Assembly (NCBI RefSeq): GCF_012720115.1
Contig: NZ_VNWN01000007.1
Location: 62,001-126,000, forward strand
Reading direction: 5' to 3'
Origin: Sneathiella chinensis
Lineage (GTDB): Bacteria; Pseudomonadota; Alphaproteobacteria; Sneathiellales; Sneathiellaceae
Length of the DNA stretch: 64,000 bases
The notes under the pieces are model-generated. The model was given only the letters and a program-made list of their open reading frames with translations. It did no database searches and had not been told where the DNA came from. How positions within the stretch are numbered: the first letter of the stretch is position 1; the number at the start of each line of letters is the position of its first letter. Of the stretch, positions 1-64,000 are shown in pieces. The position numbers were made by a program, and so were the translations under genes.

Positions 1-16
1 TCTTGCTGTTGCCCAT
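1..16 (-). CDS. smpB: Probable start of smpB (tmRNA-binding protein), cut by window edge
   Basis: On the minus strand, just after the dapA stop, an ATG lies behind an AAGG element and begins M-G-N-S-K before the window ends. In many alphaproteobacteria smpB follows dapA directly, and SmpB often begins with a short polar lysine-containing tail. Only five codons are visible, so the call rests on position and is an inference. Confidence 0.35.
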
Positions 17-34
17 AACCTTACTCACTTGGGA

Positions 35-910
35 TTAGTTCCAAATCCCCGCGTGACGCATGGCAGCCTCGACCTCGCGCTTGATCGGTTCGGTAACCTT
101 GACCAGCGGCAGGCGGATATCTTCCTTGCATTTGCCAAGAAGGGACAAGGCATACTTGGTGGGTGCCGGGCTTGCAAACAAGAACAAAGCACGATGCAGC
201 GGCATCAAAAGGTCCTGAAGTTCCAGAGCCTTCTTCATGTCACCGGCCAGACTGGCTTCCTGCATTTCGGAAACCAGGGCGGGTGCCACATTGGACGCCA
301 CGGAAATACAGCCGTTACCACCGTGGGCATTGAACCCGATGGCAGAGCCGTCCTCGCCGGACAACTGGTTGAAATCCTTGCCGCAATGCAGGCGCTGCAG
401 GGATGCCCGCGCCACATCGCCGGTGGCATCCTTGACGCCAACGATATTTTTCAGCTTGGCCAACTCACCCATGGTTTCCGGGGTCATGTCAACCACACTG
501 CGGCCCGGAATGTTGTAGATATAGATCGGGATATCCACGGCATTGTTGATGGCCTCGTAATGGGCATACATGCCTTCCTGGGTCGGCTTGTTGTAATAGG
601 GCATGGCGATCAGAACCGCATCGGCACCGGCTTTCTGTGCCTGCTGGCTGAGACGGATGGCCTCTTTGGTGTTGTTGGAACCGGCACCGGCCATGACCGG
701 AACGCGGCCATCAGCGGCCTCGATGCACAGCTCGATCACACGGTCATGCTCCGGGTGGCTGAGGGTCGGTGACTCGCCTGTGGTGCCAACCGGCACCAGC
801 CCCTTTGTTCCGGATTTTATCTGCCAGTCTACAAAGGATTGGAATGACTTCTCATCCACACTCTCTCCATCGAACGGAGTGATAAGTGCGGTAAGTGATC
901 CTCTAAACAT
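35..910 (-). CDS. dapA: 4-hydroxy-tetrahydrodipicolinate synthase DapA
   Basis: DapA condenses pyruvate with aspartate semialdehyde, the first committed step to diaminopimelate and lysine, in the cytoplasm. The 291-residue protein is the normal length for this TIM-barrel family. Visible motifs are GTTGE at residues 42-46, the catalytic tyrosine in YNIPGR (Tyr132) and the Schiff-base lysine in GVKDATGD (Lys160). I chose the ATG at 910 because it follows an AAAGGA element and gives the standard N-terminus [14 protein letters not shown] longer reading to 973 adds 21 residues unlike the family. The apparent smpB start lies immediately downstream. Confidence 0.96.
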
Positions 911-1113
911 GACAGTTTCCTTTATTGACTGCAATTCCACATAAAATTCCGCCGGGCTTTCTTCCCTGCCCACAACCGGAAAGAACGAGTTATAAGCAGA
1001 CTAACACTGTTGGCAAGATGTAATCTTTAGCCAATGGATGATTTCCCCAAATTTTTCCTGTACATCCATGCGGGCAAAGGGAAAACCCCTGCCCCGCCGC
1101 CCCTCAATACGGC

Positions 1114-2040
1114 TCAGGAAACGATCAGGTCCATGCTTTGCCGGGTGGTGAAATAATCCTCGCAGGCATCGACAAAGGCCCGAACCGTCCTCCTGTTGAT
1201 ACTGCTTTCCATATAGGCCACCACCAGACGGGATTTTCGCAGGGTTTCCGCCAATGGCCGGCACACCACCCGCGTCCCGCTGTGGGTCAGGTCCGTGGGC
1301 GGCTTGGATTGCAGCAATGCCAGCCCCAACCCGGCCCCGACCATGCTTCGGATCATTTCATAATTCCCCGACTTATAGACAAAGTTAGGCTCGAACCCGG
1401 CACTTTCAAATAACGACGTGTAATACTGGCGGGAGCTTGGCAGATCGAGCAGGATCATGGGCTGGTCCACCAGATCGGCCAGCGATATCCGCGCCTTCGC
1501 CGCCAGCGGGTGCCCCTCGGGCAGGACCAGATGCGGCGGGACCACGGCCAGCGTCCGGGTTTTCAGGCCCGCGCTGATATCCGCCTCGTCATAGGAAATG
1601 CCCACATCCACCTCGCCGCGGTGGATGCTGTCAAAGATATGCCGCACATTGCCTTCCACCACATTGGTATGAATGGCCGCATGGGCCGTTTGCAGGCGCT
1701 TCAGGATCGGCACCAGAACAATCGGGGAAATGGCGTTGAAGCAGCCCACATGCAGTTCGCCTGAAATATTCTGCCGAATTCCGTGAATATCCGTCTCCAG
1801 CTTTTCCACCTGATCCAGAATTGCCTGCACCCGGATCAGGATTTCCCGCCCCTTGGTGGTCAGGGTAATCCCTTTTGAACGGGTGCGGTTAAGCAGGGTC
1901 AGACCGGTTTCCTGTTCCAGACTGTCCACCGCAAGGCTGACCGCCGATTGCGAGATGTTCAGGGCCTGCGCCGCCTGTGTCAGGCTTTTGTGATGGGCCG
2001 CCGCCGCAAAATACCGCATCACCCTCAGGGATACGTTCAT
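1114..2040 (-). CDS. LysR-family transcriptional regulator
   Basis: A 308-residue protein with the LysR layout: an N-terminal winged helix-turn-helix at about residues 1-60 (containing LTQAAQALNISQSAVSLAV) and a C-terminal periplasmic-binding-like effector domain. It is transcribed divergently from the peptide ABC operon starting at 2221, across an AT-rich 180-base gap. LysR regulators usually control the divergent operon, so it probably senses a peptide or amino-acid-derived signal and controls the transporter and M81 peptidase. The ligand cannot be read from sequence. Confidence 0.9.
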   Translation of the reverse strand: MNVSLRVMRYFAAAAHHKSLTQAAQALNISQSAVSLAVDSLEQETGLTLLNRTRSKGITLTTKGREILIRVQAILDQVEKLETDIHGIRQNISGELHVGCFNAISPIVLVPILKRLQTAHAAIHTNVVEGNVRHIFDSIHRGEVDVGISYDEADISAGLKTRTLAVVPPHLVLPEGHPLAAKARISLADLVDQPMILLDLPSSRQYYTSLFESAGFEPNFVYKSGNYEMIRSMVGAGLGLALLQSKPPTDLTHSGTRVVCRPLAETLRKSRLVVAYMESSINRRTVRAFVDACEDYFTTRQSMDLIVS

Positions 2041-2220
2041 TAGAAAACCTCATATTATTAATATCAAAAATATATTTTTCGAATGAATTGCCCCGTGTCA
2101 ATATTTTTTCGGGTTCACAAGGAGGAAGAACCCCCATGCCAGGAAAAGGAAGACGGACAGCCCCGCTGGTCAACAGGTTCTGCCTTGGCATGACCATTCT
2201 GTAACACGGAGGAAGGTATC
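2041..2220. promoter_or_regulatory. Divergent promoter/operator region between LysR gene and ABC operon
   Basis: This 180-base region separates two divergent genes. Next to the LysR start it holds a very AT-rich stretch (about 2050-2090) with a near-palindrome ATATTATTAATAT at 2051-2063, the sort of dyad LysR proteins bind. Its ABC-operon end carries a strong ribosome-binding site, GGAGGAAGG, just before the ATG at 2221. No confident -35/-10 pair was seen, and the operator role is inferred from layout. Confidence 0.45.
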
Positions 2221-3810
2221 ATGCTGTATAGAGTTGGGAACATCGCGGTCGCGGGACTGGCGCTTGGATTGGCGTATCTGCCAACCACAACGCCGGCACA
2301 GGCCGAAAATATTCTGCGGTTTGCCAATATGGGGGATGCGGCCACGCTTGACCCTTATGCGCTGAACTCGCAGGTCACACTGCTTGCCGGGATCCAGATG
2401 CATGATGCACTGGTCATGCGCGACCCGGAAATGAAAAAGGTGCCGGGACTGGCGACAAGCTGGGAAAGTATTGATCCGCTGACATGGCAGTTCAACCTGC
2501 GCAAGGACGTCAAGTTTCATAACGGCAACGCCTTTACCGCCGATGATGTGATTTTCTCCATCAAGCGGGCACAGGCGGAAACCAGCCAGATGAAAGGCTA
2601 CCTGAACACCATTACCGAGGTGCGCAAACTGGATGACCATACGGTCCAGCTTGTCACCGACAAGCCGAACCCGATCCTGCTGGACCAGTTGATCAACATC
2701 TTCATGATGGACAAGGAATGGTCCGAGGAACACAACGTCACCGAGCCCCAGAATTTCAAGGACAATCAGGAAACCTATGCGGTGCGCCACACCAACGGTA
2801 CCGGGGCGTTCAAGCTGGAAAGCCGGGAGCCGGACGTGAAAACCGTGCTGGTCCGCAATCCCGACTGGTGGGGGAACGAGATTTACAAGCACAATATCGA
2901 CAAGGTGGTCTGGACACCGATTGCCAATGACGCGACCCGCGTGGCGGCCCTGCTGTCCGGCGAGGTGGACCTGCTGACCGATCCGCCCATTCAGGATTTG
3001 AACCGGCTGGGACGGCATGACGCCCTGAAGGTGGAAAAAACACCGCAAATCCGGACAATTTTCTACGGCTTTGACGTGCGGTCCGAAGAACTTCGCAATT
3101 CCAGCGTCAAGGGCACCAACCCGTTCAAGGATGTGCGGGTCCGCAAGGCCTTCTATCACGCCATTGATATCGAGGCCATCAAGCGCGCGGTCATGCGCGG
3201 CCTGTCCGCCCCGGCGGGCATGGTGATTGAGCCGCCCATCAACGGCTATCGCGCGGAATGGGACAAGAACCGCCTGCCCTACAGCCCGGAAAAGGGTAAG
3301 GAACTGCTGGCGGAAGCCGGATATCCGCAAGGGTTTGAAGTGCAGCTTGATTGCCCCAACAACCGCTACCAGAATGACGAGGCCATCTGTCAGGCCACGG
3401 TGGGCATGCTGCAGAAAATCGGCATCAAGGCCAACCTGAATTCCCAACCGAAAACCCAGCATTTCCCGCTGATCACCGGCAAGGGAACGGATTTCTACCT
3501 ACTGGGCTGGGGCATCCCGACCATGGATTCCGGCTTTATCTTTGACTATCTGATGCATTCCGACGGGTCCTGGAACGCCGGCGGATACGGCACACCGGAA
3601 CTGGATGCCAAGATCGAGGCCATTCGCGGCATTGTGGATGCAGAAAAACGGAACCAGATGATCCACGAAATCTGGACCCAGATCCAGGCGGATGTCCCGT
3701 ACCTGCCGCTGCATCACCAAATGATCGCATGGGCCATGAAGAAGGGCCTCGATATTCCGATCGAACCCAACAACATGCCGCGCTTCTATTGGGCAAAACT
3801 GGACGGCTAA
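2221..3810 (+). CDS. Peptide ABC transporter substrate-binding protein (DppA/OppA-like, SBP_bac_5)
   Basis: A 529-residue periplasmic binding protein of the family 5 (dipeptide/oligopeptide/nickel) type. Residues 1-28 form a signal peptide ending near PAQA. The mature part has family hallmarks such as LDPYALNS, the LRKDVKFHNG segment and FKDVRVRKAF. It delivers ligand to the permeases encoded next. A strong GGAGGAAGG ribosome-binding site precedes the ATG. A terminator-like hairpin lies between it and the permease genes, as is common where the binding protein is made in excess. The M81 peptidase and dapA nearby suggest a peptide ligand, but this is inference. Confidence 0.93.
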   Translation: MLYRVGNIAVAGLALGLAYLPTTTPAQAENILRFANMGDAATLDPYALNSQVTLLAGIQMHDALVMRDPEMKKVPGLATSWESIDPLTWQFNLRKDVKFHNGNAFTADDVIFSIKRAQAETSQMKGYLNTITEVRKLDDHTVQLVTDKPNPILLDQLINIFMMDKEWSEEHNVTEPQNFKDNQETYAVRHTNGTGAFKLESREPDVKTVLVRNPDWWGNEIYKHNIDKVVWTPIANDATRVAALLSGEVDLLTDPPIQDLNRLGRHDALKVEKTPQIRTIFYGFDVRSEELRNSSVKGTNPFKDVRVRKAFYHAIDIEAIKRAVMRGLSAPAGMVIEPPINGYRAEWDKNRLPYSPEKGKELLAEAGYPQGFEVQLDCPNNRYQNDEAICQATVGMLQKIGIKANLNSQPKTQHFPLITGKGTDFYLLGWGIPTMDSGFIFDYLMHSDGSWNAGGYGTPELDAKIEAIRGIVDAEKRNQMIHEIWTQIQADVPYLPLHHQMIAWAMKKGLDIPIEPNNMPRFYWAKLDG

Positions 3811-3829
3811 GGCCGGACACTCGGGGGGT

Positions 3830-3863
3830 GGGCCCGGCCCTGAAAAGCCGGGCCCTCTTTTTT
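3830..3863 (+). terminator. Intra-operon terminator/attenuator-like hairpin
   Basis: A perfect 9-base stem (GGGCCCGGC at 3830-3838 with GCCGGGCCC at 3847-3855), an 8-base loop and a T-rich tail follow the binding-protein stop. It lies inside the operon ahead of the permease genes, so it probably stabilises the upstream message or attenuates read-through. Confidence 0.75.
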
Positions 3864-3879
3864 CGGATCGGGGGACTGT

Positions 3880-4857
3880 ATGATCAATTTTATCCTGAAG
3901 CGCCTGTTGCAATCGACCGTGGTGATGCTGTTTGTGGCCCTGATCAGTTTCTTTCTGTTCAATTTCGTGGGCGACCCCATCAGCAACATGGTGGGACAAG
4001 AAACCTCGACCGAAGATATGGAGCAACTGCGGGAAAATCTGGGCCTGAACGATCCGTTTCTTGTCCAGTTCGCCCGTTTTGTCGGCAATGCGGTACAGGG
4101 GGATTTCGGAATTTCCTATCGCCTGCAACGCCCGGTGGAGGAACTGGTGGCGGAACGGATGCCCGCCACACTGGAACTGGTCTTTGTCTCGGCCCTGATC
4201 GCCATCGGCCTCGGTGTTGCGGGGGGGCTGTTCACGGGCCTTCGTAAAAATCACTGGCTGGCGCGGCTGACCCTGACCTCATCCCTGATCGGGGTCTCCC
4301 TGCCCACCTTCATTATCGGTATCCTGCTGATTTATATCTTTGCGGTGCAACTGAACTGGCTGCCGTCCTTTGGCCGGGGCGAGGTCGTGCAGATCACCGA
4401 TGGCTGGTCAACCGGTCTGCTGACCGGCAGTGGCTGGCGCGCCATCATCCTGCCCGCCATCACGCTGGCCCTGTACCAGACCACGCTGATCCTCCGGATC
4501 ATCCGGTCCGAGATGCTGGAGGTCATGCGCACCGATTTTATCAAATTCGCCAAGGCCCGCGGCCTGAAAAGCCGCGACATCAACTATGGCCATGCCCTGA
4601 AAAACACGCTGATCCCGGTCATTACCGTCACCGGCCTTCAGATCGGCTCCCTGATCGCGTTCTCCATCATCACGGAAACCGTTTTCCAGTGGCCCGGTAT
4701 GGGCAACCTGTTCATTCAGGCGGTCCAGTTCGCGGATGTGCCTGTCATGTCCGCCTATCTGGTGCTGGTGGCCCTGTTCTTTGTCGTCATCAACCTGATT
4801 GTCGATCTGCTCTATTTCGTTGTCGATCCGCGCCTGCGGGCCGATCTGGTTCACTAG
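3880..4857 (+). CDS. Peptide ABC transporter permease (DppB-like)
   Basis: A 325-residue inner-membrane permease of the DppB/OppB type. It has an N-terminal membrane helix (LLQSTVVMLFVALISFFLF), a periplasmic segment, then five more hydrophobic segments. The cytoplasmic coupling loop around FAKARGLKSRDINYGHALKN matches the conserved EAA-type motif of this family. It follows the binding protein and is separated from the second permease by about 10 bases, so the two should form a heterodimeric channel driven by the two ATPases downstream. GGGGGA precedes the ATG at a usable distance. Confidence 0.93.
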   Translation: MINFILKRLLQSTVVMLFVALISFFLFNFVGDPISNMVGQETSTEDMEQLRENLGLNDPFLVQFARFVGNAVQGDFGISYRLQRPVEELVAERMPATLELVFVSALIAIGLGVAGGLFTGLRKNHWLARLTLTSSLIGVSLPTFIIGILLIYIFAVQLNWLPSFGRGEVVQITDGWSTGLLTGSGWRAIILPAITLALYQTTLILRIIRSEMLEVMRTDFIKFAKARGLKSRDINYGHALKNTLIPVITVTGLQIGSLIAFSIITETVFQWPGMGNLFIQAVQFADVPVMSAYLVLVALFFVVINLIVDLLYFVVDPRLRADLVH

Positions 4858-4867
4858 GGGAAAGAAA

Positions 4868-5797
4868 ATGACCAAGGCAGGCCTGATCAAGTTTCGGAAC
4901 GATTTTCTGGATCATGACATCACCTACAGCTTTCTGCATTCACCTGCGACCATCATCGCCGCCCTTGTCACGCTGGTGATGTTTGTCATGGCGTTTGGGG
5001 CGCCGCTGTTCACCAGCTATACCCCGTTTGATCCGGGCAGCCTGAACCTGATGGACGCCTTCATCCCGCCGGCGTGGGAAGACGGCGGCACCGCCCTGCA
5101 TGTGATGGGCACCGATGGTCAGGGCCGGGACATTTTCGCGGCCATCCTGTACGGGACACAAGTGTCCCTGACCGTTGGCCTGCTTAGTGTGCTGCTGTCC
5201 ATCGGGATCGGCATCCCCCTTGGCATCATCGCCGGATATAGCGGCGGCTGGGTCGATACCGTGATCATGCGCATTGCCGATATTCAACTGACCATTCCCC
5301 CGATCCTGATTGCCCTGATGATCGACGGCATCACCCGCACCTCGATCAGTCGGGACCTGCACGAAGTGGTGGCGATCCCGGTTCTGGTGGCCTCCATCGG
5401 TATTGCAAGCTGGCCCCAATATGCCCGCATCACCCGCAGCGGCACCCTTGTGGAACGCAACAAGGACTATATCGCTGCGGCCAAGCTGATCCGCACCCCG
5501 GTGCCGCTGATCCTGCTGCGTCACATCCTGCCGAACGTGATCGGTCCGACCCTGATTGTCGCGACCATCGGAGTTGCTGTTGCCATCATTATTGAAGCGA
5601 CCCTGTCCTTTCTGGGCGTTGGCGTCCCTCCCACGACACCGTCACTCGGGACTCTCATTCGCATTGGCAACAGCTTTTTATTCTCGGGCGAATGGTGGAT
5701 CACCTTCTTCCCGGCCCTGACCCTTGTCATCCTTGTTCTGTCGGTCAACCTGATCGGGGACTGGCTGCGGGACACCTTCAACCCGAAACTGAGGTAA
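4868..5797 (+). CDS. Peptide ABC transporter permease (DppC-like)
   Basis: A 309-residue permease of the DppC/OppC type, partner of the preceding DppB-like protein. After a cytoplasmic N-terminus comes a membrane helix (about residues 30-50), a periplasmic loop with the typical GTDGQGRDIF segment, and five further helices. The coupling loop includes YIAAAKLIRTP. The start at 4868 follows AAAGAAA ten bases after the upstream stop. An earlier in-frame start at 4799 would add 23 residues overlapping the upstream gene and is unlikely. Confidence 0.93.
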   Translation: MTKAGLIKFRNDFLDHDITYSFLHSPATIIAALVTLVMFVMAFGAPLFTSYTPFDPGSLNLMDAFIPPAWEDGGTALHVMGTDGQGRDIFAAILYGTQVSLTVGLLSVLLSIGIGIPLGIIAGYSGGWVDTVIMRIADIQLTIPPILIALMIDGITRTSISRDLHEVVAIPVLVASIGIASWPQYARITRSGTLVERNKDYIAAAKLIRTPVPLILLRHILPNVIGPTLIVATIGVAVAIIIEATLSFLGVGVPPTTPSLGTLIRIGNSFLFSGEWWITFFPALTLVILVLSVNLIGDWLRDTFNPKLR

Positions 5798-5802
5798 GCA
5801 TC

Positions 5803-6798
5803 ATGGCTGTTCTGGATATTTCCGATCTGTCTATCGAGTTTCCAACCCGCCGCGGTATCCTCAGTGCTGTTGAGGGACTGTCCCTGTCCATTGAGGCCGG
5901 CGAGATTCTGGGGGTTGTGGGCGAATCCGGGGCGGGAAAATCCCTGACCGGCAATGCGGTTGTGGGCCTGCTGGAGCCGCCCGGCCGGGTTTCCGGCGGG
6001 ACCATCCGCCTGAACGGCGAGGATATCACCCATCTGTCCGAAAACGCCATGCGCCGGGTTCGCGGGGCACAGATAGGCGTTATCTTCCAGGACCCGCTGA
6101 CCAGCCTTGATCCGCTTTATACCATCGGTCGGCAATTGACCCAGACCATCCTGACCCACCAAAAGCTGAGCGCCGCCGGGGCACGGGACAAGGCCATCCA
6201 GTTATTATCCGAGGTGGGCATCCCCGCCCCTGAACGCCGCTTTGACGCCTATCCCCACGAATTTTCCGGCGGGATGCGTCAACGGGTGGTGATCGCGCTG
6301 GCGCTTTGTTGTGATCCCTGCCTGATCATCGCGGACGAGCCGACAACGGCACTGGATGTGTCGGTTCAGGCGCAGATCATCGACCTGTTGAAAAAACTGG
6401 CCCGGGAAAAGGGGGTCGCCACCATGCTGGTGACCCATGACATGGGGGTCATTGCCGAAACCGCCGATCGGGTGGCCGTCATCTATTCCGGGCGCCTTGT
6501 GGAAATGGGCAAGGTCCGGGATGTGATCGACACGCCCCGCCATCCCTATACCCGGGGCCTGATGGATTCCATTCCCCAGATCGGCCAGAATCTCAGAACC
6601 CTCCCGAATATCGAGGGGGCCATGCCGCGCCTCAACGCGCGGCCGGAGGGATGTGCCTTCAATCCGCGGTGCACACAAACCCTGGACCGCTGTTTCAGGC
6701 ATGTCCCTCCACTTGACACCACTGCGGATGAGCAGCGGCAGGTTGCCTGCTGGCTTTTGACAGAACAGGAAAACAGGAAGGAAACCGCCTATGCCTGA
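5803..6798 (+). CDS. Peptide ABC transporter ATP-binding protein (DppD-like)
   Basis: A 331-residue ATPase of the oligopeptide/dipeptide type. Walker A is GESGAGKS at residues 40-47, the ABC signature is FSGGMRQR and Walker B is LIIADEPT. The C-terminal oligopeptide-transporter extension has a Cys-rich segment (GCAFNPRCTQTLDRC), which in relatives can bind an iron-sulfur cluster. The ATG at 5803 lies five bases after the permease stop. It overlaps the next ATPase gene by eight bases, indicating one operon. Confidence 0.94.
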   Translation: MAVLDISDLSIEFPTRRGILSAVEGLSLSIEAGEILGVVGESGAGKSLTGNAVVGLLEPPGRVSGGTIRLNGEDITHLSENAMRRVRGAQIGVIFQDPLTSLDPLYTIGRQLTQTILTHQKLSAAGARDKAIQLLSEVGIPAPERRFDAYPHEFSGGMRQRVVIALALCCDPCLIIADEPTTALDVSVQAQIIDLLKKLAREKGVATMLVTHDMGVIAETADRVAVIYSGRLVEMGKVRDVIDTPRHPYTRGLMDSIPQIGQNLRTLPNIEGAMPRLNARPEGCAFNPRCTQTLDRCFRHVPPLDTTADEQRQVACWLLTEQENRKETAYA

Positions 6799-7786
6799 AC
6801 AGGTCGCCGTTCAGGTGGACAGCCTGAAAGTCTATTTCGATGTCTCGCCGCCGCTGGTAACCCGCCTGCTGAACAAGCTGCCGCGCCAATATCTGAAGGC
6901 GGTGGATGACCTCAGTTTCTCGATCACCAAAGGGCAGACCTTTTCATTGGTGGGCGAGTCGGGATGCGGGAAATCCACGGTTGCCCGCTCCGTGGCCGGG
7001 CTGTGCCGCATTCATGACGGCCAGATCACCATCAACGGCACCGACGCCGACCTTCCTGCCGCCCGACAGGACCAGCGCGACGCGGCCGAACAGGTCCAGA
7101 TGATTTTCCAGTCCCCCTATGCCAGCCTCAATCCGCGCTGGCGCGTGCGGGACATTGTGGCCGAACCGATCCGCGCCTTCAAACTGGCCCGGGACAAGGC
7201 CGATGAACGGCAACAGGTTGCCCGGTTGCTGGAACAGGTTGGCCTGTCGGCCAGTGACGGCGAAAAATATCCCCATGAATTTTCCGGCGGACAGCGCCAG
7301 CGGATCTCCATCGCCCGCGCCCTGTCCAGCCGCCCGAAATTCCTGATCTGTGATGAACCCACATCGGCGCTGGATGTATCGGTTCAGGCGCAAATCCTGA
7401 ACCTCATGACCCAGCTTCAGGATGAACTGGGCCTGACCTACCTGTTCATCAGTCACGATCTGGCGGTGATCGATCACATGTCCGACTGGGTCGGGGTCAT
7501 GTATCTTGGCCGGATCTGCGAAATCACGCCCAAATCGGAACTGTTTGCAAACCCGCGCCATCCCTATACCCGGATGCTGCTGGCAACGGTCCCGGACCTG
7601 CAGGGCAAAAGCAACCGCCCCACCATCACCGGCGAGGTTCCCAACCCCATCACCCCACCAACAGGTTGCTACTTCCATCCCCGCTGCCCCCATGCAGAGG
7701 ACCGCTGCAGAAGCGAGCGCCCCACCCTTCAAACCCATGGCCCGACGCGGGTCGCCTGTCACGCCGTGCAAGAGAAAAGACTATGA
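6791..7786 (+). CDS. Peptide ABC transporter ATP-binding protein (DppF-like)
   Basis: The second ATPase, 331 residues. Walker A is GESGCGKS at residues 55-62, the signature is FSGGQRQR and Walker B is FLICDEPT. The C-terminal extension again carries the Cys-rich oligopeptide-family segment (GCYFHPRCPHAEDRC). It would pair with the DppD-like subunit to power the two permeases. Its stop shares an ATGA overlap with the following peptidase gene, which suggests translational coupling of import and hydrolysis. Confidence 0.94.
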   Translation: MPEQVAVQVDSLKVYFDVSPPLVTRLLNKLPRQYLKAVDDLSFSITKGQTFSLVGESGCGKSTVARSVAGLCRIHDGQITINGTDADLPAARQDQRDAAEQVQMIFQSPYASLNPRWRVRDIVAEPIRAFKLARDKADERQQVARLLEQVGLSASDGEKYPHEFSGGQRQRISIARALSSRPKFLICDEPTSALDVSVQAQILNLMTQLQDELGLTYLFISHDLAVIDHMSDWVGVMYLGRICEITPKSELFANPRHPYTRMLLATVPDLQGKSNRPTITGEVPNPITPPTGCYFHPRCPHAEDRCRSERPTLQTHGPTRVACHAVQEKRL

Positions 7787-9300
7787 AACGAATTGCCGTC
7801 GCCGGTTTTCAGCACGAGACCAACACCTTTGCAGATCACAAGGCCGACTTTCAGTCCTTCTCCATGACCAAGGACTGGCCGCCGCTTTGCAGCGGGCCGG
7901 ATATGCTGGACACAGTGGCCGGGTTTCACCTGCCTGTGGTCGGCGCACTCAGCCGTCTGTCACAAGAGCCGGATGCGGAGATTGTTCCCCTGACATGGGC
8001 CTTCGCGGTTCCGTGCGGCCATGTAACGCGGGATGCGTTCGAGCGGATCGCCGGCATGATCACGGATCAGTTGGCGGCGGCGGGCACACTGGACGGGGTG
8101 TATCTGGACCTTCACGGCGCCATGGTCAGCGAGCATTACGAGGATGCGGAGGGCGAACTTCTCCGCCGGATCGCCATGCTGGCCGGGTCCGGCGTCCCCG
8201 TCGCGGCCAGTCTCGACTATCACGCCAACATCACCGAAAAGATGCTGGAATATGCGGATTATCTGGATGTTTACCGGGAATATCCCCATACGGACATGGC
8301 AGAGACCGGCTATCGCACGGCCCATATCCTGCTGGACATGATCGATCGGGATATCCGCTATCACAAGGCGCTTCGAAAACCGGATTACCTGATCCCGCTG
8401 AACCTTGGATGCACCACCATCGAACCCTGCCGGACACTGATGGCCAATTTGAACACCCTTCGGGGCAACCTGCCCGACCTGACCCATATGTCGTTCGCGG
8501 CGGGATTTGCCCTGTCTGACATCCACGAGGCTGGCCCCGCCATCCTTGTCCATGCCCAAGACAAGCAAACCGCCGATAACACCGCCGATCACGTCCTTGA
8601 GTTACTGAAGACAACAGAGCAGGCGTTTGAGCCTGTCGGCCTGCCCGCACCCGCCGCCGTTGAGGAAGCCATGGGGCAAGCCCGCCATGCCGCGCTGCCC
8701 ATTATCATTGCCGATACACAGGACAATCCCGGCGCCGGGGGAAGCGGCGATACCACCGGGGTTCTGAGGGCGTTGCTGGCTGCAGGGGCCGAAGATGCCC
8801 TTTGCGGGTTCATCGCTGACGGGGAAACCGCCTTGCAAGCCCATGTGGCGGGGGAAGGCGCCGAGATCAAGGCCCGGCTTGGCGGCAAACTGTTCAAGGG
8901 GGACAGGCCCGTTCAGGGCACCTTTCGGGTATTGGCCCTTGGGGATGGGGAGTTTACCGGCACCGGCCCCATGTGGAAAGGGGCGCGAATGCAGCTAGGC
9001 CTCTGTGCCCTGTTGGAACGGGGCGGTGTCCAGATCGCGGTATCCAGCAAGACCATCCAGACCGGAGACCAGTCCATGTTTCGGCATCTGGGTGTTGATC
9101 CCACCGGGAAAAAGATCATTGCCCTGAAAAGCTCTGTTCATTTCCGGGCCGATTTTGAACCCATCGCCCATTCGGTTCTTGTGGCGCTGGCACCGGGACC
9201 GGTGCTCCTTGATCCCGGGCAGATCCCCTATCGGAACATCCGCCCGGATGTGCGCCTCAGTCCCAACGGACAAACCCTGCAGCAGCGGTCCAGCGCGTAA
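7783..9300 (+). CDS. M81 family metallopeptidase (MlrC/microcystinase C-like)
   Basis: A 505-residue protein starting with MKRIAVAGFQHETNTF, the characteristic N-terminus of the M81 (MlrC) family of zinc peptidases. Further family motifs are DLHGAMVSEH, SLDYHANIT, the AETGYRTA segment and DTQDNPGAGGSGDTT. MlrC finishes degradation of the linear peptide of microcystin; most members have unknown peptide or N-acyl substrates. It overlaps the DppF-like gene by four bases (ATGA), so it is the last gene of the transporter operon and likely cleaves what the transporter imports. No signal peptide is seen. Confidence 0.9.
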   Translation: MKRIAVAGFQHETNTFADHKADFQSFSMTKDWPPLCSGPDMLDTVAGFHLPVVGALSRLSQEPDAEIVPLTWAFAVPCGHVTRDAFERIAGMITDQLAAAGTLDGVYLDLHGAMVSEHYEDAEGELLRRIAMLAGSGVPVAASLDYHANITEKMLEYADYLDVYREYPHTDMAETGYRTAHILLDMIDRDIRYHKALRKPDYLIPLNLGCTTIEPCRTLMANLNTLRGNLPDLTHMSFAAGFALSDIHEAGPAILVHAQDKQTADNTADHVLELLKTTEQAFEPVGLPAPAAVEEAMGQARHAALPIIIADTQDNPGAGGSGDTTGVLRALLAAGAEDALCGFIADGETALQAHVAGEGAEIKARLGGKLFKGDRPVQGTFRVLALGDGEFTGTGPMWKGARMQLGLCALLERGGVQIAVSSKTIQTGDQSMFRHLGVDPTGKKIIALKSSVHFRADFEPIAHSVLVALAPGPVLLDPGQIPYRNIRPDVRLSPNGQTLQQRSSA

Positions 9301-9373
9301 AAAGCTGGAAAGCCGCTTCCGCATGTCTATCGGTCCGACGTGTTTGTCAGGCCAGATCAGGACAGGATCAGGC

Positions 9374-11335
9374 CTAACCAGTCCCCTTTTGTTCCAGTTC
9401 AGCCTCGATCCCGGACAGACAGCCCAGCGCCTGTTCCGCCAGTTCAAGGGATAGCCGCACCGTGGTCTGGGCCGTGCCATCCCCCTCGGTCCGCGCCTTA
9501 TAAAGTTTGCGGCTCAGGGTCTCGATCTTTTCCATAAGGATTTTCCGGGTCGCGGTCAAAAGCGGAAGCGCGCCCCCGTCCCCCTTGCCATCCCGCAATA
9601 TGTCCGGGCCAAAGCTGCGGTGCATATTGATCAGAAGGCCCGTCGCAACAGCCCAGAAATGTTCGTATCGACGCTCGAAATTAAGGGTTTTTGACAGGAT
9701 ATCCGCCCGAATTTCCTCAGCCTCTCTATCGGTTGCCCCCTGCCGCTCGGCTTGCTCGATCCGCCGTTCCGCTTCGCCCAGAATATCCTTGTAAACCTGC
9801 ATGGTGACAAACGCATTGCCGATCAGGCGAAGCCCCTCCCGGGCTGTTTCCAGACTGAAAAGCTGATGCCGGACCTTGCCCTCCACTTGCTCGTTCAATT
9901 CGCAATGCAGAAAGTTTTCATACAGGGTTTCGCGCATGTCCTGCGAAAAATCAAAGGCTGGCACATGGCGGAGGGCTGGAAATAGGTCTTCCGGCCGGAT
10001 GCCCGCAATATCCGCCCCCATGATCACCAGCGCCTCACAGGCGCGGCTTTGTCCCATCCCTGCGTCATGGGCGAAATAGCCCCCGAAACGAAGGGCCTCC
10101 CACGGATGGCGACCGGTCAGGAAGCATAAAACCTTCGCAAGGTTCCGGGCATCCGGCACCGGCCGGGACACCAGCGCCACCGGCACCCCATCGCTCAGGA
10201 AAGTGGTCCGGCTCCCTTCGGCCTTGTCAATCAGGCTCAGCGCCGGGTCCAGCGGGGCCCGTTCATCATCCGCCCTGAAAGCCCCCACAGGCAGGCCATC
10301 AAAGTGGTCAAAATCATGAACATCTGCCTTCCGGTCCAGCGCCTGAAACTGTTCCAATGTCTGCGGTAGGTCCCGGACCGGCACCCGCGTCCGGTTCATG
10401 GACTGGAAAACGGCCGGATCAACAACCTGCTCATGGGCATTCTGCACCAGCTTGCCGTTCACATAGGTAAAGCTGGGGCGGCCCACCTCGCCGCCAAGAT
10501 AGCCATCCCGCCCGTCGGTGCGCTTGAATTTCAGGACAAGCGACGAATGGGGGGACTGCATATGAACAGCGGACAGGCATTGCCGTTCCATATCGATCTT
10601 GAACTCTGCGGCGACGCCGGGCAGGATCCCCTCCAGATAGGCATGACACAGGGCCTCCACCGTCTCGCGGTCCTTCATGTCTGCCGCGCTCAATCCCCGG
10701 CCGGTTTTCGCCTGCAGCAGGAAATTCATGGCCTGAAAGGAAATCGGCGCGCCCCGCCCCACATAATATTGCAGGACGGAGGTCAGTTCACCCTCCCCCT
10801 CTTCAATGCGGGAGGACATTTCCTCGGCAAAAAGAAGGTTCCTCTCCACCTCGCTTTCAAGGCAGGCAAAGACCGTATTCTCGATCAGGCCACCAACCCG
10901 GCCAACCGGCGCCGCATAGGCAGATGGCCAGCGGATTTCCGAGGGCGCGTCCCTGTCCTGCCCGCCCCGGTTGACAATCGGCGCCTTAATATCGGTTCGG
11001 GTGGACGAGGCACTGACCGCCCCGTGAATATCGTCAATCGGGTCAATGTCATCCCCATAGGCGTCCATCATGGCCTGAACGGCATGACCATCCACTTCGG
11101 GCCGCACCCCGAGACGCCGACAGACCGAATGATAATAGGTTCGGAAATCCTGCCGCTCCCGATAGCATCCCAACCTGTCCCCGTCAGGAGCGCGGAATTC
11201 CTCCCGCGTCATGTCATAATCGGGCAGGCTGGTAAAATGATACCCCCGAACCTGGGACCGAAAGACCCCGGAAACCCCATTGAAGGCTGCCAGTCGTCGC
11301 CCCAGCAGGGACAGCGTGCGTGTTACATAAGGCAT
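9374..11335 (-). CDS. Hypothetical protein, 653 residues, no recognised family
   Basis: I do not recognise this protein. It is large, soluble-looking (no signal peptide or membrane helix) and acidic. The middle contains stretches such as VLCFLTGRHPWEALRFGGYF and EALVIMGADIAGI that suggest a folded globular core. The last ~200 residues look mainly helical, with a charged coiled-coil-like stretch around AERRIEQAERQGATDREAEE and another near the C-terminus. It lies 91 bases downstream of another unassigned minus-strand gene (11427-13172) and is convergent with the M81 peptidase gene. Codon use looks like its neighbours. The two unknown genes are probably one transcription unit. Confidence 0.75.
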   Translation of the reverse strand: MPYVTRTLSLLGRRLAAFNGVSGVFRSQVRGYHFTSLPDYDMTREEFRAPDGDRLGCYRERQDFRTYYHSVCRRLGVRPEVDGHAVQAMMDAYGDDIDPIDDIHGAVSASSTRTDIKAPIVNRGGQDRDAPSEIRWPSAYAAPVGRVGGLIENTVFACLESEVERNLLFAEEMSSRIEEGEGELTSVLQYYVGRGAPISFQAMNFLLQAKTGRGLSAADMKDRETVEALCHAYLEGILPGVAAEFKIDMERQCLSAVHMQSPHSSLVLKFKRTDGRDGYLGGEVGRPSFTYVNGKLVQNAHEQVVDPAVFQSMNRTRVPVRDLPQTLEQFQALDRKADVHDFDHFDGLPVGAFRADDERAPLDPALSLIDKAEGSRTTFLSDGVPVALVSRPVPDARNLAKVLCFLTGRHPWEALRFGGYFAHDAGMGQSRACEALVIMGADIAGIRPEDLFPALRHVPAFDFSQDMRETLYENFLHCELNEQVEGKVRHQLFSLETAREGLRLIGNAFVTMQVYKDILGEAERRIEQAERQGATDREAEEIRADILSKTLNFERRYEHFWAVATGLLINMHRSFGPDILRDGKGDGGALPLLTATRKILMEKIETLSRKLYKARTEGDGTAQTTVRLSLELAEQALGCLSGIEAELEQKGTG

Positions 11336-11426
11336 GTGCTAAATCCTGTCAGATCAGAAAAGTCAAAACCAGAGGGGGCCGGGCGCAAGACCAGCGCCCT
11401 CCCTTGTCCGAAAGGCGACTTCCGGG

Positions 11427-13172
11427 CTAGTCCTCAATCACGGCAAAACCGAAGTCTGTCTTCAAATCCTCGGCAGCGCCAAGATGATGAGGGAATATGG
11501 TGGGCAGGGAATATCCTTCGGGAAGTTTGTCTTTCTTGCGGCCCGTGCTTGATCCATGCGGAAAGGGACCGGTCAGTCCCAGCCGGAAATGATAATTCTC
11601 TAGCGCATCAACAAGGACCGTCTCGAAGGGGGCGTCTTCCCCATCCGCCCTGTCCGGCCCCACCGCCACCAGCGGCGGGTTCTTCCTGAGGGTGAAATCA
11701 CAGGTCAGAAGCGTGCCCGCATCCAGATATTTCAGAAGGTTCCGCCAGTGTCCGGGCCCAACCGGCAGGCTCACGGACTGCCCATCAATGTCGCGGATAT
11801 CGTGGCTCAGGACACTCAGCAACTGATACAACTGCCGGGTCCGCACCAAGAAGTCGCTGGATCGCTTGCAGTCCCGCGTCTTCTCCAGAAAGGAGCGGAC
11901 ATTCCCCACATAGCAAAAGTTGGCGGACGGGGTCGCTGTTTCCAGCGACAACTGCACCTGATACGTGGCCAGTCCCCACGTAAAAAACGACCCTTCCCCT
12001 GCGGGGGGAAGAAGCTCCTGTATCTGCACCCCGCCCCCTTCGTCATACATCAGGACCGGCACCACAATCGGCGGGGCCCCCTTGGGTTGGCGGAATTGCA
12101 GAACCGTCAACAGGCCCGCCCGTTCCGACGGCCTGTTTTCGTATCGGGCCACCATTTTCAGGCACAGGCTTTCAAAATTACGCCGCTTGAAGTCGCTGGC
12201 CCGCTGCAGAAACCCGTCAATCGCAGGCAGTCCGCGAATACTGTTGATCAGCCCTGCGGCCTCGGGAAGTCCTTCTGATGACCCGCTGATCCTGTCCTGA
12301 AACGCCTTCAGGGCCGCCTCATAGGTCGGCTCATCATGGCGTTCCTTCAGGCGCAACAAATGCAACAATCGATCACAAATATCGGCGGTGTTGGCAATTC
12401 CCCCCCCGTTCAGGACAATAGCCAGATTGCCGCGTTCCTCAGGTGGGATCATGAAAAAGAAGAAACCGAATTCCACATCCGTAAAGGAAAGGGTCGCCTC
12501 TTCTGAAACCCGGACCTTGTGAATATACGCCTGGGCAATTTCGGGCTTCAGCGGATTGGTCGTCAGACCGCCGGAGAAGTAGTCCTGTATCATCAGATAG
12601 GACTTGTAGTTATCCTCCTTTGCGATCTCGGTGATTGTGTCATCAATCTGCTGGGTATAAATCTTCTCAATTTCCTGATCGGTCAGGTTTAACCTTCCCA
12701 GATAGGTGTCAAACAAGTCACTGGTCAGAAGTCTTTCCAGTTTACCCGTTCCATGCTCGGCCAGATAGGTGATCAGGCGATCCGGGTTCCACGGCGCCTT
12801 GTCATACTGGAGACTGATTTCCAGAAGCCCGTTTCGATCACGAACGGATTTCCAGATTGTCCGAGGATAGTCAATGTAGCAAAGCGGGTTCAACTCGCTA
12901 TCCCATAATCCGAACAACTGCGCCGTATCCTCATTTTTCGCAATATTCGTATGGTCTGTGAAAAAGGGAACTTCCAGGCCGTAACGGGACGCATTCATTA
13001 CAAGGGAGGGCCCGCCGGATTTTTCATACCGGATCATCCGCTCCAGATTTTTCCGGTTCTCGAAACCGAAGACAGCATCCTGCGTAAAAACGGTCCGGTG
13101 TTGGGGGCGTGTCACCCGTCCGAACCAGTAGCGGGGGCTTTTGACAAGCCCGCCTTTGAACAAACCACTCAT
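11427..13172 (-). CDS. Hypothetical protein, 581 residues, no recognised family
   Basis: I do not recognise this protein. I chose the ATG at 13172 because GGAGGG lies 5-6 bases before it; a reading to 13286 would add 38 hydrophobic/aromatic residues with no ribosome-binding site. The protein is soluble-looking, with neither signal peptide nor clear membrane helix, although FGFFFFMIPPEE near residue 230 is strikingly aromatic. A segment beginning GNLAIVLNGGGIANTADICD is compatible with an alpha/beta fold, but no catalytic motif can be assigned. It precedes the 653-residue unknown gene on the same strand. Confidence 0.75.
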   Translation of the reverse strand: MSGLFKGGLVKSPRYWFGRVTRPQHRTVFTQDAVFGFENRKNLERMIRYEKSGGPSLVMNASRYGLEVPFFTDHTNIAKNEDTAQLFGLWDSELNPLCYIDYPRTIWKSVRDRNGLLEISLQYDKAPWNPDRLITYLAEHGTGKLERLLTSDLFDTYLGRLNLTDQEIEKIYTQQIDDTITEIAKEDNYKSYLMIQDYFSGGLTTNPLKPEIAQAYIHKVRVSEEATLSFTDVEFGFFFFMIPPEERGNLAIVLNGGGIANTADICDRLLHLLRLKERHDEPTYEAALKAFQDRISGSSEGLPEAAGLINSIRGLPAIDGFLQRASDFKRRNFESLCLKMVARYENRPSERAGLLTVLQFRQPKGAPPIVVPVLMYDEGGGVQIQELLPPAGEGSFFTWGLATYQVQLSLETATPSANFCYVGNVRSFLEKTRDCKRSSDFLVRTRQLYQLLSVLSHDIRDIDGQSVSLPVGPGHWRNLLKYLDAGTLLTCDFTLRKNPPLVAVGPDRADGEDAPFETVLVDALENYHFRLGLTGPFPHGSSTGRKKDKLPEGYSLPTIFPHHLGAAEDLKTDFGFAVIED

Positions 13173-13553
13173 CGAAACCCTCCATACGATCCTGAAGGAT
13201 TTCAGATTGTCATTCCGCCATACAATACAACCTGAAATTTCATTAAAGACATTAAAATGAAGAAGAAAGAATACACCCTTATTCAAGTAATCAAGGGTGT
13301 GACGACAGGGGTATGCACATTGAAATGCCAGTCTTAACAGAATTTGATCTTGTGGGATGGATTTACCGCCCCCACGCGCTCCTGTCGGGCTGTTAGGTAT
13401 CGGGGCGAAAAGTAAATGCGTGTTTTTCTAAAATGCGACCTTTTTATTTACAAATCTTAAACCGCTCCTTGCTAGCGTAGGGCCCAATGGACCGGTTTTG
13501 AAGTGAGAGTGCCGGTTTCGAAAGGCTCACTTCTTTCGTGAAGGACTTAAAGG

Positions 13554-14927
13554 ATGCGGTTGAGAAAATTTCTTCTGAACTCAAGCGGCTCTGTAACGGT
13601 ATATGCCACATTATTTACAATGGTTGCCGTTGGTGCGGGTGCACTGGCGCTGGATTTCGGGCGCATGACTCTCCTGCGGGCGGAAATGCAGAACCGGGCC
13701 GATGCCGGGGCCATGGCCGCCGCCCGTTTTCTGGATGGCAGTGACGGCTCCCGTGCCATTGCAACGGATGTGGCCGTGAACGCCATGACCCAGATCAGCG
13801 GCGTCAATGCCGAGGAACTGGATGTTTCTGCCGTCCTCTATTACAGCTCCCTCAGCCCGTTGACCGAAGCCACCTCGGATTTGAACGCCAAGTTCGTCCA
13901 TGTCAAACTGAACGCGAAAAACATGAACCTGTTCTTTGCGCCGGTTCTGAACATGCTGGCCAATCCCGAAGCGCCGGCCAACGCGACCCAGTCCGCGCAG
14001 GCCATCGCTGGCCCGAAACCGTTCCTTTGCCATGCCCCGCCCCTGATGATCTGTGATTTTCTGGAAAACAGCCCACCCACCAACCTTCGCAACCCGGACA
14101 ATGCCGGTCGCATGATTGTGCTGAAGGAACCACAGGGCGGCGGCAGTTGGGCACCGGGGAACTTTGGCCTGCTGTCCCTGCCCGATGGTTCCGGCGGTGC
14201 CAAGGACATTGAAGGGGCGCTTGCGGCTGTCGCACCCGAAGACTGTTACAGTATTGATGTTGAAACCGCACAAGGGTCCAAGACCAACAAGGTCAAGGAT
14301 GGCGTGAATGCCCGCTTTGACCTTCCGGGCAACCCGTGGCCCTATCCGGCCCCCAATGTCATCAACTATCCCCGCGACAACCAGATTATCGCCGACAGCA
14401 ATATCAAGCTGGGAGACGGCTACTGGAATATCGCGAGCTACTGGTCAACCGTCCATGCCGGTGATCCGTTGCCTCTGGCATTAGCCGAGCATGATGGCCG
14501 CCCCACCTCCCGCCTTCAGGTTTACCTGTATGAACTGGGCGAAACCTTCTGGCGCAAGGGGAACCAGACCATCTATCCCATCCCGGCGGATACCGCCATC
14601 CCGGAAGGATTTGTCGAGGTCGCTCCGGCCGCCGCCGATGTTCCCCGGTCGCCCTCCAACCCCCATGACAACACACGGGATGGAGAGCCCAGTCAGGAAG
14701 CCGCCCCCAATGGGGCCAAGCGCCGCTTTGCGCAGGTGGCCCAGTTGCAATGCGTGGCCGACAATGTTCACGGCAACGGGACCTATCCGACCAACGGCAA
14801 CTATATCGAAATTTTCATCACGGAATTCGTTCCTGACCCTCCTGAAGCCGCGATTTACGGAGAAATCATTCGTCCCCTGAATCCGTCAAACCATGCCGAG
14901 TATCACTCCAATGTTGAACTCTTTTAG
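13554..14927 (+). CDS. TadG-like pilus assembly protein (TadE/G N-terminal domain)
   Basis: A 457-residue protein with the TadG-type N-terminus: a short basic stretch, then a membrane helix at about residues 13-33 (VYATLFTMVAVGAGALALD) followed by DFGRMTLLRAEMQNRADAGAMAAARFL, which is diagnostic of the family when read as separate motifs. The rest is exported and contains four or more cysteines (for example CHAPPLMICDF). TadG proteins are envelope components of Tad/Flp pilus systems. AAGGA and AAAGGA lie just before the ATG. Two TadE-like genes follow; no TadA, TadB, TadC, prepilin or peptidase gene is present here. Confidence 0.85.
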   Translation: MRLRKFLLNSSGSVTVYATLFTMVAVGAGALALDFGRMTLLRAEMQNRADAGAMAAARFLDGSDGSRAIATDVAVNAMTQISGVNAEELDVSAVLYYSSLSPLTEATSDLNAKFVHVKLNAKNMNLFFAPVLNMLANPEAPANATQSAQAIAGPKPFLCHAPPLMICDFLENSPPTNLRNPDNAGRMIVLKEPQGGGSWAPGNFGLLSLPDGSGGAKDIEGALAAVAPEDCYSIDVETAQGSKTNKVKDGVNARFDLPGNPWPYPAPNVINYPRDNQIIADSNIKLGDGYWNIASYWSTVHAGDPLPLALAEHDGRPTSRLQVYLYELGETFWRKGNQTIYPIPADTAIPEGFVEVAPAAADVPRSPSNPHDNTRDGEPSQEAAPNGAKRRFAQVAQLQCVADNVHGNGTYPTNGNYIEIFITEFVPDPPEAAIYGEIIRPLNPSNHAEYHSNVELF

Positions 14928-15396
14928 GAAATTCAGGAAAGCCTCAAAGGGCAGTGCCTCGGTCGAGTTCGCGCTCTACCTGCCGGTTCTGCTGCTGCTT
15001 GTCATCGGTGTGACCGAGGTCAGTGCTGCCGTGATGCAAAGCGTCATTCTGGAGAAAAGCATGCGATCCGGTGTGCTCTATGCCGCCCGCTCCAGCCTGC
15101 CCCTGTCAGAAGAGGTCAAGACGCAGGTCGCCAATATTGTCAAGAAAGGCAACCCGGAAGGCACGGGCAGCTATCTGGTGGATGGCTGGGCCGACGAGGC
15201 ATCGACCCTGAACCTGAGCATTGGGAATTACACCCTGTCTTCGGAAACGTCGGTTCTTGGCAGTAACCAGCTGCAGGTGGTCAAGATGACCGTCAGTGTT
15301 CCCTACCAACCCATTCTGGGGGATGTGATGTCACTTCTCGGGATCGGGAAATTCACCATGGCTCTCACACAGGAACAGGCGCATATCGGTGTCTAG
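14893..15396 (+). CDS. TadE-like pilus assembly protein (pseudopilin)
   Basis: A 167-residue protein with a basic N-terminus, then GSASVEFALYLPVLLLLVIG, the TadE signature with its conserved glutamate at the start of a single membrane helix. The remainder should be periplasmic. It overlaps the end of the TadG-like gene by 35 bases; a second possible ATG at 14911 would shorten it by six residues. Neither start has a good ribosome-binding site, which fits translational coupling. It is the middle gene of the three-gene Tad-like set. Confidence 0.83.
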   Translation: MPSITPMLNSFRKFRKASKGSASVEFALYLPVLLLLVIGVTEVSAAVMQSVILEKSMRSGVLYAARSSLPLSEEVKTQVANIVKKGNPEGTGSYLVDGWADEASTLNLSIGNYTLSSETSVLGSNQLQVVKMTVSVPYQPILGDVMSLLGIGKFTMALTQEQAHIGV

Positions 15397-15898
15397 ATCG
15401 CTACTCTCCCTTATCCGGCAGCTTGGGCGGTGCCAGCGCGGCGCCGGGGCGGTTGAATTCGCCTTCATTCTGCCGCTGCTCCTGTTGCTCAGTTTCGCGG
15501 CCATCGAATTCATCGCCGTATTTTCGGAATATCACAAGGCCAATGAGGCCACGCGGATCATTGCCCGGAACCTGTCCAAGGCAACCCCGCTGGTCAGCCA
15601 GTCCACCCTGCTGTCCAATTCCCCCCATGTCTGCACCCCGGAAACCTGCCCCGGCCTCAGCGGCATTATTGCCGATGCGCAGAAAATCCTGCCCGCCCTG
15701 ACGACCGCGGATGTCAACGTCACCTACGAGGTGAAGGATGTTGCCAATATCGGCTATTCCGTGGGCTACAAACCCATGATCACCGTGCGCCTGGATGGGG
15801 TCCAGTACAACTTCACCCTGATCAGCATGTTTCCCGGTGTACCGCAAGGGTTTGCCCTCAACCCGGCGGAAACAAGCACCCTTGGAAAGTGGTACTGA
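15389..15898 (+). CDS. TadE-like pilus assembly protein (second copy)
   Basis: A 169-residue protein with a GTG start that overlaps the upstream stop by eight bases. The N-terminus carries GAGAVEFAFILPLLLLLSFA, again a glutamate at the mouth of one membrane helix as in TadE pseudopilins, followed by a helix with EYHKANEATRIIARNL. The periplasmic part holds a Cys pair (CTPETC). It completes the TadG-TadE-TadE trio. Whether these assist a Tad pilus encoded elsewhere or form a separate envelope structure cannot be told from this window. Confidence 0.83.
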   Translation: MSRSLLSLIRQLGRCQRGAGAVEFAFILPLLLLLSFAAIEFIAVFSEYHKANEATRIIARNLSKATPLVSQSTLLSNSPHVCTPETCPGLSGIIADAQKILPALTTADVNVTYEVKDVANIGYSVGYKPMITVRLDGVQYNFTLISMFPGVPQGFALNPAETSTLGKWY

Positions 15899-15989
15899 TT
15901 TCGGTGGACCTCACACCACACTCGACTTGATCCGGCGGGGATAACGGGTATCCTGTTGACATGACCCTCAACAGACAAGGTTTCATTCC

Positions 15990-18587
15990 GTGACACGTAC
16001 ATCGCAGACCCCCGCCACCATCTTTCTGAAAGACTACAAGGCCCCGACCTTCCGGATCACGGATGTTCAGCTAACCGTCGAACTTGGGGAAGAGACAACG
16101 CGGGTCACCTCCAACCTGTCCTTCAGCCGCAATACGGACGGCGGACAGCAGGTTCGGTTGCACGGGGAGAACCTGACCCTTGTCTCGCTGGAGGTAGAGG
16201 GCCGCGAAATTCCCCCTGCCGAGTATACCCACACAGACAAGGACCTGACCTTTCTGGCCCCGTCCGACCAGTTCACGGCAAGGATCGTCACGGACATCCG
16301 GCCGCAGGACAACACGGAACTGGAAGGGCTTTACAAATCCAGCGGAAATTTCTGCACCCAGTGCGAGGCGGAAGGGTTTCGGAAGATCACCTATTTCATG
16401 GATCGCCCCGATGTCATGGCCACCTTTACCACCACGGTTATCGGTGACGGGTCGAAATATCCGGTCATGCTGTCCAACGGCAATCTGGACGGGCACGGCA
16501 CCCTGAAGGACGGACGCCAGTTTTTCCGCTGGGTGGACCCGCACCCGAAACCAGCCTATCTGTTCGCCCTTGTGGCCGGGGATCTGGCCTGTGTGTCCGA
16601 TGAATTCGTGACCATGAGCGGCCGCCGGATCGACCTGAAAATCTATGTGGAGAAAGGCGACGAGGACAAATGCGCCCACGCCATGCAGTCCCTCAAAAAC
16701 TCCATGAAATGGGACGAGGAGAAATACGGGCGCGAATATGACCTTGATATCTTCATGATTGTCGCGGTCAGCGATTTCAACATGGGGGCCATGGAAAACA
16801 AGGGTCTCAATGTTTTCAACTCGAAATATGTTCTGGCCTCGCCGGAAACCGCCACAGACGCGGATTTCGACGGCATTGAAAGCGTCATTGCCCACGAATA
16901 TTTCCATAACTGGACCGGCAACCGGATTACCTGCCGCGACTGGTTCCAACTGACCCTGAAGGAAGGCCTGACCGTTTTTAGGGACCAGCAATTCTCGGCA
17001 GACATGAACTCCGCCGCCGTCAAGCGGATCGAGGATGTGCAGCGGTTGCGCGCCGCCCAATTCCCTGAGGATGCCGGCCCCCTCGCCCATCCGATCCAAC
17101 CGCAAAGCTATGTGGAGATCAACAACTTCTATACCGCCACCATTTATGAAAAGGGGGCGGAAGTCATTCGCATGATCCATACCCTGCTGGGCGAGGAGAA
17201 GTTCCGCAAGGGCATGGACCTTTATTTTGACCGCCACGACGGACAGGCGGTCACCACCGAGGAATTTGTCGCCGCGCTGGAGGACGGCTCCGGTGTCGAT
17301 CTGACACAGTTCCGCCGCTGGTATACCCAGCCCGGAACCCCTGAAATCACGGTCACCGACCAGTATGACCCGGCAACCCGCCGCTATAGCCTGACCGTGC
17401 GGCAGGACAATCCGAAAGCCGGCCCCAAGGCACCGCCGTTGCATATCCCGCTGTCCCTTGGCCTGCTGGATGATCAGGGCCATGAGCTGATGGAGGGGGC
17501 CGCCGGCAACATGCTGAACCTGACCGAGCACGAACAGACCTTCACCTTTGATGACATCCCGGCGCGGCCGGTCCCGTCCCTGTTCCGGAATTTTTCCGCG
17601 CCCGTCAAGCTGGGCAGCAACCCGGCGGACGAGCGGCTGGATTTCCTGTTCAAGAATGACAGTGACCCGTTCAACCGCTGGGAAGCCGGGCAACGGCTGG
17701 CAACGCGCTGCCTGCTGGACATGGTGGAAAAGCATGACAGCCCGGAACGGCCCAACGCGCCGTCCGGCACCTTCATGGATGCGTTCGCCGCCCTGCTGAC
17801 GGACGAAGATCTGGACCCGGCCTTCCGGGCCGCCGCCATGGCCCTGCCCGGTGAAAACTATATTGGCCAGCAGATGCCGATTGTCGCCGTGGATGCCATT
17901 CACGAGGCCCGTTCCGCGTCCATGCGCAGCATCGGCACCCGGTTTGAAGACGACCTGACCCGGATTTACAACCAGAATTCAGGGCAGGACAACATGGGGT
18001 GCCGCCGCCTGAAGAATGTGGCCCTGTCTTACCTGACCGCGACGGAAAGCGAGGATCATATCCTGCTGGCCGCCCGCCAGTATCGCGAGGCCACCAACAT
18101 GACCGACCGGGTGGCCGCCCTTGGCCGCCTTGTGGATACGGACCATCCCGAGCACGACGCCGCCCTTGCCGATTTCTATGCCCGCTGGGAAACGGATCAA
18201 CTGGTCATCGACAAATGGTTCACCTTGCAGGCCATGGCGTCCCGCCCACAAGCCATGGACGATGTGGAAGGCCTTCTGAAACATCCGGCCTTCACCCTGC
18301 TGAATCCGAACCGTGTGCGGTCCCTGATCGGGGCCTTTGCCGCCGGTAACCCGGTGCACTTCCACAGCATTTCCGGGCGCGGCTATCGCTTCCTGTCCGA
18401 CAGGATCATGGAACTGAACAAGACCAACCCCCAGATCGCGGCCCGTCTTGTCTCGCCTCTCGGTCAGTGGCGGCGCTATTCCCCGGAACGGCAAACCCTG
18501 ATGAAAGAGGCGCTGAACCGCATTCTGGAAACAGAAAATTTGTCGCCGCATGTCTTTGAAATGACCAACAAGAGCCTTAATAATTAA
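15990..18587 (+). CDS. pepN: Aminopeptidase N (PepN, M1 family)
   Basis: An 865-residue zinc aminopeptidase of the M1 family, gammaproteobacterial-PepN-like subtype. The substrate-binding GAMEN motif is at residues 266-270 and the zinc site HEYFH at 302-306, followed by NWTGNR and the downstream zinc-ligand glutamate in LTLKEGLTVFRDQ. It trims N-terminal residues of peptides in the cytoplasm; no signal peptide is present. It starts at GTG (15990). It may finish degradation of peptides brought in by the transporter at 2221-7786, though it is not in that operon. Confidence 0.96.
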   Translation: MTRTSQTPATIFLKDYKAPTFRITDVQLTVELGEETTRVTSNLSFSRNTDGGQQVRLHGENLTLVSLEVEGREIPPAEYTHTDKDLTFLAPSDQFTARIVTDIRPQDNTELEGLYKSSGNFCTQCEAEGFRKITYFMDRPDVMATFTTTVIGDGSKYPVMLSNGNLDGHGTLKDGRQFFRWVDPHPKPAYLFALVAGDLACVSDEFVTMSGRRIDLKIYVEKGDEDKCAHAMQSLKNSMKWDEEKYGREYDLDIFMIVAVSDFNMGAMENKGLNVFNSKYVLASPETATDADFDGIESVIAHEYFHNWTGNRITCRDWFQLTLKEGLTVFRDQQFSADMNSAAVKRIEDVQRLRAAQFPEDAGPLAHPIQPQSYVEINNFYTATIYEKGAEVIRMIHTLLGEEKFRKGMDLYFDRHDGQAVTTEEFVAALEDGSGVDLTQFRRWYTQPGTPEITVTDQYDPATRRYSLTVRQDNPKAGPKAPPLHIPLSLGLLDDQGHELMEGAAGNMLNLTEHEQTFTFDDIPARPVPSLFRNFSAPVKLGSNPADERLDFLFKNDSDPFNRWEAGQRLATRCLLDMVEKHDSPERPNAPSGTFMDAFAALLTDEDLDPAFRAAAMALPGENYIGQQMPIVAVDAIHEARSASMRSIGTRFEDDLTRIYNQNSGQDNMGCRRLKNVALSYLTATESEDHILLAARQYREATNMTDRVAALGRLVDTDHPEHDAALADFYARWETDQLVIDKWFTLQAMASRPQAMDDVEGLLKHPAFTLLNPNRVRSLIGAFAAGNPVHFHSISGRGYRFLSDRIMELNKTNPQIAARLVSPLGQWRRYSPERQTLMKEALNRILETENLSPHVFEMTNKSLNN

Positions 18588-18665
18588 GGGACGGATAACG
18601 TTTTTATGGCATAATGGGCGTCTCAGGCCCAAAGATCATTTCTAACTGTTGAGGGGAGGCTCACC

Positions 18666-20879
18666 ATTTCTATCAGGCGTGCATATCTGCTTTTGGCCGG
18701 GTCCCTGCTTCTTGGGACCGCGTTGACCGCACCGGGGGCACAGGCCAATTCCGGTCAGGCAACAGCCACCCTTCTGGTGGATGATGGTATTGAACGGGAA
18801 AGCCGGGCTGTCGTTCCCCGCAGCAAACCTGATTTGAGAAATGTTCCGGTCCCCCGTCCCAATCCGGGGACCGTGGTGGCCAGTATTGCCCCCTCCCTTC
18901 CCGCAGCCGATGTACCGCTGCCCAAGGAACGGCCCGTCAGCCTGATCCTGCCGCCGAAACCCTTTGATACGGGCCTGATGTCCGCGAAAGACCGGAAAAT
19001 CTATACGCAGGCGTTCCGGGAAATGCGGCAGCGCAACTGGCAAAAGGCAATCTCGCTGGCGGATACCGCCAAATATGACCTGCCCGCCAAATATATCCGC
19101 TGGTCGTGGCTGAAAGCCTATAAGGGCGGCGCCAGTTTTCACGATATTACCTCGTTCCTGATCGACAATCCCGACTGGCCCTATCGGGGCACCCTGATGC
19201 GCCGCGCCGAAGAGGCGCTGGTCAATCCCGCCCCGGCGGACCGGACCCTGTCATGGTTCTCGGACCGGACCCCGCTTACCGGCATGGGGATGCTACGCTA
19301 TGGCGAAGCCCTCTTGAGTGTGGGGCAGAAAGACAAGGGACAGGACTGGATCCGACAGGCCTGGGCGGAAGGAAATTTCAGCGAGGGTCTGGAAAAGCAG
19401 TTTCTTGCCTCCCACAAGGACAGGCTAACCAAGGCGGATCATGAGGCCCGCATGGACCGGTTGCTGTGGGATCACCGCGCCGATGATGCCATCCGTATGC
19501 TGGACCGGGTCGGCAGCACCGCCAAGAAACTGGCCGTGGCCCGTATTCGCCTGATGCGCATGAAAGGCAATGTGGACGCCGCCATCAACAACATCCCCGC
19601 CGAATTCCAGAATGATCCGGGCCTGCTCTATGAACGCACCCGCTGGCGGCGGCGCAAGGGCATGCACGAAGGCGCACAGGAAATTCTTCTGGGTCTGAAC
19701 GGCGATGCCTCCAACCCCGAATTATGGTGGACAGAACGGCACATCCAGTCCCGGAAACTCCTGCATAAGGGATATGTGTCCGAGGCGTACCGGCTGGCCA
19801 GTCAGCATGGCCTGACGACCGGGGCCGATTTTGCTGCGGCGGAATGGCTTTCCGGCTGGATTTCGCTCCGCTTCCTGCATGATTACAAGGTGGCGCTGGA
19901 TCACTTCACCCGCTTCTATAACAATGTCAGCTATCCCATCAGCCGGGCGCGCGGTGCCTATTGGACAGGCCGGGCCTATGCGGCCCTGAAGGACAAACGC
20001 TCTGCCCAGTACTGGTATGAGGAAGCCACCCGCTACGCCACCACCTTCTATGGGCAGGTCGCCCTTGGCGAGCTTGGCAAATACCATATGCCCAGCATTC
20101 CGGTCACCCCGCACCCTGATACGGCCACCCGCAAGGCGTTCGAGAAAAACGAACTGGTGCTCATCTCCCGGCATCTGGCAGAACTTGGCGAAGGACGCCG
20201 TTCAAGGCCGTTCCTGCTGGCCCTGACCGAACAGGCGAAAACCCCGCAGCAATATGCCTATTTCAGCGAACTCGCCCATACCATCGAGCGCCCCGACTAT
20301 GCGGTGACCGTGGCCAAGCGGGCGTCACAACTGGGAACGGAACTAACCCATATCAGTTGGCCGACCCACACCCCGACCACGGAAAAGCCCCCCATTGAAA
20401 AGCCGCTGGTTCTGGCCATCACCCGGCAGGAAAGCGCCTTCGCCGCCGATGCGGTGTCCCATGCGGGTGCCCGGGGCCTGATGCAGTTGATGCCGGCAAC
20501 GGCCAAGTCTGTTTCGCGCAAATTGAACCTGTCCTATTCCACGTCGCGCCTGACGGCCGACCCGGCCTATAACACCCTTCTTGGCAGCACCTATCTTGGC
20601 AACCTGATCGACCGGTTCGACGGCTCCTATATTCTGGCCATCGCGTCCTATAATGCGGGCCCCGGTCGGACAAACCAGTGGATCCGCGAATGGGGCGATC
20701 CCCGCCTTGGCGAAATTGACAATATCGACTGGATCGAGCTGATCCCCTTCTCGGAAACCCGCAACTATGTCCAGCGGGTGATGGAAAACCTTCAGGTGTA
20801 CCGGCAGCTTCTGGGAAATAACGAACGGCAGCTTGTCCAGATTGCCGAAGACCTTGATCGGGGTCGGTCCCTGAATTAG
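18666..20879 (+). CDS. slt: Soluble lytic murein transglycosylase (Slt), apparent ATT start
   Basis: A periplasmic lytic transglycosylase that cleaves peptidoglycan glycan strands with 1,6-anhydro product formation. A long helical superhelical domain precedes the C-terminal SLT catalytic domain, with catalytic glutamate in TRQESAF (Glu589) and motifs ARGLMQLMPATA, YNAGPGR and ETRNYVQRV. The first ATG/GTG/TTG in frame is a TTG at 18693 inside the signal sequence with no ribosome-binding site. Nine codons upstream an ATT at 18666 follows a strong GAGGGGAGG (18651-18659) at ideal spacing and gives ISIRRAYLLLAGSLLLGTAL, a complete signal peptide. The mature protein likely begins after GAQA. Confidence 0.92.
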   Translation: MSIRRAYLLLAGSLLLGTALTAPGAQANSGQATATLLVDDGIERESRAVVPRSKPDLRNVPVPRPNPGTVVASIAPSLPAADVPLPKERPVSLILPPKPFDTGLMSAKDRKIYTQAFREMRQRNWQKAISLADTAKYDLPAKYIRWSWLKAYKGGASFHDITSFLIDNPDWPYRGTLMRRAEEALVNPAPADRTLSWFSDRTPLTGMGMLRYGEALLSVGQKDKGQDWIRQAWAEGNFSEGLEKQFLASHKDRLTKADHEARMDRLLWDHRADDAIRMLDRVGSTAKKLAVARIRLMRMKGNVDAAINNIPAEFQNDPGLLYERTRWRRRKGMHEGAQEILLGLNGDASNPELWWTERHIQSRKLLHKGYVSEAYRLASQHGLTTGADFAAAEWLSGWISLRFLHDYKVALDHFTRFYNNVSYPISRARGAYWTGRAYAALKDKRSAQYWYEEATRYATTFYGQVALGELGKYHMPSIPVTPHPDTATRKAFEKNELVLISRHLAELGEGRRSRPFLLALTEQAKTPQQYAYFSELAHTIERPDYAVTVAKRASQLGTELTHISWPTHTPTTEKPPIEKPLVLAITRQESAFAADAVSHAGARGLMQLMPATAKSVSRKLNLSYSTSRLTADPAYNTLLGSTYLGNLIDRFDGSYILAIASYNAGPGRTNQWIREWGDPRLGEIDNIDWIELIPFSETRNYVQRVMENLQVYRQLLGNNERQLVQIAEDLDRGRSLN

Positions 20880-20882
20880 CAA

Positions 20883-20925
20883 GGGGCGCGCCCGCGGCCC
20901 CGTCCGGGGGGCGGTTTTGCGCCCC
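20883..20925 (+). terminator. Possible terminator after slt
   Basis: A GC-rich region with an outer pair GGGGCGC (20883-20889) and GCGCCCC (20919-20925), and a further internal C-run/G-run pairing. There is only a short internal T tract, so it could be a terminator or simply a stable hairpin. Confidence 0.35.
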
Positions 20926-21012
20926 ACCGGATATCCCTTGCAATAACGGGAAATTCAACCCACATTCTGACAGTGCCGGGAGGGGCACAAACAGATAAGG
21001 GACATAAATCCG

Positions 21013-21699
21013 ATGACAGACCAGCCATTATCGGGGATCAAGGCCTGCGTGTTTGACGCCTATGGCACCCTGTTCGATGTGAATGCCGCCGCCCGTCAGG
21101 AACAGGACCGCCTTGGCGAGGCCTGGGAGCAGATTGCCGACCTCTGGCGCATGAAGCAGTTGCAATATACCTGGCTGCGCAGTCTTCAGGACAATTACGC
21201 GGATTTCTGGCAGGTCACGGGCGAGGCGCTTGATTTTGCGCTGGCATCCGTGGGCATGACAGACCCGCGCCTGAAATCCCGCCTGATGGACCTGTATCTG
21301 ACCCTGTCCGCCTATCCAGAAGTGGCCGACACCCTGACCAAACTCAACAATGCCGGAATGCGCTGCGCCATCCTGTCCAATGGATCACCGGACATGCTGA
21401 ATGCCGCCGTGCGCAATGCAGGCCTCACCGACCTTCTGGACGGGATTTACTCGGTGCAGGACGTCAAGGTCTTCAAGCCCCATCCCAAGGTCTATCAGCT
21501 TGCTGTTGATCGGCTGCATGTGGATGCCCGCCAGATCTGTTTTCAGTCGTCCAACGGCTGGGATGCCTATTCCGCACGGGACTTCGGCTTTCGGGTTATC
21601 TGGTGCAACCGCTTCAATCAGGCAGCAGAGCGCATCCCCGCCCCGCCGGATCATCAGGTGACAAACTTGCGGGACATCCTGCCCCTGCTTGGGGTTTGA
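21013..21699 (+). CDS. Haloacid dehalogenase, type II (HAD superfamily)
   Basis: A 228-residue cytoplasmic HAD hydrolase. The nucleophile motif is VFDAYGTLFD with Asp15; motif II is ILSNGS, motif III a lysine in VFKPHP, and motif IV/acidic site SSNGWDAYSARDFGF. The SNGWD form and overall length match L-2-haloacid dehalogenases, which convert L-2-haloalkanoates to D-2-hydroxy acids. Many such enzymes act on other small substrates, so the substrate is not certain. The start follows AGATAAGGGACATAAATCCG, with AAGGGA 9-10 bases upstream. Confidence 0.9.
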   Translation: MTDQPLSGIKACVFDAYGTLFDVNAAARQEQDRLGEAWEQIADLWRMKQLQYTWLRSLQDNYADFWQVTGEALDFALASVGMTDPRLKSRLMDLYLTLSAYPEVADTLTKLNNAGMRCAILSNGSPDMLNAAVRNAGLTDLLDGIYSVQDVKVFKPHPKVYQLAVDRLHVDARQICFQSSNGWDAYSARDFGFRVIWCNRFNQAAERIPAPPDHQVTNLRDILPLLGV

Positions 21700-21742
21700 C
21701 CAGCCCCATGCCCTCTTTCTTTTTTACGGACCATAACCAGCG

Positions 21743-22612
21743 GTGACACAGACCATGACTTTCAAGGAATGCCACTATAAAAGCGCCGACGGGCTTGATC
21801 TTTATTACCGCACCTATGGCGAGGAGACGGACCGGGCGCCGCTGGTCTGTCTTTCCGGCCTGACGCGCAATTCCGGAGATTTTGATGATTTCGCCCATCG
21901 ATATTGCCGGGATCGCCGGGTCTATGCCCTTGACTATCGGGGACGGGGAAAATCCGCCTATGACCCGGATTATCGCAACTACAATCCCCAGACCTATATT
22001 GCCGACGTGCTGCAATTCCTGACCGTTCTCGGCATCGACCGGGCGGTTCTGGTGGGCACCTCGCTTGGCGGCATCATCTCCATGGCCCTTGCCGCCATGG
22101 TACCGGACCGGATTTGCGGGGTTGTCCTGAATGATATCGGCCCTGAAATCAATGCCGCGGGCGGCAGCCGCATTGCCGGTTATGTGGGCAAGGATATCCG
22201 CTTTGACACATTGGAACAGGCAGCGGAGGCCCAGAAAACCCAGTTTCTGTCCGCCTATCCCGATCTTGTCGATGCGGGATGGATGAAAACCACCCTGCCC
22301 GCCTTCATTCTGGATGCGGCTGCGGGGAACTACCGCCCCAACTATGATCTTGCCATCGGCAAGGCCCTGCTGGAACAGGTGCAGGAAGACAATCCGGTTG
22401 ACCTGTGGCCGTTTTTTAAGGCACTAAAGAGCATACCGACACTCGCAATACGCGGGGCTCTTTCCGATGTGCTGAGCGAAGAAGTCTTCGATAAAATGAA
22501 GGCCGCCCACCCGAATATGGAGCATGTCACAATCAAAAACCGGGGTCATGTGCCACAGCTTGACGAACCGGAAGCCTTGGAAAAATTGGATGAGTTTCTT
22601 GAACGAGTTTGA
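21743..22612 (+). CDS. Alpha/beta hydrolase
   Basis: A 289-residue alpha/beta-hydrolase-fold protein with the nucleophile elbow GTSLGG (Ser107), oxyanion-region motif VCLSGLTRNSGDF and a C-terminal catalytic histidine in NRGHVPQLDEPEAL. The substrate is unknown; esters, lactones or C-C bonds are possible. The GTG at 21743 is the longest start; an ATG at 21755 would remove four residues and is equally plausible. The gene overlaps the following dehydratase gene by 23 bases, indicating an operon. Confidence 0.87.
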   Translation: MTQTMTFKECHYKSADGLDLYYRTYGEETDRAPLVCLSGLTRNSGDFDDFAHRYCRDRRVYALDYRGRGKSAYDPDYRNYNPQTYIADVLQFLTVLGIDRAVLVGTSLGGIISMALAAMVPDRICGVVLNDIGPEINAAGGSRIAGYVGKDIRFDTLEQAAEAQKTQFLSAYPDLVDAGWMKTTLPAFILDAAAGNYRPNYDLAIGKALLEQVQEDNPVDLWPFFKALKSIPTLAIRGALSDVLSEEVFDKMKAAHPNMEHVTIKNRGHVPQLDEPEALEKLDEFLERV

Positions 22613-23591
22613 ATTCACCCCCACCTACGACACCGTTTGTCAGGCCGCAGACCGGATCCGGGACGTGGTCGTCCGAACCCCGCTTCTGGAAAGCCCGGCG
22701 CTTAACAAGAAAATTGGCGCCCGGTTGCTGGTCAAATGCGAAACCCTGCAAGTGACCGGCTCCTTCAAGTTTCGCGGGGCCTATAACGCCATTAGCTCGC
22801 TGCCCGATGAGGTACGCGCTCGCGGCGTCTTCGCCTATTCCAGTGGCAACCACGCCCAAGGCATCGCCCATGCGGCAGAGATGATGAATATTCCCGCCAC
22901 CATCCTGATGCCGGAAGACAGCCCCGCCATCAAGATCAGCAACACCCGCGGCTATGGGGCCACCGTGGTCACCTATGACCGATACACGGAATCCCGCGAG
23001 GAAATCGGCGCACGAATTGCGGAAAAAGACGGCCTGACCCTGATCAAGCCCTATGACAATCCGGCCATTGTATCCGGTCAGGGGACCATCGGTCTGGAAA
23101 TTGCCCAGCAGTTGAAGGAAAAAGGCCTGACCGCCGATTACCTGTCCGCCCCGTGCGGTGGTGGGGGGTTGATCAGCGGCATTACCCTTGCCATGGCAAA
23201 GGAAAGCCCGACCACCCGCCTGATTGCGGCTGAGCCGGAAAATTTCGACGACACCACACGGTCCCTCGCCCTTGGCGAACGGGTCAGCAATGAGCCCGGC
23301 CACCGCAGCATCTGTGATGCCATCGTCACCCCCATGCCCGGCGAGATCACCTTCCCCATCCTGCAAGGCAACGGGGTCACCGGTGTCTTTCTGACCGAAC
23401 GGGAAGTAACAAACGCAGTGCGAACCGCCTTTACCGATCTCAAGATCGTGGTGGAACCCGGCGGCGCTGTCGCCCTTGCCGCCTATCTGTCGGGCAAGGT
23501 GGATATCGCTGGCAAGACGGTGGTTGCCGTCTGTTCCGGCGGGAACGTGGATGCCCCTCTCTTTGCGGATATCCTGCTGGAAAAGCTCTAG
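22590..23591 (+). CDS. Threonine/serine dehydratase, PLP-dependent (fold type II)
   Basis: A 333-residue fold-type II PLP enzyme. The PLP lysine is in GSFKFRGA (Lys60) and the phosphate-binding glycine loop is CGGGGLISG. Other family segments are SSGNHAQG and ATILMPEDSPAIK. There is no C-terminal ACT domain, so it is the short catabolic-type threonine ammonia-lyase, or a relative such as 3-hydroxyaspartate ammonia-lyase or serine racemase. The ATG at 22590 overlaps the hydrolase gene; the upstream reading to 22524 lies within that gene. A clear terminator follows. Confidence 0.9.
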   Translation: MSFLNEFEFTPTYDTVCQAADRIRDVVVRTPLLESPALNKKIGARLLVKCETLQVTGSFKFRGAYNAISSLPDEVRARGVFAYSSGNHAQGIAHAAEMMNIPATILMPEDSPAIKISNTRGYGATVVTYDRYTESREEIGARIAEKDGLTLIKPYDNPAIVSGQGTIGLEIAQQLKEKGLTADYLSAPCGGGGLISGITLAMAKESPTTRLIAAEPENFDDTTRSLALGERVSNEPGHRSICDAIVTPMPGEITFPILQGNGVTGVFLTEREVTNAVRTAFTDLKIVVEPGGAVALAAYLSGKVDIAGKTVVAVCSGGNVDAPLFADILLEKL

Positions 23592-23601
23592 GATTCGGCA
23601 T

Positions 23602-23640
23602 AGGCCCGGCTTCTGGATATCAGGGCCGGGCCTGTTTTCC
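23602..23640 (+). terminator. Rho-independent terminator after the dehydratase gene
   Basis: A 9-base stem, AGGCCCGGC (23602-23610) with GCCGGGCCT (23625-23633), followed by a short GTTTTCC tail. It ends the HAD/hydrolase/dehydratase group. Confidence 0.7.
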
Positions 23641-24239
23641 GCCGATCAGGCCCCGATCTGTTGCAAAAAGACCTGATCCATTTGGATCATGCGTCCGTTT
23701 TTTCCCTGTTATTTTCACGCCATAGCAGGAATTATTCATCTGATAGAACTTGTTCCAAAATTGCGACAGGGGGGCAAAAAAAATGCGCCCGCCTTGCCCC
23801 TACCCCAACAGTAAACACTAACATAAGTAGTAAATTACCTATATCTTTTGGGGTGATATTTTCCCTATTCTGCCAGCAACTTAAAAAGCCATGCCGGGCG
23901 GAAAAGCATTTTGCACACCGCCCCGCCCTTTTTCGGCGAAGGTCGGTTGCCAGCACCTCTCTCACGCTACCAGCCCTCTTTCCCACATCCTATTGATGTG
24001 AAAGGACGCAACGGCGTTCCTTTTCAAATAAACCCAATAAATCAATGAATAAAAACATTAAATGGAATCCCGTAAAACAACAGCGCACCCAGAATTATTC
24101 CCAATAACTAGAAAAACGACCAAGAAATTGACGCAATAAATTAAAAATACACCGCAATAAAAAAGAACAAATAGTACAACTTTACAGATTAATGGCATGA
24201 CCATAACCTCCCTTTATTAACACAAAGGAGATTTTCACC
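23641..24239. other. AT-rich intergenic leader before the repeat-protein gene
   Basis: About 600 bases without a supported gene. It is markedly richer in A+T than the rest of the window, especially 24000-24220, with many A-tracts. A 111-codon reading at 23661-23996 has no ribosome-binding site and no recognisable features. The last 20 bases hold a strong AAAGGAG ribosome-binding site (24226-24232) for the gene at 24240. Such AT-rich leaders often mark silenced, regulated or acquired genes. I could not fix a -35/-10 pair. Confidence 0.6.
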
Positions 24240-24815
24240 ATGCCAAAAGCCCATACTCATACATCCCCCACCACCACTACCAACGCTTGTTTCAAGAAAG
24301 ACGCCCGCATTGCCGATCCCGGCACCGTGCGGATCGGCAACATGAGTCCCGCCTTCCGCGTCTCTCGCGATGCCTCGGCCAGCGTTCGGGATGATGAAAA
24401 ACTCCGGATCGGGAACATGAGCCCCGCCTTCCGTGTCTCTCGCGACGCCCCGGCCAGCGTTCGGGATGATGAAAAACTCCGGATCGGGAACATGAGCCCC
24501 GCCTTCCGTGTCTCCCGCGACGCCCCGGCCAGCGTTCAGGATGATGAAAAGCTCCGTATTGGCAACATGAGCCCCGCCTTCCGCGTCTCTCGTGATGCCC
24601 CGGCCAGCGTTCGGGATGATGAAAAACTCCGTATCGGCAACATGAGCCCCGCCTTCCGTGTCGCTCGCGATGCCCCGGCCAGCGTTCGGGATGATGAAAA
24701 ACTCCGTATCGGCAACATGAGCCCCGCCTTCCGTGTCGCTCGCGATGCCCCGGCCAGCGTTCGGGATGATGAAAAGCTCCGGATCGGCAACATGAGCCCG
24801 ATTTTCAAGCGGTAA
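24240..24815 (+). CDS. Tandem-repeat protein: 30-residue leader plus six 25-residue repeats and a partial one
   Basis: A 191-residue protein with no signal peptide. Residues 1-30 are polar and His/Thr-rich with the only cysteine (Cys17). From residue 31 come six near-identical 25-residue units built on RIGNMSPAFRV and then S/A-RDAPASVRDDEKL, ending in a shortened copy RIGNMSPIFKR. Differences between copies are mostly third-codon changes (cgg/cgt, atc/att, ggg/ggc, gac/gat), so the plus-frame protein is under selection. A strong AAAGGAG lies 8 bases before the ATG. The leader-plus-repeated-core plan resembles multi-core peptide precursors, or a repetitive scaffold. I know no family for it. 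An uncharacterised gene follows 43 bases downstream. Confidence 0.85.
   Translation: MPKAHTHTSPTTTTNACFKKDARIADPGTVRIGNMSPAFRVSRDASASVRDDEKLRIGNMSPAFRVSRDAPASVRDDEKLRIGNMSPAFRVSRDAPASVQDDEKLRIGNMSPAFRVSRDAPASVRDDEKLRIGNMSPAFRVARDAPASVRDDEKLRIGNMSPAFRVARDAPASVRDDEKLRIGNMSPIFKR
24330..24812 (+). repeat. Tandem array of 75-base coding repeats (6 full copies plus a partial)
   Basis: Units start at 24330, 24405, 24480, 24555, 24630 and 24705, each exactly 75 bases, with a partial seventh at 24780. There is no spacer and every unit keeps frame. Copies 5 and 6 share VARD in place of VSRD, suggesting recent duplication of neighbouring units. Confidence 0.97.
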
Positions 24816-24858
24816 ACTGACAGTAAACACCCAGCCTGTTCCCAGCAAGGAGATCTGT

Positions 24859-25668
24859 ATGCATCAGGACAGCCCGCGGCTGCCAGACACCCGGCCACAG
24901 GAGACAATTGTCAAATTCTTCCGGCTGATCCCTCACTGTCCGCTTCCGCAGCGTGCCGATCGCGCTGCGGGAGGGTTGTTGCCCACCCGGGCTTTTCGCT
25001 ATTGCGAGCCCATGACCACGGCCTCGGCCTTTGGCTGGTACGCTTTTGCGCCGCTGGATTTCAGTGTGGTCTGGGACGGGGTGGATATTCTCTGGACCTG
25101 GCCCGACGCGGACTCGTGGTATCCGCTGGATGCAGTGCAATTTCCCGATTTCAGGAAAACATTCGATGCGTCCTGCCCGGAAGCACTGCGCGGATATGCG
25201 CCGCCCTTCCTGTCCGCCCCGCCAGAGCCGGGGCTGCTGAAAATCTGGACGGGATTAATTGCCCGCACCGCACCCGACTGGCGCCTTTTGGTACGCGCCC
25301 CCGCCAACCTGCCCCGCAGTCTCAATTTTGAGCATTTCGAAGGCATTATCGAGACGGACCGCTGGTTTGGTCCGCTCTTTACAAACCTGCGCCTGACCAA
25401 AACGGATATCCCGATCCGCTTTCGTACCGATATGCCGCTGGTCCAGTTGCAACCCCTGCACCGGTCCGTTCTGGATGACAAAATGCTGAACAGTTTTGAG
25501 ATCGGCGAAAGCCTTGATGATCTGGACGCATCAGACTGGCAGGCCTATCACGACACGCTTGTCGCGCCGGGCGGCCCGCAGGATCGGGAACGGGGCCTCT
25601 ATGCCCGCACCTCCCGCCAGAACGCCAAAAAGGGAAGCCCGAGCGGCACGGAAGAGCCGCGCCGCTGA
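24859..25668 (+). CDS. Uncharacterised protein paired with the repeat protein (DUF6065-like)
   Basis: A 269-residue soluble protein. The core has several tryptophans and conserved-looking blocks: FRYCEPMTTASAFGW, DFSVVWDG, WTGLIARTAPDW, LLVRAPANLPRS and ETDRWFGPLFTNLRL. From memory this pattern matches an uncharacterised family catalogued as DUF6065, which I cannot confirm here. The C-terminus (last ~25 residues) is basic and low in complexity. An AAGGAG sits 8 bases before the ATG. It is the only gene co-directional with the repeat gene, so it may modify, bind or process the repeat protein; that role is inference. Confidence 0.8.
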   Translation: MHQDSPRLPDTRPQETIVKFFRLIPHCPLPQRADRAAGGLLPTRAFRYCEPMTTASAFGWYAFAPLDFSVVWDGVDILWTWPDADSWYPLDAVQFPDFRKTFDASCPEALRGYAPPFLSAPPEPGLLKIWTGLIARTAPDWRLLVRAPANLPRSLNFEHFEGIIETDRWFGPLFTNLRLTKTDIPIRFRTDMPLVQLQPLHRSVLDDKMLNSFEIGESLDDLDASDWQAYHDTLVAPGGPQDRERGLYARTSRQNAKKGSPSGTEEPRR

Positions 25669-25702
25669 AATCAGGCTTCCCCCAAAAGGGCAGGACGTTC
25701 CG

Positions 25703-26830
25703 TTACAGAATGTCGCCAAGCGCCTTGTTCAGATGGCTCAATGTGCGGTCCATATTATGCAGCTTGTCCAGACCGAACAGGCCAAGGCGGAAGGTTTGGT
25801 AATCGTCCGGTTCGTCACATTGCAGCGGAACACCCGCCGCAATCTGCACACCGATATCGGCAAATTTCTTGCCGTTGTGAACCTGACTGTCATCGGTATA
25901 GAAAACCGCAACGCCCGGTGCCTCAAACCCCGGTGCGGCCACACTGCGGAACTGCTTTTCGGCCATCAGGGCGCGCGCCTTGCGGCCCAATTCCCACTGT
26001 TCCTGCATGACCTTGTCAAAACCGTACTGTTCCGTTTCCTTTACCGTATCCCGGAAGCTGGCCAGCGCATCGGTTGGCAGGGTCGCATGATAGGCATATC
26101 CGCCGTTCTCATAGGCTTCCATGATCTCCACCCATTTCTTGAGATCACAGGCAAAGCTGGAACTGGTGGTTCCGTCAAGTCTTGTGCGGGCCTCGTCCCC
26201 CAGCATCACAAGACCGCAACAGGGCGAAGCACTCCACCCCTTTTGCGGGGCGCTGATCAGGATATCGATGCCGACCGCCTTCATGTCCACCCACACCGTG
26301 CCGGACGCGATGCAATCCAGAACGAACAGGCCGCCAACCTCGTGAATGGCCTCGGCCACGGCTTTCAGATAGTCATCCGGCAGGATGATCCCGGACGCAG
26401 TTTCCACATGGGGGGCAAACACAACATCCGGCTTTTCGCGGCGGATGGTCTCGACAACCTCCTCAACCGGGGGCGGTGCAAAGGCGGCCTGACGCCCGTC
26501 ATTGACCGGGCGGGCCTTCAGCACCGTGGAACTGGCCGGAATGTTGCACGCGTCGAAAATCTGGGTCCAGCGATAGCTGAACCAGCCATTGCGGATGACC
26601 AGTGTTTTCTTGCCTCCGGCAAACTGACGGGCCACTGCCTCCATGGCATAGGTTCCGCCGCCCGGCACAACGGCCACTGATGCCGCGTTGTAAACCGTTT
26701 TCAGGCTGCTGGAGATATCATTCATAACCCCTTGAAAAGACTTGGACATATGATTCAAGGAGCGATCCGTGAAAACCACGGAAAATTCCATCAGTCCATC
26801 CGGGTCCACATCCGGCAACAATCCACCCAT
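25703..26830 (-). CDS. Class V aminotransferase (alanine-glyoxylate / serine-pyruvate type)
   Basis: A 375-residue PLP enzyme of aminotransferase class V. The PLP lysine is in SAPQKGWS (Lys197), after the cofactor aspartate region in FVLDCIAS. VPGGGTYAMEAV near residue 55 matches the phosphate-binding segment of this group. Likely reactions are alanine or serine transamination with glyoxylate or pyruvate; the substrate pair is not settled. I chose the ATG at 26830 because AAAGGAG lies six bases before it; an ATG two codons upstream sits directly on that element. It is convergent with the 24859 gene. Confidence 0.88.
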   Translation of the reverse strand: MGGLLPDVDPDGLMEFSVVFTDRSLNHMSKSFQGVMNDISSSLKTVYNAASVAVVPGGGTYAMEAVARQFAGGKKTLVIRNGWFSYRWTQIFDACNIPASSTVLKARPVNDGRQAAFAPPPVEEVVETIRREKPDVVFAPHVETASGIILPDDYLKAVAEAIHEVGGLFVLDCIASGTVWVDMKAVGIDILISAPQKGWSASPCCGLVMLGDEARTRLDGTTSSSFACDLKKWVEIMEAYENGGYAYHATLPTDALASFRDTVKETEQYGFDKVMQEQWELGRKARALMAEKQFRSVAAPGFEAPGVAVFYTDDSQVHNGKKFADIGVQIAAGVPLQCDEPDDYQTFRLGLFGLDKLHNMDRTLSHLNKALGDIL

Positions 26831-26952
26831 TTCCATCTCCTTTGGCGACAGCGTTATTATTTCTTATCCTATTTCACTATTGAAATCGGGCAGAAAGCAC
26901 AAGAGTTTAATCCCCACCAGCACCCCAAAGACGATACACGGGGGATCAGGGG

Positions 26953-29900
26953 CTAGTTGGTCGCCCAGAACTCTCCGTTCTGCAATTGCTCACGGTAGCT
27001 GCTCATGAAACCTTCAAGCTGGCCGATCTTGGCAATGGCGGAGGACCGTTCGCGGAAATTGACATCCGCACCGCCCGTTGTATCGGTGATCAGGTCGAAG
27101 GCATCCCGGTCAGGTGTTTCCGCAATTTTCGCACGGTAGGTCTTGCGCATGGCGGCCAACCCGGCGGCGTCATTGGCAAGGCTGCGGGCCACGGCCAGTT
27201 GCATCACCAGTTGCCGGTCCTCATTGGACAGCGCCGCATTTCCGGTTGCCCCATGCCGGGACAACAGGGCCTCAAGAGCCTTGATCGTGTTGGGCCAGTC
27301 CTTTGCCTGCCAGTGGATTTCAAGACGCAGCCTGTCCGCCTTCTCGCTTTTATCCTCGGTCAGCAGGGCCAGCGCCTCTTCATAATCGGCAAGTTCCGCA
27401 TAGGCGCGGGACTGGATATGCAGCCGTTCCTGTTTGACGCTGTCCTTCAGCAATCGCCAGCGGGTCTTTTTCAGGACATTCAGGGCCTCTTGCGGCTGAC
27501 CATCCCACAAATGGATGGCGGCCAGCTTGGTCCCGGTCAGGGCCTTTTGCTCCCCTTTCAGGCGGAAATTGACCTGATGGTCCAACAATTGCGCGGCCTG
27601 TTCCAGAAGGTCAATCTCAACCAGCCGATCCGACAGCTTGCGGATCATCTCGTCGCCCTTCCGACCCAGCGGGGTCAGTTCCCGATATTCATAATACAAA
27701 GCCAGTGCCTTGATGGGTGGCAGGCTGTCTGCCTCCCCTTCCAGGAACAGGCGATTGAACAGGTCGTTCATTTCGCGGGCAATATCCCGCGCACGGGGCG
27801 ACTCCGGGAAGGTGGAAACGATAGAGCGGAATACCTCTAACCCTTCGCTATAGCGTCCTGTTGCAATCAGCAAATCGCCGATCCGCTTGCGGATCTCCAA
27901 CTCCAGACCATCGCCGCGCCAGGAGAAATCCATCTGCTTGAACGCGTCAATCGCCTCGTCGGTTGTCAGAACGCCCTGCGCCAGTTCGGCATTGACCTTT
28001 TCAAAGCGTGCCCGTGCCTCAATCGGGGGAATGTTATAGGACATGGCCTGTTCAAATTTCAGGATACCCTCCTCCAGATTACCGGCACGAACCGCCGCAA
28101 CCCCTTCCAGATATTCCCGTTTTGCAAGCAAGGCCGGATCGGTTTTCCCCTCGATCCCCACCTTCAGGCTGGCGAGCGCGGCCATCGCCCTCTCGATATC
28201 ATAGTCCGCCAACGCGGCCTCGGCCTCCAGCAGGTGGAAGCGGTTCTGACGATCCTGATTATAGACCCCAAAGGCCGGCTTCCCGTCCAGAATCTCGCGC
28301 CGGGCGGTTTTCCAGTCCTCTTGCTGTCCCGCAGCAATCGCCCGCCACGGGGCCACCTCGCTGATGCCGTTAAAAGCCGGGTGGAACAGGTCTTCGCGGG
28401 CCTTTTCCGTATGGTTCATCCCCAGATTGGAGAGACCCCGCAGCAAACGATAGACAGAATCCTCGTCCGCCCGCGGATCATCGGCCTGTATCCGGGCCAG
28501 AACCCCAAGGGCATCGGCATGGAAATCATGGGCAACCAGGAATTTTGCCAGCTCCATACGGGCGGCATTCCGCCCCGGCCCCGGTGACCGTGCGACCTTG
28601 CGCTGTAACAGTTGCTTGCGGTCCCAAAAATCCCGGCTCGACACCTGCGCCCATTCGTTCAGGCGAACCAGTTGCGCCTGATCGGGCTGCTGCGAGAACC
28701 GATCCGTCTGGTCGCCGTCCGCAAACAGGTCCTCTCGCGAGATGGTGCGGGAAAGCTGCAACCCCCCATCCGCGCTGATCACAACACCGTTCCGTTCAAC
28801 CTCGACCACAACGGACGGGTCTTTCGGGTCAAGGGCAATGCCCTGCACGGACGGCAGAACCTGAAACTGCGAGAACAGGCGGATTTTATCCAGCCCCCAA
28901 CTGGGCGAATACAGCGGGATCGCCACCAGTTCGTCGCCAGCCTCGGGGTCCTCAAAGGTGATCCGATCACCATTATTCACCGCCGGGATGAAAACACGGG
29001 CACCGCCGCGGGAGGCAGGCTGGCGCTGTACATCCACCAGATGCTCGATCACCGGGGCCTCTCCCAGACGGAAATCAATCTGCCATTCATTGCCGACCCG
29101 CGCCACGGCGGGGGCATATCCGTCCCGGATATCCAGTCTGGCAAGCGTCGCCGTTGCGTGCGGCAGTTGCTTGCGCCGCATCACCAGAAGTTTGTACGGC
29201 CCTTCAAGGGCATCAAAATCAAGGGTAATTTTCTGATCGAAAATCAGCCAATAGGCACCGGCCCGCTCGAACAGGGCCATACCGGTGGATTGCTGCCACG
29301 GAAAGATCAGGCGGAAACCATCCTTCAACTTGCCAACGGACACCGTCAAAACGTCCGCTCCGGCCCCTTGGGGTGTCACAGCCTGTTGTGCGGCGGGTTT
29401 TGCCGTCTGTGCGGGTACAAGGGATCGCGGCGCGACCGGTTGGGCCTTGACCGGGGCCACCGGGGCGGCCGTCACGGCAGGCATCGGCTTTTCCGCCGCT
29501 GCGGTATTTGCGGCATTTGCGGTCGTCTGGCCTGCACTGGCGGCCGATCCAGTCTCCTGAACCCCCGCGTCCTTAGCCGGCTTGCTTGCTATCACTTTCG
29601 CGCTGGGCGTGTTTTCAGCGCGGGGGACTTCATCGCTGAAATCAAAGGCGATGCTGTTGCCACTTCGGAAGGATTTCACCTCAACCGGTCCCCGTGTCTG
29701 AACGGTAACCTCTGTCCGTCCGTCCGCCGTTGACGCCTTCAGCCCTGTCAGGCGATCGGGAAGACGTCGGCTCACCGCTGCCGTATCAAGGCTGCCTGCC
29801 TTGTCAAAGGACAGGACAAAACCGTTTCCGCTTTCCTGAACGCTAAAGCCGGTTTGCGTGGGCCAATCGAACACCAGTCGGCTAAACGATGCGTGATTAC

Positions 29901-30315
29901 CGCTTCTGACCTTGACGGCAGGGGCCGCTTTCGCCCCCGCACCCTTCTTCAGATCAACAACAAACACTGTTCCGTAAGAGGATGTTTTTAAATCAAAATT
30001 ACCCTTCAACGGAAAGCGGGCTGTACGACCATCATCCTGAAATTCACCGGCCCCGACATACCCGTCCAGATCCCGGCTCACCTTGGCCAGATCGGCGCTG
30101 AACGGCTTTTCAAAGCGGACCACCAGATAGCCGCCATCCACCGTGGCCGCTGCCTTGACGGCGCGCCCCCAATCGAACACAAGACGACCATAAGTCGGAT
30201 GTTCACCGGCGCGAATGTCAACTTTCTCGGCGGACAGCACCGGCGCAGACAGGGTCATCAGGCCCCAGAAGGCCGCCCCCATCATCATGTTTTTCCTGAC
30301 TGTCTGCCAACTCAT
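26953..30315 (-). CDS. Large exported TPR protein of the flagellar motor-like cluster
   Basis: A 1120-residue protein with a signal peptide ending near VLSA. The N-terminal third has repeated beta-rich segments of the type YGRLVFDWGR / SFSRLVFDWPTQ, then an Ala/Pro-rich linker (about residues 225-310). The remainder is helical and TPR-like, with pairs such as LEGVAAVRAGNLEEGILKFE and YSEGLEVFRSIVSTFPESP. The start is set by an ATGA overlap with the upstream OmpA/MotB-like gene, so the two are translationally coupled. It probably acts in the periplasm as a scaffold for a peptidoglycan-linked or motor-associated complex. Similar proteins occur beside motility genes in alphaproteobacteria, but the function is unknown. 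Confidence 0.8.
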   Translation of the reverse strand: MSWQTVRKNMMMGAAFWGLMTLSAPVLSAEKVDIRAGEHPTYGRLVFDWGRAVKAAATVDGGYLVVRFEKPFSADLAKVSRDLDGYVGAGEFQDDGRTARFPLKGNFDLKTSSYGTVFVVDLKKGAGAKAAPAVKVRSGNHASFSRLVFDWPTQTGFSVQESGNGFVLSFDKAGSLDTAAVSRRLPDRLTGLKASTADGRTEVTVQTRGPVEVKSFRSGNSIAFDFSDEVPRAENTPSAKVIASKPAKDAGVQETGSAASAGQTTANAANTAAAEKPMPAVTAAPVAPVKAQPVAPRSLVPAQTAKPAAQQAVTPQGAGADVLTVSVGKLKDGFRLIFPWQQSTGMALFERAGAYWLIFDQKITLDFDALEGPYKLLVMRRKQLPHATATLARLDIRDGYAPAVARVGNEWQIDFRLGEAPVIEHLVDVQRQPASRGGARVFIPAVNNGDRITFEDPEAGDELVAIPLYSPSWGLDKIRLFSQFQVLPSVQGIALDPKDPSVVVEVERNGVVISADGGLQLSRTISREDLFADGDQTDRFSQQPDQAQLVRLNEWAQVSSRDFWDRKQLLQRKVARSPGPGRNAARMELAKFLVAHDFHADALGVLARIQADDPRADEDSVYRLLRGLSNLGMNHTEKAREDLFHPAFNGISEVAPWRAIAAGQQEDWKTARREILDGKPAFGVYNQDRQNRFHLLEAEAALADYDIERAMAALASLKVGIEGKTDPALLAKREYLEGVAAVRAGNLEEGILKFEQAMSYNIPPIEARARFEKVNAELAQGVLTTDEAIDAFKQMDFSWRGDGLELEIRKRIGDLLIATGRYSEGLEVFRSIVSTFPESPRARDIAREMNDLFNRLFLEGEADSLPPIKALALYYEYRELTPLGRKGDEMIRKLSDRLVEIDLLEQAAQLLDHQVNFRLKGEQKALTGTKLAAIHLWDGQPQEALNVLKKTRWRLLKDSVKQERLHIQSRAYAELADYEEALALLTEDKSEKADRLRLEIHWQAKDWPNTIKALEALLSRHGATGNAALSNEDRQLVMQLAVARSLANDAAGLAAMRKTYRAKIAETPDRDAFDLITDTTGGADVNFRERSSAIAKIGQLEGFMSSYREQLQNGEFWATN

Positions 30316-31046
30316 AACCGGTTCCGTTTCCATCCTGCCGCTTCGCGGATGACAATATCAACTCTCCTTGCACGCGAAAATCTTTTTTCCCGGTCCGGAA
30401 TGTCACCCAATTCGTAAAACCGGGAATCCGCCATACCGAAAACCCGGATGGGATAGCCATATCCCGCCTGCTCCAACTGTTCCGCCACGGCCAAAGCCCG
30501 CGCCAGAGACAGGCCCCAGTTATTGATAAAACGCGAAGACTCGCTGAGGAAGGGTTTCGGGTCCGTATGCCCGTAAATCTCGACCCGGTTCTCCATATAG
30601 CGCAAACTCTCGCCCAACTGGCCCATGATCTCGGTCAGGGTATCCGTTGCCCGGTTGCCGCCCCGCTCGAAATAGGAATCCCCGATAAACGAGATGACCA
30701 ACCGGCCCGAAGCCTTGAACATCTCGATATCCGCCATTTCCGGGCTGGCGGCGAATTTTTCGCCCAGAATATTGGCCAGATAATCCAGATCAAAGGCCCG
30801 CCGTTCGGAAAACAGTTCCACCGTCTTTTCAGCCGTGGGCCCATCCTCTGTCTCGGTTACCTGTTCGTTCAGCTTGTATCCCAGCGTATCCAGTATTTTT
30901 TCCCAGCTTTCCTGCTTCACCTCGCTCATGGAAAACAGCAGGACAAAGAAAACCAGCAGCAAGGCCAGAAGATCTGCAAGCGAGGTCAACCACATGGAGT
31001 TCCGCCGCTTGGGCGCTGGCGGTTGATACAAATCGGAGGGGATCAT
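30312..31046 (-). CDS. OmpA/MotB-family peptidoglycan-binding membrane protein
   Basis: A 244-residue inner-membrane protein with a MotB-like plan: a short cytoplasmic N-terminus, one membrane helix (LADLLALLLVFFVLLFSM) with an aspartate at its start, and a C-terminal OmpA-like domain with a family EIYGHTDPKP segment. It would anchor to peptidoglycan, as stator proteins do. No MotA partner is encoded in the window. It shares ATGA overlaps on both sides: with the second MotB-like gene upstream and the TPR gene downstream. It could be a true stator subunit or a diverged structural relative. Confidence 0.84.
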   Translation of the reverse strand: MIPSDLYQPPAPKRRNSMWLTSLADLLALLLVFFVLLFSMSEVKQESWEKILDTLGYKLNEQVTETEDGPTAEKTVELFSERRAFDLDYLANILGEKFAASPEMADIEMFKASGRLVISFIGDSYFERGGNRATDTLTEIMGQLGESLRYMENRVEIYGHTDPKPFLSESSRFINNWGLSLARALAVAEQLEQAGYGYPIRVFGMADSRFYELGDIPDREKRFSRARRVDIVIREAAGWKRNRL

Positions 31047-31720
31047 TCATCCTCTCCTTTCGGGCGGAACTGCGGGGCCGACGTATCCCGGTCATAGAAC
31101 CGGAAACTGATCTGGTTGTTCCCCTCCTGGGTCAGGCCAATGAAAATATTGCGGGATGGAACCCCCTGCTCCAGAAAACGGCTGACCAGTGCATTCAGGC
31201 GCCGCGCGGTCAGGTTTTCGGCAATGTTATCGGCTGTCGGCAAGGCACTTCCCGTGTCCATCAGGATTTCAAGGTCCGTAGGTGCCACACCAACCCGTTT
31301 GACCAGCAGGCGGGCGGTTTCGGTGAACAGGCCTGCCCGGGCCAGCCGGATATTCTGTTCCTGATCGGCGAAAATCTGACTGACCGGCACCCGGAAACGA
31401 AGCGAGTCCCCGGTATCGGAAAGTTCACTTTCCACCAGCGGGATTTCCGCATCAAACACCCGCCGCACCTCTTCGTGGAAGCTGGACAGGCCCAGTTCGT
31501 CGCCAACCAGTGCCCGTTCGTTCGAACTGGGCTTGGGGTCGCCCTTGAACGCGATATCAATACTGCCGATCACCTGCTTGACCCGGTCCTCCCGTGGGAC
31601 GGACACGGAATACAAATAGATAAAAAAGGCCAGCAGCAGGAAATACAGTGACGCATACACCATGGCCGTGGCGTTTGCGGATTTACTTTCCTTCTCCTTG
31701 ATATCGGGAAAATCAGTCAT
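31043..31720 (-). CDS. Second OmpA/MotB-like membrane protein
   Basis: A 225-residue protein with one N-terminal membrane helix (about residues 18-40, YASLYFLLLAFFIYLYSV) and an exported domain ending in an OmpA-like segment with ENLTARRLNALVSRFLEQGV. It lacks the stator-type aspartate in its membrane helix, so it is less MotB-like than its neighbour. The pair overlaps by four bases and probably forms a hetero-oligomer. It lies about 20 bases downstream of cheZ, in the same run of flagellar genes. Confidence 0.75.
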   Translation of the reverse strand: MTDFPDIKEKESKSANATAMVYASLYFLLLAFFIYLYSVSVPREDRVKQVIGSIDIAFKGDPKPSSNERALVGDELGLSSFHEEVRRVFDAEIPLVESELSDTGDSLRFRVPVSQIFADQEQNIRLARAGLFTETARLLVKRVGVAPTDLEILMDTGSALPTADNIAENLTARRLNALVSRFLEQGVPSRNIFIGLTQEGNNQISFRFYDRDTSAPQFRPKGEDE

Positions 31721-31740
31721 TGCACACCATCTGCACCGGC

Positions 31741-32403
31741 TCAGTCGAAACTGGCCAGAAGGGCGTCAATATCATCCTGCGAATTGCCATTGCCTTCCAG
31801 TTGCGGACCGTTCAAAAGATCTGCATCCGGACGGGTGTCCATCTCCTTGATCCCGGCGGGGGTATCGCGCCGCGTCTCGCCCTTGTTGACCGGGGTGCCA
31901 AGGGATTCCGCCAGCTTGTTGATGTTACCTTCAATATATTGCAGCGTGGTCACAACCTTGTTGATCCGCTGACCGGTGATATCCTGAAAGTTGGACGCCT
32001 CGTAAATCTGGGTGATGATGTCGGTAATTTCCGTTTCATCATCCCCGCCAAGGCGGCTTCCGATTTCGCCCAGCTTGTCGGCGGCATCAAGAAAGGTATT
32101 GGTGGCCTCCTCGGTGGCTTCCACAATCGCGGTCAGTTCATCGGCGGCGGCGGGAATATGCTGCTCGCTGATTTCCTGCGGTTGCAGGGACCGGATTTCC
32201 TCGCGGGCGCGGCGGATATAATCCACCAGTTCAAGGATCTGGTTCTGGATGTGGATTTCCGGCGCGGAAATATCCCCTTCGATCCCCCCCATCAGTCCTT
32301 CAACTAGGGCGGCAACCTCGGTGATTTCAACCGTATCGCCCTGCGCCGCCTTGATATCGGCCACCCTGTCAGAAAGATGTTTTGAGAAAGCTTCTGGATT
32401 CAT
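31741..32403 (-). CDS. cheZ: Chemotaxis phosphatase CheZ
   Basis: A 220-residue helical protein. CheZ dephosphorylates CheY-P and so resets the flagellar switch. The active-site motif FQDITGQ holds Asp141 and Gln145, equivalent to Asp143 and Gln147 of the E. coli enzyme, and the acidic C-terminus DDIDALLASFD matches the CheY-binding tail. The ATG at 32403 is preferred; a GTG at 32409 would add two residues. CheZ is uncommon outside beta- and gammaproteobacteria but is known in some alphaproteobacteria. Upstream, the complementary strand carries a TTAACCAT (about 32460-32467), a possible CtrA half-site. Confidence 0.9.
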   Translation of the reverse strand: MNPEAFSKHLSDRVADIKAAQGDTVEITEVAALVEGLMGGIEGDISAPEIHIQNQILELVDYIRRAREEIRSLQPQEISEQHIPAAADELTAIVEATEEATNTFLDAADKLGEIGSRLGGDDETEITDIITQIYEASNFQDITGQRINKVVTTLQYIEGNINKLAESLGTPVNKGETRRDTPAGIKEMDTRPDADLLNGPQLEGNGNSQDDIDALLASFD

Positions 32404-32511
32404 GACCACACCTGTCCGTCCAATAATTACTCAGGTCGTTTTAATTCAACTTACCCGTCAATGGTTAATCCGCCGTAAAGGACAGGGGGTCTTCCCCCCT
32501 TGCCACGTCCC

Positions 32512-33213
32512 TTACCCTTCCTTGCTGTCCACTTGCGGCAACTGTTTGCGGGTTGCCAACTCAACAGTCAGCATCTTGGCCCGCTCGTCATCCATCTTGG
32601 CAAGAATACCGGCCAACTTGGCTTCCTTCATCATGGCGGACACATCCAGCAGCACACTCATATCAAGCGTGTTGAAAATCCGGGCGGCATCCTTCGGCTT
32701 CATTTTCTCGTAGATGCTGACCAGACTGAGCAGTTTCTGTTCTTCCTGCTCGTCATGCTTTTTCAGCAGGTCCTGAATGGTCGCCTCGATTTCCTTCAGG
32801 CGGGCAATCTTGTCGTCAATCCGCGCCTCGGTCGCCTTCAGAAGGTTGTCGCGCATGTCCAGTTCCTTGTCCCGGCGGTCCAGTTCGTCCCGGCGCTCAA
32901 CCAGACGCTGCAACACCTCGATTTCACTGGCGGACAGGTCGGCGGCACTGACCGGCTGTGGCTGCCCGGACGGGGCAGCAGCAGCATCCTGCCCGCTCCC
33001 GGCAGGCTTTGCGGCCGTATCGGCAGCCCGGTTCGCCCCCTCGGCCTTTTCGGCCTGGTCGCTGGTGGTGTCATTGGCGGCCTGCGCCTGCACTTCCGGG
33101 ACTTTCAGGTCCAGAAACAGCCCTTGCGCATCGGTCCAGACGGTCCCGATCTTCAATCCGAAGACCAAAACCATGGCAATCAAGGTGACCGGCAGAATAC
33201 GGAGGTTTTTCAT
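32512..33213 (-). CDS. MotE-like flagellar protein (MgtE-N-like domain)
   Basis: A 233-residue protein with an N-terminal membrane helix or signal anchor (about residues 6-25), an Ala-rich linker, a long charged coiled coil around DKELDMRDNLLKATEARIDD, and a C-terminal segment (PKDAARIFNTLDMSVLLDVS) resembling the MgtE N-terminal/FliG-middle helical fold. In Sinorhizobium MotE is a periplasmic chaperone that protects MotC. It lies between cheZ and the DUF6468 gene, six bases from the latter, which supports a motility role. Confidence 0.82.
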   Translation of the reverse strand: MKNLRILPVTLIAMVLVFGLKIGTVWTDAQGLFLDLKVPEVQAQAANDTTSDQAEKAEGANRAADTAAKPAGSGQDAAAAPSGQPQPVSAADLSASEIEVLQRLVERRDELDRRDKELDMRDNLLKATEARIDDKIARLKEIEATIQDLLKKHDEQEEQKLLSLVSIYEKMKPKDAARIFNTLDMSVLLDVSAMMKEAKLAGILAKMDDERAKMLTVELATRKQLPQVDSKEG

Positions 33214-33219
33214 GACGAC

Positions 33220-33759
33220 TTACCCGTTCCCATTCTTTCTGGACAACATCTGAAGCAATTCCTTTTCCGCCTCGGATCGTTTGGCGGACCCGTCAGAGAA
33301 CGGGGTTTCCCGCTTCTCGGCCAGTGTTTCCGCCATTTTCCGGGCCTGTTTTTCCATCCGCTTGTCCCGGACAAGTTCGGCTGACGGATCAAGAACCAGT
33401 TCGTCCTCGTCTGCTTTCAGGGTTTGCGATGCCACGCCAACCCCCTCTTGCAGGCGGTCCGCAATACGCTGCCCGGACGCATTGATCAGTTTCAGTTCCT
33501 CAATCAGGGTGCGGGCCGCATCCAGTTCGCCCTGAAGGTCCTTGCCCGCTTCCTTGCTGGCGATCTTCATTTCCTCAACGGCGAGACGGGACCGGGTTGT
33601 GGCCTGATCAAATTCCCGCGCCACCTTGTGAAGCTCGCTTTGCGCATCGCGCATCACGGACAGTTTCTTGTGCAGCCGGGCGCAATATCCAATGGTCGCC
33701 CCCAGCAGGCAGATCAACAGCACATCCAGTATCAGCGGAACAGAAATCATATCCATCAT
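33220..33759 (-). CDS. DUF6468 flagellar-cluster protein
   Basis: A 179-residue protein with one N-terminal membrane helix (LILDVLLICLLGATIGYCARL) and a long coiled-coil cytoplasmic region (about residues 30-120). It matches my memory of DUF6468, which sits between fliM and motE-like genes in alphaproteobacteria. The function is unknown; the location and topology suggest a membrane-tethered coiled coil at the flagellar base. Only four bases separate its start from the fliM stop. Confidence 0.82.
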   Translation of the reverse strand: MMDMISVPLILDVLLICLLGATIGYCARLHKKLSVMRDAQSELHKVAREFDQATTRSRLAVEEMKIASKEAGKDLQGELDAARTLIEELKLINASGQRIADRLQEGVGVASQTLKADEDELVLDPSAELVRDKRMEKQARKMAETLAEKRETPFSDGSAKRSEAEKELLQMLSRKNGNG

Positions 33760-33763
33760 ACCC

Positions 33764-34903
33764 TTACCCTAAATGCCGCAAGGTCTTGTCCACCTTGACG
33801 GCAATATTCTGTCCGGACCGGCCCATCTTGCCGGAAACCATCTTCATCCCGCCGCAGTTCAGGACCACCGGACTGTTCGGCGAGGCATTCAGCATGATGG
33901 TATCCCCGATTTCCAGCGACAGGATTTCGTTGAGGGACATCTGCTGCTCGTCCAGAACGGCCATGATATCCACCTCGGTGGACCAGAGTTCGGTGGCAAG
34001 GTGGTTTTCCCAGATGCTGTCGCGGCCGAATTTTTCACCCATGAACATCTGCAGCAGCAATTCACGAACCGGCTCCAGCGTGGCATAGGGCAGAAGAAGT
34101 TCCAGACGGCCGCCCCGGTCCTCCATATCAATCCGCAGCTTGATCAGGATGGCCGCGTTGGCCGGACGGGCAATGGTGGCAAAGCGGGGGTTGGTCTCGA
34201 CCCGTTCCTGATTGAAACTGACCGGGCTGAGCGGCTCGAACGCCGCGGACATATCCGCCAGAATGACGCTCACCATCCGTTCCACAAGGTTCCGTTCAAT
34301 GGTGGTATAGGGCCGCCCCTCAATCCGCATGGCCGCAGTGCCGCGCCGTCCGCCCAGCAGAACGTCCACAATGGAATAGATCAGCGAACTATCGACCATG
34401 ATCAGGCCATAGTTATCCCATTCCTCGGCCCGGAAAACGCTGAGGATCGCCGGAAGCGGAATGGAGTTCAGATAGTCACCAAACCGGATGGAGGTGATAT
34501 TGTCGAGGCTGACTTCCACATTGTCGGACGTGAAATTGCGCAGCGAGGTTGTCATCATGCGCACAAGCCGGTCGAACACCACTTCCAACATGGGAAGACG
34601 TTCATAGTTGACCAGTGCCGAATTGATGATCGCCTTGATACCGGACTTGTCCCCGCCGCCGTCCGCATCCATGTCGAAACCGAGCAGGCTGTCGATTTCA
34701 TCCTGGTTCAGGACACGGGTGGACTGGCCGCTGGCGGCCTCTTCGATACTGGTGCCGGACGGCTCGTCCTCCATGCCCATGGCGGCTGCCATATCCATGT
34801 CGTCATCGCTCATGCCCATGGCCGCGGCCATGTCCATTTCATCGTCGCCGGCTTCTGCGGCCATCGCCGCAGCCATATCCATTTCGTCGTCGAGATCAGC
34901 CAT
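33764..34903 (-). CDS. fliM: Flagellar motor switch protein FliM
   Basis: A 379-residue FliM, the switch subunit that binds CheY-P and controls rotor direction. The CheY-binding peptide LNQDEIDSLLGF is at residues 65-76, not at the extreme N-terminus. It is preceded by an unusual acidic, Met/Ala-rich extension with three copies of D-D-(E/D)-M-D-M-A-A-A-M at residues 5-14, 20-29 and 33-42. The middle (CheC-like) domain and C-terminal SpoA domain (for example LSLEIGDTIML) follow. It sits directly downstream of fliL, the classic pairing. Confidence 0.95.
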   Translation of the reverse strand: MADLDDEMDMAAAMAAEAGDDEMDMAAAMGMSDDDMDMAAAMGMEDEPSGTSIEEAASGQSTRVLNQDEIDSLLGFDMDADGGGDKSGIKAIINSALVNYERLPMLEVVFDRLVRMMTTSLRNFTSDNVEVSLDNITSIRFGDYLNSIPLPAILSVFRAEEWDNYGLIMVDSSLIYSIVDVLLGGRRGTAAMRIEGRPYTTIERNLVERMVSVILADMSAAFEPLSPVSFNQERVETNPRFATIARPANAAILIKLRIDMEDRGGRLELLLPYATLEPVRELLLQMFMGEKFGRDSIWENHLATELWSTEVDIMAVLDEQQMSLNEILSLEIGDTIMLNASPNSPVVLNCGGMKMVSGKMGRSGQNIAVKVDKTLRHLG

Positions 34904-34911
34904 AGAAAACC

Positions 34912-35436
34912 TTATTGAACCAGCATTTCCTTGAACAGGACATCCTTGACCTGAATCGGTTTGACAGAACTGTTGATCCGATACAGCAGTTCTTCCTTCA
35001 GACGGTAAATCCCGCCTGCCCCTTTCAGATCCTCTGCCCGCAATTGACGCAGATAGACCTGAAAATTATCCATAACACGCGGCATCAGCTTTTCAAGTTC
35101 CGGGAGTGCAAGTTGATCGTTCAGCTCCAGCGAGACCGAAATCTTCAGGAAGCTGTTGCCTGCGCCATTGGTATCCAGATTGACCAGCATTTCCGGCAAG
35201 TCATAAAAGACCACAACCTCCGGTGCTTTCGGCTCCTCTTCCTCAACCACTTCCTCGTCCGGGGCCTCCCCGTCGAACACACCCGCAACGAACGCCCCGC
35301 CGACGCCGCCGCCCACAAGAAGAAGCGGCAACAGGATGAAAAGGACGAGGACCTTGCCACTCAAGCCCTTTTTCTTGACCTTTTCCGTGCCATCCGCGTT
35401 GAGGTCGCTCGCACCTTCTCCGTTTACATCTGCCAT
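34912..35436 (-). CDS. fliL: Flagellar basal-body protein FliL
   Basis: A 174-residue single-pass inner-membrane protein. A short cytoplasmic N-terminus is followed by a membrane helix at about residues 24-46 (VLVLFILLPLLLVGGGVGGAF), an acidic linker (EEVVEEEEPKAPE) and the periplasmic FliL domain with its MLVNL start and DVLFKEMLVQ end. FliL associates with stators and the MS ring. It is the first gene of the minus-strand block, divergent from flgF. Confidence 0.93.
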   Translation of the reverse strand: MADVNGEGASDLNADGTEKVKKKGLSGKVLVLFILLPLLLVGGGVGGAFVAGVFDGEAPDEEVVEEEEPKAPEVVVFYDLPEMLVNLDTNGAGNSFLKISVSLELNDQLALPELEKLMPRVMDNFQVYLRQLRAEDLKGAGGIYRLKEELLYRINSSVKPIQVKDVLFKEMLVQ

Positions 35437-35750
35437 AACTGACCGGGCCCTTAATCAAGAATCAATTCTGCTCCAGATTAGGACACTAGAGATGCTTGGT
35501 TAACAAGAGGTTGAAATTCTCCTTTTGCATCTCCTTTTTTGAAATTTTTTTCAACTCTTTTTCAGAAAATTTTAGACATCCGAAGGGTGCCGGAAAATAT
35601 TGCCGTCCCTCCCGGCCAATTGTTCCCCCAAACGCCCCTTCCCCGCCCCGGAAGAAAACCAACCCCTTGATTTACCTGCCTTTTATTTCTGGCACGGCTC
35701 TTGCTTAGTAAGGGGCAGATAACGTTTTTGCCAAAAGGGCGGAGCCAGAA
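35437..35750. promoter_or_regulatory. Divergent flagellar promoter region (fliL / flgF)
   Basis: A 314-base region between divergent flagellar operons. It contains the sigma-54 promoter for flgF (35690-35705), and an AT-rich, T-tract region at 35520-35570 suitable for an activator or bending protein. Near 35500-35510, TTGGTTAACAAG gives a TTAACCAA on the minus strand, loosely like a CtrA half-site, on the fliL side. No sigma-54 element was found facing fliL. Confidence 0.6.
35690..35705 (+). promoter_or_regulatory. Sigma-54 promoter for flgF-flgG-flgA-flgH
   Basis: TGGCACG-N4-TTGCT matches the sigma-54 (RpoN) -24/-12 consensus exactly in the conserved GG and GC, 12 bases apart. Transcription would start near 35717, about 34 bases before the flgF ATG. 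This fits hierarchical control by a FlbD-type activator, known from other alphaproteobacteria. Confidence 0.85.
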
Positions 35751-36476
35751 ATGGAAAATGCAGTTTACATCGGTTTGTCACAACAGGTTGCCCTTCGGCG
35801 CCAGCTGGATATCGTTGCGAACAACCTTGCCAACCAGAACACCACCGGGTTCAAAGGCTCCCAGCCCCTGTTCGAGGAATTTCTGATCAAGGAACAAACT
35901 GCACATACCAAAATGTCCTATGTTCAAGACTTCGGCCTGTATACCGATGTCCGGCAGGGCGTGATCCAGAATACGGGCCGCACGCTGGACGTTGCCATCA
36001 ACGGCGACGGTTACTTCACCATCGAGACAGACGCCGGCCTTCGCTATACCCGGAACGGTAACTTCAAGCTGGACCCGGATGGCAACATTGTCACCACCGC
36101 GGGCGACCTTCTGGTGGATGAGGACGGCCAGCCGATCCAGGTGAACCTTGAATTCAAGGAACTGGAAATCGCCCCGGACGGCACCATCACCACCGCCCCC
36201 GGACAGACCCAGAAACTTGAAATGATCACCTTCGAAAACCAACAGAACCTGAAGGCCGTCGGGAACGGCTATTACAACGCTGGCGACGAGGCGCCCCTGC
36301 CCACACAGGATGCCCGCCTGCTTCAGGGGTCTCTGGAAAAATCAAACGTCAATCCAATTCTGGAAATGACTTCGATGATCGAGGTCATGCGTTCCTATCA
36401 GGCAGCCCAGAAGCTGCTGGATGCGGAGCATGATCTGCAGATGAAAAGTATCGAAGAACTTCCCGCGATTCAGTAA
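35751..36476 (+). CDS. flgF: Flagellar basal-body rod protein FlgF
   Basis: A 241-residue proximal rod protein. The N-terminus carries the rod-protein motif RQLDIVANNLANQNTTGFKG, and the C-terminus SNVNPILEMTSMIEVMRSYQ; both form the coiled coil of rod/hook proteins. There is no signal peptide, since export is by the flagellar type III system. GGGCGGAG precedes the ATG. It leads the flgF-flgG-flgA-flgH operon behind the sigma-54 promoter; flgG follows 15 bases later. Confidence 0.95.
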   Translation: MENAVYIGLSQQVALRRQLDIVANNLANQNTTGFKGSQPLFEEFLIKEQTAHTKMSYVQDFGLYTDVRQGVIQNTGRTLDVAINGDGYFTIETDAGLRYTRNGNFKLDPDGNIVTTAGDLLVDEDGQPIQVNLEFKELEIAPDGTITTAPGQTQKLEMITFENQQNLKAVGNGYYNAGDEAPLPTQDARLLQGSLEKSNVNPILEMTSMIEVMRSYQAAQKLLDAEHDLQMKSIEELPAIQ

Positions 36477-36491
36477 GAGAGGAATGTAATC

Positions 36492-37277
36492 ATGCGTGCA
36501 CTTGGAACAGCAGCAACGGGAATGTTGGCGCAGCAGCTTAATGTTGACGTCATTTCCAACAACATTGCCAACATGACCACCACCGGCTTCAAACGCCAGC
36601 GGGCGGAATTCCAGGACCTTCTCTATCAGGATCTGCGGCGCGCCGGTGCGGCCTCTTCCGATGCGGGAACAGTTGTCCCGTCCGGCATTCAGGTCGGTAT
36701 CGGTGTGAAAACCGCATCCGTCTACCGGATCATGGATCAGGGCGGCATGGAAAATACGGAAAACACCTATGACATGGCCATTCAGGGCGACGGTTTCTTC
36801 CGCGTTCTTCTGCCAAGCGGCGAGGAAGCCTACACCCGCGCCGGCTCCTTTCAGGTCAGCCCCACCGGCGAAATCGTAACGCAGGACGGCTTTACCGTGG
36901 TTCCCTCCATCACCGTTCCGCAGGACGCCATCAGCGTCACCATCAACACCAGCGGCGAGGTTCAGGTCCAGCTTGACGGTCAGGTGAACCTGCAGACCGT
37001 GGGTCAGTTCGATCTGGCCATCTTCTTTAACGAAGCAGGCCTGCAGCCCATGGGCGACAACCTGTTCAAGGAAAGCCCCGCCTCTGGCGCGCCGACAGTG
37101 GGTGTGCCGGGTTCCGTTGGTTTTGGCTCTATCCGGCAAGGGTATCTGGAAACATCGAACGTGAATTCCGTATCCGAGATCACCTCCCTGATCAGCGCCC
37201 AGCGGGCATACGAGATGAACTCCAAGGTCATCACCACCGCTGACGAGATGATGTCCGTCACCAACCAGTTGAAGTAA
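36492..37277 (+). CDS. flgG: Flagellar distal rod protein FlgG
   Basis: A 261-residue distal rod protein. N-terminal motif LNVDVISNNIANMTTTGFKR and C-terminal SNVNSVSEITSLISAQRAYE are diagnostic for FlgG. AGAGGA lies before the ATG. It follows flgF and precedes the P-ring chaperone gene flgA, as in related alphaproteobacteria. Confidence 0.96.
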   Translation: MRALGTAATGMLAQQLNVDVISNNIANMTTTGFKRQRAEFQDLLYQDLRRAGAASSDAGTVVPSGIQVGIGVKTASVYRIMDQGGMENTENTYDMAIQGDGFFRVLLPSGEEAYTRAGSFQVSPTGEIVTQDGFTVVPSITVPQDAISVTINTSGEVQVQLDGQVNLQTVGQFDLAIFFNEAGLQPMGDNLFKESPASGAPTVGVPGSVGFGSIRQGYLETSNVNSVSEITSLISAQRAYEMNSKVITTADEMMSVTNQLK

Positions 37278-37324
37278 CCCCGGTCCGGCGGAATAAAACT
37301 CTCTAGAACAGAAGAGGTCGTGTT

Positions 37325-38278
37325 ATGAAATACATTGCAGCATTCCTTGTCACCCTGATCACCCTGTCGGCAGATTTTGCCGCCGCCAATGTGGTCAACC
37401 TGCGCACCGATATTACAATCGATGGCGACACCGTCACCTTTGGCGATATTTTCGAAGGCGCTGGCGACAAAACGGACTATGTGATTGCCAATGCCCCCGC
37501 ACCGGGGAAAAGCACGACCTTCAAGGCAACCTCTGTGGCATTTGTGGCCCGCAAGCACGGCCTGGACTGGCGCCCGACCCGCCCGATCCAGCGTGTCACG
37601 GTCTCCCGCGCCGGTGTTGCCGTTCCCCAGCAACTGATTGCCGAGGAAATCCGCTTCACCCTGCAGGAAGAACTGGGGACGGACATGTTTGACATGGCCC
37701 TGTCCACACAACACCCGAACATCAACGTATCCCCCAGCGAGGCCACTTCCGTTGCCGTGGAAAGCCTGTCCTACAGCCGTCAGAAGGGGAGCTTTGTCGC
37801 CACGGTTCTGGCCCCGGCCAATGCCGAAACCGGACGCCGGTACAAGATCAGCGGCAATGTCCACGCCCTGATCGAGGTTCCGGTTCTGTCCCGTCACCTG
37901 CCGACCGGCGCCAAAATCACCGAAGCGGACATCACCTACAAGACCATTCGCAAGGACCAGCTTGGCCGGGCCACCGTGGCCGACGCCAGCGTCCTGATCG
38001 GCAAAAGCCCAATCCGCAATATTCGCCCGGACACACCGATCAATATCCGCAACCTTGGGGATCCGGTGACCGTGGAAAAAGGGAAACTGGTTGCGGTGCT
38101 GTTCCGTCAGGGGGGGATTGCCCTCTCCGTCACCGGCCGCACCCTTGAAAATGGCGGCGAAGGCGAGATCATTCGTGTTGAGAATATCGCCAGCCGTAAA
38201 ATCATTCAGGCGGAAGTCATCAACTCACAAGAAGTCCGCATCATCACCGCCCAGCAGCGCCTGGCCAACCTTCAGTAA
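37325..38278 (+). CDS. flgA: Flagellar P-ring assembly chaperone FlgA
   Basis: A 317-residue periplasmic chaperone for P-ring formation by FlgI. A signal peptide (about residues 1-20) ends near FAAA. The C-terminal SAF-like domain is visible as VPVLSRHLPTGAKITEADI followed by IRNIRPDTPINIRNL and a final GEGEIIRVENIASRKIIQA. The protein is longer than the ~220-residue E. coli form because of an extended N-terminal domain, which is usual in alphaproteobacteria. Confidence 0.92.
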   Translation: MKYIAAFLVTLITLSADFAAANVVNLRTDITIDGDTVTFGDIFEGAGDKTDYVIANAPAPGKSTTFKATSVAFVARKHGLDWRPTRPIQRVTVSRAGVAVPQQLIAEEIRFTLQEELGTDMFDMALSTQHPNINVSPSEATSVAVESLSYSRQKGSFVATVLAPANAETGRRYKISGNVHALIEVPVLSRHLPTGAKITEADITYKTIRKDQLGRATVADASVLIGKSPIRNIRPDTPINIRNLGDPVTVEKGKLVAVLFRQGGIALSVTGRTLENGGEGEIIRVENIASRKIIQAEVINSQEVRIITAQQRLANLQ

Positions 38279-38299
38279 TCTCGAAGTGGAGACTGTATC

Positions 38300-39061
38300 A
38301 TGACCCGCACACTGACAAATACACTTGCCAAGGCAACGCTGGTTCTCGGACTGGGGGCCCTGCTGACCGGATGCAACGCTTACAGCCGGATCGCCTCCAT
38401 CGGTTCCGAACCCCCGCTTTCCGGGATTGAAAACCCCATGGCCTCAAAGGATTACCGCCCGGTGGCCCTGCCCATGCCCCGCCCTGAACCCGCCGTTCAG
38501 CAGGCCAACTCCCTGTGGCGGCCCGGCTCCCGCGCCTTTTTCAAGGACCAGCGGGCCAACCAGATCGGCGATATCCTGACCGTGGTTGTGGAAATTTCCG
38601 ACAAGGCCAAGCTCAGCAACACCACCTCCACCTCCCGCTCCGCGTCCGAGGCGGCCTCGGCTGGCAGCCTGTTGGGACTGGAATCCCAGCTCTCGAAAGT
38701 GCTGCCCGAAGCCGTTGATCCCGGCTCCCTTGCCGATCTCGACAGCAGCCACACGGTTTCTGGCAGCGGCGCCGTGGACCGGACCGAAACCATCGAGATG
38801 GAGATCGCCGCCATTGTGATGCAGATTTTGCCGAACGGAAATATGGTCATTTCCGGCCGTCAGGAAGTCCGCGTCAACTTTGAAAGCCGCGACCTTTATG
38901 TGACCGGTGTGGTCCGCCCGGAAGATATTTCCTCTGACAACACCATCAAAAGCTCCAAGATCGCCGAGGCCCGTGTCGCCTATGGCGGGCGCGGTCACCT
39001 GACCGATGTTCAGCAGGCCCGGTATGGCCAGCAGCTTTTCGATATCATCTTCCCGTTCTGA
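38300..39061 (+). CDS. flgH: Flagellar L-ring protein FlgH
   Basis: A 253-residue outer-membrane lipoprotein forming the L ring. The lipobox LTGC places the acylated cysteine at residue 25. Conserved L-ring segments include SLWRPGSRAFFKDQRANQ-type text (GDILTVVV), the Ser/Ala-rich region SEAASAGSLLGLESQ and the GNMVISGRQEVRVN segment. It ends the flgF-flgG-flgA-flgH operon and is followed by a terminator. Confidence 0.95.
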   Translation: MTRTLTNTLAKATLVLGLGALLTGCNAYSRIASIGSEPPLSGIENPMASKDYRPVALPMPRPEPAVQQANSLWRPGSRAFFKDQRANQIGDILTVVVEISDKAKLSNTTSTSRSASEAASAGSLLGLESQLSKVLPEAVDPGSLADLDSSHTVSGSGAVDRTETIEMEIAAIVMQILPNGNMVISGRQEVRVNFESRDLYVTGVVRPEDISSDNTIKSSKIAEARVAYGGRGHLTDVQQARYGQQLFDIIFPF

Positions 39062-39086
39062 TCCTTCGGAACCGGATGAAAAACAG

Positions 39087-39114
39087 GGGCGGTCCATGCG
39101 GGCCGCCCTTTTTT
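39087..39114 (+). terminator. Rho-independent terminator after flgH
   Basis: GGGCGG (39087-39092) pairs with CCGCCC (39103-39108), and six T follow. It separates the flagellar operon from the que genes. Confidence 0.75.
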
Positions 39115-39286
39115 GTTGAACCGCCCCCGGCCCGGCACACGCATAGGGTAAAATGATGCAGAAACACCGTTAAATGTTTGATTTCCGCTACGGTATTGGG
39201 ATATGAAGCCACCCTAATATTGCAGGATCGTTCCCGGTTCAGGACGGCCCCCCGCATTCACGACACAGACAGTAAGGAAGTACCCC

Positions 39287-39997
39287 ATGCCCCCACGACG
39301 CGGCGGCGCCCTCGTCCTTTTTTCAGGCGGTCAGGATTCCGCCACCTGCCTTGCCTGGGCCCTGTCCCGGTTTGACAGGGTGGAAACCGTTGGCTTCGAT
39401 TACGGTCAGCGCCACAAGGTCGAACTGGAGGTTCGCGAGACCTTCCGCAACCGGCTGAAAGACAGCTTCCCCGACTGGCGGGATCGCCTTGGGGACGATC
39501 ACATGCTGGATGCCACGGTGATCAAGCAGATCGGAGCCTCTGCCATGACCGACACAATTGCCATCGAAATGACCGATGCGGGCCTTCCCAATACCTTTGT
39601 GCCGGGGCGCAACCTGCTGTTTTTCACGCTGGCCGGGGCGCTTGCCTATCGGCGGGACCTCAGAACCCTTGTGGGCGGCATGTGCGAAACCGACTATTCC
39701 GGATACCCTGATTGCCGGGATGATACCCTGAAAGCCCAGCAGGTTACCCTGTCCCTTGGGCTGGACCGCAAATGCACCGTGGAAACGCCGCTGATGTGGC
39801 TGGACAAGGCGGCCACTTTTGCCCTTGCCGAAACCCTTGGCGGCGAGACACTGGTACAACTGATCGTGGAGGAAACCCACACCTGTTACCTTGGTGACCG
39901 CACACAGCGGCATGACTGGGGATATGGCTGCGGCACCTGCCCCGCCTGCCAATTGCGGGCCGCTGGCTGGGCTGCCTATCGGAAGTCGCCCCAATGA
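39287..39997 (+). CDS. queC: 7-cyano-7-deazaguanine synthase QueC
   Basis: A 236-residue ATP-dependent enzyme converting 7-carboxy-7-deazaguanine to preQ0. The PP-loop SGGQDS is at residues 13-18, and the C-terminal zinc-binding cysteines appear as [10 protein letters not shown]. Other family segments are VPGRNLLF and DYSGYPDC. It starts a tight four-gene queuosine-precursor cluster and overlaps queE by four bases. Upstream lie 172 bases with no recognised preQ1 riboswitch. Confidence 0.95.
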
Positions 39998-40641
39998 CCT
40001 ACAGCGTGAAAGAAATGTTCCTGACCCTTCAGGGGGAAGGCGCGCAATCCGGCCGCGCCGCCGTTTTCCTGCGCTTTTCCGGCTGCAACCTGTGGACCGG
40101 ACGGGAACAGGACCGCGAAACAGCCGCCTGCCGGTTCTGCGACACCGACTTTGTCGGTACGGATGGTGTGGGCGGCGGTAAGTTCAAAACCGCCGACCTG
40201 TTGGCCGATGCCGTGCTTGAAAAATGGCCGGGCGGCGGCAAGCCGTATGTGGTTTGCACCGGCGGGGAACCCCTGTTGCAACTGGACGCGCCCCTGATCG
40301 ACGCCCTGCACCAGCGGGGGTTTGAGGTCGCCGTGGAAACCAATGGCAGCCTGCCTGTCCCGGACAGCATCGACTGGATCTGTGTTTCACCGAAAGGGGC
40401 AACGCCCCTGAAGCAGACCTTTGGGGACGAATTGAAGCTGGTCTTTCCGCAAGCAGAGCCGGAAGCGGACCCGGAAAGATTTGCCGGACTGGACTTCACC
40501 CATTTTTACCTGCAACCCAAGGATATCCCGTCCCGCCCGGAGCAAGCCCTTGAACATACCCGGATGACAGAGAAATACTGCCTGTCCCATCCGCGGTGGA
40601 AGCTGAGCGTCCAGACCCACAAACTGGTCGGCTTTCCCTGA
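39994..40641 (+). CDS. queE: 7-carboxy-7-deazaguanine synthase QueE
   Basis: A 215-residue radical-SAM enzyme producing 7-carboxy-7-deazaguanine from carboxytetrahydropterin. The cluster site is the QueE variant with a long gap between the first and second cysteines: [19 protein letters not shown]. The SAM glycine motif is CTGGEP. The N-terminal [11 protein letters not shown] segment is typical. It shares an ATGA overlap with queC. Confidence 0.95.
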
Positions 40642-40689
40642 GCACCCCTCCGCCCCAAGTATATTTTAGTAACCGAACCCGTGACCCCT

Positions 40690-41076
40690 ATGAGAATTTT
40701 TCGCGATTTCCACTTCGAGGCAGCCCACCACCTGCCCCATGCCTTTCCCGATGGCCATGTCAATCAGCGCCTGCACGGGCACAGCTTTCGGGTGCGGATC
40801 ACCCTGTCCGGGGCACCGTCACCGGAAACCGGCCTGATCGAGGATCTTGGCCGAATGATGGAAATTGCCGCCGAGGTTCGGGAGCAACTGGACCATCATT
40901 ACCTGAACGATATCGAGGGGCTGGAAAAGCCCACCCTTGAAAACCTTTCCCAATGGATCTGGCGAAAACTGGCCCCGGCCCTTCCCGGTCTGTATCAGGT
41001 GGGTGTCTATCGCGACAGCTGCGGGGAAGGATGTGACTATAACGGTGAATTTGAAACCGAGGATACCAAACCATGA
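40690..41076 (+). CDS. queD: QueD-family 6-carboxytetrahydropterin synthase homologue lacking the usual catalytic cysteine
   Basis: A 128-residue PTPS-fold protein. Zinc-ligand histidines are His13 (EAAHHLPH), His29 and His31 (RLHGHSF), and LDHHYLND carries the catalytic Asp-His pair. In E. coli QueD the catalytic cysteine lies in GHKCGRLHGH; here the same stretch reads [10 protein letters not shown], placing Asn25 where the cysteine belongs. The rest matches QueD well, including the C-terminal [12 protein letters not shown] chose the ATG at 40690 over a GTG at 40681. It sits between queE and queF, which supports the pathway role, but activity is uncertain. Confidence 0.88.
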
Positions 41077-41534
41077 CTGATTACACGGAATTCCAGACCA
41101 CCCTTGGTCAGGATGTGAAAGCCCCCCAATCCCCGGAAGAGGCCGTTCTTGACGCGGTTCCAAATCCGCAGGCAGGCACCCTTGCGGTTGTCCGCTTTAC
41201 CTGCCCGGAATTCACCTCCATCTGTCCAGTGACCGGCCAGCCCGACTTTGGCCATCTGGTGGTGGACTATATACCCGACCAGAGGCTGGTTGAATCCAAG
41301 TCTCTGAAACTGTTCCTGCAAAGTTTCCGTAACCACGGCGCCTTTCACGAGGATTGCACCATCAATGTGGGCAAGCGCATCGCCGAGGCGACCAAGCCCA
41401 TCTGGCTTCGGATCGGTGGATACTGGTATCCGCGCGGCGGTATTCCCATTGATGTTTTCTGGCAGACAGGCACGCCGCCCGAAGGCGTCTGGCTGCCTGA
41501 TCAGGGCGTTGCCCCCTATCGGGGCCGCGGATAA
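41073..41534 (+). CDS. queF: NADPH-dependent preQ0 reductase QueF
   Basis: A 153-residue unimodular QueF reducing the nitrile of preQ0 to preQ1. The nucleophilic cysteine is Cys51 in [11 protein letters not shown], and the NADPH-binding QueF motif is [18 protein letters not shown]. It overlaps the queD stop by four bases. A bidirectional terminator follows. Together queC, queE, queD and queF make preQ1 for tRNA queuosine; the tgt and queA genes are not in the window. Confidence 0.95.
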
Positions 41535-41544
41535 AAATCCCCAT

Positions 41545-41575
41545 AAAAAAAGCCGGCGCGTGCCGGCTTTTTTTA
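41545..41575. terminator. Bidirectional terminator between queF and dksA-like gene
   Basis: AGCCGGC (41551-41557) pairs with GCCGGCT (41562-41568), flanked by an A-run on the left and a T-run on the right. It can terminate both convergent genes. Confidence 0.85.
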
Positions 41576-41589
41576 TTCTCTCCCCCGGA

Positions 41590-42006
41590 TCAATCGTCCC
41601 GGTAGATTTTTTCACGCCGTTCATGACGTTCCTGCGCCTCAAGGCTCAGGGTTGCGACCGGCCGGGCTTCCAACCGTTTCAGGGAGATAGGCTCTCCCGT
41701 CTCGTCACAATATCCATAACTGCCTTCATCGATGCGACGCAACGCGGAATCAATCTTGCCAATCAGCTTGCGCTGACGGTCCCGCGTTCTGAGTTCCAGA
41801 GCACGTTCTGATTCAGTGGAGGCACGATCGGCAATGTCTGGCTCCTTGACAGTTTCTTCCTGTAGGTTGGCCAGAGTCTGGTTGGCATCTGCCAGAATAT
41901 CGCTACGCCATTTCAGCAGCTTTTCGCGGAAATATTCCTGCTGCCGAGGGTTCATAAATGGCTCGTCCTCAGACGGGCGATAATCACTTGGAAGTTGAAC
42001 GTTCAT
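41590..42006 (-). CDS. dksA: DksA/TraR-family transcription factor, degenerate zinc motif
   Basis: A 138-residue protein with the DksA layout: coiled-coil N-terminal half (YFREKLLKWRSDILADANQT) and a C-terminal zinc-finger-like region. DksA acts in the RNA polymerase secondary channel with ppGpp. The family pattern of four cysteines is reduced here: GYCDETGEPISLKRLEARPV keeps only the first cysteine, with Thr in the second position and Ser/Ala-Gln replacing the last pair (TLSLEAQERHE). Related non-zinc DksA proteins are known. I chose the ATG at 42006; a reading to 42036 adds 10 residues without family match. dksA-like genes commonly neighbour fliX in this group. Confidence 0.9.
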   Translation of the reverse strand: MNVQLPSDYRPSEDEPFMNPRQQEYFREKLLKWRSDILADANQTLANLQEETVKEPDIADRASTESERALELRTRDRQRKLIGKIDSALRRIDEGSYGYCDETGEPISLKRLEARPVATLSLEAQERHERREKIYRDD

Positions 42007-42204
42007 TAAGCTACTCCGGATAGCACACTTTTTCAACGGGCTGCATTATATGAGTGTGATGGACACTCTGCAACACCCCTATGACAAAAATATAATGAGA
42101 ACCGTAAAATTTTATGAAATTCCCCTCAAATTGTCTCCTGATCAACGCAAACGATTGCTGGAAGGCTTCGTTTCAGGCCTGAACCCATGCCGAAAACAGC
42201 CTGA

Positions 42205-42621
42205 TCAGAATCCAAGTTTTGCAAGCTCAACCGCTGCCCGAACCTCAATATCGCGGACAATTTCCGCCAGCTTCGGGTCGGCCCCGGCCACATCCATTCC
42301 CTCCAGTGCGGATTGCAGCCTTTTCAACCGCTCAACCGGAATGGACCCCAACAGAAGGCCATGCCGGACCTCTTCCAGTCGCGCCAGAAGATCCTGCCCC
42401 AGCATCAGGGCTTTCTTGTTCCCGGTGGTTGAATCGTCCACGCCCTGCAAGGCCATGATCGCATCAATGGATGCAATCGGGGATGCAGAAGCGACATTGC
42501 TGGCTGGAAGGGTGTCCTGTCCGCCCGACGGTATGGAGAATTTCTCACCGGTGCCGGAGGTAGCCTTACCGCTTCGCGACTTCTGGGTTGATCCCAAACG
42601 GCCTGGACCTGAAACTCTCAT
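42205..42621 (-). CDS. fliX: Flagellar assembly regulator FliX
   Basis: A 138-residue protein with an N-terminal MRVSGPGRLG followed by a low-complexity linker, then helical segments ASPIASIDAIMALQGV and ALMLGQDLLARLEEVRHGLL, which are characteristic of FliX. FliX couples completion of early flagellar assembly to FlbD-dependent sigma-54 transcription, so its presence beside sigma-54-like flagellar promoters is coherent. It is divergent from flgI. The ATG at 42621 is preferred; a reading to 42708 adds a 29-residue tail without family match. Confidence 0.87.
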   Translation of the reverse strand: MRVSGPGRLGSTQKSRSGKATSGTGEKFSIPSGGQDTLPASNVASASPIASIDAIMALQGVDDSTTGNKKALMLGQDLLARLEEVRHGLLLGSIPVERLKRLQSALEGMDVAGADPKLAEIVRDIEVRAAVELAKLGF

Positions 42622-42810
42622 GACATATCCCGTAAAGGTTTGTATTTCCATTTGTTTTAGGTTTGTTTGGGCCATTTTGCAAGTTTTTCCCATTTTTGCG
42701 GCGGCCAATCTTGCCCTCTCGCCCGGAAAAATTTGCCCGCGCCCCGCCCTTCCTGCCGCACAGCTTCAGACAAAGCCCAGCAAATTCAACGACTTGCCGA
42801 TGAAAAATCT

Positions 42811-42826
42811 TGGCACACTTTTCGCA
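42811..42826 (+). promoter_or_regulatory. Probable sigma-54 promoter for flgI-flgJ-flgN
   Basis: TGGCACA-N4-TCGCA has the invariant GG and GC at 12-base spacing, with TTGCA altered to TCGCA. Transcription would begin near 42837, leaving a leader of about 53 bases before flgI. This second site parallels the better match before flgF. Confidence 0.65.
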
Positions 42827-42889
42827 TAACCAGTTGCAACAGCGATTTCAGCGCCCCGGCGAATTCCGGGGCCAGAGATGGAATAAGGA

Positions 42890-44053
42890 ATGATGACGTT
42901 GAAAACGGCTCAGAATATTGCAAAGCAATTTACCCTCGTGAAAGCAGCGGCGACGACCCTGCTCGCGCTTGCCCTGTCCGCCACGGTCATGATGCAGGCC
43001 GCGTCTGGCGCATCCCGGGTCAAGGATATCGCCGATTTTGAAGGCATCCGCGAAAATATTCTGGTCGGATACGGACTGGTGGTCGGCCTGAACGGCACCG
43101 GCGACTCCCTCAACAACTCTCCTTTCACGGAACAGAGCCTCGAAGCCATGCTGGAACGGCTGGGCGTTAACACCCGCGATACGGACCTGAAAACCGATAA
43201 CGTGGCCGCTGTTGTGGTCACCGCCACCCTGCCCGCCTTTGCCCGTCAGGGAACCAAGGTTGACGTTACCATCAGTTCCATCGGGGATGCGGAAAGCCTG
43301 CTGGGCGGCACCCTTGTGGTTACCCCGCTGATGGCTGCCGATGGCGAGGTTTACGCGGTTGCCCAAGGCTCCATCACGGTTGCCGGTTTTGCCGCTGGCG
43401 GGGAAGCGGCCTCTATCACCAAGGGGGTCCCGACCGCCGGACGCATCGCCAATGGCGCCATTGTGGAACGGGAACTTGGCTTTGATCTGGCAACCCTGAC
43501 ATCGCTTCGCATTTCCCTTCGCAACCCCGACCTGACCACCTCACGCCGCATTGCCAAGGCCATCAACGACTTTATCGGCAACCGGGTCGCCAAATCGACG
43601 GACCCGTCCACCGTTGTCCTGAACCTGGATGGCAGCAAGCGGGATGACATGGTCGACCTGCTGACAGATATCGAGCAATTGATGGTCGAACCGGACCAGA
43701 TCGCCCGCGTGGTCATTGACGAACAATCCGGCATCATTGTCATCGGCAAGGATGTGAAGGTGGATACCGTTGCCATCGCGCAAGGGAACCTGACCGTTCG
43801 CATTACGGAAACCCCGCAGGTCTCGCAACCTTCCCCGTTTGCCGAGCAGGGACAGACCGTCGTGGTTCCGCGCACCGACATTCAGGTGACCGAGGATGGC
43901 GACAAGAAACTGACCGTCCTGAATTCCGGCGTACGGTTGCAGGAACTGGTGGACGGGCTGAACGCCCTTGGTATCGGCCCCCGCGACATGATTTCCATTC
44001 TTCAGGCCATCAAGGCCGCCGGCGCCCTTCAGGCAGAAATCGAGTTGATGTAA
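42890..44053 (+). CDS. flgI: Flagellar P-ring protein FlgI
   Basis: A 387-residue P-ring subunit. A signal peptide (about residues 1-39, ending near SGA) is followed by SRVKDIADFEGIRENILVGY and GLVVGLNGTGDS, both conserved FlgI segments, with VVVTATLPAFARQGTKVDV further on. It is exported to the periplasm by Sec and polymerises around the rod with help from FlgA. Two adjacent ATGs are available (42890, 42893). The next gene starts within its stop codon. Confidence 0.95.
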   Translation: MMTLKTAQNIAKQFTLVKAAATTLLALALSATVMMQAASGASRVKDIADFEGIRENILVGYGLVVGLNGTGDSLNNSPFTEQSLEAMLERLGVNTRDTDLKTDNVAAVVVTATLPAFARQGTKVDVTISSIGDAESLLGGTLVVTPLMAADGEVYAVAQGSITVAGFAAGGEAASITKGVPTAGRIANGAIVERELGFDLATLTSLRISLRNPDLTTSRRIAKAINDFIGNRVAKSTDPSTVVLNLDGSKRDDMVDLLTDIEQLMVEPDQIARVVIDEQSGIIVIGKDVKVDTVAIAQGNLTVRITETPQVSQPSPFAEQGQTVVVPRTDIQVTEDGDKKLTVLNSGVRLQELVDGLNALGIGPRDMISILQAIKAAGALQAEIELM

Positions 44054-44364
44054 TGAGCAACATTCACAGCACATCCGGCAACTTCCTTGTTCAGAACGCC
44101 TCTGCCCAGGGACAGGCGAAATCCTCCCCCCGGCAGGAGGCCGCAAGCCTTGCCGCACAGGAATTCGAGGCCTTTTTCCTGAGCCAGTTCCTGAACCATA
44201 TGTCCGCCGGGATCGAGACCGACAGCACCTTTGGCGGCGGCGAGTCTGAAAAGATTTTCCGCTCCATGCTGAACGATGAATACGCAAAATCCATGAGCCG
44301 GCAGGGCGGCGTTGGCATTGCCGATGCTGTTTACCGGGAAATTCTGGCCTTGCAGGAGGTATAA
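44053..44364 (+). CDS. flgJ: Rod-binding protein, FlgJ N-terminal-domain only
   Basis: A 103-residue protein matching the rod-binding N-terminal domain of FlgJ (AAQEFEAFFLSQFLNHMS and GGGESEKIFRSMLNDEYAKS). The muramidase domain fused in E. coli FlgJ is absent, as in many alphaproteobacteria, so another enzyme must open the cell wall; the slt product in this window is one candidate, by inference only. It overlaps the flgI stop by one base and precedes the FlgN-like gene. Confidence 0.92.
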   Translation: MSNIHSTSGNFLVQNASAQGQAKSSPRQEAASLAAQEFEAFFLSQFLNHMSAGIETDSTFGGGESEKIFRSMLNDEYAKSMSRQGGVGIADAVYREILALQEV

Positions 44365-44369
44365 GTACA

Positions 44370-44837
44370 ATGACAGAGCAAAAATCAGGTCCCGCCCTTC
44401 TCTCCCCGGTCGAACTGGCCGGAAAGATCGATCGCCTGTCCCAAATTCTGGAATTCGAGAACGAACTGATCGCTAACGGCAATCCGCAAGGCATGTCTGA
44501 CCAGCAATCGGAAAAATCCCGGCTGGTCGCCATCTATAATCAGCAAATGACCCTGATCAAGGCCGACCCGGACCGTTTCAAGATGTTCCCTCAGGCGGAT
44601 ATCGACGCCCTTCGGGCCAGCAGCACGCGGTTTTATGACATTCTGGATGCCCATTTCCGGAAACTGTCCACGGCAAAAACCGTCACCGAAGGGCTGGTCA
44701 AGGCCGTCGCGGACGAGGCCGCGCGCAAGAAAGCCCCGCCCAAGACCTATAATGCAGCCGCCGGTTTTGCCGCAGGCCACACAACCCGCAACAATTCAGC
44801 CCTCAGCAGCGCGATTGCGGTCAATCAGGTAATCTGA
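44370..44837 (+). CDS. FlgN-like flagellar export chaperone
   Basis: A 155-residue helical protein following the flgJ-type gene by five bases. It fits FlgN-type chaperones, which hold hook-filament junction proteins before export: an N-terminal helix (LAGKIDRLSQILEFENELI), a helical core and a flexible Ala-rich tail. FlgN proteins are poorly conserved, so assignment rests on size, helix pattern and context. Confidence 0.7.
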   Translation: MTEQKSGPALLSPVELAGKIDRLSQILEFENELIANGNPQGMSDQQSEKSRLVAIYNQQMTLIKADPDRFKMFPQADIDALRASSTRFYDILDAHFRKLSTAKTVTEGLVKAVADEAARKKAPPKTYNAAAGFAAGHTTRNNSALSSAIAVNQVI

Positions 44838-45016
44838 CCCGGAAGGCGGAAAACCATCCCGGCCCTGCCAGACTGGCGAAAGTCCGAAAAAGACCGACGG
44901 TCAAGGGTCAGGAGATATGGAACAAGGAGAATAGCGGAAGGAATACAGGCTGGCGTCCAGCCTTAAAGGCACACAGGCACAAACAGGCGCATAAAAACCG
45001 GGAATGCGCCTGTTGA

Positions 45017-45394
45017 TCAGACTTCGTTATCGACCGCCAGCCCTTCCAGCTCGCGGTAATAGGCCACACGGCGAAGGACATAGTCACCGGGGAACTGCTT
45101 GACCACCTCACCGGTGGAAGAGTCAACCAGTCGATAGACGAACCGGCCGCTATCCCTGTCCCTGTCGATGGAGAAACGGGCATTCGGGGTCTCTTCATCC
45201 TCGAAGAACGCCCCAATGGTCTGCTCGGCCCGCCGTACCGGATCATGAATTTCCGTTGTCGGCGTGACCGCACCGTCCACATTGCCAGCGGACGCCCCTC
45301 TGGTAGCGCCGAAATCTCCGGCACCGGCGGGGGTTCCCTCTGGCCGCTTCTCAGCGCCGGGCATATTTATACGTGGCATAAGGGTTACGTCCAT
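45017..45394 (-). CDS. FlaG-family flagellar protein
   Basis: A 125-residue protein whose C-terminal half (NARFSIDRDRDSGRFVYRLV then DSSTGEVVKQFPGDYVLRRV) matches the FlaG domain, in which VVQF/VVKQFP after a T-G-E turn is typical. FlaG affects filament length or capping in other bacteria. The ATG at 45394 follows AGAGGAG with good spacing; a reading to 45505 adds a 37-residue N-terminus without a ribosome-binding site. Confidence 0.82.
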   Translation of the reverse strand: MDVTLMPRINMPGAEKRPEGTPAGAGDFGATRGASAGNVDGAVTPTTEIHDPVRRAEQTIGAFFEDEETPNARFSIDRDRDSGRFVYRLVDSSTGEVVKQFPGDYVLRRVAYYRELEGLAVDNEV

Positions 45395-46086
45395 TTTCGC
45401 AACTCCTCTTTTCCTTTCAAAACTTCCCAAGAATACGAACAAATCATTACCAATTCGTAAACTTCTAAATCGCGACTGTCGTTTTTGGCGAAACAGGCCC
45501 CGCAAACATCAACCGGACATCGGGATCAGGCGTCAACAGACGACCATCAAGCAACAATCAAGGCAAATATATACAGAATAAAACAATATCAGGGAACATC
45601 TTGCACGACTTCCCGGACACCGGCAACGAACAACGCGGGGAGAGATCTTGCACGGCGGCACCGATCGGGTGCCGGTCTGGCAAATACACACTCCGCAGGA
45701 GCCCCTTCTGGGTCCGGGCATGTCAGCGAGGCATTCTACCCCACAAAAAGATCAAGCAAGCATCATGCCAGCACACAAGAAGGCACTAATCCATTGTTTT
45801 AACGGGGAAAAGGCAAAAAAGTGGTAGCGAGAACAGGCAGGCACTTTTTTCCGCCTCGGCAAATTTTACCCACCAAAACGGCCTCTAACAGGCAAAATTT
45901 GCCCACCCTCGGCCATTTCAGCATCTTCTGGCAAGACAAGACCGCAAGACCCGAAACAGTGAAATCTGGATGAATTGGATGATTTGGAAAGGGGGGATCG
46001 TTCTGAACAGATCCCCGAAAAGACGCCGCCGGACGGGTCGCCCCTCTTGATGGAAGGGCTTACTTTACCGGCAGCGACCGGGCCCG
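45395..46086. other. 692-base region without a gene, containing paired operator-like repeats
   Basis: No supported coding sequence lies here: a 105-codon reading at 45485-45802 has no ribosome-binding site or recognisable features. The region forms the long upstream stretch of the flaG-like gene and the 3-prime flank of the MarR-type gene. It holds two near-identical 17-base sites (45858-45874 and 45891-45907), listed separately. Elsewhere I see no hairpin or promoter with confidence. Confidence 0.6.
45858..45907. repeat. Two 17-base near-palindromic direct repeats, 33 bases apart (operator-like)
   Basis: GGCAAATTTTACCCACC at 45858-45874 and GGCAAAATTTGCCCACC at 45891-45907 differ at three positions. 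The core GGCAAAATTTGCC of the second is nearly self-complementary. A 33-base period is about three helical turns, so both would face the same side of the helix. This looks like a regulator-binding pair, possibly for the nearby MarR-type protein. Confidence 0.6.
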
Positions 46087-46539
46087 CTAGCGGGTGCCAT
46101 ACTGGATATAATCGGTCCACACCCGCTCTACCTGGCGCAGGGCCTTGCGGGTTGTCTCCAGATCCGGGGCCGGATCGGAACGGCTGAGCATGACAGCCTG
46201 CTTTTCCTCGGTTTCAGCGATTTTCTGAACCAGATCAAGCCCTTTATCAGACAGGCGGATCATGGTCGCCCGGCGGTCCCGTTCTGATTTCCCCTGCAGA
46301 AGATACCCCATCTCCACAAGTTTCTTCAGGTTATAGGACGCGTTTGACCCCTGATAATACCCCCGTGTCATCAGTTCCCGAACATTGATTTCCTCATCGC
46401 CGATATTGGCCAGCAACAAGGCCTGAACTGCATTGATATCCGTAATGCCCATTGCCGTCAGTTCGGCACGCAACACGTCCAGAAACCGACGATGCAAGCG
46501 TTCGATCAACCGGGTCAATTCGTGATAGTTTTCGGTCAC
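46087..46539 (-). CDS. MarR-family winged-helix regulator (LdtR-like)
   Basis: A 150-residue winged-helix protein. The recognition region INVRELMTRGYYQGSNASYNLKKL-type helix-turn-helix (shown here only as INVRELMTRGYYQGSN) and the wing GKSERDRRATMIRLSDKG place it in MarR. The YYQGSNASYNL version recalls LdtR-type regulators of alphaproteobacteria, linked to cell-wall L,D-transpeptidase and stress control, though this is from memory. I chose the GTG at 46539 because AAAAGGGGA lies just upstream; a reading to 46605 adds 22 basic residues. Confidence 0.85.
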   Translation of the reverse strand: MTENYHELTRLIERLHRRFLDVLRAELTAMGITDINAVQALLLANIGDEEINVRELMTRGYYQGSNASYNLKKLVEMGYLLQGKSERDRRATMIRLSDKGLDLVQKIAETEEKQAVMLSRSDPAPDLETTRKALRQVERVWTDYIQYGTR

Positions 46540-47027
46540 AGGTTCCCCTTTTCGGCGCAAATAACGCCCATTCCTTAAACGAATTCCAAAACAATTTGCG
46601 GGCAACAGTGCCCAAACAAACTTAAAGAAATGTAAAGCAATTCCATTTCATTCAACTTTTTGCCCTGTCCGCCCCCTGAAAAGGGGCTCCCTGCCTCATA
46701 TTCCGAAGGAGCCTTGCCGACCGGTTCGGGAACCGGGCTTAAAAGCTCAACTTTAAAGAGTAATTTTTTGAGGCCGAATCGCCCCAAATACAACTGAAAA
46801 TACATTTTTAGGAAAATTTGTGTGACATTTTAGCAAGCAGTTTACCGAAAATTTATCATTTCATACAATCTTGTTGCATAACTTTGCCCAAGTGCAGGTA
46901 ATTGATTCCATAGTAAAAATTCTACGGGTACCGCTGTTTTGGCCCATATGCCCGAAAAGCCGGGTTGGAACAGAAGTCGCTGTATTTATCTATCAGGTTC
47001 AAAAAGGCCTCTATACAGGACCAAACC
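46540..47027. other. 488-base divergent intergenic region with two tandem hairpins
   Basis: This gap separates the MarR-type gene (minus) and the DUF2336 gene (plus). It holds two inverted repeats: GGCTCC/GGAGCC (46685-46690 and 46708-46713) and CCGGTTC-GG-GAACCGG (46721-46736), then an AT-rich stretch 46745-46890 likely to contain promoters. AGGA (47017-47020) precedes the ATG at 47028. No coding sequence is supported. Confidence 0.6.
46685..46736. repeat. Tandem inverted repeats upstream of the DUF2336 gene
   Basis: The first stem is six pairs with a 17-base loop. The second is a tight seven-pair stem with a two-base centre, effectively a palindrome. No T tract directly follows, so an operator or a small structured transcript is more likely than a terminator. 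Confidence 0.5.
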
Positions 47028-48179
47028 ATGATTGACGACAATACTGACCAGATTGATCAGAAAAAACTAATGGATCTATCAAGGGATCGGTCCGCCGCTG
47101 GTCGTCGTCAGTTGTTTGAAAATATCAGCAACCTGTATCTGGACGAGAAGGAAAAGCTCAGCGAACGGGAACGGGCGCAGATCGGCGATATCCTGACAAA
47201 ACTGACCTCATCCGTTGAAAAATCAATTCGGCAGGCCCTGTCGGAACGGCTCGCCGTCTCTGGTGATGCCCCTCACGATCTTGTCCTGCTGCTTGCCAAT
47301 GATGAAATCGAGGTGGCCCGCCCCCTTCTGGTGCAAAGCCGGCTGGTCCTGCAATCGGACCTGATGGAAATTATCGCCAATCGCAGTAACGAGCACCTGT
47401 TGGTGATCGCGGAACGGGATGATCTTGACGCCACCCTGACCGATCTTCTGATCGACCTTGGGGAAGAGGATGTGATCGAGGCCCTGATCCGCAATGACGA
47501 CGCCGAACTCTCGCAAGAGGCCATGAACTTTCTGGTTGAAGAGTCCCGCCGGGTGGACCGCTTTCAGGAGCCCCTGCTGGCCCGGCATGACATACCCACC
47601 GATCTGGCCCACAAGATGTTCTGGTGGGTTTCGGCGGCCCTGCGGCGCCATATCATCAACAATTTCGAGATCGATACCACCCTTCTGGACCAGCAGATTG
47701 TGGCCGCGACCCACGACTATCGCAAGGAACAGAGCATCGCCGACTTTGGCGAGACCCACGCGGACAGGTTGGTGGCCCAAATGGCCAGCCGCAATGAATT
47801 GACGGAAAAGTTCCTGATCCAGACCCTGAAAAGCAAACGTATAAGGTTGTTCGTGGCGGGTCTGTCCCTGAAATCAGGGCTGGACATCCTGACCATCAGT
47901 CGCCTGATCCATGATCACAACGCAGAAGCGTTGGCCATTACCTGCAAGACCCTTGGTTTTGACAGAAACAGTTTTTCGGCCGTTTTCCTGCTCACCCGCC
48001 GTGAGACAACCGGAAGCGACCGCAAACACACCATTGATCCGGCCGAGTTTGAGGCCGTCATGAAATTTTATGACCGTTTGAGCGGGGAAACAGCAGGAAA
48101 GGTTCTGGATTACTGGAAACTGGATGCTGGTTACTCAAACGCCGTGGAGGAACTGGATAGCCAACTGGCATCCCTGTAG
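47028..48179 (+). CDS. DUF2336 protein (first copy)
   Basis: A 383-residue helical-repeat protein of the DUF2336 family, seen almost only in alphaproteobacteria. Conserved segments include SSVEKSIRQALSERLA, LVLLLANDEIEVARPLL and the helical repeat around NFLVEESRRVDRFQEPLL. DUF2336 proteins are HEAT-like and often associated with cell-cycle signalling; function is not established. I chose the ATG at 47028 over a TTG at 46965. A PAS histidine kinase follows by 56 bases and a second DUF2336 gene after that, an arrangement that suggests functional linkage. Confidence 0.88.
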   Translation: MIDDNTDQIDQKKLMDLSRDRSAAGRRQLFENISNLYLDEKEKLSERERAQIGDILTKLTSSVEKSIRQALSERLAVSGDAPHDLVLLLANDEIEVARPLLVQSRLVLQSDLMEIIANRSNEHLLVIAERDDLDATLTDLLIDLGEEDVIEALIRNDDAELSQEAMNFLVEESRRVDRFQEPLLARHDIPTDLAHKMFWWVSAALRRHIINNFEIDTTLLDQQIVAATHDYRKEQSIADFGETHADRLVAQMASRNELTEKFLIQTLKSKRIRLFVAGLSLKSGLDILTISRLIHDHNAEALAITCKTLGFDRNSFSAVFLLTRRETTGSDRKHTIDPAEFEAVMKFYDRLSGETAGKVLDYWKLDAGYSNAVEELDSQLASL

Positions 48180-48235
48180 CCGATACGGGAATTACATTAC
48201 AGCGACGTGCTAAAAGCATGTTGGGGGAACAGACG

Positions 48236-49852
48236 ATGACAGATAGATCGCAGGGGAGCGTTATATCTTTGCACAGCGGCGTAAAAAGCGGCGCAGCGGC
48301 AGCCATACCCGCCCTTCAGGGCATCGTGAGCCGGGATTTTTTCGATGCCATATTCGAACAATCCCATCCCATGTATGTCGCCCGTCCCGATGGCACCGTT
48401 ATCTATGCGAATAACGGCTATGCCTCCCTTTTCGGCACCGGCCGGTCGCAGCGAACCGGCAGTCAGATCCTCCCTGCCCTGCGAAGCGATCATCGGGACA
48501 TTGTCACCCGCATTGCCAGAACGCGGGATGTGGAAACCCGGCAGGTCTCGGTCGAGACCGCACGGGGCACGGAATACTATCTGTCCCGGCACTTTCCCAT
48601 CCATGACCAGAATGACGGCTTTATTGCCATTTGCGGCAGCTTCATCAACTCCACCCGGCAGGTCAACGCCGAAAGCAAGCTGCGCCTTGAGAAGCGCCGC
48701 TTCCTTGACATTACCCGAGCAGCCTCTGACTGGATCTGGGAAACCGATGTCAATGGCAACATCACCTTTATTTCGGACCGGGTCGTTCAGGCCGTGGGCC
48801 AGCCGCCCCTGCTTTTGAGAGGGCGCGCCCTGACCGACCTTGGCACCTTCCGAAAAGAAGGCTCCGGCAGCAGCAAGGCCGAAACCGCCATGGAAAACCA
48901 TGTGCCGTTCCGCTCTGTCCCCATGACCATCGAAAGCATCGATGGGGAAACCAAGGTTTATAACCTGAGCGGCGTCCCGGTCTTCAACGAGAAAGGCCGC
49001 TTTGTCGGCTATCGCGGTACCAGCGATGATATTACCGCCCGCCTTGCCGCGGAAAACGAGGCGTCCTCCTCGCGCGCTGATCTGGAAAAGGCGGTGCGCG
49101 AAATTTCCCACAAGAACCTGCAACTGGAAATGACCGCCAAGAAGGCGGTGGCCGCCGCCCGCGCCAAGGACGAGTTTCTGGCCACTATGAGCCATGAGCT
49201 CCGCACCCCGCTGAACGCGATTATCGGCTTTGCCGAAGTAATGGGCCTTGAGACCTTCGGCCCGCTCAGCGAGAAATATCAGGAATATGTAACCGATATC
49301 CTGAATTCCGGGCGGCATCTTCTCAGCCTGATCGAGGATATTCTGGATATCGCCCGCATTGAAAGCGACAAGATCCCGCTGGAACTGGAGCCGACCTCGC
49401 TCAGGAACCTGGTCGATGATGCCCGCATCCTTGTGCAGAAGAAAGCCACCGACAAGGGGCTGGACCTGTCTGCGGTGCGGATCGACGACGACATTGCCCT
49501 GCATGTGGACCCGACCCGCAGCCTGCAAATCATCGTCAACCTTCTTGGAAACGCCGTGAAATTTACGCCGGAGGGCGGGAAAATCGGGGCCGATACGGAA
49601 ATCCGTGACGGCAACATGCTGGCCCTGACCATCTGGGATACAGGCCCCGGTATTGAAGAAAGTGACCAGGAAAGAATTTTTGAGGCTTTTAAACAGGCCC
49701 ATAATGGCATATACAGCCGCGGTGAGGACGGGGTTGGACTGGGATTGACGCTTTCGCTGAAGCTGGCCCGACTGATGGGAGGGAACATCACCGTTGCCTG
49801 TGAGCCCGGTCAGGGAAGCAGGTTTACAGTCACCCTGCCATTGATGCCATAA
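48236..49852 (+). CDS. PAS-domain sensor histidine kinase
   Basis: A 538-residue histidine kinase without membrane helices, so cytoplasmic. It has two PAS domains (first near FEQSHPMYVARPDG, second near WIWETDVNGNITF), a HisKA domain with phosphoacceptor His320 in MSHELRTPLNAIIG, and a HATPase domain with N box NLLGNAVKFTPEGG, G1 WDTGPGIEE and G2 GEDGVGLGLTLS. There is no receiver domain; its partner is not encoded adjacent. The ATG at 48236 follows GGGGGAA; an ATG six codons upstream is less likely. It resembles DivJ/PleC-type kinases in layout, but this is only suggestive. Confidence 0.9.
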   Translation: MTDRSQGSVISLHSGVKSGAAAAIPALQGIVSRDFFDAIFEQSHPMYVARPDGTVIYANNGYASLFGTGRSQRTGSQILPALRSDHRDIVTRIARTRDVETRQVSVETARGTEYYLSRHFPIHDQNDGFIAICGSFINSTRQVNAESKLRLEKRRFLDITRAASDWIWETDVNGNITFISDRVVQAVGQPPLLLRGRALTDLGTFRKEGSGSSKAETAMENHVPFRSVPMTIESIDGETKVYNLSGVPVFNEKGRFVGYRGTSDDITARLAAENEASSSRADLEKAVREISHKNLQLEMTAKKAVAAARAKDEFLATMSHELRTPLNAIIGFAEVMGLETFGPLSEKYQEYVTDILNSGRHLLSLIEDILDIARIESDKIPLELEPTSLRNLVDDARILVQKKATDKGLDLSAVRIDDDIALHVDPTRSLQIIVNLLGNAVKFTPEGGKIGADTEIRDGNMLALTIWDTGPGIEESDQERIFEAFKQAHNGIYSRGEDGVGLGLTLSLKLARLMGGNITVACEPGQGSRFTVTLPLMP

Positions 49853-49963
49853 CATCCGCCGACCAGTCCAAGCCGTATTCGTTTATTACGAAAGAATGTT
49901 TATTGTTTGTTAAGACTACCACCGCAGAATTAGTGTTGGTATTCTCCAATTGTAAGTAGGTTT

Positions 49964-51079
49964 ATGGTTTTGGGCTCTCAACGAAACGAAAACATCAACC
50001 AGATTCTGGGTCTGGTTGAGCTCGCAGAGGACAAATCACCGACCCAGCGTAAATTCCTGTACCAGAAAATCGGGGATTTCCTGATTGAGGAAGGGGAAAC
50101 CTTTTCCAAGGCGGAAAAGGAACTGATGGCAGACATTCTCTGCCGCATTACCTCTGACGTAGAAAAATCCATTCGCGCCCATTTTTCACGCCATATCGCC
50201 AAGCGGACCGACATACCGCAGGACCTGATCATATTCCTCGCCAACGACGACTTCGAGATAGCCCTCCCCATCCTGCGGGATTGCGGCCTTCTGGAAGAAC
50301 CCGACCTGCTGGAAATCATCCACACCCGATCAACCCAGCATCAGTTGGCCATTGCCGCCCGCAGCAATATCAGCGAAAGCGTTTCCCGCGCCCTCAGCGA
50401 CACCGACAAGGAAGAAGTTTGTGTTGAACTGCTGAACAACCACACGGCCAACATCCCCAACGATATTCTGGAGAAACTGGGCGAAAAGTCGGAAACCATC
50501 ATCGCCTACCAGAAACCCCTTTTGCAGCGTCCGTTCCTGCCCAACCACATCGCCGAAAAAATGTACCGATGGGTGTCTGTCGCCCTCCGGGAATATATTG
50601 CCAACCGGTTCCAGGTGGACCCGCGCATTCTGGAAGTGGATATTGATGAACGGCGCGCCACCATCAAGTCCATTTCAACGGATATGGACCCATCGGAAAA
50701 GCTGGTCGAAAAACTCCACAAGGCCGGGGAGTTGAGCGCGGGCTTCATGCTGAAATCCCTGCGGCAGGGCGAAATTGACCTGTTTGAGCTGACCTTCGCC
50801 AAACTGATCGACATGCCGCGCAACCAGATCCAGAAAATCCTCTATTCCAAGAACCCGGAACTGCTGGCCGCGGCCTGCCGTATTCTGGACATGGACAAGA
50901 TTGTCTTTGCCACGATTTTTGATCTGGTCTGCACCGTCAACCTGAAATTCCCGAAAGGCAAGGAAGAACGGGACAATCTGGTCACCTTCTATTCCCTGCT
51001 GAAATCAGAAGCCGCCACCCGGGCGCTGGCCAATCCGGAATTCATCAGCGGCAACATCCGCTACTATCAGGCGCACTGA
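49964..51079 (+). CDS. DUF2336 protein (second copy)
   Basis: A 371-residue paralogue of the gene at 47028. Shared blocks include SDVEKSIRAHFSRHIAK and LIIFLANDDFEIALPIL, aligned with the corresponding segments of the first copy. It is helical throughout with no signal or membrane segment. It follows the histidine kinase by 111 bases, with GTAGG before the ATG. The kinase being flanked by two DUF2336 proteins is notable. Confidence 0.88.
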   Translation: MVLGSQRNENINQILGLVELAEDKSPTQRKFLYQKIGDFLIEEGETFSKAEKELMADILCRITSDVEKSIRAHFSRHIAKRTDIPQDLIIFLANDDFEIALPILRDCGLLEEPDLLEIIHTRSTQHQLAIAARSNISESVSRALSDTDKEEVCVELLNNHTANIPNDILEKLGEKSETIIAYQKPLLQRPFLPNHIAEKMYRWVSVALREYIANRFQVDPRILEVDIDERRATIKSISTDMDPSEKLVEKLHKAGELSAGFMLKSLRQGEIDLFELTFAKLIDMPRNQIQKILYSKNPELLAAACRILDMDKIVFATIFDLVCTVNLKFPKGKEERDNLVTFYSLLKSEAATRALANPEFISGNIRYYQAH

Positions 51080-51142
51080 TCTCCTCTTGCAAAAAGCGTT
51101 ATAAAATATACTCTGTTAACCAAGGACTTCCGCACACAAGCT

Positions 51143-52177
51143 GTGGGGAAGCCGGTTCTTGAAACGATTGAACGGACACAGGCCGTGATTGATCCATTTG
51201 GCAGAGAAGTAACCTATTTGCGCGTTTCCGTAACGGATCGGTGCGATTTCCGCTGCAAATACTGCATGGCGGAGAACATGACGTTCCTGCCCAAAAAGGA
51301 CGTTCTCAGCCTTGAGGAAATCGAACAGGTCACGGCTGCCTTCATCCGCAAGGGGGTCCGCAAGATCCGCCTGACAGGCGGCGAGCCCTTGGTCCGCAAG
51401 GGCATCATGGAACTGATCCGCAATCTGGGCCGATACCGTGAAAGCGGCGAGTTGGACGAACTGACCCTGACCACCAATGGCAGCCAGTTGGACCGCTTCG
51501 CCGATGATCTTTATGCGGCCGGGGTGCGGCGGATCAATGTGTCCATGGATACGCTGGATGCGGAAAAATTCCATGACATCACCCGCTGGGGCCATCTGGA
51601 CAAGGTGCTTTCCGGCATTGACGCCGCCCAAAAAGCAGGCCTGAAGGTCAAGATCAATACGGTGGCGGTCAAGGGGTTCAATGACGGGGAATTTGACGAC
51701 CTGATCCGCTGGACCGGTGATCGGGACATGGATATTACCTTTATTGAAACCATGCCCATGGGCCAGATTGACGAGTTACGCTCTGACCGGTTTATCCGGC
51801 TGAAGGACTTGAAGGCCACCCTCGCGGAACGCTGGCCGCTGGTCCCCACCGATTACAAGACCGGCGGGCCGTCCGATTACATGATCAATCAGGAGACGGG
51901 AACGCGGGTCGGCTTTATCAGCCCCCTCACCCATAATTTCTGTGAAAGTTGCAACCGGGTGCGCCTGACCTGCACCGGCATGCTGTATCTGTGCCTTGGT
52001 CAGGAAGATAGCGCCAACCTGAAGGATGTGCTGCGCGGCCCCGGCGGCCTTGACGCCCTTGATGCCGCCATTGACGAGGCCATCGGCCGCAAACCCAAGG
52101 GACATGATTTCGTTATCGACCGAACCCACGACAACAAACCTGCCGTGTCCCGCCACATGAGTGTGACCGGCGGCTGA
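51143..52177 (+). CDS. moaA: GTP 3',8-cyclase MoaA (molybdenum cofactor)
   Basis: A 344-residue radical-SAM enzyme converting GTP to 3',8-cyclo-GTP, the first step of molybdopterin synthesis. The N-terminal cluster is CDFRCKYC (Cys34, Cys38, Cys41), the C-terminal cluster is in [15 protein letters not shown] with a further Cys in LYLCLG, and the protein ends in the conserved Gly-Gly. It is given a GTG start at 51143; a GTG near 51185 is possible. MoaC and other Mo genes are not in the window. Confidence 0.95.
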
Positions 52178-52223
52178 CCCCTCCCCCTCTCCTTACGTAA
52201 AATAATGGCCCGGTATAAAAACA

Positions 52224-52991
52224 ATGACACAAAAAAGAATACACTTTACGGCCAGTGAAACACCCGAGGCCCAAACGGCCCTCAAGCGCCTTGTCCACCA
52301 GTATGGACAGAACCCGGTCAGTCAGGCCGACGTGATTGTCGCCCTTGGCGGCGACGGGTTCATGCTGGAGACCATGCACCGATATATGGCGGCGGAAGTC
52401 CCCATTTACGGCATGAACAAGGGCACGGTTGGCTTCCTGATGAACAATTATGACGAAGACAACCTGCATGATCGCCTTGAAGTGGCCGAGGTGACGACCC
52501 TTCACCCGCTGAAAATGGCGGCAAAGGACATGCATGGCCGCGTGACCGAGGCGCTTGCCATCAACGAGGTATCGCTGCTGCGGGAAAGCCGGCAAACCGC
52601 CAAGATCGAGATCAAGATTGACGACAAGACCAAGGTCGATGAACTGACCTGCGACGGGGTGCTTGTGGCAACACCGGCGGGCAGTACGGCCTATAACTTT
52701 TCCGCTCACGGGCCAATCCTGCCGGTCAATGCGGGGGTACTGGCCCTAACCCCCATCAGTGCGTTTCGCCCCCGCCGCTGGCGCGGTGCGATCCTGCCCC
52801 GCGAGGCCCGCATCGTTTTCACGATCCTTGAATCAAAGAAACGTCCCGTCAGCGCCGTTGCCGATGCGGTCGAGGTGCGCGACGTGGCCACGGTCGCCAT
52901 TGAAGAGGCACGGAACATCAACATCCTCGTCTCGTTCGACCCGGAACATAATCTGGAAAAACGCATCCTCGACGAACAGTTCATGCACTAG
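52224..52991 (+). CDS. nadK: NAD kinase
   Basis: A 255-residue NAD kinase making NADP from NAD. The GGDG motif is in [12 protein letters not shown], the second family motif is [20 protein letters not shown] (shown at its limit), and the C-terminal [10 protein letters not shown] region is typical. The protein is shorter than the E. coli enzyme, as usual in alphaproteobacteria. It stands 46 bases after moaA. Confidence 0.94.
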
Positions 52992-53355
52992 GGGCAGACC
53001 TGTTCGTAGCGGGTGAATTGCAGATGTTCAAAACCCAGCCATAACATATCGGCGCAGACATTTCCCGGCCACGCACCGTCACGATGAAAGCGCAATCGCC
53101 AAGGTTTTCACAAGCTGGAACAACGGGTCATTCAGCGCCCCAAAACCTTGTAAACGACCGTCAGAAAGGGTATTGATCAGGCAGGTAAGAGAGACGTTAT
53201 TTTACCTTCTATCACAACCGCTTGTACGATCAGGCTTCCCCAAAAACCGGATCATGCAGCGCCGCGTAGCAGAAGACATGCCGTTTTCGCCAACACAACC
53301 GCGAGAGCGATGTCGTCGCCCACCTCATACTCAAGGTCGGCAAGGAGTGTTTGAA
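52992..53355. other. 364-base region before the metal-transport pair; no gene or riboswitch recognised
   Basis: I see no supported gene, and no AdoCbl, NiCo or other riboswitch core. An in-frame start at 53173 would extend the DUF1007 protein by 61 residues but lacks a ribosome-binding site and would destroy the signal peptide. No clear Zur or NikR-type palindrome was found. Confidence 0.55.
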
Positions 53356-54048
53356 ATGAACATCGGTTGCAACGTCCGCGCCCGGCGCGGGAAACCGCTC
53401 TTTATAGCCGGGAAACTTGTGCCCGCGTTTTTCACGCTTCTGCTCTGCCTTGCCGCAGGCTCTTCACCCGTGCGCGCCCACCCCCACGGCTGGATCGACC
53501 TTCGCAGCACGGTCATTCTGGACGCCGCGGGCCACATCACCGCCCTTGAGCAGGAATGGCTGTTCGATCCATTATACTCGACCTTCGTCATGGAGGACTT
53601 GTCCGGCACGGCGGAGAGCCAGCGCGATGCACTCACGACCCTCGCCGGCAGTAACCTTCAGGAACTGCGCAGTTACAATTACTTCACGGAAGTCCGCGCA
53701 GATGATGTGAAAATCGATCTGGGCGAGGTAAGCGAGTATGAGAGCGAACTTCGCAACGGGCGAGTTTGGATGCGCTTCGTTGTACCGCTCGCCACACCGG
53801 TTTCCCCGACCCTGAAAACATTCGAATTTGCCGTCTTTGATCCGACCTACTATACGGAAATCCTTCATCTGGAAGGAGACATTATCACTTTTCGAGGCGA
53901 CGCTACGGGTGGCTGTTTTGGCCGCATTATGCCGCCCAATCCGACAACGGAAGCCATTCTGCTAGCGCAAACCATGGATCGCGACGCCACACCGGACACC
54001 ACACTCGGTAGTGTCTTCGCCGAACGGGTGGAAGTCTCATGCAAGTAA
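53356..54048 (+). CDS. DUF1007 periplasmic protein (metal-transport partner)
   Basis: A 230-residue exported protein. A signal peptide ends near VRA, just before HPHGWIDL, the diagnostic start of DUF1007 proteins, whose His motif may bind metal. AAGGAG lies eight bases before the ATG at 53356. The gene overlaps the following NicO-type transporter gene by ten bases; DUF1007 proteins are regularly encoded with such transporters and are thought to help deliver nickel, cobalt or zinc. Confidence 0.9.
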   Translation: MNIGCNVRARRGKPLFIAGKLVPAFFTLLLCLAAGSSPVRAHPHGWIDLRSTVILDAAGHITALEQEWLFDPLYSTFVMEDLSGTAESQRDALTTLAGSNLQELRSYNYFTEVRADDVKIDLGEVSEYESELRNGRVWMRFVVPLATPVSPTLKTFEFAVFDPTYYTEILHLEGDIITFRGDATGGCFGRIMPPNPTTEAILLAQTMDRDATPDTTLGSVFAERVEVSCK

Positions 54049-55043
54049 CTCGCCGCTATCTGCCCTTGGCGGCCACGATCCTGATCCTGATCGCTCTTCC
54101 TGCTGTCTCCTTCTTCGCGCTGACAGATAACAGTCCAAGTTTTTGGTCCTCTTTGGTGCTGGAAATTCAGACAATTCAGCGCGACCTGCATCGCCAGCTT
54201 GCAGCCGCAATGCAGTCTGTTCAGGCTGAAGGGGCGGCAGCAGCCTGGACGCTCATTATTCTCAGCTTCCTGTACGGGGTGTTCCATGCCGCCGGCCCCG
54301 GCCACGGCAAGGTCGTCATCTCGACATATATCCTGACCCAGGAAAGCCAACTGCGTCGCGGGCTTTTACTGTCGGGCATCTCTTCTCTTTGCCAGGGGGT
54401 CACGGCCATCGTGGCGGTCACCGCGACGGTCGGGTTGCTTGGCCTCACCCTGCGTCAGGCAAAAGGGGCCGCCACCAACCTTGAAACCCTGAGCTATGGC
54501 CTTGTCGCGCTGGTCGGCTTCACCCTGATGGCCAGTCGAGCGCGCCGCCTCTTGCGGCGACAGAAACTCGCGGTACCCTCCGGTCAGGGTACCCCCCCGC
54601 ACCAACATGATGACCATCATCACAAGCATGACCAGTCTTGCCAAAGCTGTGGCCATACCCACGGCCCCTCACTCAGCGATCTGGACACGCCGGTTTCCTG
54701 GCGCAACCTTGTTGGCATAATTGCCTCGATTGGCCTGCGCCCGTGCAGCGGCGCGGTGCTTGTGCTGCTTGTGGCTTATTCTCTGGACCTTCACTGGGCC
54801 GGGGTCGGTGCGGTGCTGGCAATGTCCCTTGGCACCGCGATTACCGTTTCCCTGCTTGCAACACTCTCGGTCTATGCTCGTAAGGGCGCTCTGCGCCTCG
54901 CGGCGCTGATCCCGGACCGGGGGGCGACACGGTTTACCGTCATTCTCGATCTGATCGCCCTTTTCGGTGGCCTCGTGGTCCTGATCATCGGACTGCTCTT
55001 GCTTCAGGCGGCCTTTACCATGCCGGTGCATCCGCTCAGATAA
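54039..55043 (+). CDS. NicO/RcnA-family nickel-cobalt (metal) transporter
   Basis: A 334-residue polytopic membrane protein of the NicO family with six or more hydrophobic segments. The metal-site motif GVFHAAGPGHGK lies in a membrane helix, and a His/Cys-rich cytoplasmic loop (HQHDDHHHKHDQSCQSCGHTH) separates the two halves; a second motif is IGLRPCSGA. Such proteins export or import Ni or Co, and related ones are linked to zinc. With the DUF1007 partner it forms a two-gene operon. Metal and direction cannot be read from sequence. Confidence 0.9.
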   Translation: MQVTRRYLPLAATILILIALPAVSFFALTDNSPSFWSSLVLEIQTIQRDLHRQLAAAMQSVQAEGAAAAWTLIILSFLYGVFHAAGPGHGKVVISTYILTQESQLRRGLLLSGISSLCQGVTAIVAVTATVGLLGLTLRQAKGAATNLETLSYGLVALVGFTLMASRARRLLRRQKLAVPSGQGTPPHQHDDHHHKHDQSCQSCGHTHGPSLSDLDTPVSWRNLVGIIASIGLRPCSGAVLVLLVAYSLDLHWAGVGAVLAMSLGTAITVSLLATLSVYARKGALRLAALIPDRGATRFTVILDLIALFGGLVVLIIGLLLLQAAFTMPVHPLR

Positions 55044-55322
55044 AAGGCGTCGTTGCAACCAGTCCCTTTACGGCCGTGCGGGCAACGTCAATCGCGACAG
55101 GCTGCGCGCTGGTTCAAGCACATCTTCCAGAACACACAGAACAACCATAACGATTAAATAAAAGAAACAAATAAGAGCAACTAAATTTCAAAAACAAGAA
55201 ACAAAAAAACTTATAATGAAATAAACTTGCTATTTTTTATTTCGTAATATTTGTAAATGACTTGTTAAGAGTTGAAAACCTATGAATACCCTACGTTAGC
55301 TTAGTCAGTAAAGGGTGTGCGT

Positions 55323-57365
55323 ATGTTCGCAAGGCTTTCTTTAAAGTATCAATTGTATCTTCCCCTGATTGTTACAGCGGTCGGCCTGGTTCTGATTGCT
55401 TCCGTCTTTTTTTTCGGGACCAATCAAAATCTTAAAAACCAGACCTACTACCTTTCCGTTCAAGAAAGCCTGAATATTACCAAGAACCTGCACCGCGAGA
55501 TGTTGGAGGCCCGCACCCTTGAAAAGGATTTCATCCGCCTTCGCCGGGAAAGCCTGATCGGGGAGCACGACAATAAAATCGACGAGATCCTGAACGACAT
55601 TGCCCTTCTGGACAGCCAACTCAACGCGCCCCATCTGGTAGATACGGTCGAGCGACTCCCCGCCGCCATTGATGCCTACAAGGCAGCCTTTGACACGGTG
55701 GTCACCCAGTATAAAGAGGTCGGTCTGGACGAGAATAGCGGCCTTCAGGGGCAGGCCCGCAACGCCGTCCACCAGATCGAGACAACCCTTGATCAGGCCA
55801 ATATTGACACCCTGACAATCACCATGCTGATGATGCGTCGGCACGAGAAGGATTTCATCCTCCGGCAGGATGCCAAATATGTGACCCGCCTGTCTGACCG
55901 GTTTGACGAATTCACCCAACAACTGGACAACACCCCGTTCACCAGCCGGGAAAAGCAGTCCATCCTGTCCAGCATGACCATTTATCGGGACAGCTTCAAC
56001 CAGATGGCCAAGGGCCTGATCCGTCTTCAGGAAAATATCCAGTCCATGGAAAATATTTCCGACGCCACCCTTAAAAGTTTTTCAGAACTGGAACACGCCC
56101 TTGAGGAATACCGGAATGTTCAGGGCCTGAAAGCACAGTCCACCGCCAAGACGATTGCCCTGACCCTGATGGTGTCCCTTGTTCTGGTCGGGCTTGTCAT
56201 GGCCATTTTCTCTGGCCTGATTGCGCGGGGCCTGCGGCTGTTGCTGACCGCCATGACCCGCACCATGAGCGCCCTTGCCGAGGGTGCGCTTGATACGGAC
56301 ATTCCAAACACCCGGCGCAAGGATGAAATTGGCGGCATGGCAAAGGCGGTCGAGATTTTCAAGACCAATGCCCTTCACACCATCCAACTGACCGAGGCAA
56401 ACGAGAAGGCCAAGCAGGAACAGGCCCGACTGGAGCAATTGCAGCGCGAGGAACAGGAACGCCATGACCGCGAAGAACGCGACCAGCGGGAACGGGAACT
56501 GGCGCAGCAGGCGGAAAAAGCTGCGGCCCTGAACCAGTTGATTGCGGAATTTGACAGCAAGGTCAGCCAGACCATGGAAACCCTGACCCGGTCCGCAGGC
56601 GACATGAAAAACGCCGCCACCGAAATGTCCCGCCAGTCCGTCGAAAATGGCCGCCTGGCCGAAAATGTTGATGCACGTACCGACATGATGAGCGGAAACG
56701 TCAACACGGTTGCTTCCGCGACCGAGGAACTCAGCGCCTCCATCAACGAAATCAGCGGACAAATTCACCAGTCCTCACAGGTGACAAGACAGGCCGTTCA
56801 GGACGCCGCCCGCGGCACCACCTTTGCCGAGGACCTGACCGCTGCTGAAAAGAAAATCGGAACGGTTGTGGACCTGATCCATGATATTGCCAACCAGACC
56901 AACCTGTTGGCCCTCAACGCCACCATCGAGGCGGCGCGGGCCGGAGAAGCAGGCAAGGGCTTTGCCGTCGTCGCCAACGAGGTGAAGTCACTGGCCACCC
57001 AGACATCCCGCGCGACGGACGAAATCAGTGCCCAGATCACGGAAATGCAGACGGTGACCCATCAGGTTGTCTCCGTGCTGGAGGAAATCAGCACAACCAT
57101 TGACAATGTCAGCGGCATCGCCACCGGCATTTCCTCAGCGATTGAGCAACAAAGCGCCGCCACGAACGAGATTTCCGGCAGCGTCCATCAGGCGGCATCC
57201 GCAGCCCGCGAGGTCGCCGGAAGCGTCACCGCCATCCGCACCAGCAGCACCGACAACCAGCGGATTGCCTCCTCGGTTCAGGAGACAGCCAACAGTCTGG
57301 AAGCCCTGACAGCCGATTTCAGTAGCGAGATCGGGGACTTCCTCGCCCGGGTTCGGGCGGTCTGA
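55323..57365 (+). CDS. Methyl-accepting chemotaxis protein
   Basis: A 680-residue chemoreceptor. An N-terminal membrane helix (about residues 10-32) is followed by a long helical periplasmic sensor (to about 275) resembling the HBM/4-helix type, a second membrane helix ([20 protein letters not shown]), a HAMP domain, a charged coiled coil and the signalling domain with the tip [20 protein letters not shown]. There is no C-terminal CheR-binding pentapeptide. AAGGG at 55311-55315 favours the ATG at 55323 over the GTG at 55317. The upstream 279 bases are AT-rich. A terminator follows. Confidence 0.94.
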
Positions 57366-57385
57366 CCCCTTCCTCATTCCCGATT

Positions 57386-57414
57386 ACGGCGGCCATCAGT
57401 GCCGCCGTTTTTTT
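57386..57414 (+). terminator. Rho-independent terminator after the chemoreceptor gene
   Basis: ACGGCGGC (57386-57393) pairs with GCCGCCGT (57401-57408); seven-base loop; run of T to 57414. Confidence 0.85.
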
Positions 57415-57527
57415 GCCTGCCTTGACCTTAGGTCAATACTGACGGGATAAATTTTATGGGCTAGACTGACCGTTCAACAGGCAGGTTCCCGCCCCGTTAC
57501 GCGGACCATCAATAAAGAAAGCAGGAC

Positions 57528-58295
57528 ATGAGCAACCTTGTAAGCGTCTCCCTCGAAGACGGCATCCAGAAACTGACCATCAACCGGCCCGACAAGAAAA
57601 ACGCCCTGACGCAGGACATGTATTCCGTTCTTGCGGACAGCCTGCACAAGGCGGACAGCGACCCTGCGATCCGGGTCACCGTCATCACCGGCACCCAGGA
57701 CAGCTTTACCAGTGGCAACGACCTGATGGATTTCCTGCAAAACCCCGGACAGGACGATGACAAACCCGTGGTCCGCTTTCTGATCGCCCTTGCCACCATC
57801 AAGAAACCCCTCATCGCGGCGGTCAACGGGCTTGCCGTCGGGGTTGGAACGACCATGCTGCTGCATTGCGATCTGGTTTATGCGTCCGACGACGCCCGCC
57901 TCAGCCTGCCCTTCGTCAACCTTGCCCTTGTCCCGGAGGCCGCCTCCAGTTATCTGCTGCCCAAGATGTGCGGCCACCAGAAAGCCTCCGAGCTTCTGCT
58001 GCTGGGCGAGCCGTTCGATGCGAAAACCGCCGCGGATATTGGCATCGTTAACAAGGTTGTCGCCCCTGAAGACCTTCAGGAAACCGCCATGGACGCGGCC
58101 CGGAAACTGGCTGCCAAAGCCCCGGAGGCCATGCGCCTGTCCAAGGCCCTGTTGAAAGGGGATACGGAAAAGGTCGCAGCGGTCATGAAACAGGAGCTGG
58201 AGATTTTCTCCTCTCGCCTGACCTCTCCCGAAGCGCGGGAAGCCATGCAGGCCTTCATGGAAAAACGGCCCGCCGACTTTTCAAAATTTGCATGA
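57528..58295 (+). CDS. Enoyl-CoA hydratase/isomerase family protein
   Basis: A 255-residue crotonase-fold protein. It has INRPDKKNALT at the N-terminus, the oxyanion-hole segments TSGNDLMDFL and AAVNGLAVGVGTTMLLHCDL, and LVPEAASSYLLPK. The catalytic-position residues point to the hydratase/isomerase family in general; the exact acyl-CoA is unknown. It is a single gene behind its own leader with AAAGCAGG ahead of the ATG. Confidence 0.9.
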   Translation: MSNLVSVSLEDGIQKLTINRPDKKNALTQDMYSVLADSLHKADSDPAIRVTVITGTQDSFTSGNDLMDFLQNPGQDDDKPVVRFLIALATIKKPLIAAVNGLAVGVGTTMLLHCDLVYASDDARLSLPFVNLALVPEAASSYLLPKMCGHQKASELLLLGEPFDAKTAADIGIVNKVVAPEDLQETAMDAARKLAAKAPEAMRLSKALLKGDTEKVAAVMKQELEIFSSRLTSPEAREAMQAFMEKRPADFSKFA

Positions 58296-58302
58296 TGAAT
58301 TC

Positions 58303-58329
58303 CGGCGAAGCGGGCCTCCTGCTTCGCCG
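58303..58329. repeat. Nine-base inverted repeat after the enoyl-CoA hydratase gene
   Basis: CGGCGAAGC (58303-58311) and GCTTCGCCG (58321-58329) form a perfect stem with a nine-base loop and no T tract. It could stabilise the 3-prime end. Confidence 0.6.
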
Positions 58330-58563
58330 CACCTTCCGGCCCCCAAGACATCCCGACCAAGTCTGAAAAGATAAAATTTTCCCCGTTTTTTGCGCCTTGT
58401 TTTTCAAATTTTTCATCAAGAAACAGTCAATTCTTCTGTTAATTTTTATCTAAATTAGCCTCACTTGGTAATTTTAAATTAAAACCTCTTTCGTACACTT
58501 CAGGAAAGTTCAATTCGTCGGCAGTTTCTGGCTGTCGCCAATCCTTTGTCCTGGAGAGAGCCT

Positions 58564-59262
58564 ATGAAAGTCATCGCGGTTGCGTCTCAAAAAGGTGGTT
58601 CTGGTAAAACCACACTGGCCGGACATCTGGCCGTTCAAGCGGAAATGGCCGGTAAAGGCCCCGTTGCCCTTGTTGATACAGATCCGCAAGGAAGCCTTTC
58701 CGAATGGTGGAACGAACGGCAGGCCGAAACCCCGCTCTTTGCCCGTACCACCATCGACCGCCTGAAAGACGACACGGAACGCATGGCCCGCATGGGCATT
58801 GAACTGGTGATCATCGACACCCCCCCGGCCATTACAGAAACCATCGCCCGCGTTGTCGAGGTGGCGGACCTTCTGATCATCCCCACCCGCCCCAGCCCCC
58901 ATGACCTGAGGGCCGTTGGAGCCACCGTGGAACTGGCGGAAGGGCTGGATACACCGCTGGTCTTTGTGGTCAACGGGGCAACCCCCCGCGCCCGCATCAC
59001 CAGCGAGGCAGCCATTGCCCTGTCGCAACACGGCACGCTGGCCCCCGCCATCCTGCACCAGCGTGTGGATTTCGCGTCCAGCATGATTGACGGGCGCACG
59101 GTTATGGAACTGAGCGCCGCCTCAAAATCAGCCGAGGAAATCAGCAAGCTGTGGACCTACATCCAGGACCGCCTTGAGAAAAAACCGCAAGGCTTCTCGC
59201 TGTCCAGCGGCAACGCCCCGCGCAAGCAGGACCTGTCCGCTGCCAACATGCACCTGTCCTGA
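58564..59262 (+). CDS. ParA/MinD-family ATPase (orphan)
   Basis: A 232-residue P-loop ATPase with the deviant Walker A KGGSGKTT at residues 10-17 and its signature lysine, Walker A-prime VDTDPQGS, and Walker B VIIDTPPA. Such ATPases position chromosomes, plasmids, chemoreceptor arrays or other cargo on nucleoid or membrane. There is no ParB or parS here; instead two small partner-like genes follow (59292, 59820). GGAGAG precedes the ATG at 58564; a TTG at 58546 is less likely. The 268-base upstream region is AT-rich. Confidence 0.9.
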   Translation: MKVIAVASQKGGSGKTTLAGHLAVQAEMAGKGPVALVDTDPQGSLSEWWNERQAETPLFARTTIDRLKDDTERMARMGIELVIIDTPPAITETIARVVEVADLLIIPTRPSPHDLRAVGATVELAEGLDTPLVFVVNGATPRARITSEAAIALSQHGTLAPAILHQRVDFASSMIDGRTVMELSAASKSAEEISKLWTYIQDRLEKKPQGFSLSSGNAPRKQDLSAANMHLS

Positions 59263-59291
59263 CGCACGGCCCAGAATAAGGAAACACCATC

Positions 59292-59810
59292 ATGAAAGCA
59301 GCATTTCTATCCAGCTCGCTGATCAGCGCCAAGGGCCGCGCCGCGCCTGCAACCCCGGTCATGTCACCAGAAAGTGTTCTGGCCCGCGCCGCCGGTCTTC
59401 GCAAGCCCGTCACCTCCCCGGCGCTTCAATCTCCGGTGCAAGGCGCAACACCTGTTGCCCGTGATCAGGGCCGCACCACGCGCCCTGTGGCAGCCTCCCG
59501 TCAGCCCGAAGCACCGCGCCCCGCCCCCGTATCGGAGCCAGCCGCGAAACCGGAGGCCCATGACAACAGGGAAGTGGAGCTTTTGGCCCGGAAGACCCGC
59601 AAACTGAAACGGGATACCCTTGGCCGGGTCCGCCTTGGCATTCGCATGACCCCGGAACAACATCTGCAATTGAAGGTGATTGCCGCCCATGCCCATATGT
59701 CGGTGCAAACCCTGATGGAACAGGCCCTGGACGAGTTTATTGACAATCATGGCGATGAACTGGCCCCGTCAGCCTGCGCCTGCGTCCGGGAAAAGAAGTT
59801 TCGTCTGTAA
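59292..59810 (+). CDS. Small protein with C-terminal ribbon-helix-helix-like domain
   Basis: A 172-residue protein: a Pro/Ala-rich disordered N-terminal two thirds, then GRVRLGIRMTPEQHLQLKVI and MSVQTLMEQALDEFIDNHG, which fit a ribbon-helix-helix fold. ParA-type ATPases are often paired with small RHH DNA-binding proteins. The last residues are CACVREKKFRL, with two cysteines close together. It lies 29 bases after the ParA gene. The RHH assignment is by pattern only. Confidence 0.75.
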   Translation: MKAAFLSSSLISAKGRAAPATPVMSPESVLARAAGLRKPVTSPALQSPVQGATPVARDQGRTTRPVAASRQPEAPRPAPVSEPAAKPEAHDNREVELLARKTRKLKRDTLGRVRLGIRMTPEQHLQLKVIAAHAHMSVQTLMEQALDEFIDNHGDELAPSACACVREKKFRL

Positions 59811-59819
59811 CTGGGGTTA

Positions 59820-60623
59820 GTGACAATGCGCAATCGTTTGGACACCGACGAGGCAGATGAAGGCTTTGGCGCTGCCTCGCTGACCTCAATCTCTGTACGG
59901 AAATCCGCCAAAAGCGGCCTTACCCTTGATCGTCCTGCAAAATCAGGCGACATCACCGAGCGTCTTGCCGCCCTGTCGGCGGAACTGGATCAGGAACCCG
60001 CCCCGCTGAACGGTGAACGGCCCGCGGCACCTGTTCAGCCTGACGCACCGGCCACAATTGTGCCTGCCTCAAGGCCGCAGGCACCGTCTGCTACGGCACC
60101 AACTCCGGCCCCTGCTCTGGCGCCCACACCGGTGCGACCCCTCCGGCCCGCACCGCGCCCGCGCAATACCGGCTGGGGACAGCCCCGCCCGAAACCGGCC
60201 CCGGCCCCGGACATCCTCACTTACTGGATGAACCTGAGACAGGGAAAGCGGTATCCCACTTGGGAAGCCCTCAATGCAGAGGATATCGGGAGAAACTGGC
60301 CGAACTGTATTCTGGTCCATTGTAACCATGAGGCCGGGCGCCTGCAGGTCAAATACAATTTCAGCCATGCCATCCGCAAGGCCGCCTATGGCGACATTCC
60401 AGCGGAAAATATCATTGCCGATGTGGATTTCACGCCCATGGTGGTGGACTGGGTGCTGGGCTTTGCCCGGGATGTGTCCCAAAGCGGCAAACCGGCCCAC
60501 GGAACCGATCACTTCCCGACCAGTCGCGGCGAGGCGCCCCTTCGGGTGATTGCCCTGCCGCTCAGTGACGACAGCCGCAGCATTGACCATGTGCTCTGCT
60601 ATATCCAGAACCTGACCCCCTGA
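59820..60623 (+). CDS. PAS-like (PAS_5-type) protein of the ParA cluster
   Basis: A 267-residue protein from a GTG start, or 265 from the ATG at 59826. The middle is Pro/Ala-rich and low complexity (about residues 60-130). The C-terminal 130 residues begin DILTYWMNLRQGKRYPTWEALNAEDI-like text (limited here to DILTYWMNLRQGKRYPTWEA), which resembles the PAS_5 domains common in alphaproteobacteria. It lies nine bases after the RHH-like gene. It may couple a signal or cargo to the ParA pair; function unknown. Confidence 0.75.
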   Translation: MTMRNRLDTDEADEGFGAASLTSISVRKSAKSGLTLDRPAKSGDITERLAALSAELDQEPAPLNGERPAAPVQPDAPATIVPASRPQAPSATAPTPAPALAPTPVRPLRPAPRPRNTGWGQPRPKPAPAPDILTYWMNLRQGKRYPTWEALNAEDIGRNWPNCILVHCNHEAGRLQVKYNFSHAIRKAAYGDIPAENIIADVDFTPMVVDWVLGFARDVSQSGKPAHGTDHFPTSRGEAPLRVIALPLSDDSRSIDHVLCYIQNLTP

Positions 60624-60670
60624 ACAAAACCGGGGGGCAGCCAGGGGCAGGATCAGGACAAGGGGATGGC

Positions 60671-61015
60671 TCAGCCCAGCAGGACCGCCCGTTCCGCGTC
60701 GGTAAAGCCCACCACATAGCCCCGGCCCGTATCAAAAAGCGGCCGTTTCATCAGGGTTGGCTGCTCCAGCAGAAGGGGAAGCGCGCCCTCTCCTTCCAGT
60801 TGGGCCTTGGCCGCATCGTCCAGATTGCGATAGGTGGTCCCCCGCTTGTTGACCAGTTTCGACCGATCAATGGCGGACAGCCACTTTTCAACGGTTTCCG
60901 GGCTCAAGGGGTCTTTACGATAATCATGGAAGGTAAATTCCAGACCCTGCTCTTCCGCCCATTTCAGGGCTTTCCTGACTGTGTCGCAGTTGCGAATTCC
61001 GTAGATTTTGAGCAT
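60671..61015 (-). CDS. ArsC/Spx-family thiol protein (YffB-like)
   Basis: A 114-residue thioredoxin-like protein of the ArsC/Spx family. The reactive cysteine is in YGIRNCDTVRKAL; it lacks the second cysteine of CXXC and the standard arsenate-reductase arginine pattern is incomplete, so it is better called ArsC-like. LVNKRGTTYRNL is also typical of the YffB-type group. The ATG at 61015 gives the family start MLKIYGIRNC; a reading to 61069 adds 18 residues. Confidence 0.88.
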   Translation of the reverse strand: MLKIYGIRNCDTVRKALKWAEEQGLEFTFHDYRKDPLSPETVEKWLSAIDRSKLVNKRGTTYRNLDDAAKAQLEGEGALPLLLEQPTLMKRPLFDTGRGYVVGFTDAERAVLLG

Positions 61016-61105
61016 GGCGCCCTCCCCAAATGAAAACAGGACTACCGGATAGCAGCCCTGTTCCCGCATTTCAATGATTTGATGGTCCGCGCCAGACGTC
61101 AGGCG

Positions 61106-61729
61106 TCAGGCAGCGGCCTGCCCGGTTTCGGCGATCAGGCGCCCCATCTCCTCCTCGGCCTCGGTCAAACCGGCGGTTCGGGCCTCATCCCCCATATTCA
61201 GGCCTTCGGCAAAGATGAACTCCACATCCGTGATGCCGACAAAGCCCAGAATGGTCTTCATGAAGCTGGTCTGTGTATCCGCCGGGGTTCCCACATACTT
61301 GCCGCCGCGCGCCGCAATGACATAGGCCTTCTTGCCTTTCAGCAATCCTTCCGGTCCTGTTTCCGTATAACGGAAGGTCTCGCCCACCCGCGCCACATAA
61401 TCGATCCATGCCTTCAGGGTTGAGGGGATGGAGAAATTATACATGGGCAATCCGATGACCAGAACATCATGATCCCGGAGTTCCGCGATCAACGCATCGG
61501 ACAGTTCCTTGGCTGCGGTCTGGGCGGCGGTCCGCTCTGCATCGGGCAGGCCAAAACCGACCACGGCCTCGCCGGTCAGGTGCGGCACCGGGTTTTCCCC
61601 AAGATCGCGCAGGGTGACACTGCTGCCGGAAACGGTGGACAGATACTGGTCCACAAACCGCTGGCTAAGCTGGTTTGACTGACCGGCATCGCCGAGAATA
61701 CTGCTTTTCAAGTGCAAAACTTTTACCAT
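61106..61729 (-). CDS. azoR: FMN-dependent NADH-azoreductase AzoR
   Basis: A 207-residue flavodoxin-like quinone/azo reductase. FMN contacts are seen in SSILGD near the N-terminus and PMYNFSIPSTLKAWIDYV in the middle, with AARGG for the nicotinamide side. The ATG at 61729 follows AAGGTG; a GTG three codons earlier is possible. It is divergent from a LysR gene across about 120 bases, so the two are likely a regulator-target pair responding to quinones or electrophiles. Confidence 0.93.
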   Translation of the reverse strand: MVKVLHLKSSILGDAGQSNQLSQRFVDQYLSTVSGSSVTLRDLGENPVPHLTGEAVVGFGLPDAERTAAQTAAKELSDALIAELRDHDVLVIGLPMYNFSIPSTLKAWIDYVARVGETFRYTETGPEGLLKGKKAYVIAARGGKYVGTPADTQTSFMKTILGFVGITDVEFIFAEGLNMGDEARTAGLTEAEEEMGRLIAETGQAAA

Positions 61730-61851
61730 GGGTAACACCTTACATCCTACTTCGTGATTTGCTTCGTTGACCTCAGAATTAATATCAATCAGACTGATTT
61801 AAAAGCGCTATTATCTGATCGAAAGCATCAAGTAATTAGATAGGTCGAACC

Positions 61852-62745
61852 ATGGCAACTCCCCGCGTCAGTCTGGAACAGTGGCGTATCCTGCATACCA
61901 TCATCAGCGAAGGCGGTTTTGCACAGGCGGCGCGCAAACTGAACAAGAGCCAAAGCGCCGTCAGCTATGCCATCTCGAAGATGCAGGAGCAACTGGGCCT
62001 TGAAATCCTGACCATCAAGGGACGGAAGGCGGAACTGACCGATGCCGGGGAGCTACTGCTTCGCCGCTCCCGCCACCTTCTTGAGGAAGCCTCCTGTCTG
62101 GAAGCGGCGGCCCAATCCCTCTATCAGGGGTGGGAGCCGGAACTGACGCTGGCGGCGGAAATCCTGTTCCCCGTACCGCTGCTGATGAGGGCCCTTGACC
62201 AATTGGGGGCCGAGGCCCCGCACACCCGCGTCGAGATTGTGGAAAGTGTCATGTCCGGGACGGACGACATGATCACAAACCGCAAGGCCGATCTGGCCAT
62301 CTGCGTGACCCCGCCGGCGGGTTTTTTCGGCGTTCCCCTGATGGAGGTGCAGTTCGATCTGGTTACCGCGCCCTCCCACCCGCTTGCCCAAGCGGGCGTG
62401 CCGGTGACCCCGCAAATGCTCAGCCGCCATCGCCAGATCATTGTGCGGGATTCCGGTATCAACAGACGCGACAATCAGGGCTGGCAGCGGGCCGAACAAC
62501 GCTGGACCTTCAGTCACCAGTCATCCGCGACCGAGGCGCTGCTGAACGGCTATGGCTTTTCGTGGGCACCGCTGACCCTGCTGCAAGCCCCCTTGCGGGA
62601 GGGCCGTCTGGTACGCCTTGAAATGGAAACACCCAGCGAGCGGCGGGTGACGCTGCATCTGGTGAAGGTGCATGGCGACAGCACCGGCTCGGCCGCCCGG
62701 TGCCTGCACGATATTCTTCAATCGGTTGTGGAAGGCGCGCCTTAA
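61852..62745 (+). CDS. LysR-family regulator divergent from azoR
   Basis: A 297-residue LysR protein. The N-terminal helix-turn-helix includes FAQAARKLNKSQSAVSYAIS, and the C-terminal effector domain follows. It is transcribed away from azoR, the common arrangement for a regulator of azoreductase or quinone stress. The ATG follows AGGTCG weakly. Confidence 0.9.
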   Translation: MATPRVSLEQWRILHTIISEGGFAQAARKLNKSQSAVSYAISKMQEQLGLEILTIKGRKAELTDAGELLLRRSRHLLEEASCLEAAAQSLYQGWEPELTLAAEILFPVPLLMRALDQLGAEAPHTRVEIVESVMSGTDDMITNRKADLAICVTPPAGFFGVPLMEVQFDLVTAPSHPLAQAGVPVTPQMLSRHRQIIVRDSGINRRDNQGWQRAEQRWTFSHQSSATEALLNGYGFSWAPLTLLQAPLREGRLVRLEMETPSERRVTLHLVKVHGDSTGSAARCLHDILQSVVEGAP

Positions 62746-62799
62746 AAAGTCACAACCGGCGCGGCTCCGGCGTCCTTTTCCCTCCAGTGGAGAAGGACC

Positions 62800-64000
62800 A
62801 TGCCCCCATTTGCCGCCCGGATTATCCAGTATTTCAGGCTTCCCCTGCCCGAACAGGAACAGGACCCGAACCGCGCCCTGTTGCAACAGGCGGTTTTTGA
62901 CGCCTTCCTGATGGTGTCCATTGCGGCGGAAAAGGCCATCCCGCTGGCCCCGGACGACATCACCATCATTATTCGCCTCAAGAACAGCCTGCACGCCGCT
63001 GCCATCCCCGCCGAGACAGAAGCGGCGTTCTGGTCTGCCTATGAACGGATCACGCGGGCCTTCAAGCCCATCTCAATTGCCAGTATCCGGGCCACATCCC
63101 CGCCCCTTGAAGGACAAAGCCGGACCGGCCGCCGGCGGTTCTGCCTGTGGCCGCGGGTGTCCCTCTCAACACGCTGCGCCAATACCTACAAGCTGCTGTC
63201 CCTTGTCACATTGCTGGCACTCATTCTGGTGCAGGTCTACTGGTATATTGGTTGGTCACTGACCTCGGATATCCGGGCGCAGCGCCAAACCATCGCTGCC
63301 TATGATAAAGAACGGGCGGGCATTGCCCTCAGCCTTGACGGCAACCCTCAGGAACAGAACAGGTTTTCACTGGAACAAAGGAATCGGGTTCAGACCCTCG
63401 ACAGCCTGATCACGGAACATCAAAACTGGAAAATGGCCGCTGAAAACCACCTTCAGAACTGGAATCAGGTCTGGTCCAACATGGACCTGCTGACCTTGCA
63501 GCCGTGGCAGAATGACGATTACAGGAACTACCCGCCCGAGGTACAGCGCCGCATTCAGTTCGTGTCGGCGGAAAACACCCTGCAGGCCATTTCCGAATAT
63601 GCCCTGCCCATCCTGTACGGCCTGATCGGGGCCTGTTTCTATATCCTTCGCCAGATCCCCAAGGAGATCGAGGCCCTGACCTTTTCCATGAATTCCTATA
63701 TCGGGTACAGCCTTCGCATGGTTCAGGGGCCACTGGCCGGGATCATGACCAGTTACTTCTTCAGTTCCGATCCCATCGAACCCTCCGGGTTGGTCAGCTC
63801 GGGCCAGAACGGCCCTGCCCTTGAGCCCGGCCTGACCGCCCTCAGCCCGCTGGCGGTGGCCTTTCTGGCCGGATATAGCGTGGAGTTCGTTTTCCGATTC
63901 TTCGACAAGCTGCTGTTTTCATCGGACACACCGGGCCAGACGACCCAAAACTCCCCCAACACCCACCCACCGACGCCCGGGGCGGGAAATTCAACCAAAC
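62800..64000 (+). CDS. Unassigned membrane protein with long periplasmic helical segment, truncated at window end
   Basis: An open reading frame running to the window edge (400 codons seen, no stop). GGAGAAGGA lies just before the ATG. It has a cytoplasmic N-terminal domain (residues 1-125), a membrane helix at about 131-152 (LLSLVTLLALILVQVYWYIG), a periplasmic helical region to about 265 with QRQTIAAYDKERAG, a second helix at about 267-285, and a third at about 346-365 (PLAVAFLAGYSVEFVF). I recognise no family. It follows the LysR gene by 54 bases. Confidence 0.8.
   Translation, partial: MPPFAARIIQYFRLPLPEQEQDPNRALLQQAVFDAFLMVSIAAEKAIPLAPDDITIIIRLKNSLHAAAIPAETEAAFWSAYERITRAFKPISIASIRATSPPLEGQSRTGRRRFCLWPRVSLSTRCANTYKLLSLVTLLALILVQVYWYIGWSLTSDIRAQRQTIAAYDKERAGIALSLDGNPQEQNRFSLEQRNRVQTLDSLITEHQNWKMAAENHLQNWNQVWSNMDLLTLQPWQNDDYRNYPPEVQRRIQFVSAENTLQAISEYALPILYGLIGACFYILRQIPKEIEALTFSMNSYIGYSLRMVQGPLAGIMTSYFFSSDPIEPSGLVSSGQNGPALEPGLTALSPLAVAFLAGYSVEFVFRFFDKLLFSSDTPGQTTQNSPNTHPPTPGAGNSTK

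Follow-up and report, generated by a model that had tools for sequence, protein, structure and literature searches.

A locus of Sneathiella chinensis raises the question of whether a short gene made of repeats and the gene of an uncharacterized family that follows it work together and, if they do, in what way. We have analyzed a window, i.e., the whole stretch of 64,000 nucleotides around them, and both genes were found on its plus strand. The initial annotation described a 191-residue repeat gene with a partner gene 43 bases further on, both behind strong ribosome-binding sites, and the features listed here bear it out.

24226-24239, plus strand: ribosome-binding site (AAAGGAG) and spacer of the repeat-peptide gene (direct reading)
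24240-24815, plus strand: repeat-peptide gene, 191 amino acids, ATG start (open reading frame, codon-position and pN/pS evidence, homologues at the same place in 8 other genomes of the genus)
24240-24329, plus strand: N-terminal 30 residues ahead of the first unit, unconserved in the genus save D26 (alignment of 9 genus peptides)
24330-24779, plus strand: six 75-base units RIGNMSPAFRV[SA]RDA[PS]ASV[RQ]DDEKL (Tandem Repeats Finder and copy comparison)
24780-24812, plus strand: seventh and last unit RIGNMSPIFKR, closing the protein (copy comparison; C-terminal last unit in 65 of 74 proteins)
24816-24858, plus strand: 43-base gap holding the ribosome-binding site of the partner (AAGGAG) (direct reading)
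24859-25668, plus strand: partner gene, 269 amino acids, DUF6065-type, with a predicted dUTPase-like fold (Pfam, profile comparison, structure model, fold searches)

The repeat gene and its partner within Sneathiella

The array of the window (24330-24799) has a period of 75 bases, 6.3 copies, 94% matches and 0% indels, with a score of 807 in Tandem Repeats Finder; the other two tandem arrays of the window scored 112 and 60. Such an array far exceeds what chance would give, and other genomes carry its unit too. The initial description of six exact repeats ending with a short variant was right about the period and the register, which are exact, and needs amending about the copies, which are about 94% alike and not identical, and about the ending, which is a seventh RIGNMSP unit. 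Among the six 75-base copies 12 base positions vary, nine of them third codon positions, and 8 of the 11 variable codons vary synonymously only. The pN/pS was 0.088, a figure that omits the two copy pairs in which the codons TCC and GCT are two bases apart. Mostly synonymous variation together with such a low ratio supports purifying selection on the plus-frame protein, as had been proposed from the copy differences. On the opposite strand a 219-residue open reading frame (24189-24848, minus strand) spans the whole array. We have taken it to be a by-product of the 75-base period, since such a repeat keeps frames open. Two short tandem repeats are found elsewhere in the window, at 34772-34848 (39 bases) and 35523-35573 (24 bases), with about two copies each. 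The Rfam scan of the window matched no family, and the scan for promoters and terminators gave no more matches than shuffled sequence does.

Comparison of seven repeat peptides with NCBIfam and Pfam produced only matches below the curated cut-offs, and the window peptide had none above them. The Pfam model Gp5_trimer_C (E 1.5e-6, 28.8 bits against a cut-off of 30.9) was rejected as repeat-driven. The matches to PHROGs were short and weak (best E 4e-7 over 12 repeat residues) and were read in the same way, including the one to a phage head-closure family (E 5e-7). PADLOC gave one weak match for the window peptide (E 0.016) and none for the partner. A phage or viral origin was also discarded, the scan of viral contigs having yielded 38 pattern matches, none of them encoding a relative.

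Within the genus, 9 of 24 genomes encode the partner, namely that of the window and 8 of the other 23. The repeat peptide is present in exactly these nine, and the remaining 15 have neither gene. A tenth candidate for the peptide (G015, E 0.0017) was discarded, being a weak match antisense within an unrelated gene. In all nine genomes with the pair the peptide ends 11-43 bases before the partner starts. Given the relatedness of the genomes, the probability of this co-occurrence (p = 8e-7) overstates the case. Peptides of the genus range from 2 to 7 units, in which G-N-M-S-P and F are nearly fixed, and their spacers and N-termini vary. The invariant columns of the nine peptides start at D26 and none falls in the first 25 residues. 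The 30-residue leader initially described is thus unconserved even in the genus, which departs from the usual leader-plus-cores plan. Since the invariant columns lie in the units or just before them, any recognition element would lie inside the unit. A gene for a class-V aminotransferase (25706-26836, minus strand) adjoins the pair in the window and is accessory in the genus, being present in 7 of the 9 genomes that have the pair and in 1 of the 15 that do not. It lies near the pair in several genus genomes, but it was discarded as a part of the system, as it does not recur in other lineages.

Distribution of the pair and grammar of the unit

A scan of one genome per species detected 203 relatives of the partner branch, and we retained the best 80. 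At 70 of these 80 loci (best 80 of 203) a related peptide with at least one unit is located directly upstream of the partner. The upstream peptides carry 1-19 units, so that the recurrence of repeat genes of varied unit number beside the partner, proposed at the outset as a check, was indeed found. The 70 loci include five peptides with changed motifs that were recognized by eye only (L116, the weakest, L123, L143, L145 and L149) and one whose frame runs on (L096), and near-copies among the loci (e.g., L080/L082 and L113/L117/L126/L128) mean that they are not 70 independent events. The pair is spread over alpha-, beta- and gammaproteobacteria, with sources in Acetobacteraceae, Rhodospirillales, Bradyrhizobium, Arenicellales, Granulosicoccaceae and one betaproteobacterial bin; several of the source genomes are doubtfully named metagenome bins. 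Cultured carriers include Sneathiella glossodoripedis JCM 23214, Rhodopila globiformis DSM 161 and Roseomonas rosea DSM 14916.

At five of the 80 loci no peptide was seen in the 453 bases or fewer available upstream (L105, L120, L121, L142, L152), and five others have no peptide despite at least 1.6 kb of upstream sequence (L099, L100, L110, L112, L147). The first four of the latter cluster on the partner tree (support 94 in a quick tree). In three of these four genomes a search with a consensus peptide located a matching array at another place (E 1.8e-25, 1.1e-25 and 1.8e-29), with no partner within 1.5 kb downstream. The fourth genome gave a chance-level match only (E 0.024) and the genome of L147 none. 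The genomes with the unlinked peptide are metagenome bins, in which mis-binning is possible. Taken with the nine genus genomes and the 70 wider loci, this co-retention supports the view that the two genes act as a system even where they lie apart, and the partnership put forward in the initial annotation stands as such.

We have also examined 150 genomes of one further family (that of G410), where the partner (at E 1e-20 or better) was present in 50, the peptide in 31 and both in 29 (Fisher p 3e-15, with relatedness ignored). The peptide query spanned two unit types only, from which we conclude that the 21 genomes with the partner alone mostly hold other unit types. In the two genomes with the peptide alone the contig ends inside the array or directly behind it, on the side on which the partner is expected. 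A second draw in the same family, partly made of genomes of the first, showed an upstream peptide at 28 of 30 partner loci.

As a control of position, units fitting a loose motif in one frame were counted in the compartments around the partner. At least three of them were found in 46/72 upstream sense compartments, against 7/72 upstream antisense, 1/73 downstream sense and 2/73 downstream antisense. With at least two units the figures were 57/72 and 13/72 upstream (sense and antisense) and 7/73 and 8/73 downstream. Distant 1-kb strands reached 124/1050 at this level, so two-unit matches alone are weak evidence.

The partner of the window scores above the cut-off of Pfam DUF6065 (PF19541; 58.2 bits against 26.6, the best stretch covering profile positions 85-166 of 236). 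This is its only match in Pfam, and it has none in NCBIfam. Ordinary members of DUF6065, however, have no unit peptide nearby (0 of 30 loci, L027-L056, three of which were re-read with more flank as L072-L074), nor was one found at the five loci of a third DUF6065-like group (L058-L062). Repeats seen at three ordinary loci (L033, L038, L048) were unrelated or of low complexity and were discarded. Therefore, a partner family that occurs routinely without a repeat gene, an outcome that the initial annotation had set against the system, is what we find in the wide Pfam family and not in the branch of the window. Among the loci read, the linkage is exclusive to this branch of DUF6065, and the partnership is strongly supported. 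The third DUF6065-like group has a neighbor of its own, a conserved gene encoding about 120 residues (MPYL[DK]DED...) seen at L058 (5643-6020, with the DUF6065-like gene at 6020-6730), L060 and L061 (5599-5976 and 5979-6689). The one scanned had no Pfam match, and this is perhaps another undescribed pair.

The peptides upstream of the partner branch share a unit of consensus A-D-x-G-K-V-R-L-G-G-x-[AS]-P-x-[LF]. In a logo of 332 units from 74 proteins, weighted by protein and with the anchor G at 100% by construction, the positions ahead of the anchor are D at -7 (90%), G at -5 (64%), K/R at -4 (75%), V at -3 (74%), R at -2 (82%) and L at -1 (71%). After it come G, N, A or S, then P (71%) or R (22%) at +4 and L/F (79%) at +6. 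No Cys, Ser or Thr is conserved over all unit types of this logo. Among the types are GNMSPAF, GGMSPSL, GGFAPTL, GGYAPTL, GGLSPLF, GGVAPAL, TGGLQRAI and FRLP. The last unit lies 0-4 residues from the C-terminus in 65 of the 74 proteins, and masked stretches disturb L087 and L091 among the nine exceptions. Units mostly follow one another at 17, 18, 20, 24 or 25 residues depending on the lineage, and the spacing is constant in 53 of the 63 multi-unit proteins. Of the 10 flagged as varied, four owe it to stray matches (L075, L083, L095, L153) and six look real. Mapped on the partner tree, the unit types require 24 changes against a shuffled mean of 54.1, and 0 of 200 shuffles gave so low a number (the absence of a peptide was counted as a label, and five rows were long). 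Unit and partner are therefore inherited together, which fits recognition, though shared descent alone could give the same pattern.

Apart from the partner and the frames on its opposite strand, only one family recurs to a comparable extent in the 81 neighborhoods clustered. It consists of BTAD/TPR regulator-like proteins of about 700 residues, found within a few kb of the pair in 36 of the 81 loci and in several orientations (e.g., L057 7438-9468, minus strand, from the neighbor clustering). The Pfam BTAD domain was present in five of the seven members scanned, and the other two (L113 and L128) had TPRs only. BTAD regulators are known from antibiotic gene clusters. The pair of the window has no such gene adjacent, the nearest match in its genome being on another contig and 29% identical; this gene (G000 C16 118299-120266, L159) holds one in-frame TAG. 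No dedicated protease and no exporter recurs in these neighborhoods, many of which are truncated at contig ends (62 of 80 loci had 3 kb of sequence downstream and 49 had 2.5 kb upstream). The only further enzyme that recurs in the 81 is of the PmbA/TldD type, in 11, its gene ending just ahead of the peptide gene (L082, L083, L085, L089, L092, L093, L098, L104, L111, L122, L133; Pfam-confirmed in the two scanned). We have discarded this metallopeptidase as a dedicated protease in view of its place among housekeeping genes, presumably for haem A synthase, cytidylate kinase and an AroA-type enzyme as judged by eye. The clustering of the neighbors of ordinary DUF6065 genes was uninformative.

The partner and its predicted fold

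The repeat-linked branch diverges much in sequence from ordinary DUF6065 and has extra sequence about residues 78-120. The profile comparison nevertheless gives a probability of 99.0% (E 3.5e-18) for its relation to ordinary members and of 95.7% for that to the third group, the latter from a profile of only three rows. Cys49 and an [ED]-T-D at 165-167 align across the three groups. Within the branch, R32, R44, R47, N150, N176, Q196, Q198 and R202 are kept in 71-73 of 73 sequences, and the C-terminal stretch of the partner is conserved around G246. This conserved polar set looks like an active site, which makes the partner a candidate enzyme. In one metagenome bin (L068 4648-5907, genome G004) the partner frame overruns its usual end and the C-terminus is altered, as a frameshift close to the 3' end would make it.

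The AlphaFold2 model of the partner (73 sequences, mean pLDDT 84.6, pTM 0.76) predicts a dUTPase fold. Foldseek against the PDB gave 53 matches at E <=0.001 (best E 5.1e-5), and the 50 listed were all dUTPases. TM values of 0.55-0.74 normalised on the target and of about 0.35 on the query indicate that about half of the partner is dUTPase-like in the model and the rest is extra. In VIA-align the 50 rows shown were again all dUTPases (3ecy with Z 11.5 and rmsd 2.8 over 119 residues). A fold search among viral models ranked uncharacterized phage proteins (best E 3.8e-10) ahead of dUTPases, matches that tell of the wider fold family only. The resemblance does not extend to the sequence. The partner profile did not match the dUTPase of its own genome (probability 0.2%), a true dUTPase being encoded elsewhere in it, Pfam dUTPase (PF00692) was absent among the hits of the partner up to E 10, and the comparison with PDB sequences gave nothing convincing (best E 0.21). 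The conserved G-x-x-E-T-D motif of the partner and its Q196 may correspond in position to dUTPase motifs III and IV. Compared with dUTPases and other beta-clip proteins, then, the partner shares the predicted fold, has no sequence match and carries extra N- and C-terminal parts.

Possible roles of the pair

The reading that we tentatively put first is that of a two-gene peptide system in which a multi-unit precursor is recognized and modified by the partner. The first gene would supply a string of 1-19 near-identical units, the last of them forming the C-terminus, each made up of a part for docking (A-D-x-G-[KR]-V-R-L-G) and a second half specific to the lineage (x-x-[SA]-P-x-[LF], or FRLP, LQRAI, INLIKP and others). 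The partner, with its dUTPase-like fold, would recognize and dock on each unit and modify or prime it. General proteases would then free the units, whose number would set the yield. The docking, the direction from substrate to enzyme, the modification and the release are inferred. The constant pairing, the motif within the unit and the C-terminal last unit suggest that each unit is read by the partner. We rank modification of a precursor first because the number of units is free between 1 and 19, the spacers drift, the partner has residues like those of an active site and the recurrent regulator is of the type of antibiotic clusters. It is supported by the linkage within and beyond the genus, exclusive of ordinary DUF6065, and seemingly also by the invariant polar residues of the partner, such as an enzyme would keep. 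What counts against it is that there is no universal modifiable residue, that the leader is unconserved and that no exporter or protease recurs. The partner also matches no known peptide-modifying family in Pfam or NCBIfam.

A close rival, somewhat less probable in our judgment, is that the units bind the partner and remain unchanged. The string would be a multivalent scaffold that gathers copies of the partner, or sequesters it by competing for its active site, and the number of units would tune avidity, the partner being trimeric if it assembles like dUTPases. The linkage serves this explanation as well as modification. Conservation in the unit is that of a recognition motif and does not center on a residue that could be modified. 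Binding of dUTPases to the protein Stl is known, and complexes are among the fold-search matches listed. We place binding as high as second because of the lack of a universal modifiable residue and of recurrent export or processing genes. However, peptides with a single unit exist (L113, L117, L126, L128, L134, L123, L145), showing that multivalency is not essential, and a scaffold does not need the last unit to be so strictly C-terminal.

It is unlikely that the peptide is a structural protein whose units stack into a beta-solenoid or a similar surface or filament protein, with the partner aiding assembly. Of the five AlphaFold models of the window protein one has regular strands (mean pLDDT 70), which would suit such a role better than that of a modified precursor, and the constant spacing of most multi-unit proteins agrees with it. 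But the other four models have mean pLDDT of 36-45, and confident models on near-perfect repeats are often artefacts. Besides, unit length differs between lineages, mostly from 14 to 25 residues, and varies within some proteins, and one-unit peptides cannot stack. Even less probable is that the units serve the dUTPase-like partner in trans as its mobile C-terminal arm. In dUTPases the active site is closed by an arm rich in glycine, R-G-x-G-G-F-G-S-T-G, which K-V-R-L-G-G-F-A-P-T loosely resembles, and the predicted fold of the partner would allow it. Nevertheless, the register is inexact, neither the Sneathiella unit (RIGNMSPAF) nor that of Roseomonas (VSTGGLQRAI) fits, and a conserved C-terminal stretch belongs to the partner itself. 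That the two genes are unrelated neighbors and the repeats a product of slippage is hardly credible: descent could account for the presence pattern in the genus, where the nearby aminotransferase behaves similarly, but the linkage over many proteobacterial groups, the purifying selection and the co-retention when unlinked contradict it.

Among known systems, the precursor reading brings the pair closest to the multi-core precursors of ribosomal peptides (RiPPs) such as cyanobactins and fungal dikaritins. Like in those, a short gene lies by one uncharacterized protein, the number of units is variable, the spacers are free to change and the last unit is at the C-terminus. The vicinity of a small gene to a candidate maturation protein, by which RiPP precursors are recognized, is found in 9/9 genus genomes with the partner and at 70/80 further loci. 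Unlike in those, the leader is unconserved and the recognition part would be within every unit, and no known modifying enzyme, exporter or dedicated protease recurs in the neighborhoods available, modification being here only proposed. Microcin B17-type peptides are matured by TldD/TldE. At the loci studied here the likeness goes as far as the TldD-type gene upstream in 11, and no microcin-modifying enzymes were seen.

In the full text held by PubMed Central (subscription papers and preprints being outside it) we have found no paper with DUF6065, KVRLGG or six unit strings, nor any that joins Sneathiella with RiPP, or tandem repeat with dUTPase, peptide and Roseomonas. Neither DUF6065 nor PF19541 occurs among the matches listed there for the literature on PF19541, dUTPase-like and beta-clip proteins. 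No family model accommodates the peptide, the branch of the partner has no assigned function, and the conserved leader expected of the nearest kind is not found. The system claim is strong, the biochemical reading a candidate only. It is possible, although we would not lean on it, that these genes represent a new class of ribosomal peptides, with arrays of C-terminal-type units, a docking motif inside the unit and maturation by a protein of dUTPase-like fold. To our knowledge, this fold is not known as a scaffold of peptide-modifying enzymes.

The pair is a widespread and strictly linked two-gene system, and its cultured carriers make it testable at once. If the modification is true, it would be a new kind of RiPP. 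If it is the partner that modifies the units, the dUTPase fold would gain a new chemistry and the pair would offer a compact two-gene route to repeated peptides for mining. If the partner only binds them, a dUTPase-like protein would be under a novel type of multivalent control.
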